A stretch of DNA of 64,000 nucleotides from Polaromonas sp. (GTDB lineage: Bacteria; Pseudomonadota; Gammaproteobacteria; Burkholderiales; Burkholderiaceae_C), in contig NZ_JAQSDN010000043.1 of NCBI RefSeq assembly GCF_029945925.1, forward strand, positions 78,398-142,397, given 5' to 3'. The notes below the pieces were generated by a model. The model had not been told where the DNA came from. It searched no databases and saw only the letters and a program-made list of their open reading frames with translations. A program made the translations under genes and the position numbers. This document shows, piece after piece, positions 1 to 64,000 of this stretch (its first letter is position 1; every line of letters begins with the position of its first letter).

Positions 1-829
1 CCTGGGCTGGATGCCGATTTGACCATGCAGTTTGGGCCACAATCTGGCGCGCCAGGCCCAGCGCCTGGCGATCATCCTCGGCCAGCTGCTCGCCCAGGCC
101 CGACACGCTGGTGTGCATCCCGGCGCCGCCCAGCTCCTCTTCGGTGGCCACCTCGCCGGTGGCCGCCATCAGCAGCGGCGGGCCAGCCAGAAAGGCGCGC
201 GAGCGGTTTCGCACCATGATCACCACATCACTGAGCCCCGGCATGTAGGCCCCGCCCGCCGTGCCGGAACCGTGCTGCACCGTGACGACCGGAATGCCCG
301 CCGCCGACAGGCGCGCGAGGTTGCGGAAAAGGGAGCCGCCGTGCACAAAACCCTCGACGCGGTAACGCATCAGGTTGGCGCCGGCGCTCTCCACCAGGTG
401 AATGAAGGGCAGCTTGTTCTGCAGCGCGATCTCCTGCACACGCAGAATTTTTTCCAGCCCCATGGCCTGGATCGCGCCGGCCTCGATGCCCGAGTCGCTG
501 GCCACGACCATGCAGCGCACGCCCTGGATAAAACCTATGCCGGCCACGATGCCACCACCGGGCACGGACAGCACCGGGTCCTTGTGGTCCTGCATGAACC
601 CCGCCAGCGAACACAAAGGCAGCCAGGGCGCGCCCGGGTCCAGCAGCAGCGCCACACGTTCACGCGGCAACAACTGGCCGCGTTTGTCGAACACCGGTTT
701 CGATTTGGCTGACGCCTGCGTGGCACGGGCCTCCAGCGCACGCAGCGCTGCAATGCGCGCGAGCATGGCTTCGCGCCGCTGCACGGCCACGCTGCCCTGC
801 GCGTTCCAGGCCGACTGGAAAACCGTCAT
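1..829 (-). CDS. acyl-CoA carboxylase carboxyltransferase (beta) subunit, N-terminal part, truncated by window edge
   Basis: Manual minus-strand translation from ATG at 829: MTVFQSAWNAQGSVAVQRREAMLARIAALRALEARA...DKRGQLLPRERVALLLDPGAPWLPLCSLAGF...VQHGSGTAGGAYMPGLSDVVIMV; open to base 1. ATGA overlap with the upstream SDR stop. Confidence 0.85.
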   Translation of the reverse strand, partial: MTVFQSAWNAQGSVAVQRREAMLARIAALRALEARATQASAKSKPVFDKRGQLLPRERVALLLDPGAPWLPLCSLAGFMQDHKDPVLSVPGGGIVAGIGFIQGVRCMVVASDSGIEAGAIQAMGLEKILRVQEIALQNKLPFIHLVESAGANLMRYRVEGFVHGGSLFRNLARLSAAGIPVVTVQHGSGTAGGAYMPGLSDVVIMVRNRSRAFLAGPPLLMAATGEVATEEELGGAGMHTSVSGLGEQLAEDDRQALGLARQIVAQTAWSNRHPAQ

Positions 830-1710
830 GACTGAAAGACCTTGGGCGTCGTGGCCAGATGAAAACCGTCAAACGGCTTGACGGCATCACGCCGCTGCGC
901 CTCGGCATCGGGCAGGCGCATGGGCCAGCCCATGCGCGCCTGCGGCCGCGCGCCGTCCACGCGCAGCACGGTGCCGCTGATGAAACTGGCCGCGGGGCTC
1001 AGCAAAAACACGATGGCGGCCGAGGTTTCCGCCTCGGTGCCGAAGCGGCCCAGCGGCACGGTGCTGCGCATCTCGCGCAACATCACCCCGGCCTCGGGCG
1101 GGTAGTGGTCCATGCCGCTCGAGGCGATGTAACCCGGCGCCACCGCGTTGACGCGCACACCGCTGTGCGCCCACTCGGCTGCCGCGGTTTCGGTGAAGCT
1201 GACCATGCCGGCACGCGCGGCACCGCTGTGGCCCATGGAGGGCATGGAACCCCAGATGTCGGCGACGATGTTGACGATGCTGCCGCCGTGCTCCGCCATG
1301 GACTGCAGGTAACACTCGCGCGCCATCAGGAAGCCGCCCGTCAGGTTGGTGTTGATGACCGCTTCCCAGCCCTTGGCGCTGATGCTTTCCAGCGGCGCGA
1401 TGTACTGCCCACCCGCGTTGTTGACCAGGGCATTGATGCGGCCATGCGCAATCACAATCGCCGCGACCGTGACCTTCACCGCCTCTTCCTGGCGAATGTC
1501 GCAGGGGTGGAAACTGGCGCGGCCGCCGGCGGCCACAATCTCGCCGGCCACGTCATGCAGCTTTTCGAGCTTGCGGCCGATCAACACCACATGCGCGCCC
1601 AGGGCCGCCAGCTCATGCGCCGTGCAGCGGCCTATGCCGGAGCCGCCGCCGGTCACCGCCACCACCTTGCCGGCAAACAGGCCGGCGCTGAAGACGGAAC
1701 GGTAAGTCAT
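826..1710 (-). CDS. SDR family oxidoreductase
   Basis: TGGGSGIG cofactor motif, NNAG; 4-nt overlaps with both neighbours indicate an operon. Confidence 0.88.
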   Translation of the reverse strand: MTYRSVFSAGLFAGKVVAVTGGGSGIGRCTAHELAALGAHVVLIGRKLEKLHDVAGEIVAAGGRASFHPCDIRQEEAVKVTVAAIVIAHGRINALVNNAGGQYIAPLESISAKGWEAVINTNLTGGFLMARECYLQSMAEHGGSIVNIVADIWGSMPSMGHSGAARAGMVSFTETAAAEWAHSGVRVNAVAPGYIASSGMDHYPPEAGVMLREMRSTVPLGRFGTEAETSAAIVFLLSPAASFISGTVLRVDGARPQARMGWPMRLPDAEAQRRDAVKPFDGFHLATTPKVFQS

Positions 1711-2432
1711 GTGCGGGCTTTCCTTGTGGAGGGCGTCCGGTCTTCGCCGATGAACAGCGCCATGGCCGCGTCGGCCAGCTCATCGAGCGACGCACCCTTT
1801 CTGGCATCAAACCACTGCGCCGACCAGTTCAGCGCACCAAAAATCAGCAAGCGCGCCAGCTTCACCGGGGCCTGCAGCCGGCCCTGGTCGCTCAGGGCCT
1901 GGAGCACCGGCTCCCAGACCGACTCGTAGTCGCCCTGCAGCCTGGCCAGCAATGCGCGCTGCCTGGCCGTGATGGAACGCGACTCATACAGCATCACGGG
2001 AATGAAATCGCTGCCCGGGCCCAGCAACACGTCGAAATGATTACGGATCAACACGTGCAGCAAAGCCGCCGCGTCGGGTGCGGACGGCGCCGCCGCCTCC
2101 AGCGCCGCCGCCTGCCGGGCCATCGCCGAGCGCATGCCCTCCTCCATCACGGCATAAAGCAGCGCACCCTTGCTTTTGAAATGGTAGAAGGGCGAGCCGC
2201 TGTGCATGCCAACGGCTGCCGCGATATCGCGCGTGCTGGTGCCGTCAAAGCCCTTGCGGCGAAACAGCCGCGCGGCGGTGTTGACCAGTTCCACCCGCCG
2301 GTTGCCATCGTCGCGTTCGCCGGGCGTCTTGCGCGGACGACCGCGCGGCCGCTTTTCAGCGGCGGCGACAACCGCCGCAGGCAGGGCCAGGGCACGGCCG
2401 GCAGGGCGGGTACGCGCAGGTGTTTTGTCCAT
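1707..2432 (-). CDS. TetR/AcrR family transcriptional regulator
   Basis: N-terminal HTH (NTAARLFRRKGFDGTSTRDIAAAVGMHSGSPFYHFKSKGALLYAV); start taken at MDKTPARTR within ORF 1707..2450. Confidence 0.88.
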   Translation of the reverse strand: MDKTPARTRPAGRALALPAAVVAAAEKRPRGRPRKTPGERDDGNRRVELVNTAARLFRRKGFDGTSTRDIAAAVGMHSGSPFYHFKSKGALLYAVMEEGMRSAMARQAAALEAAAPSAPDAAALLHVLIRNHFDVLLGPGSDFIPVMLYESRSITARQRALLARLQGDYESVWEPVLQALSDQGRLQAPVKLARLLIFGALNWSAQWFDARKGASLDELADAAMALFIGEDRTPSTRKART

Positions 2433-2464
2433 GGAAACAGACCATAACAAAAGCCGTTATTTTT

Positions 2465-2478
2465 AGCAAGCGCTTGCT
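2465..2478. promoter_or_regulatory. candidate TetR operator: 14-bp perfect palindrome AGCAAGCGCTTGCT
   Basis: Perfect dyad 33 bp upstream of the TetR start; an adjacent ATAAC-N7-GTTAT dyad lies at 2444-2460. Confidence 0.55.
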
Positions 2479-2562
2479 TTGTAAAAATAGACACGGACTG
2501 CGGCACGGCCCCGGAACCCCAGCTGACTACACTGGGGACCTTCCCAAAACAAAACCGAAACA

Positions 2563-3171
2563 TTGATGGACATCTTCTTTCTGGCGCTGATGGTCGCCGC
2601 CGGCGCTTATGCGCTCAAATCGGGCTACGAACGCAAACGCATCGCCCTGCTGGGCAGCCACCTCGGCCAGTACCAGATCGAAAAACTCATGGAAAGCCTG
2701 ACCGAAGGCTACATGCGCGCACTTCGCGAGGACGATCTGGAGCGCCGCGCAAGCATCTGGAACCTGTTGACGAGCACCGAGACCAAGCTGTGCGAGCAGT
2801 TCAACAACTTCGTGGCCGGGTTCTCCCGGGTGGAAGGCGCCGCCGCACGGGTGAGCAGGCTCCCCCTGCCCCTGCCTTACGCCGACAGGCTCTTTCCGGC
2901 TGCGACATTCGACTTGCGCCAGGTCCTGCTGGTGCATGCCGAGGGCATCACGCGCGCCGCGAAAAACACGCCCGAACAATCGCCCAAGAACAAGGCCTTC
3001 ACCCTGTCCGCTGAAGTTTTCCTGATGCAACACACCTGCCACTGGTTCTGCAAGTCCAAGGCCGTCGCCTCGGCCCGGCTGCTGGTCCGCCACAAGACGT
3101 CTTATGAGCAGGTGCTGGCGTCGGTCGCACCAGAAACGCGCCGGGCCTACCTCGCGCTGGTCGGCCCCTGA
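2563..3171 (+). CDS. hypothetical protein with N-terminal hydrophobic segment
   Basis: 202-aa ORF, MMDIFFLALMVAAGAYALKSGYERKRIALLG; only plausible reading frame between flanking genes. Confidence 0.65.
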   Translation: MMDIFFLALMVAAGAYALKSGYERKRIALLGSHLGQYQIEKLMESLTEGYMRALREDDLERRASIWNLLTSTETKLCEQFNNFVAGFSRVEGAAARVSRLPLPLPYADRLFPAATFDLRQVLLVHAEGITRAAKNTPEQSPKNKAFTLSAEVFLMQHTCHWFCKSKAVASARLLVRHKTSYEQVLASVAPETRRAYLALVGP

Positions 3172-3181
3172 ATCGATGCAG

Positions 3182-4465
3182 TCAGGGGAGCAGCCCCTGC
3201 GCTCGCTCGAGCAGCAATTCACGCTCGCGCAAATTGCCCGCCAGCGCCGCGGCGCGTTCAAACTCCTGGCGCGCCTCGCCGTTGCGGCCCAGCCTGGCGA
3301 GCAGGTCGCCGCGCACGCCGGGCAGCCACTGGTAGTTCTGCAGGGACTTGTCCTCGCGCAAGCTATCGATGATGGCCAGGCCGGCGGCCGGGCCGAAGGC
3401 CATGCTGACGGCCACCGCGCGGTTGAGTTCCACCACCGGTGAGGGTGCGGTTTGTGCCAGCGCGTCGTACAGGGCGGCAATACGCACCCAGTCGGTCTCT
3501 GCCGACGTCGGCGCGCGCGCATGGCAGGCTGCGATAGCGGCCTGCAGCGCATACGGCCCCAGGGCACGGGCCGACGACTCGGCCAGCGCCATGGCCATGT
3601 CGAGCGCGGCCAGCCCCCTGCCGATCAGGAGATGGTCCCAGCGCGCCCGGTTCTGGTCGGCAAGCAGTATCGGCCGGCCGGCGGCATCGACCCGGGCCGC
3701 CATGCGCGAGGCCTGCAGTTCCATCAGTGCCAGCAAACCCTGCACCTCGGACTCGCCCCTTGCCAGGCCGGCCAGCATGCGGCCCAGACGCAGCGCTTCG
3801 TCGGTCAGCGCGGGCCGCATCCAGTGGTCCCCGGCGGTGGCGGTGTAACCCTCGTTGAACAGCAGGTAGACCACCTCCAGCACCGAGGCCAGGCGAGCGC
3901 CCAGTTCATCGCCGCGCGGGACTTCAAAAGGCACCCGCGCCTCGGCCAGGGTGCGCTTGGCGCGCACGATGCGCTGGGCCATCGTGGGTTCGGACACCAG
4001 GAAAGCGCGGGCGATTTCGTGGGTGGTCAGGCCGCCCAGCAGCTTGAGCGTCAGCGCCAGCCGCGCCTCGGTGGAAAGCACCGGGTGGCAGGCGGTGAAG
4101 ATCAGGCGCAGCAGGTCGTCGCCGATCTCGTCCTGCCTGGCCTCGTCGAGCGCATCCACAAAATCGGGCACGACCAGCGCGTCCTGCGCCTCCAGCTCAT
4201 GGCCGATCTGCTCCAGCTTTTCGCCCTGCATCTTCTGGTGCCGCAGGTGATCCAGCGCGCGGTTTTTGGCCACCCGCATCAGCCAGGCGCCGGGGTTGTC
4301 CGGCACACCCTTGCCGGGCCAGCTTTCCAGCGCAGCAACCAGCGCGTCCTGTGCGAGCTCCTCGGCCAGCCCGATCTCGCGCACCATGCGCGCCACCGAG
4401 GCCACGATCTTCGCGGACTCGATGCGCCAGACGGCTGAAATCGCCTCATGGGTGGAGGAATGCAT
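3182..4465 (-). CDS. ECF RNA polymerase sigma factor with long C-terminal (TPR-like, DUF6596) extension, ECF42-like
   Basis: Sigma-70 region 2 (ELAQDALVAALESWPGKGVPDNPGAWLMRVAKNRALDHLR) plus region 4, then ~230-aa helical C-terminal extension; adjacent YciI/DGPF genes. Confidence 0.85.
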   Translation of the reverse strand: MHSSTHEAISAVWRIESAKIVASVARMVREIGLAEELAQDALVAALESWPGKGVPDNPGAWLMRVAKNRALDHLRHQKMQGEKLEQIGHELEAQDALVVPDFVDALDEARQDEIGDDLLRLIFTACHPVLSTEARLALTLKLLGGLTTHEIARAFLVSEPTMAQRIVRAKRTLAEARVPFEVPRGDELGARLASVLEVVYLLFNEGYTATAGDHWMRPALTDEALRLGRMLAGLARGESEVQGLLALMELQASRMAARVDAAGRPILLADQNRARWDHLLIGRGLAALDMAMALAESSARALGPYALQAAIAACHARAPTSAETDWVRIAALYDALAQTAPSPVVELNRAVAVSMAFGPAAGLAIIDSLREDKSLQNYQWLPGVRGDLLARLGRNGEARQEFERAAALAGNLRERELLLERAQGLLP

Positions 4466-4527
4466 GAATCAATGGTAGCGGCAGAGCCAGAGCTGGGAGT
4501 AAGGCGCACCCAGAGGTATTAGTCAGG

Positions 4528-4740
4528 CAGGGGCCGCGGGTCCGGCTCTGCCGGCCCGCAGGCGCAGCGGCCCCCTCGGGGGGGATCCTTCGACAGGCCC
4601 AGGACAACGGATACGCAACAAGCGACCATGAGGACTTTTCTCTTTCCAGCAGGGGCCGCGGGTCCGGCTCTGCCGGCCCGCAGGCGCAGCGCCCCCTCGG
4701 GGGGCAGCGTAGTACACGAAGTGACAAGCGTGGGGGCGCT
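4528..4740. repeat. tandem pair of palindromic GC-rich intergenic repeats (CAGGGGCCGCGG...GGCCCCCTCGGGGGG family) separated by a CTTCGACAGGCCCAGGACAACGG fragment
   Basis: Truncated copy 4528-4583 and full copy 4649-4740 share GCAGGGGCCGCGGGTCCGGCTCTGCCGGCCCGCAGGCGCAGC-GCCCCCTCGGGGGG; full copy abuts the VOC gene stop. Confidence 0.85.
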
Positions 4741-5131
4741 ACTTCTTCATCCAGAAAACCTCCCAGACATGGCCGTCCAGGTCGGTGAAGCCGTGGCTGT
4801 ACATGAAGCCATGGTCCTGCGACGGATTGGGCGCGGTGCCGCCGGCGGCCAGCGCCTTTTTCACCAACTCGTCCACCTCGGCACGGCTCTCGCACGACAG
4901 GGCAATCAGCACCTCGGTGGTTTTGGTTGCATCGGCAATCGGCTTTTTGGTGAAGCCCTGGAAGAAGGGCTCGACCAGCAGCATCACATAGTTGTGATCC
5001 TCGCTGATCACCATGCAGGCGCCCTGCTCGTTGGTGAACTGCGGGTTGAAGGAAAAGCCCAGGCTCTTGAAGAAGGCCTGGCTCTTTTCCATGTTCTTGA
5101 TGGGCAAGTTGACAAAAATCTGGCGGGTCAT
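4739..5131 (-). CDS. VOC (glyoxalase/bleomycin resistance-like) family protein
   Basis: MTRQIFVNLPIKNMEKSQAFFKSLGFSFNPQFTNEQGACMVISED...YSHGFTDLDGHVWEVFWMKK. Confidence 0.88.
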   Translation of the reverse strand: MTRQIFVNLPIKNMEKSQAFFKSLGFSFNPQFTNEQGACMVISEDHNYVMLLVEPFFQGFTKKPIADATKTTEVLIALSCESRAEVDELVKKALAAGGTAPNPSQDHGFMYSHGFTDLDGHVWEVFWMKK

Positions 5132-5174
5132 GGCTGTTCCTTTGAGGATGGTTGAGGCAAGACAGGGGCGGCCC

Positions 5175-5714
5175 TCAGGCCTGCTCCGCCCTGGCCTTGA
5201 GGTTGGCGAGGCCGGCGTCGAAGTCGGTGCCAATCATCTTGTCCATGTTGAAAATCACACCCATGAACTTCGACAGGAAAGACGCAGGGCCGTCCATGGC
5301 CCAAGTGACCTGTGTGGTCTGACCTCCGGGTACCAGCGAAAAGGTGATGAGGTTGTCGGCCTTGAACGGCGCAGTCATGACCAGGCGCATCTTCAGCTGC
5401 GAAGGCGCGCTGACCTGCACGATTTCAAAGCTGCCGCTGCCTGATTTTTTGCTCTCGAAGTCGTAGTGAGCGCCGGGCCCAATGAACGGGCCGCTGTAGC
5501 TGCCTTTCATCTCCGGGGCTTTCAGCGCATACGGGTTCCATGAATTGAAAGCATGCACGTCGTTGACTAGCGGGAAGATTTTTTCTGCCGGCGCAGCGAT
5601 GCTGGTGCTGCGCGACACGCGGAAAGTGTCAGGCCGTTGCAAAGCAATGACCGCGACGACAGCGATGGCCAGCACGACCAGCCCCAGCAGGGTGAGCAAG
5701 GTGGTTTTGATCAT
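5175..5714 (-). CDS. SRPBCC (polyketide cyclase-like) family protein
   Basis: STSIAAPAEKIFPLVNDVHAFNSWNPY motif; N-terminal hydrophobic segment. Confidence 0.85.
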   Translation of the reverse strand: MIKTTLLTLLGLVVLAIAVVAVIALQRPDTFRVSRSTSIAAPAEKIFPLVNDVHAFNSWNPYALKAPEMKGSYSGPFIGPGAHYDFESKKSGSGSFEIVQVSAPSQLKMRLVMTAPFKADNLITFSLVPGGQTTQVTWAMDGPASFLSKFMGVIFNMDKMIGTDFDAGLANLKARAEQA

Positions 5715-5724
5715 GGCGCGCTCC

Positions 5725-6150
5725 TTACTTCTGGCTGGGCGTGTTTATTTCGCGGAAACGCTGGACCTGCTCGCTGGGCTCGAAGTCGTCCAGTTCATAC
5801 AACTGACGAACCTCGATCACGGCCGGCGCGTTTTCGCCGACAGGGTTGGGGAAACGGCGCGACCACTCCAGCGCCTCCTCGCGGTTGCGCACCTGGATGG
5901 TGGTGAAGCCGGCGATCAGCTCCTTGGCTTCCGCGAAAGGACCGTCAATCACGGTGCGCTTCTGGCCGTCGTAGTGGATGCGCCAGCCCTTGCGGCTGGG
6001 CTGCAGGCCACTGGCGTCGAGCAGCACGCCGGCCTGGGCCAGCTCCTCGTGGAAGTCGGCCATGGCAGCCATCAGTTTTTCGTCGGGGGTCTGCGGGGTG
6101 GTCTCGGCCTCGAACTCGGGCGTCGACTTCACAATGATCATGAATCGCAT
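5725..6150 (-). CDS. YciI (DGPF/YCII) family protein
   Basis: MRFMIIVKSTPEFEAETTP...KRTVIDGPFAEAKELIAGFTTIQVRNREEALEWSRRFP; DGPFAE motif. Confidence 0.9.
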   Translation of the reverse strand: MRFMIIVKSTPEFEAETTPQTPDEKLMAAMADFHEELAQAGVLLDASGLQPSRKGWRIHYDGQKRTVIDGPFAEAKELIAGFTTIQVRNREEALEWSRRFPNPVGENAPAVIEVRQLYELDDFEPSEQVQRFREINTPSQK

Positions 6151-6270
6151 CCTGGTACTCCTTGTGTGCGGCAGCCAGAATCCCTGGCCTCCTGTGGACA
6201 CGACGAAGCAGCCGATGCGGAATCGACAAACCGGAAGTAAGTAGAAACCCCTGGATTCGGGTTCCCGACC

Positions 6271-6624
6271 TCAGAGGAAACAGGGGCCGGTGGCCCGAAC
6301 CTCCAGCGTGGCCCATTCAGCGGCGGGGCAGCGGGCGGCAATCGCCAGGGCTTGCTCCCGGGTTGTGCAGTTCACCAGAAAGAAGCCGCCCACCATTTCC
6401 TTGGCTTCGGCAAACGGGCCATCCAGCACCTGCGGCTTGCCGGCGCTCACACGCACGCGGGCGGCGCTGTCCTGCGAGCCCAGCGACTCCACGCCAAGCA
6501 ACACGCCCTCTGATTTCAGCTCGTCGGCAAACTTCAGCATGCGCCCGTACACCGCCTCGCCTTCGGCCTGGCTGCGGGTCAGGCGCTGGCCGACGGGTTC
6601 GTGGATGAGCAGCATGTAGGGCAT
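6271..6624 (-). CDS. YciI (DGPF/YCII) family protein
   Basis: MPYMLLIHEPVGQRLTRSQAEGEAVYGRM...KPQVLDGPFAEAKEMVGGFFLVNCTTREQALAIAARCP; DGPFAE motif. Confidence 0.9.
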   Translation of the reverse strand: MPYMLLIHEPVGQRLTRSQAEGEAVYGRMLKFADELKSEGVLLGVESLGSQDSAARVRVSAGKPQVLDGPFAEAKEMVGGFFLVNCTTREQALAIAARCPAAEWATLEVRATGPCFL

Positions 6625-6628
6625 CGTT

Positions 6629-7468
6629 CTAGTCCACAAAGAAGTCGGGTATGAAATTCTTCGTGCCCGGTGTCACCGAATACTTCTCCAGATCGGTCAC
6701 GCCGTGCGCGGCCAGCAGCTCGTCGTCAATGTAGAAACGGCCGGTGGCCGGGTTCGGACTGGTCAGGATCAGCCAGGCCGCGTCCGAAAGAATCTCCGGC
6801 TTGCGGCACAGCTTCAGGTCCACGCCGGGAATCATCTGCAGGGCCGCCGTGGCAATGGCGGTGCGCGGCCACAGGCTGTTGACGGCAATGCCGTATTTTT
6901 TGAACTCGCCCGAATGGCCCAAAGTGCACATGCTCATGCCGTACTTGGCCATGGTGTAGGCCGTGTGGTTCTCGAACCAATGGGGCTTCATGCTCAGCGG
7001 CGGCGACATGGTGAGCACCTGCGGCTTGCGCCCGGCCTGCGCAGATTTTTTCAGTTCGGCCAGGCAGGCCTGGGTGCACAGGTAGGTGCCGCGCGCGTTG
7101 ATGCCGTTCATCAGGTCGTAACGCTTCATCGGTGTGTGTTCGGTGTCGGTCAGGCTGATGGCGCTGGCGTTGTTGACCAGGATGTCGATGCCGCCGAAAG
7201 CCTCCACCGCTTTGGCCACCGCCGCCGTCACCGCGTCTTCGTCACGGATATCCACCGCCAGCGGCAGCGCCTGACCACCGGCGGCCTTCACCGCTTCGGC
7301 CGCGCTGTAAATCGTGCCCGGCAGCTTGGGGTTGGGGTCGGTGGTTTTGGCCAGGATCACGATGTTGGCGCCGTCGGCCGCGGCACGGGTGGCCATGGCC
7401 AGGCCGATGCCGCGCGAGGCGCCGGTGATGAACAGGGTTTTGCCTTTGAGACCGGGGACTGAACTCAT
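6629..7468 (-). CDS. SDR family oxidoreductase (HSDL2-like)
   Basis: TGASRGIGLAMA, NNASAI, YTMAKYGMS; 279 aa. Confidence 0.88.
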   Translation of the reverse strand: MSSVPGLKGKTLFITGASRGIGLAMATRAAADGANIVILAKTTDPNPKLPGTIYSAAEAVKAAGGQALPLAVDIRDEDAVTAAVAKAVEAFGGIDILVNNASAISLTDTEHTPMKRYDLMNGINARGTYLCTQACLAELKKSAQAGRKPQVLTMSPPLSMKPHWFENHTAYTMAKYGMSMCTLGHSGEFKKYGIAVNSLWPRTAIATAALQMIPGVDLKLCRKPEILSDAAWLILTSPNPATGRFYIDDELLAAHGVTDLEKYSVTPGTKNFIPDFFVD

Positions 7469-7489
7469 GATGCCTCCTGAATGCTACAC

Positions 7490-7540
7490 AATCAATAGCT
7501 GCCTGCGCTTACCACATAAGGGCTGCAGGCCAATTTGACC
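7490..7540 (+). repeat. short intergenic repeat AATAGCTGCCTGCGCTTACCACATAAGGGCTGCAGGCCAATTTGACC
   Basis: Matches segments at 31540-31590 and 15838-15886 and, inverted, 33051-33100; abuts the enoyl-CoA hydratase stop codon. Confidence 0.75.
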
Positions 7541-8308
7541 TCAAACCCTGGAAAAATCCGGCTTGCGCTTTGCCATGAAGGCGCCGAACGCTTCGCGGGC
7601 GGCCGGCTCCTTGAGCATGCGGCCAAAACTCACACCTTCTTCGGCCATGCGCTCGGCAACCATGCCGGCCTGGCCTTTTTTCATCAAGCGCTTGGTTTCC
7701 ACCAGCGAGCTCAGCGGCTTGGCCGCGAGTTTTTGCGCCTGGCGCTGCGCCAGCGCGTTGGCCTCAAGCGGCGGAACGATGCGATTGATCAGGCCCATCT
7801 CGAGCGCCGACTCGGCCGTGAAGGGTTCACCGAGCAGCAGCGCCTCGGCCGCACGTGCATAACCCATGAGCTGCGGCGCCAGAAAGCTCGACGCCGCCTC
7901 GGGGCAAAGGCCCAGGTTCACAAACGGCATGGAAAACCCGGCGTTGTCGCCGGCATAAACCAGGTCGCAATGCAGCAGCAGGGTGGTGCCTATGCCCACC
8001 GCGGGGCCACACACGGCAGCCACCAGCGGTTTGGGGAAGGTGCTGATGCCGCGCAGAAAGCGGAACACCGGCGACTCGTGGGTGGCGGGCGGGCCGTTGA
8101 GGAAATCACCGATGTCGTTGCCGGCCGAAAAAATGCTTTCGTGGCCCTGGATCACCACTGCGCGCACCGCCGCGTCCGCGTTCGCTACGTCCAGCGCATC
8201 GGCCATGGCGGCGTACATGGCCGAGGTGATGGAGTTTTTCTTCTCGACCCGGTTCAGGGTGATGGTCATCACCGCAGCGTCGGTGTGGACCAGGATGTCT
8301 GTGCTCAT
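7541..8308 (-). CDS. enoyl-CoA hydratase/isomerase family protein
   Basis: Crotonase fold: ITLNRVEKKNSITSAMYAAMADAL, FSAGNDIGDF, AAVCGPAVGIGTTLLLHCDLVYA. Confidence 0.9.
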   Translation of the reverse strand: MSTDILVHTDAAVMTITLNRVEKKNSITSAMYAAMADALDVANADAAVRAVVIQGHESIFSAGNDIGDFLNGPPATHESPVFRFLRGISTFPKPLVAAVCGPAVGIGTTLLLHCDLVYAGDNAGFSMPFVNLGLCPEAASSFLAPQLMGYARAAEALLLGEPFTAESALEMGLINRIVPPLEANALAQRQAQKLAAKPLSSLVETKRLMKKGQAGMVAERMAEEGVSFGRMLKEPAAREAFGAFMAKRKPDFSRV

Positions 8309-8365
8309 GTATTGCTTTCCAGTATTTGTTTGACGAAATAGATACAGACGCTAACTCGTCCAGGC

Positions 8366-8580
8366 CAGCCGGGACCGCGGAACCGGCCTTGGCCCGTCCT
8401 GAGCCTGCTGAGGGGCCGGGCCGCAGGCAACGGCCCCCTCGGGCAGCGAGTTACACGCAGCGAACGAACGTGGGGGCGGTCTTTTCAAGCAGGGGCCGCG
8501 GATCTGGCTTTGCCAGTCCGCAGGCGCAGCGGCCCCCTCGGGGGGCAGCGACGACACGACAGTGCGGAGCGTGGGGGCCA
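8366..8580. repeat. tandem pair of the GGCCCCCTCGGGGGG intergenic repeat; first copy contains a GTCCTGAGCCTGCTGAGGGGCC fragment
   Basis: Copy 8489-8580 is nearly identical to 4649-4740 (GCAGGGGCCGCGGATCTGGCTTTGCCAGTCCGCAGGCGCAGCGGCCCCCTCGGGGGGCAGCG...GCGTGGGGGCC); copy 8366-8479 is divergent. Confidence 0.8.
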
Positions 8581-8583
8581 TAT

Positions 8584-9393
8584 TCACTCCTTGTAATAAA
8601 CGACCTGGTGTGTGGTCACCAGCAATTGCCCGGCTTCATTCCACAACTGCGCCGTCTGGTCGAAATAACCGCTGCGAAAGGCCTGGGCCTGGGTCTGCCC
8701 CAGCAGGTAACCGTTGCCGGTGGCCTGCAGCATGGCTGCGTCGGCATGGTAATACACCGTCATCGACACCGTGCCTACCGGCACCAGCAGCGGCCGGCGG
8801 CGCCAGACGCGCGGATAGAACACATCCGACAGCGCCGTGAGCGAGGCGAAATCCAGCGGCCGGGGCGGGTCGTCGCGCAGCCACAGCAGGGTGCGGCTCG
8901 CACCCTGGTCGGCTCCGTGCCATTCGGTGGGAATCGCGCCCTCGGCAAAACGCATCTCATAACGTTGGACCCACTCGACCCGGGTCGGGCCACCGGCCCG
9001 GGCGACATCGGCGGGGGCCGCGACGGCCGGCATGGCGTGTTCGTCGGTGCCCCAGGTGTCGCGCCGCAGGCCGAAAAAAGCGGTGCCGATCAGCACCGTC
9101 TCGCCGTTCTGTTGCATCTCGATGACCCAGTGCTGGGTCGAGCGGTTGGTGCGCGCGGGGCGCGCACTCACGGCAAACGGACCATCGGCCAGCGCGGCGG
9201 CAAAGTTGACGGTCAGCGAAATCGGATCCCCCAGGCGCTGCGGATGCTGCAGCACGGCATTCAAGGCCTGCGCCGCCGTGAGACCGCCGAAGGGTCCGAC
9301 CATGTTGGCATAGGCCGCGCTGGTGTGACCGAGACATGTCCCGTCGGCCTGCGCCTGCAAGGCCACTGCGGTATCAAAAGGATGAAAACTCAT
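8584..9393 (-). CDS. acyl-CoA thioesterase family protein (TesB-like double hotdog)
   Basis: MSFHPFDTAVALQAQADGTCLGHTSAAYANMVGPFGGLTAAQALNAV; context of acyl-CoA genes. Confidence 0.8.
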   Translation of the reverse strand: MSFHPFDTAVALQAQADGTCLGHTSAAYANMVGPFGGLTAAQALNAVLQHPQRLGDPISLTVNFAAALADGPFAVSARPARTNRSTQHWVIEMQQNGETVLIGTAFFGLRRDTWGTDEHAMPAVAAPADVARAGGPTRVEWVQRYEMRFAEGAIPTEWHGADQGASRTLLWLRDDPPRPLDFASLTALSDVFYPRVWRRRPLLVPVGTVSMTVYYHADAAMLQATGNGYLLGQTQAQAFRSGYFDQTAQLWNEAGQLLVTTHQVVYYKE

Positions 9394-9420
9394 GGTCGGA
9401 GTATGCCGCCGCCGTCGGTC

Positions 9421-10338
9421 TCAGGCAGTCGTGCCGGGGACGCCAGCCGCCGGGCGGGCCTGACGCATGCGCTCCAGAATCTGCACCGTGTGCGGCCACA
9501 GGTTCTGACGGAACTGCTGCCTGAAAAAGCCGAAATGGCCGATGCGCTTGACGCCCAGGTCAGCCGGCGTGATGCGCTCAAAACTGCGCGAGGCGCCGCT
9601 GTAGAGGTTGATCAGGTTTTGCGTGCCGCGCCAGGTCATCAGTTCATCGTCCGTGATGGACAGCGCCTGCACCGGAAACCTGGCCTGCGCATAGGCCAGG
9701 CGCGCGCCTTCGCCTTCGGCGCCCACGCTGTAGAGCGGGTTCAGGCACCATTTGCGCCACTGCAGCATCACGCCAGCCGGCAGGTCGCCGACTTTCTTCA
9801 GTTTGCGTCCCGGGAAGTAGCCGAACAGGCGCGTGGCCAGCGGCACCAGCAGGTACCAGAAGTACAACACCATGCGCTTGAGCTGCGGCGCGTTGTCGCG
9901 CCAGTAACCGCTGCCGGCGGCAATGCTGACCAGGCCGTCGACCTGGTGCTGGTTTTTCAGGAAACCCGGCAGCTGCGCGCCCAGGCTGTGACCCAGCAGG
10001 TAAAGCGGCGCATCCGGCAAAGCGGCCTTGGCCGAGGCCACCACCGCGTCGTAGTCGCTGGCCCAGTCGAAAAGATCGGCCTGGAAGCCACGCAGCGAGC
10101 CATCCGGCGTACCCGGCAGCGACTCGCCGGAACCGCGGTAGTCAAACGTCGTAACCCGGAAGCCCTGGCCCGACAACCACTGGGCAAACGGCGCGTAATA
10201 GTCTTGCCGAACCCCCATCGCGCCGCCAATGACGACGCTGGCCCGCGCAGGCGTGCCGGCCTCGTAAACCCGCAAGGCGAGCTGTGATGTGCCCGATTCA
10301 AGAAGCTGCTGTTGCATGTTTGTCTCCAAAATTTGCAT
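9421..10338 (-). CDS. alpha/beta hydrolase
   Basis: RVTTFDYRGSGES, LLGHSLGAQLPG nucleophile elbow; start set at MQILETNMQQQ inside the longer ORF. Confidence 0.85.
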   Translation of the reverse strand: MQILETNMQQQLLESGTSQLALRVYEAGTPARASVVIGGAMGVRQDYYAPFAQWLSGQGFRVTTFDYRGSGESLPGTPDGSLRGFQADLFDWASDYDAVVASAKAALPDAPLYLLGHSLGAQLPGFLKNQHQVDGLVSIAAGSGYWRDNAPQLKRMVLYFWYLLVPLATRLFGYFPGRKLKKVGDLPAGVMLQWRKWCLNPLYSVGAEGEGARLAYAQARFPVQALSITDDELMTWRGTQNLINLYSGASRSFERITPADLGVKRIGHFGFFRQQFRQNLWPHTVQILERMRQARPAAGVPGTTA

Positions 10339-10375
10339 ACCGGTCTTCGCCGGTTTAACCACCACAACTGCCAGG

Positions 10376-10491
10376 GCGTAGCGAGCGGGATGCAGTGCTA
10401 GGCGCGGGCGCCCGAAGAAAACCGGAGCGACCTTCAGGGTCGTGAGGATTTTCTTGGGGCTGCAACGACGCAATGCGCCCGCGCAGTAGCC
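10376..10491 (-). repeat. post-stop structured repeat, copy 1
   Basis: Paired arms GCGGGaTGCA/TGCGCCCGC, GCCCgAAGAAAA/TTTTCTTgGGGC, CGACC-TTCAG-GGTCG; shared TGAGGA, GCAACGACGCA and GCAGTAGC motifs; begins 5-6 nt after the thiolase stop on the minus strand. Confidence 0.8.
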
Positions 10492-10496
10492 CCAAC

Positions 10497-11693
10497 TCAG
10501 ACCCGTTCGAAGATGCCTGCGGCGCCTTGCCCCATCCCCACACACATCGTCACCATGCCGTACTTGAGCTGGTGCCGGTGCAGCGCATGGATCACCGTGG
10601 CGGCACGAATCGCGCCGGTGGCGCCCAGCGGGTGGCCCAGCGCAATCGCGCCGCCCATCGGGTTCACTTTCGCCGCATTCAGGCCCAGCGTGTTGATGAC
10701 CGCCAGCGACTGCGCGGCAAACGCTTCATTCAATTCATACCAGTCGATGTCGTCCTGCTGCAGGCCGGCATAACGCAAGGCAGCGGGAATCGCCTCGATC
10801 GGGCCTATACCCATGATGTGCGGCGGCACGCCCTTGGCCGCGTAGCTGACAAAACGCGCGAGCGGCTTCAGCCCGTGTTCCTTCACCGCTTTTTCGCTGG
10901 CCAGGATCAGCGCGCCGGCGCCGTCCGAGGTTTGCGAGCTGTTGCCCGCCGTGACCGAACCGCGCGCGGCGAACACTGTCTTGAGCTTGGCCAGGCCTTC
11001 GAGCGAGGTGTCGGGGCGCGGACCTTCGTCCAGGCTGACGGTACGGGTTTTGCTGATGACTTCGCCGGTCTCCAGGTCCGGCGAACGGTCGGTGACCTCG
11101 ACCGGCGTAATCTCGGCCGTGAACTCGCCGGCCTGCTGTGCCTTGATGGCCTTCTGGTGCGACTCGACCGCAAACTGGTCCTGCGCCTCGCGCGACACCT
11201 TCCACTGCTGCGCGACTTTTTCAGCCGTCAGGCCCATGCCGTAGGCAATGCCGATGTTCTCGTCGTTGGCAAACATGGCCGGCGACAGCGAGGGCGAGTT
11301 GCCCGACATCGGCACCATGCTCATGCTTTCGGCGCCGGCGGCGATCATCACATCGGCCTCGCCGACACGAATGCGGTCGGCTGCCATCTGGATGGCGGAG
11401 AGGCCCGACGCGCAAAAGCGGTTGACGGTGATGCCGCCCACGCTGGTCGGCAAGCCGGCCAGCACCGCACCGATACGCGCGATGTTCAGGCCCTGCGGGC
11501 CCTCGGGAATGGCACAGCCGCAAATCAGGTCCTCGATCGCTTTCGGGTCCAGCGTGGGCACCTGCGCGAGCGCGGCATGCAGCGCACGCACCAGCAGCTC
11601 ATCGGGGCGGGTGTTGCGGAAAAACCCCCGGTGCGAGCGCCCAATGGGCGTGCGCGTGGCGGCAACGATGTAGGCTTCCTGGACTTGTTTCAT
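10497..11693 (-). CDS. thiolase (acetyl-CoA C-acyltransferase)
   Basis: NRFCASGLSAIQMAA active-site Cys motif, NEAFAAQ, GGAIALGHPLGATGA, CVGMGQGAAGIFE. Confidence 0.93.
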   Translation of the reverse strand: MKQVQEAYIVAATRTPIGRSHRGFFRNTRPDELLVRALHAALAQVPTLDPKAIEDLICGCAIPEGPQGLNIARIGAVLAGLPTSVGGITVNRFCASGLSAIQMAADRIRVGEADVMIAAGAESMSMVPMSGNSPSLSPAMFANDENIGIAYGMGLTAEKVAQQWKVSREAQDQFAVESHQKAIKAQQAGEFTAEITPVEVTDRSPDLETGEVISKTRTVSLDEGPRPDTSLEGLAKLKTVFAARGSVTAGNSSQTSDGAGALILASEKAVKEHGLKPLARFVSYAAKGVPPHIMGIGPIEAIPAALRYAGLQQDDIDWYELNEAFAAQSLAVINTLGLNAAKVNPMGGAIALGHPLGATGAIRAATVIHALHRHQLKYGMVTMCVGMGQGAAGIFERV

Positions 11694-11702
11694 GGCTTTC
11701 CT

Positions 11703-12113
11703 TTATGGGGTAATTTCAGACTCCTTCCCCCTCTGGGGGAAGGTTGGGATGGGGGCGGCCGAGGCCAACTCATTCAATCGATTGAAGATTGCCTCGACCA
11801 TCGACTGCAGATCAGAAAATGGCAAATTGGCGGGGAAACGCATCACCTCAAATCCTTGTCTGCTGAAAAAAGTGTCGCGCCTGCCGTCATAAGCTTGTCG
11901 ATCACCATGCTGCGATCCATCAATTTCGACAATCAGTCGGGGAGCAAGACAGGCAAAATCAGCGACATACGCACCCATCGGGTGCTGGCGCCGGAATTTG
12001 AATCCCAGTTGCTCGCCACGCAGCCTCTGCCAAAGTAAACACTCGCCGTCGGTCATGTCGCGCCGAAGGGACTTGGCGAAAGTCCTGGCATTGACAGTGG
12101 CTTGGTTCTGCAT
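11703..12113 (-). CDS. DUF559 domain-containing protein (Vsr/endonuclease-like fold)
   Basis: MQNQATVNARTFAKSLRRDMTDGECLLWQRLRGEQLGFKFRRQHPMGAYVADFACLAPRLIVEIDGSQHGDRQAYDGRRDTFFSRQGFEVMRFPANLPFSDLQSMVEAIF; typical DUF559 motifs. Start taken at MQNQ; ORF-track start (12176) reads through a repeat. Confidence 0.9.
   Translation of the reverse strand: MQNQATVNARTFAKSLRRDMTDGECLLWQRLRGEQLGFKFRRQHPMGAYVADFACLAPRLIVEIDGSQHGDRQAYDGRRDTFFSRQGFEVMRFPANLPFSDLQSMVEAIFNRLNELASAAPIPTFPQRGKESEITP
11721..11760. repeat. inverted repeat arm, one end of DUF559 unit
   Basis: CTCCTTCCCCCTCTGGGGGAAGGTTGGGATGGGGGCGGCC; inverted relative to 12117-12163. Confidence 0.85.
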
Positions 12114-12116
12114 ATC

Positions 12117-12163
12117 GGCTGCCCCCCATCCCTGCCTTCCCCCAGTGGGGGAAGGGGCAAGAC
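12117..12163. repeat. inverted repeat arm, other end of DUF559 unit
   Basis: GGCTGCCCCCCATCCCTGCCTTCCCCCAGTGGGGGAAGGGGCAAGAC; reverse complement matches 11721-11760. Confidence 0.85.
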
Positions 12164-12172
12164 AAGATAGAT

Positions 12173-12682
12173 TCATTCACTTTTCCTCGGGCCGGAGGGA
12201 ATCCAGGCCCAGACAAATTCGCATTCGACCGGGTTCACACCGGCCTCATCCAGCACGGTGACGGACACCGTCACTTCGCCCTTGTCGCTGGCCTGCATGG
12301 CGGCGCGCTGCTCGTCGCTCAAGGTGGCCACGGCGCGTAGCGCGCCGGTGGCGCGCTTTTTGAACGCCATCTTCAGCTCCTTGGCCAGCGGCGTGCAGTC
12401 ATCACGCACATTCATGCCGACCACCATGCCGGTGGCGGTTTCCGCCAGCAGGTTCATCGCCGAAGCATGGATGCCGCCAATGTGGTTCTGCACCTTCTTC
12501 TCGTTCTTGATGCCGATCTCGACCCTGCTGACTGTCATCTCCAGAAAGTCCAGCCCCGCCGTGCCGGTGAAAGGCACGGCGCGGTGCATCACCACACCGC
12601 GAAACCAGGTGCGCGCAAAAGCCGGCAGGTCGGACAGCCGGTCCAGCTGGCGTTCGAGGCGGTTGGGGAAATGAGTGCTCAT
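12173..12682 (-). CDS. DUF4442 (hotdog thioesterase-like) protein
   Basis: MSTHFPNRLERQLDRLSDLPAFARTWFRGVVMHRAVPFTGTAGLDFLEMTVSRVEIGIKNEKKVQNHIGGIHASAMNLLAETATGMVVGMNV. Confidence 0.8.
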   Translation of the reverse strand: MSTHFPNRLERQLDRLSDLPAFARTWFRGVVMHRAVPFTGTAGLDFLEMTVSRVEIGIKNEKKVQNHIGGIHASAMNLLAETATGMVVGMNVRDDCTPLAKELKMAFKKRATGALRAVATLSDEQRAAMQASDKGEVTVSVTVLDEAGVNPVECEFVWAWIPSGPRKSE

Positions 12683-12719
12683 GGACTTTGATCGGTTGTG
12701 CGAAGTAGCGTGCGTGATT

Positions 12720-12840
12720 GACAAAGCGTAGCGAGGAGGCATCAGGCCAGGCGCGGGCGCCCGGAAGCACTTGGCCCGTACTTCTGTACGTGAGGATTGA
12801 TTCTGGGCTGCAACGACGCATGATGCCTCCGCAGTAGCTT
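12720..12840 (-). repeat. post-stop structured repeat, copy 2
   Basis: GGAGGCATCA/TGATGCCTCC (10 bp perfect), GCCCGGAA/TTCTGGGC, CGTAC-TTCT-GTACG then TGAGGA; GCAACGACGCA; starts 2-3 nt after the FadB-like stop on the minus strand. Confidence 0.82.
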
Positions 12841-12842
12841 GA

Positions 12843-15332
12843 TCAGTTGCGCACAGGTTTGCCCGTGCTCATCATGCCCATGATCCGCTCCTGCGTTTTC
12901 GGGTGTTCCAGCAGCGAACAGAAGGCCTTGCGCTCCAGCGTCATCACGTATTCCTCGGTCACCAGCGAGCCGGCATCGACATCGCCGCCGCAGACCACGT
13001 TGGCGATCAGGCTGGCAATGTGGAAGTCGTGCGCGCTGATGAAGCCGCCGTCGCGCATGTTGACCAGCTGGCCCTTGATGGTCGCCAGGCCGCTACGGCC
13101 GACCACCGGAAACGGCCGCTTGTGCGGTGCGCGGTAGCCGGAGTTGAACAGCGCGCGGGCCTCGTTCAAGGCGACAAACAACAGCTCGTCCTTGTGGGGC
13201 ACGATCACGTCGCTGTCGAGCAGGTAGCCGATCTTGCGGCTCTCAATGGCGCTGGTGCCGACCTTGGCCATGGCCGCGGCGGTGAAGCCCTCAGTCAGGA
13301 AAGGCAACATGTCCTTGCTGGTGGAGCTTGCCGCGTTCTCCGCAGCGCGGCGCGCAATATAGGTCAGGCCGCCGGCACCCGGCACCAGGCCGACACCGAC
13401 TTCGACCAGGCCGATGTAGCTTTCCATCGCGGCCACGCGTTTGGCCGAGTACACCGCCAGCTCGCAGCCGCCGCCCAGCGCCAGGCCGCGAACGGCCGAC
13501 ACCACGGGAACGGCCGCATAACGCAGCTTGAGCATCACGTTCTGCATCTCGGCCTCGGCGCCTTCCACGGCCGAGACACCGGCCATCATGAAGGCCGGCA
13601 GCATGGCCTGCAGGTCGGCACCGGCCGAGAACATCTCGTCGTTCGACCAGATCACCAGGCCCTTGTAGCTTTTCTCGGCGAGGTCCACGCCCATCGCCAG
13701 GCCTTCCACCACATCGGGGCTGATGGCGTGCATCTTGGTCTTGATGCTGGCGATCAGCACATCGCCCTGTTCACCAGCCAGCGTCCACAAACGGATCGCG
13801 TCATCTTCGTGCAGCGTCGTGCCGGCGGTCATGAAGTCGGGCAGCGCCTCGCCCAGCAGTTTTTCGGGGAAATGCTGGCGGTCGTAGACGGGAAGCGCGC
13901 GGCGCGCCACAAATTTGCCGGCCGAAGCGCTCCAGGAACCCTGCGCCGTGTGCACGCCGCCGGCATCCGCCACCGGGCCCTTGAAAACCCACTCGGGCAG
14001 CGGCGCCTTGCACAGCGCCTTGCCTGCATCGATGTCTTCCTGGATCATCGTCGCCACGTCCAGCCAGCCGGCTTCCTGCCACAACTCGAACGGTCCCTGC
14101 TTCATGCCGAAGCCCCAGCGCATGGCCTGGTCGACATCGCGCGCGTTGTCGGCAATGCTGGCCAGATGCACGGCGGCGTAGTGAAAGCTGTTGCGCAGGA
14201 TGGCCCAGAGGAACTGGCCCTGCGGTCCTTCGGCGTTGCGCAGCAGGCGCAGGCGCTCGGCGGCCGGCCGCTTGAGCATGCGGGTGTACACCTCGTCGGC
14301 CTTCTGGCCGCCGGGCACGTACTCCTCGCTCTCCAGCTCGAAGCGCAGGATGTCGCGCCCCACCTTCTTGTAGAAACCGGCCCTGGACTTCTGGCCCAGG
14401 TTGCCCAGTTCCAGCAGTTTTTTCAGCACATCGGGCGTGCCGAAGCTGGCGTAGAACGGATCGCTCTTTTCGTCCAGGTTGTCCTGCAGGGTCTTGATGA
14501 CGTGGGCCATGGTGTCCAGGCCCACCACGTCGGCGGTGCGGAAGGTGCCGCTGCTGGCGCGGCCCAGCTTCTTGCCGGTCAGGTCATCGACCACGTCATA
14601 GGTCAGGCCGAAGTTCTCGACCTCCTTCATCGTCGCCAGCATGCCGGCAATGCCGACGCGGTTGGCCACGAAATTGGGTGTGTCGTGGGCGCGGATCACG
14701 CCCTTGCCCAGGCCGCTGGTCACAAAGGCTTCGAGGTCGTCGAGCACCCTGGGGTCGGTGGTCGGCGTGTTGATCAGCTCGACCAGCGTCATGTAACGCG
14801 GCGGGTTGAAGAAGTGGATGCCGCAAAAACGCGGCTTGATGGATTCCGGCAATGCCTCGCTGAGTTTGGTGATCGACAGGCCCGAGGTGTTGCTCGCGAC
14901 GATGGCGCCTTCACCGATGAAAGGCGCGATCTTGTGGTACAGGTCGGTCTTCCAGTCCATGCGTTCGGCAATCGCCTCGATGATCAGGTCGCACTCCTTG
15001 AGAACATCCATGTGTTCCTCGTAGTTGGCCTGCTGGATAAGGGCCGCGTCTTCGGGCACGCCCAGCGGTGCGGGCTTGAGCTTTTTCAGGCCTTCGATCG
15101 CGCGGCTGACGATGCCGTTTTTCGGGCCTGTTCCGCCGCCGGGCCGCCCCAAGGTGGAAGCGGCCCCCTCGGGGGGCAGCGAACCACGCGAGGCGGGGAG
15201 CGTGGGGGCGCCGTTATCGGGCAGGTCAAACAGCACCACCGGCACCTTGAGGTTGACCAGATGGGCGGCGATCTGCGCACCCATCACGCCGGCACCGAGC
15301 ACGGCGACTTTTTTGACTTGGAATCTTGACAT
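12843..15332 (-). CDS. 3-hydroxyacyl-CoA dehydrogenase / enoyl-CoA hydratase (FadB-like multifunctional)
   Basis: VAVLGAGVMGAQIAAHLVN, IEAIAERMDWK, NTSGLSITKLSEALP, RFCGIHFFNPPRYM; C-terminal crotonase domain. Start at MSRFQVKKVAV rather than the repeat-derived upstream extension. Confidence 0.92.
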   Translation of the reverse strand: MSRFQVKKVAVLGAGVMGAQIAAHLVNLKVPVVLFDLPDNGAPTLPASRGSLPPEGAASTLGRPGGGTGPKNGIVSRAIEGLKKLKPAPLGVPEDAALIQQANYEEHMDVLKECDLIIEAIAERMDWKTDLYHKIAPFIGEGAIVASNTSGLSITKLSEALPESIKPRFCGIHFFNPPRYMTLVELINTPTTDPRVLDDLEAFVTSGLGKGVIRAHDTPNFVANRVGIAGMLATMKEVENFGLTYDVVDDLTGKKLGRASSGTFRTADVVGLDTMAHVIKTLQDNLDEKSDPFYASFGTPDVLKKLLELGNLGQKSRAGFYKKVGRDILRFELESEEYVPGGQKADEVYTRMLKRPAAERLRLLRNAEGPQGQFLWAILRNSFHYAAVHLASIADNARDVDQAMRWGFGMKQGPFELWQEAGWLDVATMIQEDIDAGKALCKAPLPEWVFKGPVADAGGVHTAQGSWSASAGKFVARRALPVYDRQHFPEKLLGEALPDFMTAGTTLHEDDAIRLWTLAGEQGDVLIASIKTKMHAISPDVVEGLAMGVDLAEKSYKGLVIWSNDEMFSAGADLQAMLPAFMMAGVSAVEGAEAEMQNVMLKLRYAAVPVVSAVRGLALGGGCELAVYSAKRVAAMESYIGLVEVGVGLVPGAGGLTYIARRAAENAASSTSKDMLPFLTEGFTAAAMAKVGTSAIESRKIGYLLDSDVIVPHKDELLFVALNEARALFNSGYRAPHKRPFPVVGRSGLATIKGQLVNMRDGGFISAHDFHIASLIANVVCGGDVDAGSLVTEEYVMTLERKAFCSLLEHPKTQERIMGMMSTGKPVRN
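15126..15215. repeat. GGCCCCCTCGGGGGG-family palindromic repeat inserted in frame inside the FadB-like CDS
   Basis: CGGGCCGCCCCAAGGTGGAAGCGGCCCCCTCGGGGGGCAGCGAACCACGCGAGGCGGGGAGCGTGGGGGC; core identical to intergenic copies at 4.5 and 8.5 kb. Confidence 0.85.
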
Positions 15333-15345
15333 GTCTTCTCCTGTT

Positions 15346-15426
15346 ACCTCTCCCCGTGGGAGAGGGTTAGGGTGAGGGCTCTCCAAGGCCGCCCTCACCC
15401 CCGCCCTCTCCCCGAAGGAGAGGGAG
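15346..15426. repeat. REPIN-like inverted doublet of palindromic REP sequences
   Basis: ACCTCTCCCCGTGGGAGAGGGTTAGGGTGAGGGC-tctccaaggcc-GCCCTCACCCCCGCCCTCTCCCCGAAGGAGAGGGAGT. Confidence 0.88.
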
Positions 15427-15431
15427 TTAAA

Positions 15432-15866
15432 TCAATTAATGCGCACCCAGGTCTGGGTGCGCCCGAAGGGACCGAACGAGCCCCGGACTTCAAGTTTTTT
15501 GCCGCCTTCGACGGGCGTCAGGCGCAGCGTGTAGTTGCGGCCGTTTTCGGGGTCCAGGATCTTGCCGCCCTCCCACACCTCTTTGCCCTCGGTCTTTTTA
15601 GCGCCGCGAATGATCTCCAGACCCAGAATGGGTTTGTCCTTGCGGTCATCGCTGCATTGGTCGCAGACGTCGTCAGGCTTGACGTCCTTGCCCAGGCGCG
15701 TGGCAATCTTGCCGCTGAGCACACCGGCGCTCTCGGCAATCCGGATCTCGGCCTTGGCCTCGCCGGTCTTGTCGTCCACATTGCGCCACAGGCCGACAGG
15801 TGTCATCTGGGCCAGGGCCGGGAAGGCAACCGCTCCCAAAAATATAGCTGTCAGCGCACGGTACAT
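15432..15866 (-). CDS. DUF2147 domain-containing secreted protein
   Basis: MYRALTAIFLGAVAFPALAQMTPVGLWRNVDDKTGEAKAEIRIAESAGVLSGKIATRL; signal peptide then DUF2147-type sequence. Confidence 0.85.
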   Translation of the reverse strand: MYRALTAIFLGAVAFPALAQMTPVGLWRNVDDKTGEAKAEIRIAESAGVLSGKIATRLGKDVKPDDVCDQCSDDRKDKPILGLEIIRGAKKTEGKEVWEGGKILDPENGRNYTLRLTPVEGGKKLEVRGSFGPFGRTQTWVRIN

Positions 15867-15886
15867 AAGGGCTCCAGGGCTAAAAG
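15838..15886 (+). repeat. short ATAGCTG...ATAAGGGCT repeat overlapping the DUF2147 start
   Basis: AAAAATATAGCTGTCAGCGCACGGTACATAAGGGCTCCAGGGCTAAAAG resembles 7490-7540 and 31540-31590. Confidence 0.6.
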
Positions 15887-15910
15887 GCATGTAAAACAAA
15901 CGTCAGCCGG

Positions 15911-17707
15911 TCAGGCCAGCGCGGCGTCCGTGTCCATCAGCGCCTTGCTGCCGCTACGCGCGGTGCGCATCAGCGTCGCGGTCTCGGGGAACAGTTTCGC
16001 GAAGTAGAAGCGCGCCGTCTGCACCTTGGCCAGATAGAAGGAGTCGGCATTGCCGGCAGCGATTTCGCGCAGCGCGGTTTGCGCCATGCGCGCCCAGAAG
16101 TAACCAAACACCAGGTGGCCGGCGACGCGCAGGTAGTCCACCGCCGCCGCGCCCACTTCGTCAGGGTTCTGGAAACCCTTGAAGCCGAGCTCGGTCGTGA
16201 ACTTGGTCATCTGGTCGGCCAGGTAGGCCAGCGGATTGATGAACTCGGCCATCTTCTCATTGACGCCTTCCTCGGCAATCAGGGCGCCGATGATCTTGCC
16301 GAATTTTTTCAGCGTGGCGCCGTTGTTGCCGAGCACCTTGCGGCCCAGCAGATCCAGCGACTGGATCGTGTTGGTGCCTTCGTAAATCATGTTGATGCGG
16401 TTGTCGCGCACGAACTGCTCCATGCCCCATTCCTTGATGAAGCCGTGGCCGCCGAAAACCTGCATGCAGGCGTTGGTGGAAATATGGCCGTTGTCGGTCA
16501 GGAAGGCCTTCACGATGGGCGTGAGCAGCGCGACGATTTCGCCGGAATCCTTGCGGACCTTCTCGTCGGGGTGGTGCAGTTCCTTGTCGAGCAGCATCGT
16601 GCAGTAGATCGCCAGCGCACGGCCGCCCTCGGCATAAGCCTTGGCGGTCAGCAGCATCTTGCGCACATCGGGGTGCACGATGATCGGATCGGCCGGCTTG
16701 TCCTTGGCTTTCACGCCCGACAGCGAACGCATCTGGATGCGGTCCTTGGCGTAGGCCAGCGCGTTCTGGTAGGCCACTTCGGTCAGGCCCAGCGACTGGT
16801 TGCCGACGCCCAGGCGGGCGGCGTTCATCATGACGAACATGGCGGCCAGGCCCTTGTTGGGTGCGCCCACCATGGTGCCGACGGCGCCCTCAAGCACGAT
16901 TTGCGCGGTGGCGTTGCCGTGGATGCCCATCTTGTGTTCCAGGCTGCCGCAGTAAATGCCGTTGCGGGAACCGATGGCGCCGTCTTCCCCGACATTGAAT
17001 TTCGGCACAAGGAACAGGCTGATGCCTTTGCTGCCCTGCGGTGCATCGGGCAGGCGGGCCAGCACCAGGTGCAGGATGTTTTCGGTCATGTCGTGTTCAC
17101 CGGCGCTGATGAAAATCTTGTTGCCGGTGAGTTTGTAGGTACCGTCTGCCTGGGGCTCGGCTTTTGTGCGCAGCAGGCCCAGGTCGGTGCCGCAATGCGG
17201 CTCGGTCAGGCACATGGTGCCGGTCCACTCGCCGCTGACCAATTTTGGCAGGTAGAGCTTTTTCTGCGCGTCCGTGCCGTGGGCATGCAGCGCCTCGTAG
17301 GCGCCGTGCGACAGGCCGGGGTACATGGTCCAGGCCTGGTTGGCGGAGTTCAGCATTTCGTAGACGCACTGGTTCACGACAAAGGGCAGGCCCTGGCCGC
17401 CGTATTCGGGGTCGCAGGACAACGCTGCCCAGCCGCCTTCGACGTACTTGGCATAGGCTTCCTTGAAACCCTTGGGCGGTGTCACCTCGTGCGTGGCCTG
17501 GTCCAGTTTGCAGCCTTCCGTGTCGCCGCTGATGTTCAGGGGGAAGGTCACTTCGGCGGCAAACTTGCCGGCTTCCTCGAGCACGGCATTGATGGTGTCC
17601 GCGTCCACATCGGCGTGTTTCGGCAGGGCCTTGAACTCGTCGGTGACCTTGAGCACTTCGTGCATGACGAACTGCATGTCGCGCAGTGGCGGGTTGTATT
17701 GAGGCAT
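15911..17707 (-). CDS. acyl-CoA dehydrogenase (~600-aa class with C-terminal extension)
   Basis: MCLTEPHCGTDLGLLRTKAEPQADGTYKLTGNKIFISAGEHDMTENILHLVLAR; ACDH signature motifs. Confidence 0.93.
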   Translation of the reverse strand: MPQYNPPLRDMQFVMHEVLKVTDEFKALPKHADVDADTINAVLEEAGKFAAEVTFPLNISGDTEGCKLDQATHEVTPPKGFKEAYAKYVEGGWAALSCDPEYGGQGLPFVVNQCVYEMLNSANQAWTMYPGLSHGAYEALHAHGTDAQKKLYLPKLVSGEWTGTMCLTEPHCGTDLGLLRTKAEPQADGTYKLTGNKIFISAGEHDMTENILHLVLARLPDAPQGSKGISLFLVPKFNVGEDGAIGSRNGIYCGSLEHKMGIHGNATAQIVLEGAVGTMVGAPNKGLAAMFVMMNAARLGVGNQSLGLTEVAYQNALAYAKDRIQMRSLSGVKAKDKPADPIIVHPDVRKMLLTAKAYAEGGRALAIYCTMLLDKELHHPDEKVRKDSGEIVALLTPIVKAFLTDNGHISTNACMQVFGGHGFIKEWGMEQFVRDNRINMIYEGTNTIQSLDLLGRKVLGNNGATLKKFGKIIGALIAEEGVNEKMAEFINPLAYLADQMTKFTTELGFKGFQNPDEVGAAAVDYLRVAGHLVFGYFWARMAQTALREIAAGNADSFYLAKVQTARFYFAKLFPETATLMRTARSGSKALMDTDAALA

Positions 17708-17732
17708 GGAAAGATCCTTTGATGGGAAGGGA

Positions 17733-18512
17733 TTAAACGGAAGAGCCGAAAGAAATGGAGGAAGCGGAAGAGGCGAAAGAGTCAGGAATAGGCACGGCGC
17801 CGCCCGTCAGTGATGCAGAGGTGATGGGTGGCGCCAGCGCGCCGGCGGCGTCGCTGCCGTAACGCGCCAGGATGCTCTGGAAGGCGCGCAATGTCCGGTC
17901 TATGGAACCAGGCGTCTTGAGAAAGCGGGCTTCGTAATGCAAGGCCAGGATCAGGCCGTGGATCTCGAAGGCAATCTGGCGCTCGTCGGCGTCCGCACGC
18001 AAATGGCCGGCCTCCTTGGCCAGCACCACCGCGCGGTACATGGCCGCCAGCCAGGTCTGCACCGAGGTGGCCAGCGCGTCGCGCACCGGGCCGGGCCGGT
18101 CGTCAAATTCGACGGCGCCGCTGATGAAGATGCAGCCCGACTGCAGCTCGACCGCGACCTGTTTCATCCAGTTGCCGAACAGGGCCTGCACACGCGGCAG
18201 GCCTTTGGGCTCTTTCAGCGCGGGGTAAAAAACCTCTTCTTCAAAACGCGCGAAATACTCGCGGATGACCGATATCTGCAATTCTTCGCGGGAGCCGAAG
18301 TGGGCAAACACGCCCGACTTGCTCATGTGCATGACTTCGGCCAGGGCGCCAATGCTCAGGCCTTCCAGGCCGATCTGCGTGGCCAGTCCGAGGGCGGCAT
18401 CCACGATGGCAGCCTTGGTCTGCTGGCCTTTCTGCATGCCGGCATGCGCCGCGCGAGCACTTTCCCGGGGACCCGGGCGGGCTGTCTTGACAGGAAGTTC
18501 GGTAACAGACAT
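17733..18512 (-). CDS. TetR/AcrR family transcriptional regulator
   Basis: AIVDAALGLATQIGLEGLSIGALAEVMHMSKSGVFAHFGSREELQISVIREY; start at MSVTELPVK. Confidence 0.88.
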   Translation of the reverse strand: MSVTELPVKTARPGPRESARAAHAGMQKGQQTKAAIVDAALGLATQIGLEGLSIGALAEVMHMSKSGVFAHFGSREELQISVIREYFARFEEEVFYPALKEPKGLPRVQALFGNWMKQVAVELQSGCIFISGAVEFDDRPGPVRDALATSVQTWLAAMYRAVVLAKEAGHLRADADERQIAFEIHGLILALHYEARFLKTPGSIDRTLRAFQSILARYGSDAAGALAPPITSASLTGGAVPIPDSFASSASSISFGSSV

Positions 18513-18531
18513 GGGCGCCAGACAAAAAAAA

Positions 18532-18545
18532 AGAACGACCGTTCT
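18532..18545. promoter_or_regulatory. candidate TetR operator AGAACG-AC-CGTTCT
   Basis: Perfect 6-bp dyad 20 bp upstream of the TetR start codon. Confidence 0.55.
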
Positions 18546-18622
18546 ATTTTGCCGCAAAACCTGCCCCGTTCAACGCAAGCGCCAGGAAATACCGATTTAT
18601 AGGGTTGAGGCCCTAGGCTGGG

Positions 18623-21010
18623 TCAGGGTAAACCCTTGTCAACATCAGACTCAGGGACCGGAAATTCGGCGATCCAGGCGGAAAGCTGCTGCGGATCAAA
18701 GGGCTTGGTCAGGTGCCGGTTGAAACCTGCAGCCAGGGCCTTCTGCCGGTCATCGTCCTGGCCCCAGCCGGTCGCTGCGATCAGCAGCGGGCGGTCGCCC
18801 CAGGGCTGGGCGCGCACCAGCCGTGCGACTTCATACCCATTGAGGCCGGGCATGCCGATATCGAGCACCAGCACATCGGGCCGCAAGCGCATCGCCAGGT
18901 CAGCCGCCTCCCGTCCGTCATTGGCCGTGTGCACGAGGTAGCCGTCCATGCGAAGCAGTTCGGCCAGCACATCGACTGCGTCGCGGTTGTCGTCGGCGAG
19001 CAGCACGGTCCGGGCCTGCGGCGGGCCCGGGGCCGGCAAGGTCGCAGCCGGGCTGGCGACGACTTGTTGCCTGTCGGCGGAATACGGCAGCTTCACGACA
19101 AAGCGGCTGCCGCGGCCCGGGCCTTCGCTGAAGGCCGACACCGTGCCGCCGTGCAGCTCGACCAGCCCCTTGGCCAGTGCCAGTCCGATGCCCAGACCGC
19201 CTTCCGAGCGGTCCAGCGCCGATTTCTCCTGGGCGAACATGGTGAAGATGTTTTCGATGGCCGCCTGGCTCAGGCCAATGCCGCTGTCCGTCACCGTGAA
19301 ACTCAGCCAGTCCACCTCGACCTGCACGTCGAACCCGATCTGACCTCCTTCGTCGGTGTATTTCACGGCGTTGTTCAGCAGGTTGGACAGCACCTGCGCC
19401 AGCCTGAGCGGATCGGCCACCAGCTGCAGGCCGTCGCCGCCGATCGTGGCCACCAGAACGTGCCGCTTGGCCTGCGCCAGGGGACGCACCGTTTCCAGGA
19501 CGGACTCCACCAGATCGTCGACAGCCAGGGGCACTTTCTTCAGGACCACCCTGCGCTGGGTGATGCGGGCGACATCGATCAGGTCGTCCAGCAGGCGGGC
19601 CATGTGACCCACCTGGCGTCCAATCACCTCCACGGCATGTTCTCGCGCCGCTGGTTGGGAAGCCGGAGAGCCGAGCAACTGCGCGGCGGCACGAATCGGC
19701 GCCAGCGGGTTGCGCAGTTCGTGCGCCAGCGTCGCCAGAAACTCGTCTTTCTGGCGGTCCGCATCGCGCAACGCCTGGTGGTTTTTTTTCGCGTCCTCAA
19801 TGTCGGTGGTGGTGCCAAACCAGCGCAGCACGCGGCCATCGGCGTCGAGTTGCGGCACGGCGCGCGCCTTGAACCAGCGGTAAGCGCCGCCCGCACCGCG
19901 CAGGCGGTAGTCCACCTGCCACTCCTGGTTGCCGCCGCGCACCCGCGCCCAGTTCTCCCGGGCCACGACGCGGTCATCGGGATGCAAAAAAGCCATCCAG
20001 CCATTGCCGAGCGCACTTTCCGCGGTCTGGCCGGTGTAAGCCTGCCACTGGGAATTGAATCGCTCCAGCGGACCATCGGCCGCGGCCACCCAGGCGATGG
20101 CGGGGATGCTGTTGGAAAAAGCCAGCAGGGCCTGCTGGATGCGCTGCAATTCGGTGACCTCGTGCCCCTGCACAAACACGCCGTTGACCGCACCCTTCGC
20201 ATCCCGCAGCGGCTGATAGACAAAATCCAGCCAGGCCTCGGTAGGAGGCGCATCACGTTCGTGATTGAGCATCAGGCGCACGGACCGGCCCACATAGGGT
20301 TCCCCGGTAGTAAACACTTGGTCCAGCAGTTTGACAAAACCCTGCTCGACCACCTCGGGCAAGGCCAGGGCCAGGGGCTTGCCGATCACGTCGCGAAAAC
20401 CGGTCAGTTGCACATAGGCCTGGTTGGCAATTTCAAACACATGGTCGGGTCCGCGCATGATGGCGATGAAGCCGGGCGCCTGGCTGAACAGCGACTGCAG
20501 CCGCTCCTGTTCCGCGCGCTGATGGCGTTCGGCCAACACCATGCCGGTGGTTTCCGTGCAGGCGCAGAAAAAGCCGGCGACACCACCGGCCTCGTCACGC
20601 ACCGGCGACCATGAAAACGTGAACCAGGTGTCTTCGTCGTAGCCGTGGCGTCGCATGCGTAGCGGCAGGTTTTCCATGAAGAAGGCCTCGCCGCCGACCG
20701 CGCGTGCCACCAGGGGCACGAGCTCGACACGGATTTCATGCCAGATATCGAGAAACGGCTGCCCCATGCCCGCAGGATGTTTGGCGCCCATGATCTCGCC
20801 GTAGGCGTCGTTGTACAGCGTGTTCAGCGCCGGTCCCCAGGCAACGAACATGGGGAAGGCCGAACCCAGCATCAGGCTGACCACCGAGCGCAGCGACTGG
20901 GGCCACTGCTGCGGCGGACCCAGCCCCGGACCCGACCAGTCCATGCCACGCATCAGGCGCGAGGTGGAGGTGTCGCCGGAGAGAAAAGGCAGGTCGGAGG
21001 CGGCGCTCAT
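18623..21010 (-). CDS. hybrid PAS-domain sensor histidine kinase with C-terminal receiver domain
   Basis: PAS repeats, H-box FLATLAHELRNPLAPIRAA, N/G boxes (LLNNAVKYTDEGG, GLGIGLALAKGLVELHGG), receiver (VLLADDNRDAVDVLAELL...VLDIGMPGLNGYEVA). Confidence 0.93.
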   Translation of the reverse strand: MSAASDLPFLSGDTSTSRLMRGMDWSGPGLGPPQQWPQSLRSVVSLMLGSAFPMFVAWGPALNTLYNDAYGEIMGAKHPAGMGQPFLDIWHEIRVELVPLVARAVGGEAFFMENLPLRMRRHGYDEDTWFTFSWSPVRDEAGGVAGFFCACTETTGMVLAERHQRAEQERLQSLFSQAPGFIAIMRGPDHVFEIANQAYVQLTGFRDVIGKPLALALPEVVEQGFVKLLDQVFTTGEPYVGRSVRLMLNHERDAPPTEAWLDFVYQPLRDAKGAVNGVFVQGHEVTELQRIQQALLAFSNSIPAIAWVAAADGPLERFNSQWQAYTGQTAESALGNGWMAFLHPDDRVVARENWARVRGGNQEWQVDYRLRGAGGAYRWFKARAVPQLDADGRVLRWFGTTTDIEDAKKNHQALRDADRQKDEFLATLAHELRNPLAPIRAAAQLLGSPASQPAAREHAVEVIGRQVGHMARLLDDLIDVARITQRRVVLKKVPLAVDDLVESVLETVRPLAQAKRHVLVATIGGDGLQLVADPLRLAQVLSNLLNNAVKYTDEGGQIGFDVQVEVDWLSFTVTDSGIGLSQAAIENIFTMFAQEKSALDRSEGGLGIGLALAKGLVELHGGTVSAFSEGPGRGSRFVVKLPYSADRQQVVASPAATLPAPGPPQARTVLLADDNRDAVDVLAELLRMDGYLVHTANDGREAADLAMRLRPDVLVLDIGMPGLNGYEVARLVRAQPWGDRPLLIAATGWGQDDDRQKALAAGFNRHLTKPFDPQQLSAWIAEFPVPESDVDKGLP

Positions 21011-21053
21011 CCGCCGCAGTTTACCTGCCGCGGTGCCGGCCTGGCAGCCAGGA

Positions 21054-21902
21054 TTACAGCTTGAACGGAACCACCACCTGGCGCTGCTCGCCCAGGCCTT
21101 CAATGCCCAGGGTCATGACGTCGCCCTTTTTCAGGAACAAGGGCGGCTTCATGCCCATGCCCACGCCGGGCGGTGTGCCGGTGGTGATCACATCGCCGGG
21201 CATCAAGGTCATGAACTGGCTGACATAACTGATGATTTTGGCGACGCTGAAAATCATGGTTTTGGTGCTGCCGGTCTGCGCCCGCTGGCCGTTGAGGTCC
21301 AGCCACATCGCCAGCTTTTGCGGATTCGGCACATCGTCGCGCGTGACCAGCCAGGGGCCGATCGGACCGAAGGTGTCGCAGCCCTTGCCCTTGTCCCAGG
21401 TGCCGCCGCGCTCGATCTGGTATTCACGCTCACTGACGTCGTTGATGGTGCAGTAGCCGGCCACAAAATTGAGCGCGTCCTTCTGCGAGACATAACGCGC
21501 GCGGGTGCCGATCACCACGCCGAGTTCGACCTCCCAGTCGGACTTGACCGAACCCTTGGGCAACATGACCGGATCGTTGGCCCCCTGGATGCAGGTGGTG
21601 GCCTTCATGAACACGATGGGTTCTTTCGGAATCGGCAGGCCCGACTCGGCCGCGTGGTCGGCATAGTTCAGGCCAATGGCGATGAACTTGCCGACACCGG
21701 CAACCGGGCTGCCCAGACGCGGCTTGCCTTTGACCAGCGGCAGGTTCGCCGCCTTGAGCTTGCGCAGCTTGGCCAGTGCGCCATCACCGAGCTGGTCGGG
21801 GCCAATGTCCTTGACCACGCCGCTCAGGTCGCGCAGTTTGCCCTCGGCATCGATGAGACCTGGTTTTTCCTTGCCAGGGTTGCCGTAACGAACGAGTTTC
21901 AT
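21054..21902 (-). CDS. fumarylacetoacetate hydrolase (FAH) family protein
   Basis: GKFIAIGLNYADHAAESGLPIPKEPIVFMKATTCIQGANDPVMLP; DWEVELGVVIG; GDVITTGTPPGVGMG. Confidence 0.92.
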   Translation of the reverse strand: MKLVRYGNPGKEKPGLIDAEGKLRDLSGVVKDIGPDQLGDGALAKLRKLKAANLPLVKGKPRLGSPVAGVGKFIAIGLNYADHAAESGLPIPKEPIVFMKATTCIQGANDPVMLPKGSVKSDWEVELGVVIGTRARYVSQKDALNFVAGYCTINDVSEREYQIERGGTWDKGKGCDTFGPIGPWLVTRDDVPNPQKLAMWLDLNGQRAQTGSTKTMIFSVAKIISYVSQFMTLMPGDVITTGTPPGVGMGMKPPLFLKKGDVMTLGIEGLGEQRQVVVPFKL

Positions 21903-21954
21903 GGTTTTTCCTTTAAAAAAAAGAGGTGCGAAATGGGGCGTCCAGAAATTCGAT

Positions 21955-22141
21955 TATCGGGATGCAGGGCGAGGCGCACGGGGTTTTTGGGGTCAGAGCC
22001 CAAATTCGCCGTGCCTTCGGCACACCTGGAAGGCGCGGTGCGACGCACCGCAGCGAAATTGGCGTCTGACCCCAATAACCCCTTGGGTGCATGAGGATTC
22101 CGAGCACCGCGCAACGAAGCCATGCGCCCGAGAATCGGATT
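21955..22141 (-). repeat. post-stop structured repeat, copy 3, with nested inverted-repeat insertion
   Basis: Outer arms CGGGaTGCA/TGCGCCCG and ATGAGGATT, GCGCAACGAAGC motifs; inner region (about 21980-22082) carries GGGGTCAGA...TCTGACCCC and AATTCGC...GCGAAATT inverted arms. Confidence 0.72.
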
Positions 22142-22155
22142 GATGGATGTCCCCA

Positions 22156-22902
22156 TCAGTAGGTGGAGCGGCCGCCCGACAGGTCAAACACCGCGCCGGT
22201 CGAGAACGAACATTCTTCGGTGCACAGCCAGACCACCATGGCGGCCACCTCGTCGGGCGTGCCGAAGCGGCCCATCGGTATTTTCGACAGCATGAAGGCA
22301 ATGTGTTCCGGCGTCATCTGGTCAAAAATCGCGGTCTTCACGGCGGCCGGCGTGACGCAGTTGACGCGCACGCTGGTATCGGCGAGTTCCTTGCCCAGCG
22401 ACTTGGTCAGCGCAATCACCCCCGCCTTGCTGGCGCTGTAGGCGCTGGCATTCGGGTTGCCGTCCTTGCCGGCCACCGAGGCGATGTTGACAATGCGGCC
22501 GTAGTTGTTGGCGCGCAGATGCGGCGCCCATTCACGGCAGCACAGGAACAGGCCGTTGAGGTTGACGGCCATCACCTGCTCCCACGCATCGACCGGGTAA
22601 TCCCAGAGCTTGACGTTGGGGCCGGTCACGCCGGCGCTGTTGACCAGCGCATCGACCTTGGGAGCCAACAGCAACGTCGCCTGGACCGCCGCGCGCACCG
22701 AGGCATGCTGCGACACGTCCACCGCCACCGCCGAGGCCCGCGGACCCAACGCGGCCGCCGCCTGCTTTGCCGCCGCTTCGTCGCGGTCCCACAGCGTGAC
22801 ACTGCCGCCGGACTGGATCAGCCGCTGCGCAATGGCGTAACCCAGGCCGGTGGCACCACCGGTGACCACCGCGTGCCGGCCCTGGAAGTCGAGCTGGTTC
22901 AT
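22156..22902 (-). CDS. SDR family oxidoreductase (sugar dehydrogenase-like)
   Basis: TGGATGLGYAIAQRL, NSAGVTGPN, YSASKAGVIALTKSLGKEL. Confidence 0.88.
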   Translation of the reverse strand: MNQLDFQGRHAVVTGGATGLGYAIAQRLIQSGGSVTLWDRDEAAAKQAAAALGPRASAVAVDVSQHASVRAAVQATLLLAPKVDALVNSAGVTGPNVKLWDYPVDAWEQVMAVNLNGLFLCCREWAPHLRANNYGRIVNIASVAGKDGNPNASAYSASKAGVIALTKSLGKELADTSVRVNCVTPAAVKTAIFDQMTPEHIAFMLSKIPMGRFGTPDEVAAMVVWLCTEECSFSTGAVFDLSGGRSTY

Positions 22903-23642
22903 ATGGTCATGCCACCATCGATGTTGTAGTGCTGGCCGGTGACAAAGGCTGCTTCATCGCTGGCCAGGAAGGTCACGACGGGTGCAATCTCGTGGGCCTG
23001 CGCGAGCCGGCCCATGGGCTGGCGGGCAATGAAATTCCTGCGCGCTTCCACCGGGTCTTCAAACACATTGATGCGGTCCTGCAGCGAGGGCGTATCGACG
23101 GTACCGGGGCAGATGCAGTTGCAGCGTATGCCCTGCATCACAAAGTCGGCCGCCACACTTTTTGTCAGGCCGATCACCGCCGCCTTGGACGCGCCATAGA
23201 CAAACCGGTTGGGAAGCCCCTTGATGCTGACCACACTGGCCATGTTGATGATGCTGCCGCTGCCCTTGCCGCCGTTGTTGGCGAGCATGCGCGGCAGTGC
23301 CGCCTGGATGGTCCAGAACTGCGAGCGCACATTGAGGTTGAAAGCGAACTCCCACTCTTCGTCGGTGGCCTGCAGGGCCGTGCCCGCGTGCACAAAACCC
23401 GCGCAATTGAACAGCACGTCGAGCGCCGGCAGGCCGGCGATCGCCTTCTGGATCGCCGCCTTGTCGAGCACGTCCAGCGCCATGGTGCGGATATTGGGCA
23501 TGCCCGCATAACTTTCCAGCAGCTTCGCATTGACGTCGGTCGCCCAGACCTGCGCACCTTCTGCCGCCATGGCCAGCGCACTGGCCTTGCCTATGCCCTG
23601 GCCGGCGGCCGTGATCAGTGCGGTTTTCCCTTGGAGTCTCAT
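22899..23642 (-). CDS. SDR family oxidoreductase (2-keto-3-deoxy-L-fuconate dehydrogenase-like)
   Basis: MRLQGKTALITAAGQGIGKASALAMAAEGAQVWATDVN; NCAGFVHAG; YGASKAAVIGLTKSVAADFV; ATGA overlap with next gene. Confidence 0.87.
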   Translation of the reverse strand: MRLQGKTALITAAGQGIGKASALAMAAEGAQVWATDVNAKLLESYAGMPNIRTMALDVLDKAAIQKAIAGLPALDVLFNCAGFVHAGTALQATDEEWEFAFNLNVRSQFWTIQAALPRMLANNGGKGSGSIINMASVVSIKGLPNRFVYGASKAAVIGLTKSVAADFVMQGIRCNCICPGTVDTPSLQDRINVFEDPVEARRNFIARQPMGRLAQAHEIAPVVTFLASDEAAFVTGQHYNIDGGMTI

Positions 23643-23672
23643 GTCTTTTCCTTGGTTGATTGTTTGATTGAT

Positions 23673-24788
23673 TTATTGATTCAGGGTGGTGTCGGCAAGC
23701 TGCCGCTTTTCGATGACAGGCCAGTCCCACGCCATGCCCAGGCCGGGCGCATCGGGCGGCCAGGCATAACCGCCCTCGACCCGGATGCGGCTGGTCGTGA
23801 TGTCGTCGAGCTGCGGGATGTATTCAACCCAGGCCGCATTGGGAACGGCGGCGCACAGGCTCACATGCAGCTCCATCAGGAAATGCGGACAGACGGGCAC
23901 GCCAAACCCTTCGGCCAGATGGGCCACCTTGATCCATGGGGTGATGCCGCCTATGCGCGCCACATCGGGCTGGACAATGCTGCAGGCGCCCTGTTCCAGG
24001 TATTCGCGGAACTGGCTCAGGTGGTACATCGACTCACCCACGGCCACCGGGATGGCGGTCTGGGCGCGCAGTTGCCTGTGCCCCGACACGTCTTCGGCCG
24101 CCATGGGCTCCTCCAGCCAGGCCAGGTCCAGCCCCGCAAAGGCGGCCGCCCGGCGCACCGCCTCCGGGCGGTTGAAACCCTGGTTCGCGTCGACCATGAT
24201 GTCAAAGCCCGGGCCCACCGCGTCCCGCACGGCGGACAGCCGTGCCACGTCCTCGCTGACATGCGGCCTGCCCACCTTGATCTTCGCGCCCCGGAAACCC
24301 TGGGCCTGGGCCGCCAGCGTCTGCGCCACCAGCTCGTCGGCACCCAGGTGCAGCCAGCCGCCCTCGGTGGTGTACACCGGGACACGCGATTGCGCGCCAC
24401 CGAGCAACTGCCACAGGGGCAAGTCCTGGCGGCGTGCGCGCCAGTCCCACAAGGCGGTGTCCACGCAGGCCAGCGCCAGGCTGGTGATGGCCCCCACGGC
24501 CGTGGCGTGGGTGTGGAAAAACAGGTCTTTCCAGATCGCCTCGACATGCAGCGGGTTGCGGCCCAGCAGGCGCGGCGCGAGGTGGTCGTGCAGCAAGGCC
24601 ATGACCGATGAGCCGCCGGTGCCTATGGTGTAGGCATAACCGGTGCCCTCCACGCCGTCACTGCAGCGCAGGGTGAGCAGCAGGGTCTCCTGCGTCACAA
24701 AGGACTGGATGGCGTCGGTGCGCACGACCTTGGGCGGCAGGTTGACTTGGCGCAGGCGGACGGACTCAATCGTGACGGGCGCGGTCAT
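23673..24788 (-). CDS. mandelate racemase/muconate lactonizing (enolase superfamily) sugar-acid dehydratase-like protein
   Basis: KIKVG catalytic region, MVDANQGF, WLEEPM, VGESMY; 371 aa. Confidence 0.9.
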   Translation of the reverse strand: MTAPVTIESVRLRQVNLPPKVVRTDAIQSFVTQETLLLTLRCSDGVEGTGYAYTIGTGGSSVMALLHDHLAPRLLGRNPLHVEAIWKDLFFHTHATAVGAITSLALACVDTALWDWRARRQDLPLWQLLGGAQSRVPVYTTEGGWLHLGADELVAQTLAAQAQGFRGAKIKVGRPHVSEDVARLSAVRDAVGPGFDIMVDANQGFNRPEAVRRAAAFAGLDLAWLEEPMAAEDVSGHRQLRAQTAIPVAVGESMYHLSQFREYLEQGACSIVQPDVARIGGITPWIKVAHLAEGFGVPVCPHFLMELHVSLCAAVPNAAWVEYIPQLDDITTSRIRVEGGYAWPPDAPGLGMAWDWPVIEKRQLADTTLNQ

Positions 24789-24871
24789 GGGCGGACGCGG
24801 AGGAAAAACATGGCAGGAAACATTACAGGGTTTAGCCGGATGGCCGGAAGGGCTGGAATCATGGGATTATC

Positions 24872-24888
24872 AATTGGTCTTACCACTT
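24872..24888. promoter_or_regulatory. candidate FadR/PdhR-subfamily GntR operator AATTGGTCTTACCACTT
   Basis: AATTGGT-N3-ACCA dyad in the divergent promoter region between the enolase gene and the GntR gene. Confidence 0.6.
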
Positions 24889-24931
24889 GTCCACTTCTGG
24901 CTAACCCTTAATTCATCCCCGCACTGAAAAA

Positions 24932-25651
24932 ATGCCGCTGCAAACCGTCGAACCGCAACGCCTTTATCGCCAGATCGCCGAGCAGCTGCGCTCGCTGATC
25001 AGCAAGGGGGAATTTGCGGCCGGCACGCGCCTGCCGGCAGAACGCGACCTGGCCAAACAGCTCGGCGTGAGCCGGCCGTCGGTGCGGGAAGCACTGATTG
25101 CCATGGAAGTCGAAGGCTGGGTCGAGGTGCGCACCGGCTCCGGTGTGTATGTGCTGGACCGGTCGGTGCGGGCCAGCCGGTCCAAGGGGCCGCAGGTCAC
25201 ACTGACCGAATGGGGGCCCCTGGAACTGATACGCGCACGCCGCGTGGTGGAGGGTGAGATCGCCTCGATGGCCGCTCTCCAGGCCAGGCGCAAGGACATC
25301 GACGCCATGCGCGCCGCCATTGACATGATGGTCACCGACGCCAACCGCGGCGTGCTGCCGCTGGACGGCGACCGGGCCTTCCACAGCGCGATTGTCGAGG
25401 CTTGCGGCAACGTGGTGCTGATCGAAACCGTGCAGAGTTTCTGGGACTCCCGCCGCGGCCCGCTGTTCACGCGCCTGACCGGCTACTTCGAGACGATGAA
25501 ATCATGGCAATCGGCGATTGCCGAACACGAAGCGATCCTGGCCGCCATCTGCGCGCACGACGGCCCCGCCGCCCGCACCGCGATGCATACCCACATGGAC
25601 AAGTCCCATTCCCGATTCAGCGCGAGCTGGCGCCGCGCGAAGACAAGCTGA
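24932..25651 (+). CDS. GntR (FadR subfamily) transcriptional regulator
   Basis: LYRQIAEQLRSLISKGEFAAGTRLPAERDLAKQLGVSRPSVREALIAMEVEGWVEVRTGSGVYV; FCD domain C-terminus. Confidence 0.93.
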   Translation: MPLQTVEPQRLYRQIAEQLRSLISKGEFAAGTRLPAERDLAKQLGVSRPSVREALIAMEVEGWVEVRTGSGVYVLDRSVRASRSKGPQVTLTEWGPLELIRARRVVEGEIASMAALQARRKDIDAMRAAIDMMVTDANRGVLPLDGDRAFHSAIVEACGNVVLIETVQSFWDSRRGPLFTRLTGYFETMKSWQSAIAEHEAILAAICAHDGPAARTAMHTHMDKSHSRFSASWRRAKTS

Positions 25652-25706
25652 AGGAAGCGCCCGGCAATTCATCTTATCGACCCTTTCTTTTAACCGAGGA
25701 GACAAC

Positions 25707-26693
25707 ATGACAAAACGATTCACTCTAAAAACAATAGCATGCTGCGCAATCATGGCGGGCACCCTGGGCACATTTGGCATGGCCAATGCGCAGACCAAAC
25801 TGAAATGGGCGCACGTCTATGAAACGTCCGAGCCCTATCACAAATGGTCGGTCTGGGCGGCCGACGAGTTCAAGAAACGCACCAACGGCAAGTACGAGAT
25901 CCAGGTCTTCCCGGCTTCCAGCCTGGGCAAGGAAAGCGACATCAACCAGGGCCTGCAACTCGGCACGGTGGACATCATCCTGACCGGCGCTTCCTTCGCT
26001 TCCAACTCCTTTCCGCGCCTGGCCGTGAGTTACTACCCCTTCACCTTCCGCGACGCCGACCATGTGGTCAAGTATGGCAAGAGCGATGTCTTCAGGGAAC
26101 TGGCCGAGGGCTACAAAAAGGCCACCGGCAACACGGTGACCGCGCTGACCTACTATGGCGCGCGCCACGCCACCAGCAACAAGCTGTTCACCAACTGCGA
26201 CCAGATGAAGGGCCTGAAGATGCGGGTGCCCGATTCTCCGGCCTACACCGCGCTGCCGCGCGCCTGCGGGGCGAACCCGACACCCATCGCGTTTGCCGAG
26301 GTCTACCTGGCGCTGCAGAACGGCACCGTCGACGCGCAGGAAAATCCGCTGCCGACCATCGAAGCCAAAAAATTCTTCGAGGTGCAGAAGAACATCATCC
26401 TGACCGGCCACATCTCCGACGCGCTGCTCACGGTGATTTCGCCCAGCACCATGGCCAGGCTGTCGCCGGCCGAGCAGAAGCTGCTCGCCGACATCACGCA
26501 GGAAGCCGCCGAAAAGGCCACCAACGACATCCGCAAGCGCGAAGGCGAGCTGGTGGAAGAGTTCAAGAAAAAGGGCAACAACGTGGTGACGGTTGACCGC
26601 GCCGACTTCCAGCAGCGCGTGCTCAAGGCCATCACCTTCGAATCCATGAAGCTCGACAAGAAGGACTGGGACCGCATCATCGCCATCAAGTAA
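25707..26693 (+). CDS. TRAP transporter substrate-binding protein (DctP family)
   Basis: Signal peptide MTKRFTLKTIACCAIMAGTLGTFGMANA; ETSEPYHKWSVWAADEFKKRTNGKYEIQVFPASSLGKESDINQGLQLGTVDI. Confidence 0.93.
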   Translation: MTKRFTLKTIACCAIMAGTLGTFGMANAQTKLKWAHVYETSEPYHKWSVWAADEFKKRTNGKYEIQVFPASSLGKESDINQGLQLGTVDIILTGASFASNSFPRLAVSYYPFTFRDADHVVKYGKSDVFRELAEGYKKATGNTVTALTYYGARHATSNKLFTNCDQMKGLKMRVPDSPAYTALPRACGANPTPIAFAEVYLALQNGTVDAQENPLPTIEAKKFFEVQKNIILTGHISDALLTVISPSTMARLSPAEQKLLADITQEAAEKATNDIRKREGELVEEFKKKGNNVVTVDRADFQQRVLKAITFESMKLDKKDWDRIIAIK

Positions 26694-26709
26694 CCGAAGT
26701 CACCCCCCG

Positions 26710-26742
26710 GGCCGGGCCCGCCGACACATCGGCCGCCCGGCC
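26710..26742 (+). repeat. strong intercistronic hairpin between dctP-like and dctQ-like genes
   Basis: GGCCGGGC-cc-GCCGA-caca-TCGGC-c-GCCCGGCC: 8+5 bp stem. Confidence 0.8.
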
Positions 26743-26776
26743 TTTCGACAAGTTCAGGACGATCGGAACCCAAAAG

Positions 26777-27346
26777 ATGGAAACCATTGACGACATGGCC
26801 CCCGTGATGGGGGCGGACGGACAGTTTCACGCGCAGGACGAAGCCGTGGACCTTTCCGACACCAAACTGGAAGCCTGGGTGGCGCTGGGCTTCTTCTGGA
26901 TCCTGGGCGCCACGGTGTTCTACCAGTTCTTTACCCGTTATGTGCTCAACGACTCGGCGGCCTGGACCGAGGAGATCGCGCGTTACCTGCTGATCGCCGT
27001 GGTTTTCACCGGCGCGACCATCGGTGTGGTCAAGAACAACCACATCCAGGTGGACTTTTTCTACAAGTTCATGCCCACACCGATGGCACGCGCCATGGCA
27101 ACCGCCGTCGATGTGCTGCGCGCGGGCTTCTTCGCCGCAGCCGCCGTGTTGACCGTGATGATGATGCTCAAGCTGGGCAGCAATTCGCGCATGACCATGG
27201 TCGACCTGCCCATGAACTGGGTCTACGGCATTTGCCTGCTGGGCTTTGCCGCCATGGCCTTCCGCTCCGTCCAGATTGCGCTGTTCCACCACCGGCGCGG
27301 CTACTCCGTCCTGGAACGTCCCGAGTCCTCGATGGACGACAAATAA
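26777..27346 (+). CDS. TRAP transporter small permease (DctQ family)
   Basis: Four hydrophobic segments, FFTRYVLNDSAAWTEEIARYLLIAVVFTGA; between DctP and DctM. Confidence 0.92.
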   Translation: METIDDMAPVMGADGQFHAQDEAVDLSDTKLEAWVALGFFWILGATVFYQFFTRYVLNDSAAWTEEIARYLLIAVVFTGATIGVVKNNHIQVDFFYKFMPTPMARAMATAVDVLRAGFFAAAAVLTVMMMLKLGSNSRMTMVDLPMNWVYGICLLGFAAMAFRSVQIALFHHRRGYSVLERPESSMDDK

Positions 27347-27358
27347 CACCCATACAAC

Positions 27359-28753
27359 ATGCTCAAAATCATTTTCCTGCTGCTCATGAGTGGCGGCATT
27401 CCGGTGGCCATCGCCATGGCGGGTTCGGCCCTGATCTATATCTGGTGGACGGGCACCCTGCCGGCTTTCGTGGTGATCCACCGCATGGTCAGCGGCATCG
27501 ACAGCTTTCCGCTGCTGGCGGTTCCGTTTTTCATCCTGGCCGGCAACCTGATGAACAACGCCGGCATCACCAACCGCATCTACAACTACGCGCTGGCGCT
27601 GGTCGGCTGGCTCAAGGGCGGCCTGGGCCATGTGAATGTGGTGGGTTCGGTGGTGTTCGCCGGCATGAGCGGCACCGCGATTGCCGACGCCGCCGGCCTG
27701 GGAACCATCGAGATCAAGGCCATGACCGACCACGGCTACAGCAAGGAGTTCGCCGTCGGCGTCACCGCAGCATCGGCCACGCTCGGGCCCATCATTCCGC
27801 CCAGCCTGCCCTTCGTGATTTACGGGATGATGGCCAACGTCAGTGTCGGGGCGCTGTTTCTGGCCGGCATCCTGCCGGGCATCCTGATGGGCGTGCTGAT
27901 GATGCTGACCGTGGCTTACTTTGCCCACAAGAACGGCTGGGGCGCCGACATCAAGTTCGAGTGGCCCCGCGTAATCAAGGCACTGGTCGAAACCCTGGTG
28001 GTGGCCGGCTGGCCGCTGGCGCTCTGGCTGCTGATCACCAAGGCGGGCTTTCCGCCACAGATCACCGTGTTTGTCGGCCTGATCGTGCTGTTTGCCGCCG
28101 ACAAGTTTTTCAACTTCCAGGCCGTTCTGCCCATCATGACGCCGGTGCTGCTGATAGGCGGCATGACCACCGGCATCTTCACGCCCACCGAAGGCGCCAT
28201 TGCCGCCTGCCTCTGGGCCATGGTGCTGGGCCTGGCCTGGTACCGCACGCTGAACTGGAAAATGTTCGTCAAGGTCTGCCTGGACACGGTGGAAACCACC
28301 GCCACGGTGCTGTTCATTGTGGCGGCGGCCAGCATCTTCGGCTGGATGCTCACCGCCACCGGCGTCACCGCAGCGATTTCCGAGTGGGTGCTCGGTTTCA
28401 CCAAGGAGCCCTGGGTGTTCCTGCTGCTGGCCAACCTGCTGATGCTGTTTGTCGGCTGCTTTCTCGAACCCACGGCCGCCATCACCATCCTGGTGCCGAT
28501 TCTTGTACCGATCTGCCAGCAGCTGGGCATCGACCTGGTCCACTTCGGCCTGGTGATGGTGCTCAACCTGATGATAGGTTTGCTGCATCCGCCCATGGGC
28601 ATGGTGCTGTTTGTGCTGGCACGGGTGGCCAAACTCTCGGTCGAGCGCACCACCATCGCCATCCTGCCCTGGCTGGTGCCCCTGCTCGGCTCGCTGGTCG
28701 TCATCACCTATTTTCCGAAACTGGTGCTCTGGCTGCCAAAAATGGTTTACTGA
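27359..28753 (+). CDS. TRAP transporter large permease (DctM family)
   Basis: GIDSFPLLAVPFFILAGNLMNNAGIT; ASATLGPIIPPSLPFVIYG. Confidence 0.94.
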   Translation: MLKIIFLLLMSGGIPVAIAMAGSALIYIWWTGTLPAFVVIHRMVSGIDSFPLLAVPFFILAGNLMNNAGITNRIYNYALALVGWLKGGLGHVNVVGSVVFAGMSGTAIADAAGLGTIEIKAMTDHGYSKEFAVGVTAASATLGPIIPPSLPFVIYGMMANVSVGALFLAGILPGILMGVLMMLTVAYFAHKNGWGADIKFEWPRVIKALVETLVVAGWPLALWLLITKAGFPPQITVFVGLIVLFAADKFFNFQAVLPIMTPVLLIGGMTTGIFTPTEGAIAACLWAMVLGLAWYRTLNWKMFVKVCLDTVETTATVLFIVAAASIFGWMLTATGVTAAISEWVLGFTKEPWVFLLLANLLMLFVGCFLEPTAAITILVPILVPICQQLGIDLVHFGLVMVLNLMIGLLHPPMGMVLFVLARVAKLSVERTTIAILPWLVPLLGSLVVITYFPKLVLWLPKMVY

Positions 28754-28791
28754 AACTTTTCACCGAGATGGCCCATCGCCCTGACCCCACC

Positions 28792-30318
28792 ATGACTCCT
28801 TTTATCCGCCTTCATCCCGCCGACGACGTCCTGATTGCCCGCGCCCAGCTGGTGGGCGGCACCCAGGTCGAAAACATCACTGTCAAGGGCCTGATCCCGC
28901 CCGGCCACAAGGTCGCCACGCGCGCACTGGCCGCCGGCGAGGCGGTGCGGCGCTACAACCAGATCATCGGTTTTGCCAGCAAGGCGATTGCACCCGGTGA
29001 CCATGTGCACACGCACAACCTCGACATGGGTCCCGACAAGGGCGACTTTGCGCGCGACTATGCCTTTGGCGCCGACGTGAAACCCGCCGCCCCGCGGCGC
29101 GAGGCCACCTTCATGGGTATCAAGCGGGCCGACGGGCGCGTGGCCACGCGCAACTACATCGGCATCCTGTCCAGCGTCAACTGCTCGGCGACCGCCGCGC
29201 GTGCCATTGCCGATCATTTTTCGCGGCAAACCAACCCGGCCGCGCTCAAGGACTTTCCCAACGTGGACGGCGTGGTGGCGCTGACACACGGCACCGGCTG
29301 CGGCATGGACTCCGAGGGCTTGGGGCTGAAAATCCTCGAGCGCACGCTGGCCGGCTACGCGACCCATGCCAACTTTGCCGGCGTGCTGGTGGTGGGCCTG
29401 GGCTGCGAGGCCAACCAGATCAACGCCTGGCTCGCACACAGCGCGCTGCGCGAAGGCGACAACTTCCGCGTCTTCAACATCCAGGACACCGGCGGCACGC
29501 GCAAGACGGTGGACAAGGGGATTGCGCTGATCAAAGAGATGCTGCCGCGCGCCAACGCGGTAAAACGCGAACCCTGCAGCGCGGCCCACATCACCATCGG
29601 CCTGCAATGCGGCGGCTCCGACGGTTATTCGGGCATCAGCGCGAACCCGGCACTGGGCGCGGCGGTAGACCTGCTGGTGGCGCATGGCGGCACCGCCATC
29701 CTCAGCGAAACCCCCGAAATTTACGGTGCCGAGCACCTGCTGACGCGCCGCGCCGTGCGTCCCGACATCGCCGAAAAACTGATCGCCCGCATCAAGTGGT
29801 GGGAGCACTACACCGAGATCAACGAGGGCGAGATGAACAACAACCCCTCGCCCGGCAACAAGGCCGGCGGCCTGACCACGATTCTCGAAAAATCGCTGGG
29901 CGCCGTGGCCAAGGGCGGCACCAGCAACCTCGAAGCAGTCTACGAATACGCCGAACCCGTGGACGCACACGGCTTTGTCTACATGGACACGCCGGGTTAC
30001 GACCCGGTCAGCGCCACCGGCCAGGTGGCCGGCGGCGCCAACCTGATCTGCTTCACCACCGGGCGCGGTTCGGCCTACGGCTGCGCGCCCTCGCCTTCGC
30101 TCAAGCTCGCCACCAACTCGGCCCTGTGGCAGCGCCAGGAGGAAGACATGGACATCAACTGCGGCGAGATCATCGACGGCGGTGTGTCCGTCCAGGAGAT
30201 GGGCCAGCGGATTTTCGACATGGTGCTGGCCACCGCCTCGGGCGCGCAGAGCAAAAGCGAACAACACGGCTATGGGCAAAACGAATTTGTGCCCTGGCAA
30301 GTCGGCGCGGTCATGTAG
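28792..30318 (+). CDS. UxaA-family (altronate/galactarate dehydratase-like) protein with N-terminal SAF domain
   Basis: SAF-like N-terminus, FMGIKRADGRVATRNYIGILSSVNCSATAARAI, THGTGCGMDSEG, QCGGSDGYSGI; start at MTPFIRLHP, not the 27232 ORF start. Confidence 0.92.
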   Translation: MTPFIRLHPADDVLIARAQLVGGTQVENITVKGLIPPGHKVATRALAAGEAVRRYNQIIGFASKAIAPGDHVHTHNLDMGPDKGDFARDYAFGADVKPAAPRREATFMGIKRADGRVATRNYIGILSSVNCSATAARAIADHFSRQTNPAALKDFPNVDGVVALTHGTGCGMDSEGLGLKILERTLAGYATHANFAGVLVVGLGCEANQINAWLAHSALREGDNFRVFNIQDTGGTRKTVDKGIALIKEMLPRANAVKREPCSAAHITIGLQCGGSDGYSGISANPALGAAVDLLVAHGGTAILSETPEIYGAEHLLTRRAVRPDIAEKLIARIKWWEHYTEINEGEMNNNPSPGNKAGGLTTILEKSLGAVAKGGTSNLEAVYEYAEPVDAHGFVYMDTPGYDPVSATGQVAGGANLICFTTGRGSAYGCAPSPSLKLATNSALWQRQEEDMDINCGEIIDGGVSVQEMGQRIFDMVLATASGAQSKSEQHGYGQNEFVPWQVGAVM

Positions 30319-30330
30319 GCCCATTCTTCA

Positions 30331-30418
30331 CTCCCTCTCCTTCCGGGAGAGGGCGGGGGTGAGGGCACTGCGCACTGGGCTACCCTCACCCTGACCCTCT
30401 CCCTGAGGGAGAGGGAAC
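30331..30418. repeat. REPIN-like inverted doublet of palindromic REP sequences
   Basis: CTCCCTCTCCTTCCGGGAGAGGGCGGGGGTGAGGGC-(spacer)-TACCCTCACCCTGACCCTCTCCCTGAGGGAGAGGGAA; same arms as 15346-15426. Confidence 0.88.
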
Positions 30419-30441
30419 AACATCCACAAAGCTGGAACATC

Positions 30442-31506
30442 ATGCAAAAAACCCTCCCAGCCCAAGCACTGCAAGCGCAGATAGCTACTGTTTTAATAGC
30501 GGCCGGCAGCGCTGCCGAAGAAGCCGCTGCCGTGGCGGCCAACCTGGTGCTGGCCAACCTGAGCGGCCACGACTCGCATGGCGTGGGCATGCTGCCGCGT
30601 TATGTGGACGCGGTGCTCGAGGGCGGCCTGCATCCCAACACCGGCGTGAAAGTGGTGCTCGACACCGGCTCCCTCCTCACGCTGGACGGCCAGCGCGGCT
30701 ACGGCCAGATCGTCGGCGCGCAGGCCATGGCGCTGGGCATGGAACGCGCCCAAACCCACGGCAGCTGCATCATGACGCTAGCCAACGCGCACCACCTGGG
30801 GCGCATCGGGCACTTCGCCGAAATGGCCGTGGCCCAGGGGCTGGTGTCAATACATTTTGTCAATGTGCTGTCCCGGCCGGTGGTTGCACCTTTCGGCGGT
30901 GCTGACGGCCGCTACGGGACCAACCCGTGCTGCATAGGTGTACCTCTCGCAGGACGCGATCCGTTTGTGTTGGACTTTGCCACGAGCCGCGTCGCGCAGG
31001 GAAAAATGCGCGTCGCCCACAACGAAGGCCGGCGTGTGGAGCCCGGCACACTGATCGACGAACACGGCCGACCCACCACCGACCCCGGCGTGGTCGTGGT
31101 GCCGCAGAGCAATGGCCTGTTCGGCGCGCTGCTGGCCTTTGGCGAACACAAGGGTTACGGCATGGCCGTGGCCTGCGAGCTGCTGGGCGGCGCGCTGACC
31201 GGCAGCGGCACCTGGCACAAGCCAACCGACCCGGCCGTGCGCGCGGTGATCAACGGCATGCTGACCATCCTTATCGACCCGGCCAGGCTCGGGACCCAGG
31301 CCACGTTTGCGCAGGAAGCGCTGGCTTTTGTCGACTGGCTCCAGGCCGGGCCGGTGGCGCCGGGGTTTGACGCGGTGCAGATCGCCGGTGACCCGGAGCG
31401 GGCTTACCGCGCGCAACGACAGGACCAAGGCATTGCAGTCGATGCCCAGACCTGGCAGGAGATCGTGGCCGCGGGCCACAAGGTCGGGGTGTCGCTGCCC
31501 GATTGA
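30442..31506 (+). CDS. Ldh family (malate/L-lactate dehydrogenase-like, YiaK-type) oxidoreductase
   Basis: HDSHGVGMLPRYVDAV; GTNPCCIGVPLAGRDPFVLDFATSRVAQGKM; HKGYGMAVACELLGGALTG. Confidence 0.92.
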   Translation: MQKTLPAQALQAQIATVLIAAGSAAEEAAAVAANLVLANLSGHDSHGVGMLPRYVDAVLEGGLHPNTGVKVVLDTGSLLTLDGQRGYGQIVGAQAMALGMERAQTHGSCIMTLANAHHLGRIGHFAEMAVAQGLVSIHFVNVLSRPVVAPFGGADGRYGTNPCCIGVPLAGRDPFVLDFATSRVAQGKMRVAHNEGRRVEPGTLIDEHGRPTTDPGVVVVPQSNGLFGALLAFGEHKGYGMAVACELLGGALTGSGTWHKPTDPAVRAVINGMLTILIDPARLGTQATFAQEALAFVDWLQAGPVAPGFDAVQIAGDPERAYRAQRQDQGIAVDAQTWQEIVAAGHKVGVSLPD

Positions 31507-31539
31507 CGCCTTCCAGCCACTGCCCGCGGTCACACTATG

Positions 31540-31590
31540 AAATTGATAGCTGCCTGCGCTTGCCCTGTGTGGGCTGGAGGCCAAAATGAC
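31540..31590 (+). repeat. short intergenic repeat ATTGATAGCTGCCTGCGCTTGCCCTGTGTGGGCTGGAGGCCAAAATGACC
   Basis: Same family as 7490-7540; contains the ATG of the following ORF. Confidence 0.75.
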
Positions 31591-33022
31591 CATGAAGTCT
31601 GCTGAAACGGCGACCCGGCTGAGCAGCGCCTGCCTGCCCGCCCTCGCCGCGCGCGGCATCCCGGTCCCGACCTACCCGCGCCAGGGCCTGCCCGGCGTCG
31701 TGCACCTCGGCCTGGGCGCCTTCCACCGTGCGCACCAGGCGCTGGTGTTTGATGCGCTGCTGCAGCGCGGCGACACGCGCTGGGGCGTGTTCGGCGTGGC
31801 CATGCGCAGCACGCAGCTGGCCGATGCCTTGAACGCGCAGGACGGCCTCTACGCGGTGCAGGTGGCCAGCAGCGCCGGCAGCCAATGGCAGGTCGGCGGC
31901 GCGATCTGGCAGACCGCCGTCGCCGCGCGCGAGCCGGCCCGGGTGGTGCAGGCGCTGGCGGCGCCCGCCACGCGCTGGGTCACGCTGACCGTCACGGAAA
32001 AAGGCTACGGGCCGGCCCTGGCCGACCTGCTGGTGCAAGGCCTGGCCGCGCGCCATGCCGCCGGCCTGCCGGGCCTGACCATTGCGTCCTGCGACAACCT
32101 GGCGCACAACGGGCGCAAGCTACAGGCCCTGTGTGTGAACGCCGCGCGGCAGCTGAGCCCCGCTCTGGCGGACTGGGTCGAGCGCACCTGCGCCTTCCCC
32201 AACAGCATGGTGGACCGCATCGTGCCCGCGGCCACGCCGCAGCGCCTGGCCGCCGCGCACGAGGCCCTGGGTGTGGCCGACGAAGCTGCCCTGGGCACCG
32301 AGGCCTTCTGGGAGTGGGTGATTGAGCGGCGCTTTGCCGACTCTGGCGACGCCGATGTGCTGGCCGCCGCCGGCGTGACGGTGGTGGACGACGTGGCCCC
32401 GTTCGAGGACGCCAAGCTGCGCCTGCTCAACGGCAGCCACACCGCCATGGCCTGTTTGGGCGCGGTGGCCGGCTGGCCAGTGATCGGCGAATGCATCACC
32501 CAGCCGGCGGTGCGCAGCTTCATCCACGGCCTGATGACCCACGAGGTCGGCCCCCAGCTCAGCCGCCCGGACTGGGCCGGCTACCGGGACGCCCTGCTCG
32601 CACGGTTTGCCAACCCCGCGCTGCAACACAGCGTGCACCAGATCGCCACCGATTCCTCGCAGAAGATCCCGCAGCGCTGGCCGCCCTCGGTGCTGGGCGC
32701 GCTGCGCGCCGGCCTGCCGGTGGACCGCCTCGCGTTTGCCGCCGCGGCCTGGATGCGTTATGTGCGCGGCAGCGACGAGCAGGGAGGCGCTTATGCCATG
32801 AACGACCCGATGGCCGGCGAACTGCAGGCGCTGGCGCTGGCCCATGCCGGCGATGCCGCGGCTACCGTGCAGGCGCTGGGCACATTGCGGGTGATCTGGG
32901 GCGAGGTCCTGCCGGACAACACGCACTGGCTGGCACTGGTGGCGCGGCAGTTGGACCTCATCGACCGGCTCGGAATCCTGGCGGCGCTGGCGCAGCTGCA
33001 GGCCAACCTGGACGACGCCTGA
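31586..33022 (+). CDS. mannitol dehydrogenase family protein (fructuronate/tagaturonate reductase-like)
   Basis: GVVHLGLGAFHRAHQALVFD; TVTEKGY; NSMVDRIVPA; KLRLLNGSHTAMACLG. Confidence 0.92.
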   Translation: MTMKSAETATRLSSACLPALAARGIPVPTYPRQGLPGVVHLGLGAFHRAHQALVFDALLQRGDTRWGVFGVAMRSTQLADALNAQDGLYAVQVASSAGSQWQVGGAIWQTAVAAREPARVVQALAAPATRWVTLTVTEKGYGPALADLLVQGLAARHAAGLPGLTIASCDNLAHNGRKLQALCVNAARQLSPALADWVERTCAFPNSMVDRIVPAATPQRLAAAHEALGVADEAALGTEAFWEWVIERRFADSGDADVLAAAGVTVVDDVAPFEDAKLRLLNGSHTAMACLGAVAGWPVIGECITQPAVRSFIHGLMTHEVGPQLSRPDWAGYRDALLARFANPALQHSVHQIATDSSQKIPQRWPPSVLGALRAGLPVDRLAFAAAAWMRYVRGSDEQGGAYAMNDPMAGELQALALAHAGDAAATVQALGTLRVIWGEVLPDNTHWLALVARQLDLIDRLGILAALAQLQANLDDA

Positions 33023-33050
33023 GCCCGTGACCGGCACCCCGGCGTTGTGA

Positions 33051-33100
33051 ACAAAATCGGCCTCCAGCCCTTACGGATCGGGCGCGAGATGCTCTCCTTT
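33051..33100 (-). repeat. inverted copy of the ATAGCTG...GGGCTGGAGGCC repeat
   Basis: Reverse complement contains GCATCTCGCGCCCGATCCGTAAGGGCTGGAGGCCGATTTTG; between convergent stops. Confidence 0.6.
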
Positions 33101-33112
33101 TGAGAGTGAGGA

Positions 33113-33748
33113 TTAACCCAGCACCACGGCCAGGCTGGCGTCGAGGTGCTCGGTTGGCAGGCGCTTGAAGCCCGAGCGCGAGAAGCGCTGCAGGCGACCC
33201 ATCATGAAAGCCACGATGACCGAGGCCTGAACCTGCGCCTGGACGGTCGGTGTGGCGGCGCCGTCGGCCCCGGCCGCATCGCGCAGGTTTTGCTTGAGGC
33301 TGGACTCGAGCTTGTCGAAAAACTGGTTCATGCGCTCCTGCAGGCGTTCGTTTTCGAACACCAGGGCGTCGCCGGCCATCACGCGGGTCATGCCGGGGTT
33401 TTTCTCGGCAAACTGCAGCAGCATGATGACCAGCCGGCGGGTGCGCTGCGCCGGGTCGGTCTCGCGTTCGGCGATCTGGTTGACCAGGGTGAACACGGTC
33501 TGCTCGATGAACTCGATCAGGCCCTCAAACATCTGTGCCTTGCTGGCAAAGTGGCGGTATAGCGCCGCCTCACTGACCTCGAGCCGGGCCGCCAGGGCCG
33601 AGGTGGTGATGCGCTCCGCACCGGGCTGCTCCAGCATGGTCGCGAGCGCCTGCAGGATCTGCACGCGGCGCTCGCCCGGCTTGGGGCGCTTGCGCGGCGC
33701 AGCCGGCGTGGAGAGCTCGGGACTCACGTCAGACTCAAACTCGGACAT
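33113..33748 (-). CDS. slmA: nucleoid occlusion factor SlmA (TetR-like)
   Basis: KPGERRVQILQALATMLEQPGAERITTSALAARLEVSEAALYRHFASKAQMFEGLIEFIEQTVFTLVNQI...ENERLQERMNQFFDKLESSLKQNLR; near argB. Confidence 0.92.
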   Translation of the reverse strand: MSEFESDVSPELSTPAAPRKRPKPGERRVQILQALATMLEQPGAERITTSALAARLEVSEAALYRHFASKAQMFEGLIEFIEQTVFTLVNQIAERETDPAQRTRRLVIMLLQFAEKNPGMTRVMAGDALVFENERLQERMNQFFDKLESSLKQNLRDAAGADGAATPTVQAQVQASVIVAFMMGRLQRFSRSGFKRLPTEHLDASLAVVLG

Positions 33749-33896
33749 AGGGCATGCAGTGCGTTGTTGTAAGAGATGTTTCAAAACTGGGCCGACGCTT
33801 TGGATTCTCGCACAGCCAGAGGGGGCTTTCGGCCGGCGCCGGTCAGGGGCAAACCCGCGTGCCCGGCCCTGCAACAACGTGGTTTTTCGGGCGCGC

Positions 33897-35390
33897 TCAG
33901 GTTGGGGAACGCATCACCAGCCGCACCCGTAGGCCGCAGGCGACACCCTCCCGGCTGCCGGCGGCCTCCAGCGTCAGCTGCGCTCGGTGGGCGCGCGCGA
34001 TTTCGTCGGCGATCGCCAGCCCCAGCCCGTTGCCCTCCCCGCCGGTGCCGGGCACCCGGTAAAAACGCTCCAGCACGCGGGCGCGCTCGGCGGCAGGGAT
34101 GCCCGGCCCGTCGTCTTCCACCTCGAGAAAAACCTGCGCCTCGCCCGCCGCATCCCGCGTCTCCAGCGGGCCGCAGCGTATCGTGACCGTGCCGCCCGGC
34201 GCCGTGTACTTGACGGCGTTGTCCACCAGGTTGCCGAGCAGTTCGCGCAGCAGCCACGCGTGGCCCGAGACCTGGGCAAAACGCACTTCCAGCCCCAGGT
34301 CGATGCCTTTGGCCGAGGCCGCATCCAGGTGCAGGGCCAGCACCGACTCGCACAGGTCCTTGAGGTCCACCCGATGCACCGGCTGGCCCGCCATCTGGGA
34401 GGCATCGGCCCGCGACAGGGCCAGCAGCTGGTTGGCCAGCTGCGAGGTACGCCGGGTGGCGCTGCGCAGCGCCATGATCTTGTCGGCCGACAGGGTCAGC
34501 TGCCGGCCTGCCGCGGGCGCCATGGCCGCCTGCGCCCAGGCTTCCACCTGGGCCTGCAGCCCCGCCAGCGGGGTGCGCAGCTGATGCGCGGCATCGGCCA
34601 CAAAGCGGCGCTGGCCCTCGGCCTGGTCGTTGACCAGCGCAAACAGGCGGTTCAGTGAGGCCACCAGCGGCCGCACTTCGCCCGGCGTGCTCTGCGGGTC
34701 GATGGCGCTGAGGTCGCGCGGGGACCGGCGCTCGACCGCATCCTTGAGCGCCAGCAAGGGCCGCAGGGCCCGGTTGACGGCCCAGTTGACGGCCAGGGCG
34801 GCGGCCAGCACCAGAATCAGGTTGGGCAGCAGCACCTTGAAAAACACCGAACGCACCCACTGCTGGCGGGCATCCGAGCCATCGGCCAGCTGCAGGATCA
34901 GCTCGCCCGCCGCGGTTCTGACGCGCTGCACCACCACCCGGTAGGTGACGCCGTTTTCCTCCATGCTGTGAAACTCGGGCTCGCGGGTGGTGGGCACCAC
35001 CATGCTGATCCAGGCGTCGCCGGCCAGAAAACGGCCTTCGGCATCCGACACCCGGTAACCGGCAAACCCGGCGCGCGCCTTGATGAACTCCTCGACCGGC
35101 GGCGCCAGCAGCATCACCGGGCTGTCGTCGGCCGTGCGGCCGGGGGCGAGCACCGAGTCGGCCAGCAGGGGCGTCAGGCGCCGCAGTTGCTGGTCCTGCT
35201 GCAGGGCGGCGTTGCCCGCCGCCTCGTAGTCGAAGTAAATACTCACCAAGGCAAACAGGCTCAGGGGTGCCAGCAGCAGCAGCAGCAGGCGGCGCTGCAG
35301 CCCGGATTTCATGGCCGCAGGTACGCGCAAGGCGGCGGTTTTTTCCGCGACAGCCGCCGTGGCCGGGTCAGCGCCGGTGTTCTCACGCAT
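33897..35390 (-). CDS. sensor histidine kinase (TctE-like)
   Basis: [26 protein letters not shown]-box; [30 protein letters not shown]. Confidence 0.93.
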
Positions 35391-35399
35391 CAGGTTAGC

Positions 35400-36095
35400 C
35401 TAGCCGGCCGGCGCGTCCAGCGACCCGCCGCCCACCAGCTCCAGCCGGTAACCAAAGCCGCGAATGGACCGCAGGGCGATGCCGTGCGGCTCCAGCTTGC
35501 CACGCAGGCGCGAGACGTAGACCTCGATCGCGTTGGGGGTGATTTCCTTGTCCCAGCCGGTCAGCGCGGCGAGCAGTTTTTCCTTGCTGGCAGGTTTGGG
35601 CGCGTGGATGAGCAAATACTCCATCACCGTCCATTCGCGCGGTCCCAGATCAATCAGCTGGCCGTTGGCGCGCGCCTGGCGGTTCGCCGAGTCAAGCTCC
35701 AATGCGCCGAAACTCAACATGGCGCTGGTGGCCGCCTGCGAGCGGCGCAGCAGCGCACGCAGGCGCGCGAGCAGTTCGGGCAGTTCAAAGGGCTTGACCA
35801 TGTAGTCGTCCGCCCCCAGGTCCAGGCCCTGCACCCGGTCTTCCAGGGCGTCGCGCGCCGTGAGGATCAGCACCGGCATGGCCAGCCCCCGCACGCGCAG
35901 CCGGCGCGTGAGCTCCAGGCCGTCAATTTTGGGCAGGCCGATGTCGATGATGGCGGCGTCAAAACTCTCGCCCTGCAGCACCTCTTCGGCACGCTCGGCA
36001 CTGCCGACCCAGTCCACCGCGTAACCGGCATCGGACAGCCCCAGCTTGATGCCGCTGGCCAGCATCACGTCGTCTTCAACGAGGAGAAGTCTCAT
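35400..36095 (-). CDS. OmpR-family response regulator (TctD-like)
   Basis: MRLLLVEDDVMLASGIKLGL; AAIIDIGLPKIDGLEL; winged-helix C-terminus GPREWTVMEYLLIH. Confidence 0.94.
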   Translation of the reverse strand: MRLLLVEDDVMLASGIKLGLSDAGYAVDWVGSAERAEEVLQGESFDAAIIDIGLPKIDGLELTRRLRVRGLAMPVLILTARDALEDRVQGLDLGADDYMVKPFELPELLARLRALLRRSQAATSAMLSFGALELDSANRQARANGQLIDLGPREWTVMEYLLIHAPKPASKEKLLAALTGWDKEITPNAIEVYVSRLRGKLEPHGIALRSIRGFGYRLELVGGGSLDAPAG

Positions 36096-36129
36096 AAGAC
36101 TGGAGTAAGTTGGAAAACGCGTTCAGGAA

Positions 36130-36246
36130 GCGTTGCGAGCGGCTGTCAGGCTAGGCGCACGGAGCACAGCAACCGGAATGTGCTTCAGGCACATGAGGAT
36201 TGCGAGCACCGCGCAACAACGCATGGCAGACGCGCAGTAGCTTCAT
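36130..36246 (-). repeat. post-stop structured repeat, copy 4
   Basis: GCGGCTGTCA/TGGCAGACGC, GCAA/TTGC, ATGTGC-TTCAG-GCACAT then TGAGGA; GCAACAACGCA; GCAGTAGC; starts ~10 nt after the argB stop on the minus strand. Confidence 0.82.
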
Positions 36247-36256
36247 GGGCGCGTTT

Positions 36257-37168
36257 TCAGTGCGATCGGATCATGGTGCCGTACGCCTGGTCGGTCAGGA
36301 TCTCCAGCAGCATGGCGTGTGGCACGCGGCCGTCGATGATGTGCACCGAGTTCACCCCGCTTTTGGCCGCGTCCAGCGCACCCTCGATCTTGGGCAACAT
36401 GCCGCCCGAGATGGTGCCGTCGGCAAACAGCTCGTCGATTTCACGGGCGCTGAGGTCGGTCAGCAGTTCGCCGGCCTTGTTGAGCACACCGGGCGTGTTC
36501 GTCAGCAGCACCAGCTTTTCGGCCTTCAGCACAATGGCCAGCTTGCCCGCCACCACATCGGCGTTGATGTTGTAGCTTTCATTGTGCTCGCCAAAGCCGA
36601 TCGGGCTGATCACGGGAATGAAGGCGTCGTCCTGCAGCGCCTTGACGACACTGGGGTCGATGCTGAGGATATCGCCGACAAACCCGATGTCGTGCTCCTT
36701 GGCCGGGTCGTCCTTGTCGGCCATCTTGAGTTTCTGCGCCCGGATCAGGCCGCCGTCGCGCCCGGTCAGGCCCACCGCCTTGCCGCCGGCCTGGTTGATC
36801 AGGCCCACGATATCCTGCTGCACCTGGCCCGCCAGCACCCACTCCACCACTTCCATGGTTTCCTCATCGGTCACGCGCATGCCCTGGACGAATTGCCCCT
36901 TTTTGCCGAGGCGGTTCAGTGCCGTTTCAATCTGCGGCCCGCCGCCATGCACCACCACCGGGTTCATGCCGACCAGCTTGAGCAGAACCACATCCTCGGC
37001 AAAGTCCGCCTGCAGCGCCGGGTCGGTCATGGCATTGCCGCCGTACTTGATGACCAGCGTCTTGCCGTGGAACTTGCGGATGTAGGGCAGCGCCTGCGCC
37101 AGGATTTCGGCCTTGTCGCGCGGGCCTACGTGGGAGAGGTCGGGGTCGGAGTGGGAAGAATGGTTCAT
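36257..37168 (-). CDS. argB: acetylglutamate kinase
   Basis: [61 protein letters not shown]. Confidence 0.97.
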
Positions 37169-37224
37169 TGCGGGATTTTTTAGTGGAGGACCAAATTGTG
37201 CTGCATAGCAGCAAGATCGGGAAT

Positions 37225-39105
37225 TCAGGTGGACTGGGCAGCCTGCCCGCCATAACCGTGGACACATGCCCGAAGCACGGCCTTGATGGCGGGCACATCG
37301 CTGCTGTCAGCGGCACGTCGCAGTGTCTGCAAGTGCACTTCGAGGACGGGCCAAGTCAGGTAATCTTCATGCGCTTTCATGATGCGCGGGTGTGTGGTGG
37401 ACGACGGGTTGTCGCCAATCAGCAACTCTTCGTACAGTTTTTCACCGGGTCGCAAACCCGTGATTGCAATTTCAATATCACCGCTCACATTGACTTCGTC
37501 GCGCACGCTCAGGCCAGACAGCTCCACCATACGGCGGGCCAGATCCATGATTCTGACGGGCTCGCCCATGTCCAGCACAAACACTTCACCGCCTCCAGCC
37601 ATGGCACCTGCCTGCAGCACCAACTGGGCCGCCTCGGGAATGGTCATGAAATACCGGGTGACTTCCGGGTGCGTTACCGTCAACGGGCCGCCACTGGCGA
37701 GCTGCCTGCGAAACAGGGGGACCACACTGCCGCTGGAACCCAGCACGTTGCCGAAGCGAACCATGCCAAAACATGTGGTTGATTCTCCGGCTTGCCCAGC
37801 CAAAGCCTGCAAAACAAGTTCGGCCATGCGCTTGCTGGCCCCCATGACGTTGGTGGGGCGCACAGCCTTGTCAGTAGACACCAGTATGAACTGGGTGACT
37901 CCACTTTCAATGGCTGCGCGCGCCATGTTGAGCGTACCGAAAACATTATTGGCAATGCCCTCTGCCGGATTGGATTCCACCATGGGCACATGCTTGTAGG
38001 CCGCCGCATGGTAAACCGTAGCAGGTCGGTAGGTGTGGCAGATTTCCTGCAGGCGCCGGGGGCTGGCCACACTTCCCAACAGCGGCACCAGTTCGCAGCC
38101 AAATCTTTGAGCCACACACAGACCCTGCAATTCCTGGTGAATGCTGTAAAGACCAAATTCGTTGTGGTCCAGCAACAGCAACTGACGAGGATGTTCAGCC
38201 AGAATCTGCCGGCACAACTCACTGCCGATGCTGCCACCCGCACCAGTCACAAGAACTACCTTGTCTGCCAGATTGCGGGCCAGCAAGTCCGTGTTGGGCG
38301 GCACCGTGTCGCGGCCCAGCAGATCTTCAATGTCAAGTTCCTTGAAATCCTGTACCGTGACGCGCCCCGTGGCCAAATCGGCCAAGCCCGGCAAGGTGCG
38401 AATATGAACAGGCACCGAGCGCAGGCTGTCGATGATCCGGTTGCGCCGTTCGCGGGAGGAGCTGGGCAAAGCCAGCAAAATGTCCGTCACGCCCAGCCGG
38501 GCCACCAAGCCAGGCACTTCTGACGGGGCGAACACCGGTACACCGTTGATACTGCGGCCCACCTTGGCCGCGTCATCATCGACAAAACCCAGCAAAGAAA
38601 ATTGCCTGGAGATGCCCATTGCCGAGGCTGTTTGCACACCCGCCGTGCCCGCGCCGTAAATCAGGAGGCGGCCTTCGGCCGGCCTTTGTGCACTTCCCAG
38701 ACCCGCCAGCCAGAATCGGGCCACTGCCCGGCTGGTCCCCACAAGCAGCAAAAAGATCAATGGCTGCAACACACCCACGCTACGCGGCACACCGGGCCAC
38801 TGCTGCCACAACAACACAGCCATAAAGACCATGCCAAACACCACCACGGCCTGCCCGGTGGCTTTCAACGCCGCTTGCCCTGTGTATCTGAAGATGGCCC
38901 GATAAAGACCAAACTTGATGAATACAGGGATCGCCAGCAGCGGCGCCAGTCCATACACCCACCATTGCGCCTCGCTGGGCGAATGCAATTCATCCAGTCT
39001 GAGCGTGAACGCTATCCAGGTGGAAAGCAATGCCAGAACAACGTCGACCGCAATAACCACCGCCAGCTTGACCACCCGTGGCCAGCTCAAAATTCTGCTC
39101 TGCAT
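37225..39105 (-). CDS. membrane-anchored nucleoside-diphosphate-sugar 4,6-dehydratase (WbpM/CapD-like)
   Basis: N-terminal TM helices, [40 protein letters not shown]; 626 aa. Confidence 0.93.
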
Positions 39106-39135
39106 TGATCCCCCTGACCTGCCCTCTGATTCACA

Positions 39136-39492
39136 CTAGCTTTTGACGGCGAACTCTTCTTTGGTTTTGCCTTGAGCCATCAAAGCGGCCAACCAGCGCG
39201 GCGTCAAGCCACGCCCACTCCAGGTTTCACCAGCCGGCCCCCGGTATTTTGCTGCCAGCGTAGAAGTGCTTTTCTTTTTCCCAGTACCGCCCCCACGGGT
39301 CGCGGCCACCTTCTTTGACTTCACCTTTGCGCCACCCGATTTTCCGGAACTGAGGTCTTTGACGGTAATGCCAAAAGCTTCCATCATTACCAGTATTTCA
39401 TGCACTGTTTTATCAAACTCCCTCGACTTGATTTCATTGGCCTGTTTCTGCAATTTTTCAATTTGACCTTGAATTTCAACCAGATTACTCAT
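39136..39492 (-). CDS. H-NS family nucleoid-associated protein
   Basis: C-terminal KYRGPAGETWSGRGLTPRWLAALMAQGKTKEEFAV DNA-binding motif; coiled-coil N-terminus. Confidence 0.93.
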   Translation of the reverse strand: MSNLVEIQGQIEKLQKQANEIKSREFDKTVHEILVMMEAFGITVKDLSSGKSGGAKVKSKKVAATRGGGTGKKKSTSTLAAKYRGPAGETWSGRGLTPRWLAALMAQGKTKEEFAVKS

Positions 39493-39543
39493 GCCGGCAC
39501 CTTTCATTGATTTAAAACGTTCGACTGAAATTTGAAAATAATT

Positions 39544-40104
39544 CTAATGCGTTACATTATCTCTTCTCAAAACCTTTAAAAATGTCAAACATATAATTTT
39601 TATATCCAGCAAGGAAGATTTTTTATTTAGATATTCAATTTCCAGTGCCACTTTTTGTGGAATGGGCAACTCATCGCGTCCATTGACCTGCGCCCATCCC
39701 GTCAGGCCCGGCAACAGATTATGAATGCCATTGCGCGTGCGCAATTCGATCAAATCATGCTGATTAAACAATGCTGGCCGGGGTCCGACAAAACTCATGT
39801 CGCCCTTGACGATACTCCATAACTGGGGCAATTCATCCAGGCTGCTTTTCCGTAAAAAGCTGCCGATCGGCGTGAGATAACTATTCGCATCAGCAAGTAA
39901 ATGGGTGGCGACTGCAGGCGTACCAATTTTCATGCTGCGGAACTTCGGCATCCTGAAAATCATGTTCCGCCGTCCCACGCGGTCCGACCAGTACAGGACA
40001 GGACCCGGAGACGTCAGTTTGACTGCCAAGGCCAACAACAGTAGCGGCAAAGCGAAAATACATATCGCCAGAACTGCCAGCGACAGATCAAACAAACGCT
40101 TCAT
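39544..40104 (-). CDS. sugar transferase (bacterial initiating undecaprenyl-phosphate sugar transferase family)
   Basis: MKRLFDLSLAVLAICIFALPLLLLALAVKLTSPGPVLYWSDRVGRRNMIFRMPKFRSM; SSLDELPQLWSIVKGDMSFVGPRP. Confidence 0.93.
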   Translation of the reverse strand: MKRLFDLSLAVLAICIFALPLLLLALAVKLTSPGPVLYWSDRVGRRNMIFRMPKFRSMKIGTPAVATHLLADANSYLTPIGSFLRKSSLDELPQLWSIVKGDMSFVGPRPALFNQHDLIELRTRNGIHNLLPGLTGWAQVNGRDELPIPQKVALEIEYLNKKSSLLDIKIICLTFLKVLRRDNVTH

Positions 40105-40126
40105 CAGGCAAACAGGGAAACGGGCA

Positions 40127-41248
40127 TCATTTGCGCCAGACAACGCGGTTGATATAACCCGTATAACTGAGTACCAAACGAACAATTTTTCGCGATACGT
40201 CCGCAGACGCATAGTCGGCAACCGGGCGCATCGGCCCGTACTCGGCAGATTGCTCACATACCACCTTCACCGCATCCAGAACTTCCTGCGACTTGAGCCC
40301 ACACATGATCAGAATACCCTCGTCCATGCCTTCAGGACGCTCGTGCGCATAACGGATCGTTATGGCCGGCAAATTCAGCAATGACGCTTCTTCGGTGATG
40401 GTGCCACTGTCTGAAATCACACACATCGACTCCATCTGCAATTTGACAAAATCAAAGAAGCCGAATGGTTTTGCAAAATCGATCAAGGGGTCGATGTCGG
40501 TCAATCCCAAAGCATCCAACCGCTTGCGTGTGCGTGGATGGGTGGAAACAATGATGGGATACCCGTAGGTACTGGCGAGGAGGTTCAGGGTTGTGACCAG
40601 ATCGCGGAGATTTTCCGGCGTGTCAACATTTTCTTCCCGGTGCGCACTGACTACAAAAAACTGTTTGGACTTGAGGCCAAGGCGCCCCAGCACATCCGAT
40701 GCCTCTATGCCCGGCATGTAGTGTTTCAAGACCTCATCCATGTGAGAGCCGGTTTTAATAATGGTTTCAGGGCGAATACCTTCCGCGATCAAATACCGCC
40801 GCGCGTGCTCGGTCAGAACGAGGTTGATGTCGCTGAGGTGATCCAGAACCTTGCGGTTCAGCTCTTCAGGCACCCGCTGGTCGAAGCATCTGTTTCCCGC
40901 CTCCATGTGGAATACCGGGATCTTGCGCCGCTTCGCCGAAATCACCGCAAGGCAGGAATTAGTGTCGCCATAAAGCAATACCGCATCCGGTTTTTCCTTC
41001 TCGAACACCTCGTCCGCCTTGATGATCACCTGCCCAATGGTCTGGGCAGCCGTCTCGCCGACCGCACCCAGGAAATAGTCGGGTTTTCGGATCTGTAGAT
41101 CCTCGAAAAAGATCTGGTTGAGCTCATAGTCGTAGTTCTGACCGGTGTGTACAAGCACATGGCGGGTGTGCTTGTCCAGTTCAGCAATCACGCGACTCAT
41201 CTTGATGAGCTCCGGGCGTGTACCAACAATCGTCATGACCTTAAGCAT
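40127..41248 (-). CDS. non-hydrolysing UDP-N-acetyl-hexosamine 2-epimerase (WecB/CapG/WbvD family)
   Basis: MLKVMTIVGTRPELIKMSRVIAELDKHTRHVLVHTGQNYDYELNQIFFEDL; HMEAGNRCFDQRVPEE; SDSGTITEEASLL. Confidence 0.93.
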   Translation of the reverse strand: MLKVMTIVGTRPELIKMSRVIAELDKHTRHVLVHTGQNYDYELNQIFFEDLQIRKPDYFLGAVGETAAQTIGQVIIKADEVFEKEKPDAVLLYGDTNSCLAVISAKRRKIPVFHMEAGNRCFDQRVPEELNRKVLDHLSDINLVLTEHARRYLIAEGIRPETIIKTGSHMDEVLKHYMPGIEASDVLGRLGLKSKQFFVVSAHREENVDTPENLRDLVTTLNLLASTYGYPIIVSTHPRTRKRLDALGLTDIDPLIDFAKPFGFFDFVKLQMESMCVISDSGTITEEASLLNLPAITIRYAHERPEGMDEGILIMCGLKSQEVLDAVKVVCEQSAEYGPMRPVADYASADVSRKIVRLVLSYTGYINRVVWRK

Positions 41249-42251
41249 TGAGTTTTTCCTGAATGAAGTCCAGCTTTTTCAGCAGGGTTTTGATCTGCGC
41301 AACGTCCAGCAACTGGGTGTTGTGCGATGTGTAATCATCAAGATGGGAAATTTTCTCTTCCCCATCGCTGAAGTACTTGGCGTAGTTGAGGTCTCGATTG
41401 TCAGCCGGGATGCGGTAGTAGTCGCCCATATCATCCACCCTCGCCATCTCCTCCCTGGACACCAGGGTTTCATAAAGCTTTTCTCCGTGGCGGGTGCCGA
41501 TCGTGCGCACCGAGCTTTTCCCCGGAAACAGCGAAATCAGCGCCTGCGCAAGGTCCGCAACCGTTGAAGCCGGCGCTTTCTGGACAAAAATATCGCCCTG
41601 TTTACCATGCTCAAACGCATGCAGCACCAAGTTCACCGAGTCATCGAGCGACATCAGAAAACGGGTCATTCCAGGATCGGTGATCGTGAGAGGTTTGCCT
41701 TCCTGCAGCTGAGAGACAAACAAGGGAATGACAGAACCGCGGGAAGCCATCACATTGCCGTAGCGTGTTGCGCAGAGCACGGTTTCGCCTTCGTTTTGCA
41801 TGCGCGCCTTCGCCACCATCAATTTCTCCATCATGGCTTTTGATACGCCCATGGCATTGATGGGATAAACCGCCTTGTCCGTACTGAGCACCACCACGCG
41901 TTCCACGCCCTTCTCAATGGCGGCATTCATGACGTTCTCGGCGCCAATAACGTTGGTTAACACCGCCTCCATTGGATAGAATTCGCATGAAGGCACCTGT
42001 TTGAGTGCTGCCGCGTGGAATACATAATCCACCCCCTTCATCGCCTGAAGAATGCTGTCGTAATTGCGGATATCGCCGATATAGAACTTCAGCTTTTCAT
42101 TGTTCAGGCCGATACGCATCTCCTCCTGTTTTTTTTCATCGCGGCTGAAAATCCGGATTTCCCGAACATCGGTTGACAGGAAACGCTTCAGCACAGCGTG
42201 GCCAAAAGAGCCCGTACCACCCGTGATCATTAATATTTTATTATTGAACAT
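41241..42251 (-). CDS. UDP-GlcNAc 4,6-dehydratase/epimerase (CapE/FnlA/WbvB-like)
   Basis: MFNNKILMITGGTGSFGHAVLKRFLSTDVREIRIFSRDEKKQEEMR; STDKAVYPINAMGVSKAMMEKLM. Confidence 0.92.
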   Translation of the reverse strand: MFNNKILMITGGTGSFGHAVLKRFLSTDVREIRIFSRDEKKQEEMRIGLNNEKLKFYIGDIRNYDSILQAMKGVDYVFHAAALKQVPSCEFYPMEAVLTNVIGAENVMNAAIEKGVERVVVLSTDKAVYPINAMGVSKAMMEKLMVAKARMQNEGETVLCATRYGNVMASRGSVIPLFVSQLQEGKPLTITDPGMTRFLMSLDDSVNLVLHAFEHGKQGDIFVQKAPASTVADLAQALISLFPGKSSVRTIGTRHGEKLYETLVSREEMARVDDMGDYYRIPADNRDLNYAKYFSDGEEKISHLDDYTSHNTQLLDVAQIKTLLKKLDFIQEKLNA

Positions 42252-42266
42252 TATTTCACTCTCGCA

Positions 42267-43121
42267 TTATCTTGATGCGTACATGGATTGAATTAACTCC
42301 GGCCAGGAAGGCGCGATGTAACCGGTTTCCTTGGAAAAACGCTCAGAAACAAGGGAGCGGTTAATCGCAAAAGACTCGTCCCGGATGATCTCAATTGACT
42401 TGCCATAGACCTTTGCGATCAGACACAGCAATTCAAATTTATTGATGGCTTCGGCCCCGACATGATACAAGCCGGACAGATCAGTGCAGGGGATCACGAT
42501 GTCGCGCACAACCTGCGCAAACACGGTGCTCGGTAAACCGGAAAAAATGGCGCGCTCAAAACCATTGCATTTACCTTCCTGTGACAAAAACCATGCGAGC
42601 AACCCATAGGTGCTTTGGAGTTCATGGCCAATGGTGGAGGTGCGTAGGGTAACGGCATGCGGATAACTTACTTCACCCAAAAACTTTGTCTTGCCATAGA
42701 CGTCCCGGGCATCAGCCGGGTCATCCTCGACATAGGCCCCCTTCAAGCCGGAAAACACACAGTCCGTGCTCACGTGGATCAACCGGGCACGCGCCACAGC
42801 ACAGAGCTCCGCAATGCGATGAGGCAACAAGGCATTGATCGGGATCGCCAGGACGGGATCGTCGGATTCCTTGTGGTGCTTCGTCAATCCGATGCAGTTG
42901 ACGACCACCGCCGGCTGCACCCGCGAGAAAACCCGCACGAGTGCATCATGGTTGTCAATGTCAACCCCGGGTAGCAGCTTGCTGGCAACAGCAGCCGAGA
43001 AAAAGCGCTTTGCATCGGCGGAGCGCAGGGTCCCAAAAACCTCCCACGCCTTGTTTTCGCCAAGCACACGAAACATGGCACTTCCAATCATTCCGCTGGC
43101 TCCCAATACCAGAATTCTCAT
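42267..43121 (-). CDS. RmlD-like NDP-sugar 4-ketoreductase (WbvR-like)
   Basis: MRILVLGASGMIGSAMFRVL; HVSTDCVFSGLKGAYVEDDPADARDVYGKTKFLGE; 284 aa, no C-terminal cupin. Confidence 0.87.
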   Translation of the reverse strand: MRILVLGASGMIGSAMFRVLGENKAWEVFGTLRSADAKRFFSAAVASKLLPGVDIDNHDALVRVFSRVQPAVVVNCIGLTKHHKESDDPVLAIPINALLPHRIAELCAVARARLIHVSTDCVFSGLKGAYVEDDPADARDVYGKTKFLGEVSYPHAVTLRTSTIGHELQSTYGLLAWFLSQEGKCNGFERAIFSGLPSTVFAQVVRDIVIPCTDLSGLYHVGAEAINKFELLCLIAKVYGKSIEIIRDESFAINRSLVSERFSKETGYIAPSWPELIQSMYASR

Positions 43122-45988
43122 TGTTTTTTCCTGTGGTTTTCGGCAACCGCCTTGAAGTGCCCAATCAACTGATCCGTCAGCATGTTGTGATCGAAATGGT
43201 CCTTGAAGTAACGCCTGCCATTCTCGCCAAGTATTGCCCTGTCCTCCGCCGTCATTTGGAAAAGCCTCAGCACGGCATCAGCGAGCGCCTTTGCATCACC
43301 CGCCGGACAAGTCAGTCCAGCATGGGCTTCATTGACCAGACGTGCTCCCTCCCCGTTCAACGACGCAACGATAGGCCTGCCAGAGGCCATATACGCTTGC
43401 ACCTTGTTGGGTACCGTAGCGGCAAAAATAGGCTCGTCCGCAAGCGAAACAAGCAATGCTCCTGCCTTCTGCATCAGGCCGGGCATGGTCTCAACGGGAT
43501 ACCTTCCGGGAAGGTGCAGATTCGTCAGCTTCAGCACCTCGACCTGCTGGAGCATCCAGTCCCGGCGACTGCCCTGACCGATCACCACAAAACGGATGTC
43601 GGAGTGATCTTTTAGCAGATGCGCCGCTTGCACAATGACATCAACAGCTTGGCCTGCGCCAATATTGCCAGCAAAAACAACCGGGAAGCCATGATCGAGC
43701 ACCGGAATCTCCGGGAGCACCACTGTCGATGGTGAACCAAAGGTATCGTCAACCGAGTTGGGGTAATACCGGACAGTTTTTCCGGGCGCCAGCGCGTTTA
43801 CAAAAGGCAGAAAACCCCAGGACTGGGCCAGTAGCAGGTCTGCACGCCGATAGACAAGGCCCACCAACCAGCCGACTTTTGCGAGCACCCCCCGATTCTT
43901 CACATACCCAGTCGCTTCCAGGCTCTCCGGCCACAAGTCCTGAACCCAGATGATTACCGGTCTTCGTTTTAGCCAGCCAATCATCAACGCCGGAATGGCC
44001 TGGAAAATGGGGGAAACGCCGTATACAAAAATCGCTTCGTAGTCACGCGATCTCAACAGCCAAGGTCCCAAAACCACACCGGAAAAGATGAACGAAAGAT
44101 AATTGATAACCAGCCGTAGCGCACCTTTGCTGCCACGCGGAATCAACGGGATACGGTACAACGTTGCTCCATGCCATCGCTCGGTCTGGCAACCGAGAAT
44201 ACGATAGCCGGAATGAAGCCGCCCTTCGGGGTAATTAGGCTTCCCGGTCAACACATCGACATCAACACCTTTTTCCACCAAGGTCTTCACCAGATCATTG
44301 ATACGAAAACTTTCCGGCCAGAAATACTGGCTGACAATCAGGATGCGCACGGTTTTTTGATCTGCTTTGAGGGCTTTGGCAGGGCCGGCCGGACTCAAGC
44401 TGGAGAAATCGGCTTTAGCGGCTGATGAATTTTCGCCTGCAGACGACCACCAGTTCAGGCAGGCGCCGAGCGTCATTGAAAGAAATACCCAGGTTGGGAA
44501 TAACTGGGGTGTCCTCAAAAACAATCCAGAGGTAAAACAAAAGGCAAGTCCGGTCAATGCATAGGCGGAGAAAATACCCGGAGAATTTAGACTCTTCTTG
44601 ATCCCCACCCAGAATAACACCGACCAGAGCAAGAACCAGATCGTCAGCGATACAGCGCCGCCAATAGCATATATCGACATAAAAGAATTGTCGCTGATAT
44701 ATTCGAGCAACGTGCGGCCACTCACGGACTCCATCATTTTCCCGGCATCACTCGTAACCGCCATAGTCTCCATACCTTTAGCCGCGGCCCCAATGCTGTT
44801 AGCCGCAGACTGGATACTTCCACCCAAATCTTCAAATGCCGTCGGCAGAATAGCAGTTAGTTTTACCATCAAGGCTGATTTTGGCAACCACTCTGACAGC
44901 GAGACCAGCCACCGATCCAAATGCTGCATTGTGGGGGAAAAAACCTTCATCACAAAGATCCAGAATATATCGACTGGCAATTCCAAAAATCTTTGCAGAT
45001 TTGCGCGCAGCGTATTTAAGAATGCATAAGGTGAAGGAGTTGCATATGTAATCAACAAGGCAGAGGCAGCAAATGCGAACACAAAAGCGAGGGGCGGCCA
45101 AAGCCAGTCGAGTGCTTTTTGTTGTATATGTTTTCTGCTGAAAAACAGTAGCATTGAAGCGGAGGAAAGATTGACAATGGACAACATCAACCCGCTTCTT
45201 GAGGAAGACAGAAGAAGCGACAATATGACCAGCAACATGGCGCCAAAAGCAATCCGGCGGGAAATCCAACCCAGATGAAACACCAGCGAAATCAGTGCCA
45301 CCATCAGTGCACTCCATAGCCCAAATACGTTCGGGTTAAACAAAGTACCGCTGGTTCGATATGAAAAGCCGGTCACATAATATGTCCCCGCCCAAACTAC
45401 CCCAGTGACGATTTCATAAAAACCGCCAGCGATCATAAGTAGCCCCAAAACAACCAGTGCTGTGAGCCACTCCTTCCGACGGGAAACAAAATAATCACGC
45501 CCCTGGCTCACTCCAATGGAAAATACAAGCATGCCAGCCCACATACAAATGGAAAATATCGACTCCTTCAAAATCGTTAATAATTTTCCGGAAGAAATTC
45601 CTGGATAATTTACTGCACCATAAACCATAGACATCAGAAACAAGGCCAGAAGAAGAAGAATATCCAGTCTAAAAAAAGGACTGCCCCTGATTGAATTCAA
45701 TGGATGCTGCATGCGCAAAATTAAAAGTACGCCGCAATAAATCAGAAAACCGGCACCGACCAGTTTGACGCCTAAATCGCTGCTCTGATAGTGCAACGCA
45801 TTCAGAGTATCTATTCCACTACCCGTGGCCGCCGCAAAAATTGCATACCCGCCGTGCAGACCAAGATAAATAAGCATGGCCACCAATACTGCACCGATGC
45901 TTTTTCTTATATAAAGGTAATAAATCAACCCAAAAATCCAGATCAGATTTGGGATCGAGTTCCATAAAAAATATTTATCCCCAGGCAT
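43118..45988 (-). CDS. fusion: N-terminal Wzy/O-antigen polymerase-like membrane domain + C-terminal GT4 glycosyltransferase (WbuB-like)
   Basis: One 956-aa ORF. First ~546 aa multi-TM Wzy/ligase-like; last ~410 aa from VRILIVSQYFWPESFRINDLVKTL with VQDLWPESLEATG and the GT4 C-terminal domain. Confidence 0.88.
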   Translation of the reverse strand: MPGDKYFLWNSIPNLIWIFGLIYYLYIRKSIGAVLVAMLIYLGLHGGYAIFAAATGSGIDTLNALHYQSSDLGVKLVGAGFLIYCGVLLILRMQHPLNSIRGSPFFRLDILLLLALFLMSMVYGAVNYPGISSGKLLTILKESIFSICMWAGMLVFSIGVSQGRDYFVSRRKEWLTALVVLGLLMIAGGFYEIVTGVVWAGTYYVTGFSYRTSGTLFNPNVFGLWSALMVALISLVFHLGWISRRIAFGAMLLVILSLLLSSSRSGLMLSIVNLSSASMLLFFSRKHIQQKALDWLWPPLAFVFAFAASALLITYATPSPYAFLNTLRANLQRFLELPVDIFWIFVMKVFSPTMQHLDRWLVSLSEWLPKSALMVKLTAILPTAFEDLGGSIQSAANSIGAAAKGMETMAVTSDAGKMMESVSGRTLLEYISDNSFMSIYAIGGAVSLTIWFLLWSVLFWVGIKKSLNSPGIFSAYALTGLAFCFTSGLFLRTPQLFPTWVFLSMTLGACLNWWSSAGENSSAAKADFSSLSPAGPAKALKADQKTVRILIVSQYFWPESFRINDLVKTLVEKGVDVDVLTGKPNYPEGRLHSGYRILGCQTERWHGATLYRIPLIPRGSKGALRLVINYLSFIFSGVVLGPWLLRSRDYEAIFVYGVSPIFQAIPALMIGWLKRRPVIIWVQDLWPESLEATGYVKNRGVLAKVGWLVGLVYRRADLLLAQSWGFLPFVNALAPGKTVRYYPNSVDDTFGSPSTVVLPEIPVLDHGFPVVFAGNIGAGQAVDVIVQAAHLLKDHSDIRFVVIGQGSRRDWMLQQVEVLKLTNLHLPGRYPVETMPGLMQKAGALLVSLADEPIFAATVPNKVQAYMASGRPIVASLNGEGARLVNEAHAGLTCPAGDAKALADAVLRLFQMTAEDRAILGENGRRYFKDHFDHNMLTDQLIGHFKAVAENHRKKQ

Positions 45989-47133
45989 CAGTTTCTTTTC
46001 TTGATGTGAATTAGCCGCTCATACAAATCAATGTATGAAAGAACGACAACATTCCACGTGAAATATTGGGAAACAAACCTTTTGATCATCAATCCAGCAG
46101 GCTTGATGATTTCAGGTTGCGATAACACATTCAGTAGCCCCTGCTCCAAGCCTTGAACTGAAGCAGGGACTATCCAGCCACCGCCTACTTCCTGCAACTG
46201 CTCAAAGCCGCACTGATCTGTCAACAGAACCGGAGTCCCGCACATACCGGCCTCGATGGCCACAATCGACATGGCCTCATGCCGGGAAGGCACCGCGAGG
46301 AGATCAGCAGCATGGTAGGCATCCGATTTTTCGCCGCCCCCCAAATAGCCGACAAAGTGGACACGCTGTTCAACCCCATGACTTTTAGCCATCGCCTTCA
46401 GCTGCTCCAACATGCCTCCATCAGGTCCCGCAAACACAAGATCAACATCGAGGATCCTGTCTTTGAGGATACAAAATGCCTCCAGCAGGAGGTCCGGGCC
46501 CTTTATCACGTTCAAGCGCCCGACAAAAAGAACAAAGCGCCGCGCACCGAGCGAATGCCTGCTGCGAAATTCTTTCGTGTTTTGGGATAAAAAATCGGAT
46601 TCCGCAATGCCATTAGGCAACACAACGACTTTCTCCGGCGCTATACCTGACGCAATAAAGTAATCTTTTTCCGCCTGCGTCACGGCAATGCATGTTGTAG
46701 CGTTTTTGACTATCCTTGATCCAACCGCCAGATTGTAAATTTTCTTCAGAAGTTTTGACCGCCCGAAAATGGAAAGTGCACCAGCCGGACAAACGACGTA
46801 AGGCTTTCTCGCCCTTTGGATGGCCCAGTAAACCACTGCGTTTAGCACCGTCCAGTGCCCGATCAGATGAACGATGTCGGATTCATCGACCAAGCGCTGG
46901 ATATGATGAAACGAAACCCGGGGCACATAAAAGCGCCGGAACAAGCAGGGCAGTGCAATTACTGCGCTATCGCCCAAGGCTTTTTTCCGTTGATCACTCA
47001 AGCCGGTATCTATGGTCAATATACGGCAGCGCACATCCGCCAACCCTAAAAATCTGGCCATCTGAAAGGTTCTCTCGGCTTCCCCGCCACCTGTCACCGG
47101 GTCAAAGTTGCTGCACACACTCAGGACATTCAT
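45988..47133 (-). CDS. glycosyltransferase family 4 protein
   Basis: NVLSVCSNFDPVTGGGEAERTFQMARFL; FVLFVGRLNVIKGPDLLLEAF; VPSRHEAMSIVAIEAGMCGTPVLLTD. Confidence 0.93.
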   Translation of the reverse strand: MNVLSVCSNFDPVTGGGEAERTFQMARFLGLADVRCRILTIDTGLSDQRKKALGDSAVIALPCLFRRFYVPRVSFHHIQRLVDESDIVHLIGHWTVLNAVVYWAIQRARKPYVVCPAGALSIFGRSKLLKKIYNLAVGSRIVKNATTCIAVTQAEKDYFIASGIAPEKVVVLPNGIAESDFLSQNTKEFRSRHSLGARRFVLFVGRLNVIKGPDLLLEAFCILKDRILDVDLVFAGPDGGMLEQLKAMAKSHGVEQRVHFVGYLGGGEKSDAYHAADLLAVPSRHEAMSIVAIEAGMCGTPVLLTDQCGFEQLQEVGGGWIVPASVQGLEQGLLNVLSQPEIIKPAGLMIKRFVSQYFTWNVVVLSYIDLYERLIHIKKRN

Positions 47134-47139
47134 GTCAGC

Positions 47140-48159
47140 TTATTTCTCGCCTGCAGTCTGGAGCCGTTCAGCGATCGCTGATGCCATGATGCGATAACCG
47201 GACGGACTGAGATGAGTATCGTTGGGAAGATAAAGATCAATGGTATTGGCTACATTTTTCTGAAACAGGTTTCGCAGATCGACCGAATCGACCCCGGCGG
47301 CTGCGATGGACGAAAAAATGTCAGGGTATTCGGCCGTGGCCGCCGCACGAAGCATATAAGAGCGGTAAACAGTTGACTTGTCTGGCACCACAACAATAAC
47401 CAGGCGCAATTTCCCCAGTCGGTTCTGGATATTTTTCAGGTTTTCAACAGCGGCAGCGATGTCCTGCTGAGTCCAGGTTTTTTTGCTGTCGTCCTCCGCG
47501 TAATACAAGAGCCTGTTTGCCTGGATATTCGAAAACAGGTTGGCATTTGAAAGAGGGACATTGATCGCCTCACCGGAATTGATGCTTCCCGCCTGCCAGC
47601 GTATGCGCAGGGCGTTTCCAGCCGTCTGGACAAGATAAAACGCGTCAAGCGTTACTCCAGGGATCAGGCTGGTTGACCGTGTTTTATCAGGTGCGGCGCT
47701 CGCCAGGGGTGTGCTGGATGCACACCTCCTGTCGCTTCTGAAAACTGGAACGAAGCTGCGTTCAGCTACCTCAATGATGATGGTCCGTACGTCCGAAGCA
47801 GTCTGCGCAACAACCCAGTTCAACCAGTTGTCGATACACCCCACATCCTTGAACTCAAATGACAGTGTTTCCAATTTGCTTGATTCGAAAAGGTACGACT
47901 GCCAGATATTCGGATGCGAAAAGGAGTCCCCCAGCACAAGGATCTGCTGATGAGTGAGCAAAGGGCCGTTTGCCTGTATCACTGGAGATGACTGCAAGAG
48001 GGTTGGACCAAAATCACGCTCGGGCCATTTGCCAATACGGGTAAGGTCACCCGAAAGCGGTTTAAAAAACAGTGATAAACCGATGGCAGCCAGCAACAGC
48101 ACAAGCGCCGTTCCGGAAAACCACGCGACATAAACCACAAAATTGCGATCAGGTTTCAT
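47140..48159 (-). CDS. SGNH-hydrolase/AlgX-like protein, probable partner of MBOAT O-acetyltransferase
   Basis: N-terminal TM, ILVLGDSFSHPNIWQ (GDS motif), LPNDTHLSPSGYRIMA; adjacent to MBOAT. Confidence 0.8.
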   Translation of the reverse strand: MKPDRNFVVYVAWFSGTALVLLLAAIGLSLFFKPLSGDLTRIGKWPERDFGPTLLQSSPVIQANGPLLTHQQILVLGDSFSHPNIWQSYLFESSKLETLSFEFKDVGCIDNWLNWVVAQTASDVRTIIIEVAERSFVPVFRSDRRCASSTPLASAAPDKTRSTSLIPGVTLDAFYLVQTAGNALRIRWQAGSINSGEAINVPLSNANLFSNIQANRLLYYAEDDSKKTWTQQDIAAAVENLKNIQNRLGKLRLVIVVVPDKSTVYRSYMLRAAATAEYPDIFSSIAAAGVDSVDLRNLFQKNVANTIDLYLPNDTHLSPSGYRIMASAIAERLQTAGEK

Positions 48160-49733
48160 CAAAACTGGTAGTAAAGAAATGGGCTTACCTTGTCGAGCTT
48201 GCTTACTGCCAGATAAAACAGGCACCCAAGCAAAATTCCAACCCAGGGTTTGGGTTGCCAGGCAAGCGTCCACTTGCCCAAACCAGCCTTGGCTCGACCT
48301 TGCCCGTCATAGTTGAACAGCTCCTGGCAGTTGGGCGCCAGCCAGACAATGAACATACCCGCCAGCAGCAACCTGGCAAATGGACCAATACCGCCCATGG
48401 CACCCATGGCGGGAATATTGATAAAAACGCCGTCAAAACTCACTCCGGACGGTAGAAATCGGCCGAGGGCTCCAATACTTTCGACAACCGCGCCCACTTT
48501 GGACGGCAGGGAAATCCCGCCATAGCCAAAGCACCCCTTCAGCAGCAGGACGGCCGCGTTGAAAGAATCTGCCCGAAAAAAAATCCAGGCGACTACCACA
48601 CATACAAATGTCAATGCCGCCGCGACGAAACGGTAACTTTTCCCCTGAATGCCTTGGACAGGGAGCCATTTTCCAAAAATACTGCGCCAAGCATGATTAA
48701 TAACCAGATATACCCCGTGCAACGCTCCCCATATAACGAAGGTCCAGTTTGCCCCGTGCCACAATCCCCCCAGCACCATGGTGACCACGAGATTGACATG
48801 GCGCCAGGTGGCGCCTTTACGGTTTCCCCCAAGAGGAATGTAGAGGTAATCACGGAGGAATTGCGAAAGTGTCATGTGCCAGCGCCGCCAGAATTCAATG
48901 ATGCTGGACGCTTTGTAGGGTGAGTTGAAGTTGATGGGCAGCTTGATTCCAAACAGCAATGAGACTCCGATAGCCATGTCGCAATAGCCAGAAAAATCAA
49001 AGTACAGCTGCAGGGTAAAAGCCAGCGCGCCTGTCCATGCCTCAATGAAATCAGGCTGAATTCCCCGCTCCGCGGCGGAAAATACAGGGCCTGTGTATTC
49101 GGCAAAACTGTCCGCAAGAAGCACTTTCTTGACCAGACCTATTGTAAAAATACTCAACCCAACAGCGACATTGTCCAGCCGTATTCGATAAGTCTCGCTG
49201 CGGGCGAACTGGGGCATCATTTGCCCGTGATGAAGTACCGGACCAGCGATCAAGTGCGGGAAGTAGGTGACGAACAACAGGTAGTGATTGAAGTTGTATT
49301 CACGAGCGATGCCTCTGTGAACATCAACCAGATAGGCTATCTGGGTAAATGTGAAGAACGAGATTCCAAGAGGCAGGACGATGCTGACAAAAGAGATCGA
49401 ATCACCACTGATGGCATTGATATTGCCAATGAAAAAGTTCGCATATTTGTAAAATCCCAACAACGCCAGGTTCACGACAACGGCAAGAACCAGGAATGAC
49501 TTGGCTCGCGTGCGCGTCAGTGCGTGGCCAACCAAGTAGCCCATGCTGTAGTTAAAAACAATGGAAAACAGCAGCAACCAGATATATTTGGGTGACCACC
49601 AGCCATAAAAAAACAGCGAAGCCAGCGAGAGCCACAGCGCACTGATGTTGTGCCCAAAACGCGCAAGAAAGAAAAAACCTGCAAATACAACCGGCAAAAA
49701 TAGGAACAAGAATTCGTAGGAGTTGAAAAGCAC
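48159..49733 (-). CDS. MBOAT family membrane O-acyltransferase (AlgI-like)
   Basis: MLFNSYEFLFLFLPVVFAGFFFLARFG; FWRRWHMTLSQFLRDYLYIPLGGNRKG; VTMVLGGLWHGANWTFVIWGALHG. Confidence 0.95.
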   Translation of the reverse strand: MLFNSYEFLFLFLPVVFAGFFFLARFGHNISALWLSLASLFFYGWWSPKYIWLLLFSIVFNYSMGYLVGHALTRTRAKSFLVLAVVVNLALLGFYKYANFFIGNINAISGDSISFVSIVLPLGISFFTFTQIAYLVDVHRGIAREYNFNHYLLFVTYFPHLIAGPVLHHGQMMPQFARSETYRIRLDNVAVGLSIFTIGLVKKVLLADSFAEYTGPVFSAAERGIQPDFIEAWTGALAFTLQLYFDFSGYCDMAIGVSLLFGIKLPINFNSPYKASSIIEFWRRWHMTLSQFLRDYLYIPLGGNRKGATWRHVNLVVTMVLGGLWHGANWTFVIWGALHGVYLVINHAWRSIFGKWLPVQGIQGKSYRFVAAALTFVCVVVAWIFFRADSFNAAVLLLKGCFGYGGISLPSKVGAVVESIGALGRFLPSGVSFDGVFINIPAMGAMGGIGPFARLLLAGMFIVWLAPNCQELFNYDGQGRAKAGLGKWTLAWQPKPWVGILLGCLFYLAVSKLDKVSPFLYYQF

Positions 49734-49737
49734 GCGA

Positions 49738-50862
49738 CTACCCTACAACCCGTTTGAGTGCCTCGAGGTACTGGAGACCCCATTTGGTATCCGGCTCAAG
49801 ATAGTTCCCTTCAGCCCATTCATTCCAGGATTTCAGAAAAACAATTCTGTGCTCTTCTTCGCGGCCAGCGACAGCCTGGACAGCATCCCGTAAATGTTGC
49901 TCAAAAAGTTGAGGGGTTGAATTTGCCAGGACCAGCCCCTTGCGCCCTTTTCTGGGCGTGTTGTCCCAGTTAGGGAAAACGCAGGGATAAGCCTCACAGT
50001 CGAGTTGATTGAGGTCTGGCACCAAGTGCTTGATGGCTTCACGATATTCGACCACACGGGGTCCGCCCAACGGCAGTCTTCGGCGAATGCCCCAGGCGAT
50101 TCTTGAAACTTCATTGACGACCGCATTTGAGGTGTTGGTTACAGCCAGCGTGGACATTGTCACGGCATCCAGTCCCAGTTCCGTGGCGCTCTCAAAATCC
50201 AGCATGTTGATCCCGACGATATGCAGACCAGGGAGGCCTGCTTTTAACGCCAGTCCACGCCAGAAGTCAAATCGCCTTTTGGCCTCCGGCACATCGGTAG
50301 GCTTGAAAATGACAAGCATGGGTTTGCCATCAACCCTGATGTAACGATGATCTGCGAACGCCTTCAGCAGGTACTCGAAATGCGCCCTATCATCCTCTTC
50401 CCCAGGATAGGTCTGATCGATCAACAACCGGTGAGGCTCATCCTTCCAGATACCGCTCCATGAGTGATTGGCCCAACCCAGGCAGAACGGAAAATCTGGC
50501 TGGCCTGAGTGCAGGACTTCATTGAAAGGCCGCTCCAGCATGCGGCGACCTCCAAACCAATAGTGCCAATAACAAAAGCCCTCAACACCGAAACTCGCGG
50601 CCATCTCTGCCTGCGCAACTCTGGTTTCCGGCAGTCTTAAATCATAAAATCCCAGATCTGCGGGGACGCGGGGCTGCTCATGCCCTTTGAACAAGGCCTT
50701 TGCGCTGGCAACATTGGTCCACTCGGTAAACCCCTTACCCCACCACAAATCGTTTTCGGGAGTCGGATGGAACTGAGGCAAATAAAAGGCAATAATGCGG
50801 GCCGTTTTTTCCGGACCAGAACAATGCGGCAAATCACCTTGACCCGGGGCGGCGTTATGCAA
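49738..50862 (-). CDS. glycoside hydrolase family 99-like (WbsX) protein
   Basis: IAFYLPQFHPTPENDLWWGKGFTEWTNVASAKALFKGHEQPRVPADLGFYDLR; FLKSWNEWAEGNYLEPD. Confidence 0.93.
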   Translation of the reverse strand: MHNAAPGQGDLPHCSGPEKTARIIAFYLPQFHPTPENDLWWGKGFTEWTNVASAKALFKGHEQPRVPADLGFYDLRLPETRVAQAEMAASFGVEGFCYWHYWFGGRRMLERPFNEVLHSGQPDFPFCLGWANHSWSGIWKDEPHRLLIDQTYPGEEDDRAHFEYLLKAFADHRYIRVDGKPMLVIFKPTDVPEAKRRFDFWRGLALKAGLPGLHIVGINMLDFESATELGLDAVTMSTLAVTNTSNAVVNEVSRIAWGIRRRLPLGGPRVVEYREAIKHLVPDLNQLDCEAYPCVFPNWDNTPRKGRKGLVLANSTPQLFEQHLRDAVQAVAGREEEHRIVFLKSWNEWAEGNYLEPDTKWGLQYLEALKRVVG

Positions 50863-52096
50863 TTTTTACCACCTCAACTTCAGGTAACGGGAACACCAAG
50901 TTCATACCTGAAAATTTCTTGTTGCTGACAAAAAAACTTCTGAAGTGCCAAGGCAACACCATGACGTAGTCGGGGGTTTTGGCGAGCAACTCGGCCTCGG
51001 GAATAATGGGTATCCAGGTTCCGGGCGTAAAACAGCCGAATTTTTCAGAATTGACCTCCCCTACAAACGGGATCTCATTTTCAGTCAAATTACAGTACTG
51101 CAGAAGGACATTTCCCTTGGTGGACGCACCCAAAGCAGCGACCGTTTTGCCTTCAGCTCGGGCCACTTGGAGAAACGCAAGCAAATCACGTCTGGTACGA
51201 GCCGCACGATCAGCAAAGGCATGAAAAGGCGCAAGCGTGTCAAGCCCCCTTGAACGCTCAGTGTCGAGAATTTTCTGGACCGCCGGCACCGGGACTTCGT
51301 CTCCTGAACCTTTTGCCACGGTGATCGAGAAACTGCCCCCGTTTACATCATTGAACTCAACATCCAGAATCCTGAATCCAACCCGATCAGCCATCCACTT
51401 GATCTGGCTCAACGCGTAAAACTCCAGATGTTCATGGCACACCGTGTCATAGGAGTTGGTGTCCAGCATTGTCGGCATGTAGCTCTGCTCAAATACCCAG
51501 ATCCCGTCATCGGCCAGAACTTCATGAACTTCCTGCATAAAAGCCATCGGGGCTTCCAGGTCGTAAAACATCGAGAATGAAGTAACGACCTTGGCCTTTT
51601 TCCCTGGAAAGCGTTCTTTGACCAGGGCGGCCGAGAAAAAGTCGGGGATCAAATCAATATGTTTTGGGTAATAGGCGTGGAATTTGATGCCCGTTGGATC
51701 GATCCCTGCAAGCACAAGCCCCTCGGATGGATAAGCCTTCAATGTAGTGCTGTCGTTGCTCCCAATATCCAGAACCAGGTCACCGGCACGCAGGTCGACT
51801 TGCCCAAGGATTCTTTTGACCTTGCCATGCAAGTGCGCCACCATGCTGGCGTTGAGGCCTGAGCGGTATCCATAATTCTCGCCGTACATTTCGGCAAGAT
51901 CGTAGGAGTGCTCCATCTGCAATAGACCACAAGTCTCGGAGCCGCCCACGCATTTCACCAGCCGCAGTGGGCCGATTGTCACGTTTGCATTTTTTTTTCG
52001 GGGAAACACTCCTGTGAGCATTTGCTCGCCCAAATCCAGTACGCATTCGAGTTGCGTATTGCCACAGATCCTGCACTTACTGACCTTTTTGTACAT
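50855..52096 (-). CDS. class I SAM-dependent (sugar C-)methyltransferase with N-terminal zinc-binding motif
   Basis: CRICGNTQLECVLDLGEQMLTGVF N-terminal Cys cluster; VLDIGSNDSTTLKAYP; C-terminal C-methyltransferase domain. Confidence 0.9.
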   Translation of the reverse strand: MYKKVSKCRICGNTQLECVLDLGEQMLTGVFPRKKNANVTIGPLRLVKCVGGSETCGLLQMEHSYDLAEMYGENYGYRSGLNASMVAHLHGKVKRILGQVDLRAGDLVLDIGSNDSTTLKAYPSEGLVLAGIDPTGIKFHAYYPKHIDLIPDFFSAALVKERFPGKKAKVVTSFSMFYDLEAPMAFMQEVHEVLADDGIWVFEQSYMPTMLDTNSYDTVCHEHLEFYALSQIKWMADRVGFRILDVEFNDVNGGSFSITVAKGSGDEVPVPAVQKILDTERSRGLDTLAPFHAFADRAARTRRDLLAFLQVARAEGKTVAALGASTKGNVLLQYCNLTENEIPFVGEVNSEKFGCFTPGTWIPIIPEAELLAKTPDYVMVLPWHFRSFFVSNKKFSGMNLVFPLPEVEVVKIA

Positions 52097-52117
52097 TGTT
52101 AATGTCCTGTTAAATAT

Positions 52118-53083
52118 TCATGTTTTTGCATCGAGCAATTGCAGATCAGCATCGACCATCATGCTTACAAGCGTCCTGAATCCAATCTCGGGACTCCAGC
52201 CCAGCTCACGCTTGGCCTTCGCGGCTGACCCCACGAGCAAGGCCGGTTCATTCGGGCGATAAGAATCCTCACCTTCCCGCACGTAGTCCCGATAGTCGAG
52301 TCCGAGATGTGCAAACGCATACTCACATAGTTCCCGCACTGAATGACTTTCGCCTGTGCACACAACATAGTCATCCGGGCGAGATTGTTGCAACATCAAC
52401 CACATTGCGCGGACATAATCTCCGGCAAATCCCCAGTCGCGCCGCGCATCCAGGTTGCCGAGACTCAATTGCGTTCCAAGCCCTAATTTTATTCTCGCGG
52501 CTTCGTATGTAATCTTCCTGGTGACAAACGACAGACCTCGACGGGGACTTTCGTGGTTGAACAAAATGGCTGAAGCTGCGAACATATCGTAGCGCTGGCG
52601 ATAAATGCGAATCGAGGCATCCGCAAAAACCTTTGCAGCGCCGTAAGGGCTTCGAGGATTCGTACGTGTGCATTCCGTTTGAGGGCTTTCAACAGCCTCG
52701 CCAAAAATTTCACGGCTTGAAGCTTGGCATAACCGGATTTCAGTATCTACTTCCCGTATGGCCTCAAGGATGCGCAACACAGCCAATCCGTTGACGTCAC
52801 CAATTCCCACAGGGTCGTCATACATGCCGGAGCCTGACGAATAGGCTGCAAGATTGTAAATCTCTGAAGGTTTGACACGTTCGATCACCTCCTTCATTTC
52901 AGCCTGGCTAGACATGTTCCACTTCACCAACTCGACTCTTTGCGCCAGCTCTACCGGAAGCTTTGCACGAGCAACGCCTACATCCCGCACCGCCCCAATC
53001 ACACGGTACGCTTTCCCGAGCAACAGCTCGGCCAAATAACAGCCGTCCTGCCCCGTTATTCCGGTAATCAGTGCAACTTTCAT
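52118..53083 (-). CDS. GDP-mannose 4,6-dehydratase-like SDR (divergent, 321 aa)
   Basis: [82 protein letters not shown]. Confidence 0.88.
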   Translation of the reverse strand: MKVALITGITGQDGCYLAELLLGKAYRVIGAVRDVGVARAKLPVELAQRVELVKWNMSSQAEMKEVIERVKPSEIYNLAAYSSGSGMYDDPVGIGDVNGLAVLRILEAIREVDTEIRLCQASSREIFGEAVESPQTECTRTNPRSPYGAAKVFADASIRIYRQRYDMFAASAILFNHESPRRGLSFVTRKITYEAARIKLGLGTQLSLGNLDARRDWGFAGDYVRAMWLMLQQSRPDDYVVCTGESHSVRELCEYAFAHLGLDYRDYVREGEDSYRPNEPALLVGSAAKAKRELGWSPEIGFRTLVSMMVDADLQLLDAKT

Positions 53084-54148
53084 TCAGGACAAGGGCTTCA
53101 CGCCAAAAGCCTTAGCCAGCCTGAAGCTGGCTGCTGTCGCGTGCCGGCTGTGGAGCAGGTCGTATAAAGCCATTCCGGAGGTTTTGGCCCTCAGGGAAAA
53201 ATATAAAACCATGATGAAGTTGGCTGCAGAAGCAGGAAACCGGCTTATCAGCCAGGCAGTCCGACTTTCCAGACCGCGCCTGCTCTCTGGCCAGAACTTG
53301 CGAAATTCATTGATGGAATAAGAACCCATAGCTCTCTGGTGAAACAATGCCTTGACACTGCGCCATGGTTGCTTGCGGCAAACCGCGCGCTTGGCATCGT
53401 CCGAATACTCAGGAAATGACCATATGAGTTGAGGCCACTTGAACATCCAGATTTCAAACCCGCGCGGGGTCCACATCGCGTTGCCGTAGCGAATTTCGAT
53501 CAATGGATCGCTGATGACAAGAACGTCGTCAATGGAGGGCTTTTGAAATATGACGCCTACATGAATGAAGAGAGATCCATAGTAGGCAGGTCGCTCCCTG
53601 GTCATCCATTTTTCTCTTTTGATGACGACACAGCCAATAAACGAAAGGTATGAACCAACCTCTCTGAGAAATTCATCCTTTCGGGAACCGGAATAACAAA
53701 CATCCTCCAAGAAATCAAGACGCCGCTTTTCCATGACCACCGAAAGATCAGCGCTCCTTACCTCCGCATTCACCACGATCAGATCGGGACTGGCCTTCAT
53801 CGCGGTCAAAACCCGTTGAATAGCACCGGGCTTCAGCAGGTCATCATCCGTCATCAGCCAGCAGTATTTCCCTGTGGCGTAGGCGACAGCCTTGTCGTAA
53901 TCGGCGTCCACGCCCGAATTGGTCAACTCACGACGATAAACAATTTGCGGATAGCGTGCGCAATATTGCGCCATCACCTCGGCCGTATTGTCCGGCGAGG
54001 CGCCATCAACGATGACAAGCTGAACACCGTCTTCGATCTGATCCACGATCGAGTCGAGGGTTTTTCCAATGAAGCGAGCTCTATTCAATGTCGCTATGCA
54101 TATGGACAACTCAAACATGGTAGACGGTAATGGCCGAGAATCAATCAT
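53084..54148 (-). CDS. glycosyltransferase family 2 protein (abequosyltransferase-like)
   Basis: LSICIATLNRARFIGKTLDSIVDQI; GKYCWLMTDDDLLKPGAI. Confidence 0.9.
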   Translation of the reverse strand: MIDSRPLPSTMFELSICIATLNRARFIGKTLDSIVDQIEDGVQLVIVDGASPDNTAEVMAQYCARYPQIVYRRELTNSGVDADYDKAVAYATGKYCWLMTDDDLLKPGAIQRVLTAMKASPDLIVVNAEVRSADLSVVMEKRRLDFLEDVCYSGSRKDEFLREVGSYLSFIGCVVIKREKWMTRERPAYYGSLFIHVGVIFQKPSIDDVLVISDPLIEIRYGNAMWTPRGFEIWMFKWPQLIWSFPEYSDDAKRAVCRKQPWRSVKALFHQRAMGSYSINEFRKFWPESRRGLESRTAWLISRFPASAANFIMVLYFSLRAKTSGMALYDLLHSRHATAASFRLAKAFGVKPLS

Positions 54149-54233
54149 TTACAACACAGCAGAAATTGAACGTACGACTGAAATGTCAATTAAGTACTTC
54201 AGTTTACCTTTTTAGATTACAGACAATATCTTA

Positions 54234-55082
54234 TTAAATCACTACGAATTTCTGGTCCGCAATTAATTCAAACTGCTCAGCGCTTGATTTTCTGAATTTC
54301 TTGAATTGCGATTTATTTTCCGCAAACTTCAATCCCTCTACTCCATCCAGGAAACTTTCATCAAAACAATCTGGGTCTACAAAAAATCCGTTTACGCCAT
54401 TTCGATCAACCGTAATAAACTGATAGCCGTAGGATTTGAAAAAATTCGTCCAGCCAGAAATGGAGACGCCGTAGTAGAGATGGCTGGGGTGGGCCTTTGT
54501 GAACACAAAGTCGGACTGATATTCGACCGTTGTGCTCCGCTCGGGACCATAAACAGAATTGTATTCAACTACAAATATTTTCGGCCTGAAGCCATTATCG
54601 AAAATGGCTTTTGCAATATAATAGTCATTGCCATCAATATCGAGCGAGAACACATCCGGGTCATGGTGAAATGCCAGCGCTTTAATGTCACGCACACTTT
54701 CTACGGTAACAAACATGTCGCGAATCTCCGCGCCAATGCTATAGCCAATAACCGTTCTTTTGGCCCGCTCCACCAAATGGGCGCTGCCTTCAATCAGTAG
54801 CCCACTGTATTTTTCGGCGACCAGCAGCCACCCGGTGTTGTTTTCAATGCCGTCAGCAGCACCGATCTCGATAAAGTAGCGATTGCTGCGGAGCAATTGC
54901 TTGCGCAATACATCAAGAATTCCGTCTTCGCCGTTCTGGCTGAAACCTGAGAACTCCCAACTCCCGGGCTTGCTCAAGTCTATATTTCGCGCGCCCATCA
55001 TTGCGGCGCCTTTACTCAATGCAATAGCTATACGCTGCCTGTCTCGCATGTCAAGCAGATAATTAGTGGCTTTTCTGATCAT
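54234..55082 (-). CDS. FkbM-like methyltransferase-fold protein, function unknown
   Basis: FSQNGEDGILDVLRKQLLRSNRYFIEIGAADGIENNTGWLLVAEKYSGLLIEG; AT-rich segment. Confidence 0.7.
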   Translation of the reverse strand: MIRKATNYLLDMRDRQRIAIALSKGAAMMGARNIDLSKPGSWEFSGFSQNGEDGILDVLRKQLLRSNRYFIEIGAADGIENNTGWLLVAEKYSGLLIEGSAHLVERAKRTVIGYSIGAEIRDMFVTVESVRDIKALAFHHDPDVFSLDIDGNDYYIAKAIFDNGFRPKIFVVEYNSVYGPERSTTVEYQSDFVFTKAHPSHLYYGVSISGWTNFFKSYGYQFITVDRNGVNGFFVDPDCFDESFLDGVEGLKFAENKSQFKKFRKSSAEQFELIADQKFVVI

Positions 55083-55107
55083 ACTTTTTTCGTTATAAAA
55101 ATCAAAT

Positions 55108-56616
55108 TCAGACGCTGGATTTTACCCAGCCAAATTTACTCAACACAATGAGTCGCAATTTTGAAGATAAAGCGGTAGCCACCATGGCGGCTGTGAATGC
55201 TAAAAATATTCCAAAAATCAGTTTTCCGTAAACAGAATGCACCATCGCCTGAGACCATAGCCCGCCCAGTAAACCAACAATTGCGGTCACGATAAAAGGG
55301 ATGCCCACATCTTGAAAGAACCAGGCAAAAGCGATCCCCTTAAGCAAATGACGATGCGTCAGCCACGTACCAATTATCAAGTACACCACGTGCAAAGCCA
55401 GCCATGCCATGGCTGCTCCCTGTGCCCCCCGTGTCAAGGTTAACAGAACAATCAAGGGCACCAGCAAAATGATCAAGATCAGCGTGATGAAAATGGGCAG
55501 ACGCGTTTCTCCATATGCCAATTGCAGCGCATAAGGCATATACATGATGCCATGCAAAGCTGATCCGACCACCAGCAGCTTTACAAGAGGCGCAACGCTC
55601 TCTGCGATTCCCACGTTGCCCGTCCATGCGGTTAGAAGCTCTTCAGCGAAAAGTACCAGAAACATTGCAAGGGGAAAAAGCACGATCGCCAAGACTCGGG
55701 TACTTAAACGGTAGGCCTCTTCAAGTTGAAGAGTATTGCCGCTTGCCACCATTGCCGAAAACCGCGGATAGATGACGTTGAAAAATGGTGTGACCACCGC
55801 ATACAAGCCGCTCACAACTACGGTTGCGAGCATATATTTCCCAAACTCTTCCAGTCCTAGCAACTTACTCAGAATGACCTTGTCCAACTGGGACAATATG
55901 ATTCCAGATAACGCGATCAAGCTCATTCCGGCCGAAAAACGCCAAACCTTTTTTAGTGCGCTCCAATCAAATCTCTGAAACTGTTCAACACCCATGACCT
56001 GCCATGCTGCCATACGCATAATTCCTGCGTAGACAAGACCTACTACCGCCTGCCAGATAAAGAACGCTTCAATAGTTGGAGATATAAATTCGAGTATGCC
56101 TATCGCGCCCAAACTTCCAAGGGTCACCATTACAATATTGATACTGCTCGATACTGCCAGGCGTTGTGCTCCCAATAGAGCTCCTTGGTATAGTCCAACT
56201 GGCCAACGAGCAGCGACAACAACTCCCATCAAAACTACAGCATGGGAAACAGTATCCGGCGATAATTTATTTAACTGCAACCAATATTGCGAGATGAATG
56301 GCGCAAAAATGAAAACTGCTACGGCGATTGCAACCGCCATTGCCCAATAGATAACTGCGAGGGTATGTAGGAGACTTCTGGCCTCGCGCATGTTACCGGA
56401 CGCCGTACAGCGTGCAACCTCGCGGTTGATCGTTGGCGCCATGCCCATATCCAGCAACTGAAACAACGCCTGAGTCGTGACAAAAAACCCGATCAACCCA
56501 TAAGACTCAATACCCAAGTATTTAAGATACAGTGGTACAACCGCCAGACTGAGAATTGCCGACCACCCCGAGTTGGCCAGCCCCACGAGCAAATTGCGTT
56601 CCAATCTCACGTGCAC
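55108..56616 (-). CDS. oligosaccharide flippase (Wzx/MATE-like)
   Basis: ~12 hydrophobic segments; LNLGLV-type Wzx N-terminus (NLLVGLANSGWSAILSLAVVPLYLKYLGIESYGLIGFF). Confidence 0.9.
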   Translation of the reverse strand: MHVRLERNLLVGLANSGWSAILSLAVVPLYLKYLGIESYGLIGFFVTTQALFQLLDMGMAPTINREVARCTASGNMREARSLLHTLAVIYWAMAVAIAVAVFIFAPFISQYWLQLNKLSPDTVSHAVVLMGVVVAARWPVGLYQGALLGAQRLAVSSSINIVMVTLGSLGAIGILEFISPTIEAFFIWQAVVGLVYAGIMRMAAWQVMGVEQFQRFDWSALKKVWRFSAGMSLIALSGIILSQLDKVILSKLLGLEEFGKYMLATVVVSGLYAVVTPFFNVIYPRFSAMVASGNTLQLEEAYRLSTRVLAIVLFPLAMFLVLFAEELLTAWTGNVGIAESVAPLVKLLVVGSALHGIMYMPYALQLAYGETRLPIFITLILIILLVPLIVLLTLTRGAQGAAMAWLALHVVYLIIGTWLTHRHLLKGIAFAWFFQDVGIPFIVTAIVGLLGGLWSQAMVHSVYGKLIFGIFLAFTAAMVATALSSKLRLIVLSKFGWVKSSV

Positions 56617-57702
56617 TTACTCGTGATAGGCATTCGCATAGTAGCCGTGCTTTTTCACCAGTTCATCACGTTCTGCGGATTTGAGGTCTTCGCGCACCAT
56701 CTCCTGAACCAGTTCGAAAAAAGTGATCTTGGGTTCCCAGCCGAGCTTGGCTTTGGCCTTGGAGGGATCTCCGAGAAGAGTTTCAACCTCCGTGGGTCTG
56801 AAGTAACGTGGATCCACCGAAACAATACATTTCCTGGACGCGTTATAGCCCTTCTCCTGCAGCCCCTCTCCCTCCCACCGAATGTCCATGCCCAGCTCTT
56901 TCGCTGCAATGCTGACAAAATCGCGAACACTGTATTGCACTCCGGTGGCAATCACAAAGTCCTCCGGCTGTTCTTGCTGCAGCATGAGCCACTGCATTTC
57001 TACATAGTCCTTGGCGTGACCCCAGTCGCGCAAGGCATTCAGGTTGCCCAGGTAGAGATGTTCTTGCAAGCCCAGCTTGATGCGAGCCAAGGCTCTTGTG
57101 ATTTTCCGGGTGACAAAGTTTTCTCCACGAATGGGGGATTCATGATTGAAAAGAATCCCGTTACACGCATACATACCATATGCCTCGCGGTAGTTGACGG
57201 TGATCCAGTATGCATACAACTTCGCGACCGCATAAGGTGAACGCGGGTAAAAAGGCGTGGTTTCCTTCTGCGGTATTTCCTGAACCAGGCCATACAGCTC
57301 AGAAGTTGACGCTTGGTAAAAGCGCGTTTTCTTCTCCAGGCCCAAAATCCGGATGGCTTCAAGCATGCGCAACGGCCCCATTGCGTCCACGTCTGCGGTG
57401 TATTCTGGTGACTCAAAGCTCACGGCCACGTGGCTCATGGCGGCAAGGTTGTAGATTTCGTCGGGCTGAATCTTCTGGATCAGACGAACCAGGTTCGAGG
57501 AATCCGTCAAGTCACCGTGATGCAGGAAAAAGCGCACATCTTCCTCATGCGGGTCATGGTACAGATGGTCAATTCTGGCGGTGTTGAACGACGATGCCCG
57601 GCGCTTGATGCCGTGCACAACATAGCCTTTGCTCAACAGAAGCTCTGCCAGGTAGGCGCCGTCCTGCCCTGTGACGCCAGTGATTAATGCAGTTTTTTTC
57701 AT
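56617..57702 (-). CDS. gmd: GDP-mannose 4,6-dehydratase
   Basis: [92 protein letters not shown]. Confidence 0.96.
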
Positions 57703-57779
57703 GGGGGATTTTCAGTTTGACTTGATATTGTCGAGGTCTTGGGCAGTGCGCTATCCGGCGTCACAATCCCACTTTTTCT

Positions 57780-58727
57780 TCAAAGACTGTTAGATCGGTA
57801 CCAATCGGAATAATGCCTCAACCCGACTTCAAACTCAACGGGGCGCGTAAAGCCCATATCCAGCAGTTTGCGAGGGTCGTAGTTGCAAAGCGGATTCACA
57901 TTGTTTCTGCCGAGTAGTTTTAAAAAGAGGGAAAGCAGATGCAGTGGAATGGAAATCGTTGGGATACGGTAGTCGGTCAATCCGAGCTGGCGCATAAGAA
58001 ACTGCTCTACATCAGCAAAATTGTTTCTGGAATTATCGTCTTCTGAAATTATAAAAATCCCGCCCCCAAAATTCTCTTTGTATTCGACCATGAAGATCAC
58101 CGCGGCAACCACGTTGCCCACGTGAACTAGATTCATGCGGCGCCTGTTGAAAAGGCAAGACTTCAAATAATTGCGTATAGTTTTCCTGGCCATCAGGTTG
58201 CCGATGAGTTTTTTCAACGACCCCCCTTCCGGGCCAAAAACGGAAGTAGGACGCAAAATCGCAACATCAAAACTACCGACTGCAGCATCAACCACGGCTT
58301 TTTCGATCTTCAGTTTGGTAACGCCATACTCACTCACCGGATTACAAGGCGTTTCCTCGGTAATGATGTTGTCGGGCACGCGCCCCACGACGGCGGCCGT
58401 GCTGCAATGAATCAGGCGTCTTATGTTTGCATCCTTGCACGCCTCGAGCAAATTGGCAGTCGCGGCGAGATTTTCACTTTCACCTCCCCCCTGAAGGTAA
58501 GCAAGGTGCACAACAGTACAGCCGGGCTCCAGGAACCCCTTCAAGGAATCCGGCATGAAAAGATTTCCTTCAACGACCTCGACACCGGAACCAAATTGCG
58601 CGGACCCAGGGGTCCGTTGATTCCGCCTGGAAAGTACCTTGATACGGACATTTCCAAGCCGCCTGAGCTGGGCAACAAGATGTCTTCCTATGTACCCGGA
58701 GGCACCCGTGATAGCAACTGTTTCCAT
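57780..58727 (-). CDS. NAD-dependent epimerase/dehydratase family protein
   Basis: METVAITGASGYIGRHLVAQLRRLGN; STAAVVGRVPDN; EYGVTKLKIEKAVV. Confidence 0.88.
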   Translation of the reverse strand: METVAITGASGYIGRHLVAQLRRLGNVRIKVLSRRNQRTPGSAQFGSGVEVVEGNLFMPDSLKGFLEPGCTVVHLAYLQGGGESENLAATANLLEACKDANIRRLIHCSTAAVVGRVPDNIITEETPCNPVSEYGVTKLKIEKAVVDAAVGSFDVAILRPTSVFGPEGGSLKKLIGNLMARKTIRNYLKSCLFNRRRMNLVHVGNVVAAVIFMVEYKENFGGGIFIISEDDNSRNNFADVEQFLMRQLGLTDYRIPTISIPLHLLSLFLKLLGRNNVNPLCNYDPRKLLDMGFTRPVEFEVGLRHYSDWYRSNSL

Positions 58728-58732
58728 AGGTC

Positions 58733-60898
58733 TCACAACTTCCAATATTCACCAACAGACTCATACGGCTTTCCCTTCAAGCCCAATTTGAAGGCGGCAA
58801 TTCCAGGCGTATCGTCTTCATTGATCCCCCCCAGATCGAACCACTCCAGACCCAATTGTTTGAGAGACACCGTGGCGTTCCACAACAAATACTGATTCGC
58901 CTTGAGGCGCCGGCCAGCAGGGCCGTTCCAGCCAAGCAGATAGGTCGCCGCGGCCCCATGACGAACCAGACAAATGCCTCCAACAGCCTCTTCGCCATGC
59001 ATGGCGCGCAATATGAGCAACTGGGATTCTGCAGGCAAATGGGCACGCAAGGCCAGTAACAAGGCTACAGGAGCACCTGTAAAGCCTTTCTCCAGCATCA
59101 GCTCCCGATATCTTTCCATCATCCATTCGAAGAGGTAGTCATCACTGCCAGACTCCAGGCGCAAGCCATGCTTTTCAGCGGATATCAACGCAGTGCGCCA
59201 TTTGCCATCAAGTTTTTTCCGCAGTTCACTCAACTCCATCCTCAAGTCAATCCACACCGATTCCCATGCTACCGGGGAAAACTGGCGAAAGCCCAACCCC
59301 GCCATCAGGTCCAGATGCGGCCCCGAGAGGTCAAGCTCCGGCGCTGCGGCAAGGACCTTGCCGCGGAAGACGTTTCCCAAGCTTGCCAGTTCCGTCCAGA
59401 CTGCCGTCACTTCCGCCAAACCCGGCGGTTTCAAAAATAGAGGACCCCGATTGATGCGTGAAACACGCAGTATCCCGGCTACAGACTTTTGCAGCAGCTG
59501 CACGAAGGCAATGATCTCACCTCCGCGGTAAAAAACGCCGCGCTTCACTCGCCAGCCAGAATCCGCCAATTTGGCTTCGCCATACGCCCAGCTTTGAAGC
59601 AGGCTGGAACGACCGGACTGCACCATCCACTCGCTCCACTGACCCGGGGATGCATCGCCCCAAACAAGCCGAAGCTGCGATTGCCCCCCTGGAGGCGGGC
59701 CGGACGGACCGCGATGTCTTACCATCTCCCGCACAACCAGGCTCTGATGTACCGGCAGGTATACCCGCGTGTGACGTAAATGCCAAGCGTTGGCGTGCTG
59801 CTCCCTGTCCAGCATCACTTCAGGCGGCAAATCGGGCCACGTCGTCACCGGCAAGCCCTGGCCCTGCCAACGGTCGTACATGGCTTCGGCGCGGCGGATG
59901 GAGTCAGCCTGATAAGCGCCAAGGTAAGGTGTCCACGCCCGGCTCTCAGATCGCTCGGCGAGCATGGGCAAGTCGCCCACACTCGCATTATCGTCGACGA
60001 GCAAGGCATCCCAGAGCAGTTGGTGACGCTGACGGTGTCGAGCTACCCGGCCAAGGTCGCCAATCAGCCCCCCCAACAGGCGCCGGCCAAGCCCGCTCGG
60101 CGAGGGTGCAACCACCGCCTGAGCCGCAGCCTCGCTCGAGTCCGGGGACTCGGCAAATGGCGTGGTCATCCCGCGCAGCCCGCGAAAACCCAGTTTTTGC
60201 AGTACACGCTTGGTCAGCCAGAACCACGCGTGGACTTGACTGCTTTTGACGGCCGGACCCATTTGCTGTTGCAAATCGCGAAGCTGGCCAGCCCAGGTGA
60301 GAGGTGGGCCAAAAGACGTGACGATGGCTTGCCCCAAAACTCCCGGACCATTTGGGCGCACCACCAATACGGCACCATCCGGGACAGACAGGTGCTTGTG
60401 GGGGCTGTAAATGACGAAATCGCCGCCAGATCCAACGCCATCCAGCGGACGCAACACATGTGCAGCGTCCTCAATCAACCATGCCCCGTAGTGTCGGCAA
60501 AAGTCGCTTGCCGGCGCAGGATGCACGGGGCGGCCGAAATAGTGGACCAGCAAAAACATGTCCGGGGGGTTGATCCCCGCCAACTTCCGACACGCAACCA
60601 TGTCGGGCTCCATTTGGGGGGTCAGCGGGTAAAACACCAGCTTGAACCCCGTCAGCCGCAATGCATGCAAAGAAGAATTACAGAAAAAGTCCGGCAACCA
60701 GGCCGTTGGCTGAGTTGAGGACGTCCGACTTTTCCGCCATAGCGCAATGAGCGCAAGGGACCAGGCGGACCGCGACAGCCAGCCGGCACTCTCGCCGTCC
60801 CGATGCCATGGCGCCGCGAGCGCCGCATCAGGGAGCGGCCGGCGCATCATTGCACCGAAAAGCTTGCTCCAGGCAGGCAAAGGAGCCTGGGTCATCAT
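58733..60898 (-). CDS. fusion: DegT/DnrJ/EryC1-like PLP aminotransferase-fold domain + FemAB/GNAT-like acyl(aminoacyl)transferase domain
   Basis: 721-aa ORF. N-part: WLIEDAAHVLRPLDGVGSGGDFVIYSPHKHLSVPDGAVLVV. C-part from LVWGDASPGQW: SSLLQSWAYGEAKLADSGWRVKRGVF...KLDGKWRTALISAEKHGL...DLGGINEDDTPGIAAFKLGLKGKPYESVGEYWKL. Confidence 0.85.
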   Translation of the reverse strand: MMTQAPLPAWSKLFGAMMRRPLPDAALAAPWHRDGESAGWLSRSAWSLALIALWRKSRTSSTQPTAWLPDFFCNSSLHALRLTGFKLVFYPLTPQMEPDMVACRKLAGINPPDMFLLVHYFGRPVHPAPASDFCRHYGAWLIEDAAHVLRPLDGVGSGGDFVIYSPHKHLSVPDGAVLVVRPNGPGVLGQAIVTSFGPPLTWAGQLRDLQQQMGPAVKSSQVHAWFWLTKRVLQKLGFRGLRGMTTPFAESPDSSEAAAQAVVAPSPSGLGRRLLGGLIGDLGRVARHRQRHQLLWDALLVDDNASVGDLPMLAERSESRAWTPYLGAYQADSIRRAEAMYDRWQGQGLPVTTWPDLPPEVMLDREQHANAWHLRHTRVYLPVHQSLVVREMVRHRGPSGPPPGGQSQLRLVWGDASPGQWSEWMVQSGRSSLLQSWAYGEAKLADSGWRVKRGVFYRGGEIIAFVQLLQKSVAGILRVSRINRGPLFLKPPGLAEVTAVWTELASLGNVFRGKVLAAAPELDLSGPHLDLMAGLGFRQFSPVAWESVWIDLRMELSELRKKLDGKWRTALISAEKHGLRLESGSDDYLFEWMMERYRELMLEKGFTGAPVALLLALRAHLPAESQLLILRAMHGEEAVGGICLVRHGAAATYLLGWNGPAGRRLKANQYLLWNATVSLKQLGLEWFDLGGINEDDTPGIAAFKLGLKGKPYESVGEYWKL

Positions 60899-61785
60899 TC
60901 GCGGAGATTCCAGGCATCCAGCCTTGCTCGTGACGGGGCGTAATGGGCATCTGCTGCGCCCTCAAGAAACGCGCCCAGAAGCTTGTTGGGAAATACCGTG
61001 TAATTGGAAAATTCGTCCTGAAATTCGGCTGAATCGCGCCGCAACGCAAACGGCGAGCCCCCCTGTGCATTGTCTCCGCGCAACCCGCTGTAAATGAAGC
61101 GGAAACGGCGCCTCGCCACGGCCAGAGCCTCCTCACTGAAACTCGCAAGATTTCCGAAGGTGTAGGAAAAATGATCGATGGAGACACCAAGACGTTGCTC
61201 CAGCGTGTCGGCGCTCGACGTGATTTCCCGCTCCAGCCCGTCGGGGGAATCAACGCCAGACAAGCGCGCATGGGTGCCCGTGTGGCAGCCAATGGCGTGC
61301 CCCTGCTCCAGCAGCGCTTCAAGATCGCCCCAGCCCATGTTGCCCCAGTGCGCCGGCAGCTCCTCCGCGCGTGTCCCCGGGTAAATGCGCTCGGCAATCA
61401 GCCGTCGGGCCTCGAGGCGGTCCGTGATGCCCACAAGCCCGGAAACCGCAAAAAATAGTGCCTGAATGCCCATGGGGTTCAGTACTTCCTCCGCCACCAC
61501 ACGATTGGAGGTAAACCCATCGTCAAAAGTCAAAAGCAAATTGCGTCCGTGAATCGGCTCTTTGCCGGAGACCATCGATTCGAATTGCTCAACTGAAACG
61601 AAATTCCAGGAACGTTGCAGCCAACGCAGCTGGGAAGCAAAATTTGCCTGATCAGCAGGCGCAATATCATGATAGAGAAGAACCCGAAGCTGGTTCCCAG
61701 GCACAAGCCCAACTGATCGACCAACTGCCTTTAGCACCCTGACGGGGTAGTAGGCCGCAGCCAGAATATGGTGATGCAATGACAT
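60895..61785 (-). CDS. polysaccharide deacetylase (NodB/CE4-like) family protein
   Basis: LRVLLYHDIAPADQANFASQLRWLQ; LLLTFDDGFTSNRVVAEEVL; IGCHTGTHARLSG. Confidence 0.92.
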   Translation of the reverse strand: MSLHHHILAAAYYPVRVLKAVGRSVGLVPGNQLRVLLYHDIAPADQANFASQLRWLQRSWNFVSVEQFESMVSGKEPIHGRNLLLTFDDGFTSNRVVAEEVLNPMGIQALFFAVSGLVGITDRLEARRLIAERIYPGTRAEELPAHWGNMGWGDLEALLEQGHAIGCHTGTHARLSGVDSPDGLEREITSSADTLEQRLGVSIDHFSYTFGNLASFSEEALAVARRRFRFIYSGLRGDNAQGGSPFALRRDSAEFQDEFSNYTVFPNKLLGAFLEGAADAHYAPSRARLDAWNLRE

Positions 61786-61919
61786 TGCAATGACATCAGG
61801 CTTTGTTCAACTCAATGCTGCTCGGCAAACGGAATGAACCAAAGCGCGCAGAGAGTGAGGGGAGATGAGAAAACGTCATTGGAAGCAGATGCAAAAAAGC
61901 TGCGAAAAATAGGCCGGCC

Positions 61920-62777
61920 TCAGGGCTTTTGACAGTGAAAGGAACGCTGCCTGGCGAACCAACCGAGAAAACCAGCATTGTTCGACAGCAAGGCGTCAAG
62001 CTTACCAAACACGCTTCCCGGCCTCCCGGGCGCCGTAAAGCGTAACTCAGGGCTGTACAGTATTTCGGACCAGCGCTCCGAGACCGTGCTGCCGAAAGTG
62101 GCCGCAATGGACTCTTTTTGATCATCCGAGGCCCGGGCCAGCCAGAATGATCCCTCCACCCACCCTTTCGTCAGGTAACCCCGGCCAAGCAGGCGGCGGA
62201 GCCAACGAATGTGTGGCTGGACGTTCAGCGAATAGTTGGCAAATACACCGCCACTCTTGAGAACCCGACAAGCCTCTGACACGGCCTTGCCGAAATCAGG
62301 GATGTGCTGGAACGTCTGAACGGTCCAGATGCCGTCAAAACCGGCGAAGTTTTCGTCTATCGTGAACGGCAACGCAGTGGCGTCGGCATGCATGAGCCCC
62401 ACTTGATGGCCAACCAGACTGCCGAGTACATTCCTGGCGTGCGGCAGGTTCGAACGCACAAAATCCACAATTAGCACACCTACATCCGGACGTGTCTGCG
62501 CAATACGGCGCCAGTGCCAGCCCCAGCAACCGCCGACATCCAGAATCAGCCCGCCCCGCGGGATGGTCGCCAGGAAACGGTCGACCTCATGGTCCATCAC
62601 TGGTATCGAATGGCTGGCGCTGAGTGCAGCGAGATAATTGTCGTAGCACTCCGCGGCAACGCGCTCGCGCAGTTCGATTTCTGCTGATTGAGCCGTGCAC
62701 ACCATCGGCATGCCGCCATAAATCCCGTCGGAGTCAGCCTCGCGAGAATGAAGAAGATTTTCCAGCTGCGCAATCAT
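61920..62777 (-). CDS. class I SAM-dependent methyltransferase
   Basis: GGLILDVGGCWGWHWRRIAQTRPDVGVLIVDFV; VSEACRVLKSGGVFANYSL. Confidence 0.9.
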   Translation of the reverse strand: MIAQLENLLHSREADSDGIYGGMPMVCTAQSAEIELRERVAAECYDNYLAALSASHSIPVMDHEVDRFLATIPRGGLILDVGGCWGWHWRRIAQTRPDVGVLIVDFVRSNLPHARNVLGSLVGHQVGLMHADATALPFTIDENFAGFDGIWTVQTFQHIPDFGKAVSEACRVLKSGGVFANYSLNVQPHIRWLRRLLGRGYLTKGWVEGSFWLARASDDQKESIAATFGSTVSERWSEILYSPELRFTAPGRPGSVFGKLDALLSNNAGFLGWFARQRSFHCQKP

Positions 62778-62909
62778 GTGTTTTGGACCGCTTTCAATAG
62801 CCAATGCTTGGCGGGGAGATGCCGCAGAAACCCGGAGAAACAAACGTCCGTGTCGCACCCAAAATTTTTTGTTCCAGATCTGGCGACAAGTACATACAGA
62901 TTTTCGAAT

Positions 62910-63884
62910 TCAGGCAGTTTCCTTCGGAGTGACCGAACCAAACACGCCCCTGTGAATAGACTCAACAAACGCATAAGGCAAAAAACTTGCGCACCATATC
63001 AGGCAGGCCTTCAAATCGCGAACCGGATCATTGCGAATACGCTTTCGCGCCGCTACGCCTTGCCCTTTTTTCCAGTACATCTTCGCCTCTGCAAGTGCCA
63101 GCCCATGCCATGCCAATGTCACGTCACGGGAATAGGTTTCGACAATTTTTGGCAGTTGCTCAAGCTTTTCAAGCATGCTTTTGGTTTCATGGATAAACGA
63201 TTCAGGCGCCTTCCAGGTGAGGCTCTGATCGTGTACCCGCCATTTCGCAAGGACATCCGGCGAGAAATCAATTTTCCAGTCCAAACCAACCCGTACAAAA
63301 AGATCGTGCTCCTCGATCATGTTGAAGTTCACATCGAACCAGTGATCCAGCGAATCCAGCGCAGTCTTTCTCACAACTGCCGTCTCAAGGGAGACCAGAT
63401 AGTTATTCAACAAATCTGGAAATCGATACCCTCTGTAAGGCGTCTTTCCTGAATAAAGTCGCTTCTGGAATCCTTCTTCATTGAAGAAATAGGTGTCCGA
63501 GTAAACAAGCCCCACGTCCTTGTCCGCCACGAACAGGGGGACCTGGCGCTCAAGCTTTGTAGGCAACCAGAGATCATCACAGTCCAGGAAAGCGATGAAC
63601 TCGCCCCGACTTTGGGCAATAGCCAGATTGCGGGCGTGTCCTAGCGGCACGGTGGTGTCCCCCCGAAAGTAACGCAGGCGACCATCCCCATAAGACTGGG
63701 CAATCGCTGCACTGTTGTCACTGGAGGCGTTGTCCCAGAAAATAATCTCCCAGTGCGGATAAGTCTGCGCGTATACGGAATCTATCGCTTCCCGCAGGTA
63801 CTTTGCACTATTGAGGCAATTCATGATGACGCTCACCACGGGCGGCACGGCTTGACCCGGCATCGACACCTGCTGGGTGTTCAT
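62910..63884 (-). CDS. glycosyltransferase family 2 protein
   Basis: PVVSVIMNCLNSAKYLREAIDSVYAQTYPHWEIIFWDNASSDNSAAIAQSY; GEFIAFLDCDDLWLPTKLERQ. Confidence 0.95.
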   Translation of the reverse strand: MNTQQVSMPGQAVPPVVSVIMNCLNSAKYLREAIDSVYAQTYPHWEIIFWDNASSDNSAAIAQSYGDGRLRYFRGDTTVPLGHARNLAIAQSRGEFIAFLDCDDLWLPTKLERQVPLFVADKDVGLVYSDTYFFNEEGFQKRLYSGKTPYRGYRFPDLLNNYLVSLETAVVRKTALDSLDHWFDVNFNMIEEHDLFVRVGLDWKIDFSPDVLAKWRVHDQSLTWKAPESFIHETKSMLEKLEQLPKIVETYSRDVTLAWHGLALAEAKMYWKKGQGVAARKRIRNDPVRDLKACLIWCASFLPYAFVESIHRGVFGSVTPKETA

Positions 63885-64000
63885 TGGATCAGGGCTTTCA
63901 AATGAACACACACGGCTTCGACATCCTTTTCTGTAAGGTCCACGTGTAGCGGCAATGTAAGCAGCTCAGGGAATGTCCGGTCAGTTACCGGCAATGGCAA
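63881..64000 (-). CDS. C-terminal end of a DegT/DnrJ/EryC1/StrS aminotransferase, truncated by window edge
   Basis: Manual minus-strand translation ...LPLPVTDRTFPELLTLPLHVDLTEKDVEAVCVHLKALIQ*; ATGA overlap with downstream GT2. Confidence 0.7.
   Translation of the reverse strand: MPLPVTDRTFPELLTLPLHVDLTEKDVEAVCVHLKALIQ

Follow-up and report, generated by a model that had tools for sequence, protein, structure and literature searches.

The window, a 64,000-nucleotide stretch of a Polaromonas sp. genome, carries a stand-alone DUF559 nuclease gene that lies in a fatty-acid operon between two inverted copies of a hairpin-forming repeat. The features of this locus are as follows:

10497..11693, minus strand: FadA-type thiolase (PF00108/PF02803), the downstream flank of a slot that is conserved in relatives
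11703..12113, minus strand: DUF559 (PF04480) PD-(D/E)XK/Vsr-like nuclease gene, 136 aa (Pfam E 1.5e-33)
11723..11743, plus strand: palindrome of the 3' arm, CCTTCCCCC TCT GGGGGAAGG (9-bp hairpin fold, z -3.0 and -3.9)
11744..11755, plus strand: G-rich tail of the 3' arm, towards the gene, TTGGGATGGGGG
12123..12134, minus strand: G-rich tail of the 5' arm, towards the gene, CAGGGATGGGGG
12135..12155, minus strand: palindrome of the 5' arm, CCTTCCCCC ACT GGGGGAAGG
12173..12742, minus strand: DUF4442 thioesterase-like gene, the upstream flank of the slot (59-88 bp where the slot is empty in relatives)
12843-15398: FadB-type 3-hydroxyacyl-CoA dehydrogenase (3-HAD)/enoyl-CoA hydratase, preceding the DUF4442 gene

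On the minus strand the order is FadB-type 3-HAD, DUF4442 thioesterase-like gene, DUF559 and FadA-type thiolase; the nuclease gene thus lies, as the earlier note had it, between acyl-CoA genes of one direction, the thiolase and the thioesterase-like gene both being on the minus strand. The bracketing of the coding sequence by inverted repeats, also proposed there, was borne out. The two arms (11723-11755 and 12123-12155) are 33 nt long, 91% complementary and spaced 367 nt apart, and each consists of a 21-nt palindrome (CCTTCCCCC-3 nt-GGGGGAAGG) with a 9-bp stem and a G-rich, inward-pointing 12-nt tail, nnGGGATGGGGG, a layout that we call P-T-gene-T-P. The 3' arm, palindrome and tail together, encodes the C-terminus of the DUF559 protein, and the final codons (PIPTFPQRGKES...) are indeed supplied by the repeat. 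The start codon had been placed 4 bp inside the other arm. The DUF559 reading frame stays open to an ATG at 12176; because orthologues begin at the methionine of MQNQ, we placed the start at 12113-12111, which adjoins the arm and lies within the unit, outside the arm itself. The palindrome, for which 0.04 matches are expected by chance in the window, is located at the two arms only, and in the 4.78-Mb genome its exact form is likewise confined to these two arms. No target-site duplication (TSD) was found at the ends of the window unit.

Judged by sequence, the DUF559 protein is of the PD-(D/E)XK kind and has a Vsr-like nuclease domain. A profile search of the window gene returned PF04480 and a weak PF18741 only, the Y1 HUH domain (PF01797) being absent. 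The protein's family matches the solved structure 3HRL (NGO0050 of Neisseria gonorrhoeae; E 7e-32), and D53, E64, D66, Q69 and H70 are invariant among 19 relatives. The AlphaFold model is poor (pLDDT 57) and served as a lead only; this low-confidence model matched 3HRL first and, weakly, the Vsr-like homing nuclease I-Bth0305I second. YcjD of Escherichia coli is a DUF559 protein, and YcjD, NGO0050 and Caulobacter VsrA are sequence homologues of the window gene. YcjD detects Vsr (PMC1189080), DNA damage can result from VsrA (PMC12907096), and one list of intein-borne EDxHD homing nucleases includes a DUF559 gene (PMC9403480). Vsr-like EDxHD homing nucleases are, by a weak structural match, fold relatives (PMC9403480, PMC3943268). 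At sapF-fabI of E. coli (L261-L266), genomes carry either ycjD or the eefRABCD efflux operon; the ycjD allele is covered to at least 80% in 3360 of 5426 genomes, and on the 3' side of ycjD there is a REP-like relic with a second, incomplete copy of the YcjD C-terminus beyond it. We dropped the presence or absence of ycjD as an empty-site test, because the other allele is the eefRABCD operon and offers no clean empty site (PMC12817139). Membership in a defence system was also set aside, the PADLOC match being weak and partial (E 0.007).

Inverted arms recur widely around stand-alone DUF559 genes, though not around all of them. DUF559 loci were sampled throughout the class, at one or two genomes per family, with extra loci from plasmid or secondary-replicon records of Deinococcus, Azospirillum, Sphingomonas, Sinorhizobium and cyanobacteria; the 89 stand-alone loci come mostly from different gammaproteobacterial families, with some from Alphaproteobacteria, Deinococcus and cyanobacteria, the Comamonadaceae orthologue set being excluded. 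When the two 250-bp flanks were compared by an ungapped inverted-repeat score, 35 of 83 loci scored at least 22, compared to 0.5% of swapped flanks and 0.7% of displaced windows at the same loci, and 11 weak loci or loci with a DUF559-like domain fused into a large protein scored 11 at most. A detector of hairpin-plus-tail arms, in which the tail cut-off was set after a first look (a stricter threshold gave few detections) and was the same for the controls, found arms on one side at 22 of the 89 loci (15 of 195 control windows) and none at 26. The enrichment of inverted arms that the earlier note had proposed as its test is massive: 41 of the 89 loci have arms on both sides, compared to 1 of 195 control windows, and 33 of these 41 follow the exact P-T-gene-T-P order. 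In Deinococcus units the arms score 20 and 47 and the tails face outward, and the E. coli and Neisseria loci retain at most a one-sided relic. What can be said most safely is that the stand-alone members of DUF559 are nuclease genes associated with REPs.

The class of the arms tracks the lineage of the nuclease. First, with arm tails sorted into five classes, 36 of 42 loci have left and right arms of identical class, where shuffling gives a mean of 11.6 and at most 23. Second, arm class changes 11 times on the DUF559 protein tree compared to 31.3 times after shuffling, host phylogeny being uncontrolled across families in this comparison; with near-copies removed, the 11 changes compare to 17.6, and 0 of 200 shuffles were as low. 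Third, the fadA slot is an internal control for host phylogeny, in that the same genus and the same site hold two lineages, each with its own arm class: an A-type protein with A arms (the window and G036) and another DUF559 lineage with B arms (G004 and G002).

A genome scan recovered 20 full relatives in Polaromonas, Hydrogenophaga, Variovorax, Ottowia, Rhodoferax and unclassified MAGs. In these, DUF559 directly precedes the thiolase within the same operon, and the CTCCTTCCCCC..GGGGGAAGGnnGGGATGGGGG arms are present with few exceptions. The unit has therefore long been resident in Comamonadaceae, and the window copy is an old inhabitant of the fatty-acid operon and not a fresh insertion. Presence/absence polymorphism at orthologous sites was seen for the thioesterase-thiolase slot. 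In G026, G033, G336, G017 and others the gap measures 59-88 bp and has neither unit nor arms; within Polaromonas it is empty in many genomes, including the closest ones. In other genomes of this genus the slot holds an A-type unit (G036 and G018), the B-armed lineage named above (G004 and G002), or a unit with C-type arms (G013), and relic single REPs occupy it in G001 and G021. The gene together with its own arms has been lost and replaced as one block, repeatedly, and the Comamonadaceae unit is vertically held with such loss or replacement superimposed. An armless DUF559 orthologue at the same locus, which the earlier note had regarded as a refutation, does exist in G016; we count it as an exception.

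REPs of this kind are also dispersed through genomes, many of which are drafts. Scored by the degenerate half-REP pattern GGGRGARGGNNGGGRWGRGGG, the repeat was found in 38 of 60 genomes with DUF559 and in 28 of 214 without (OR 11.5, p 5e-14), the latter 28 having repeats without a strong DUF559 gene; reversed-pattern controls were nearly always zero. Y1 transposases are associated more weakly with the repeat (OR 3.5), and the DUF559 effect is equally strong in Y1-free genomes, where the repeat occurs in 9 of 19 genomes with DUF559 compared to 8 of 112 without (p 5e-5). Around the Y1 gene, DUF559-type arms were found at none of 21 Y1/RAYT loci of repeat-bearing genomes (20 plus that of the window genome, whose single Y1 gene is located elsewhere); many of these loci have GGGGTCAG-type inverted repeats instead. 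We therefore rejected RAYT as the sole mover of these repeats: its loci lack the arms, and the association persists without Y1. The GGGGTCAG-type repeats fit the GGGGWSAS terminal inverted repeats (TIRs) reported for RAYT-like genes of the TIRtron class (PMC3733652). Y1/RAYT-like genes with GGGGTCAG(A)-type inverted repeats occur in many gammaproteobacteria (L170-L189), and at L181 (G185:C1:424674-430620) a RAYT-like gene has a DUF559 neighbour ~2.6 kb away, the inverted repeats of the two genes belonging to separate classes.

The ~80 dispersed repeats of the window genome are of type B while its DUF559 arms are of type A, a type represented in this genome by the two arms and one near match only; there is therefore no obvious sign that the resident repeats are driven by the resident DUF559. 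Type-A repeats are dispersed in the relatives G016, G018 and G024, and in G016 they form REPIN-like inverted pairs 112-128 bp apart. That such pairs are internal deletions of a DUF559 unit was rejected, as in 12 type-A pairs the spacer matches those of other pairs or the REP arms only, and not the DUF559 gene. In the window itself, type-B inverted REP pairs lie at 15340-15410 and 30320-30400; the former overlaps the N-terminus (ESPHPNPLPRGE) of the listed 3-HAD reading frame, the true start of which is probably downstream of the listed one.

Block movement of a DUF559 unit is directly evidenced in G092, in which three copies of one unit (~534 bp, 98% identical) lie in unrelated flanks. Each copy has a 73-bp terminal inverted repeat, the inner part of which is the REP arm, and 9-bp direct repeats lie outside the copies (GTGCAGATT twice, GTTTGTAAC twice, and GTTTTTAAC/GTTTGTAAC). 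Given 9-bp TSDs and a TIR that extends beyond the REP, we suggest that the mover in G092 was a DDE transposase acting in trans. Over 69 units searched for TSDs, only the G092 family was positive, and absence at most units is as expected for REP-like elements. The idea of a mobile unit thus holds for block transposition in G092 only, whereas the Comamonadaceae unit is, judged by its conserved position, a vertically held resident.

Some type-B REP pairs of the window genome lie inside a ~200-bp MITE with GTAACTACTCAG ends and 8-bp TSDs that is absent from G026 and G033. The GTAACTACTCAG-TIR MITE carries such a pair at L229, L231 and L244 (G000:C13:43728, C13:49864 and C25:14050), with a perfect 8-bp target duplication, CTACTCCT, at L229; this MITE is possibly IS66-like. 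Other REP pairs, ~85-95 bp long and laid out as tail-palindrome/palindrome-tail, sit in-frame in purL- and uvrA-like coding sequences (L227, G000:C8:48908-48992, and L249, G000:C31:26256-26343) and resemble Rickettsia palindromic elements. G026, G033 and G336 lack the purL insert, and the purL linker of G014 and G017 (L270 and L269) contains a different palindromic insert, GCAGCCCCCT..AGGGGGCAGCGAA; this linker is a hotspot for in-frame repeat insertion.

We favor, with rather more belief than doubt, a model whereby the DUF559 unit is a REPtron-like module in which the nuclease recognises and cuts its cognate untagged REP, and repair then copies or homogenises REPs. The unit would consist of a stand-alone DUF559 gene, encoding a Vsr-like PD-(D/E)XK nuclease, between two inverted copies of the cognate REP. 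The nuclease would recognise the hairpin or tail of its own REP class, either extruded or single-stranded, and would nick or cut there; repair of the break could then place a copy of the REP pair, or of the arm-flanked gene, at a new site or, alternatively, homogenise REPs in place. The analogy is to RAYTs, which are thought to act in this way on REPINs, and to Vsr-like EDxHD nucleases, which do so on inteins and introns. The earlier note had suggested that DUF559 plays a RAYT-like role for these repeats, the unit being a REPIN with a nuclease gene as its spacer; the association and the anatomy on which this idea built are strongly supported, but not that DUF559 itself moves the repeats, and recognition of the REP, its cleavage and cleavage-driven copying are steps that we infer. 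More tentatively, and with belief falling a little short of doubt, we suggest that, in several phyla, the widespread untagged REPs (CCCTCTCCCnnnGGGAGAGGG-nn-GGGGTGAGGG and variants) have their dedicated enzymes in DUF559 proteins, which would form a second REP-propagating machinery beside RAYT that is non-homologous to it, with a PD-(D/E)XK enzyme and not a Y1 enzyme.

The main alternative is that REPs are spread by a DDE transposase through MITEs, or by RAYT, and that DUF559 is merely carried along or retained. Such a passenger would fit the REP pairs within ~200-bp MITEs (GTAACTACTCAG ends, 8-bp TSDs) in the window genome, the extra TIR and 9-bp TSDs of the G092 units, and a window DUF559 arm type unlike the dispersed type. 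However, it would not be expected to belong to the same family across phyla, with class-matched arms that follow its phylogeny; moreover, RAYTs lack these arms, the association holds without Y1 genes, and displaced windows show no enrichment. We regard hitchhiking as unlikely. A close rival of the cut-and-copy model is a homing variant, to which we give still less credence, in which DUF559 cuts a REPIN between or near its inverted REPs and the gene is copied in via the shared arms, which would represent target homology and not transposon ends. The fold kinship with Vsr-like EDxHD homing nucleases (structural match at rank 2, weak; PMC9403480, PMC3943268), gene-less REPIN-like pairs of the same geometry in related genomes, two lineages with their own arms in one slot, the relic single REPs in G001 and G021, and the lack of TSDs at most units are all consistent with homing, but we found no orthologous site at which some genomes have a REPIN and others the gene unit, and an intact arm pair would stay cleavable. 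It is improbable that the arms are regulatory, serving as bidirectional terminators or as mRNA-stabilising hairpins and so insulating a nuclease gene that could be toxic: while stable hairpins lie near both gene ends and Caulobacter VsrA can damage DNA (PMC12907096), neither arm has a terminator-like T-run, and the conserved non-hairpin tail, the inverted orientation and the dispersed identical copies would be unexpected of terminators. A search for a terminator or an Rfam RNA that would explain the arms returned nothing. Coincidence of a GC-rich repeat with an ordinary nuclease gene, with which the armless G016 orthologue would agree, is scarcely credible, being refuted by the enrichment and class-match tests and opposed by the Y1-free co-occurrence.

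REPs are among the commonest bacterial repeats, and to our knowledge an enzyme is known only for the GTAG/CGTC-tagged REP classes. A survey of REPs closes by asking whether untagged palindromic repeats are interrelated and tied to specific proteins (PMC3733652). Through the association seen here, one very widespread class of untagged REPs gains DUF559 as a concrete candidate for its enzyme, and this nuclease family is probably the partner so far lacking for a widespread class of bacterial repeats that has had no explanation. The association also offers a likely role for a large family of "unknown function" that includes E. coli YcjD and N. gonorrhoeae NGO0050. No paper linking DUF559 to REPs was found in a literature search outside of which most subscription journals and preprints lay.

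Several known systems resemble the DUF559 unit in part. YcjD, NGO0050 (3HRL) and Caulobacter VsrA belong to the same family but are known only as single genes for which repeats were not noted. EDxHD (Vsr-like) homing nucleases, e.g., I-Bth0305I and DUF559 in inteins, have a related fold, and their cutting drives the copying of their own gene; by contrast, the DUF559 unit has no intron or intein and is framed by inverted REPs, and the structural match is weak. TIRtrons, i.e., RAYT-like genes with long TIRs, and MITEs share inverted ends and small non-autonomous relatives with the DUF559 units, which differ in having neither a Y1 nor a DDE transposase and, for the most part, no TSDs; unlike a short non-coding MITE or REPIN, the window unit contains an intact 136-codon gene. 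The closest parallel is the REPtron with its RAYT (TnpA-REP). In both systems, the gene of a DNA-cutting enzyme, mostly low-copy and vertically held, has inverted hairpin REPs at its borders, and enzyme lineage and repeat class go together. Dispersal of the cognate REPs, often as inverted pairs, is a probable further parallel, seen for type A in relatives and with pairs in G016, while the dispersed copies of the window genome are of type B. However, the enzyme is a Y1 HUH protein in REPtrons and a PD-(D/E)XK/Vsr-like protein here, a GTAG/CGTC tag there contrasts with a 10-12 nt G-rich tail here, and the RAYTs of the same genomes have other repeats. The window unit, with its nnGGGATGGGGG tails in place of a GTAG/CGTC tag, is not a member of the REPtrons, because the Y1 enzyme and the GTAG tag are both absent. 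Altogether, DUF559 units are REPtron-like in anatomy and distribution and unrelated to RAYT.
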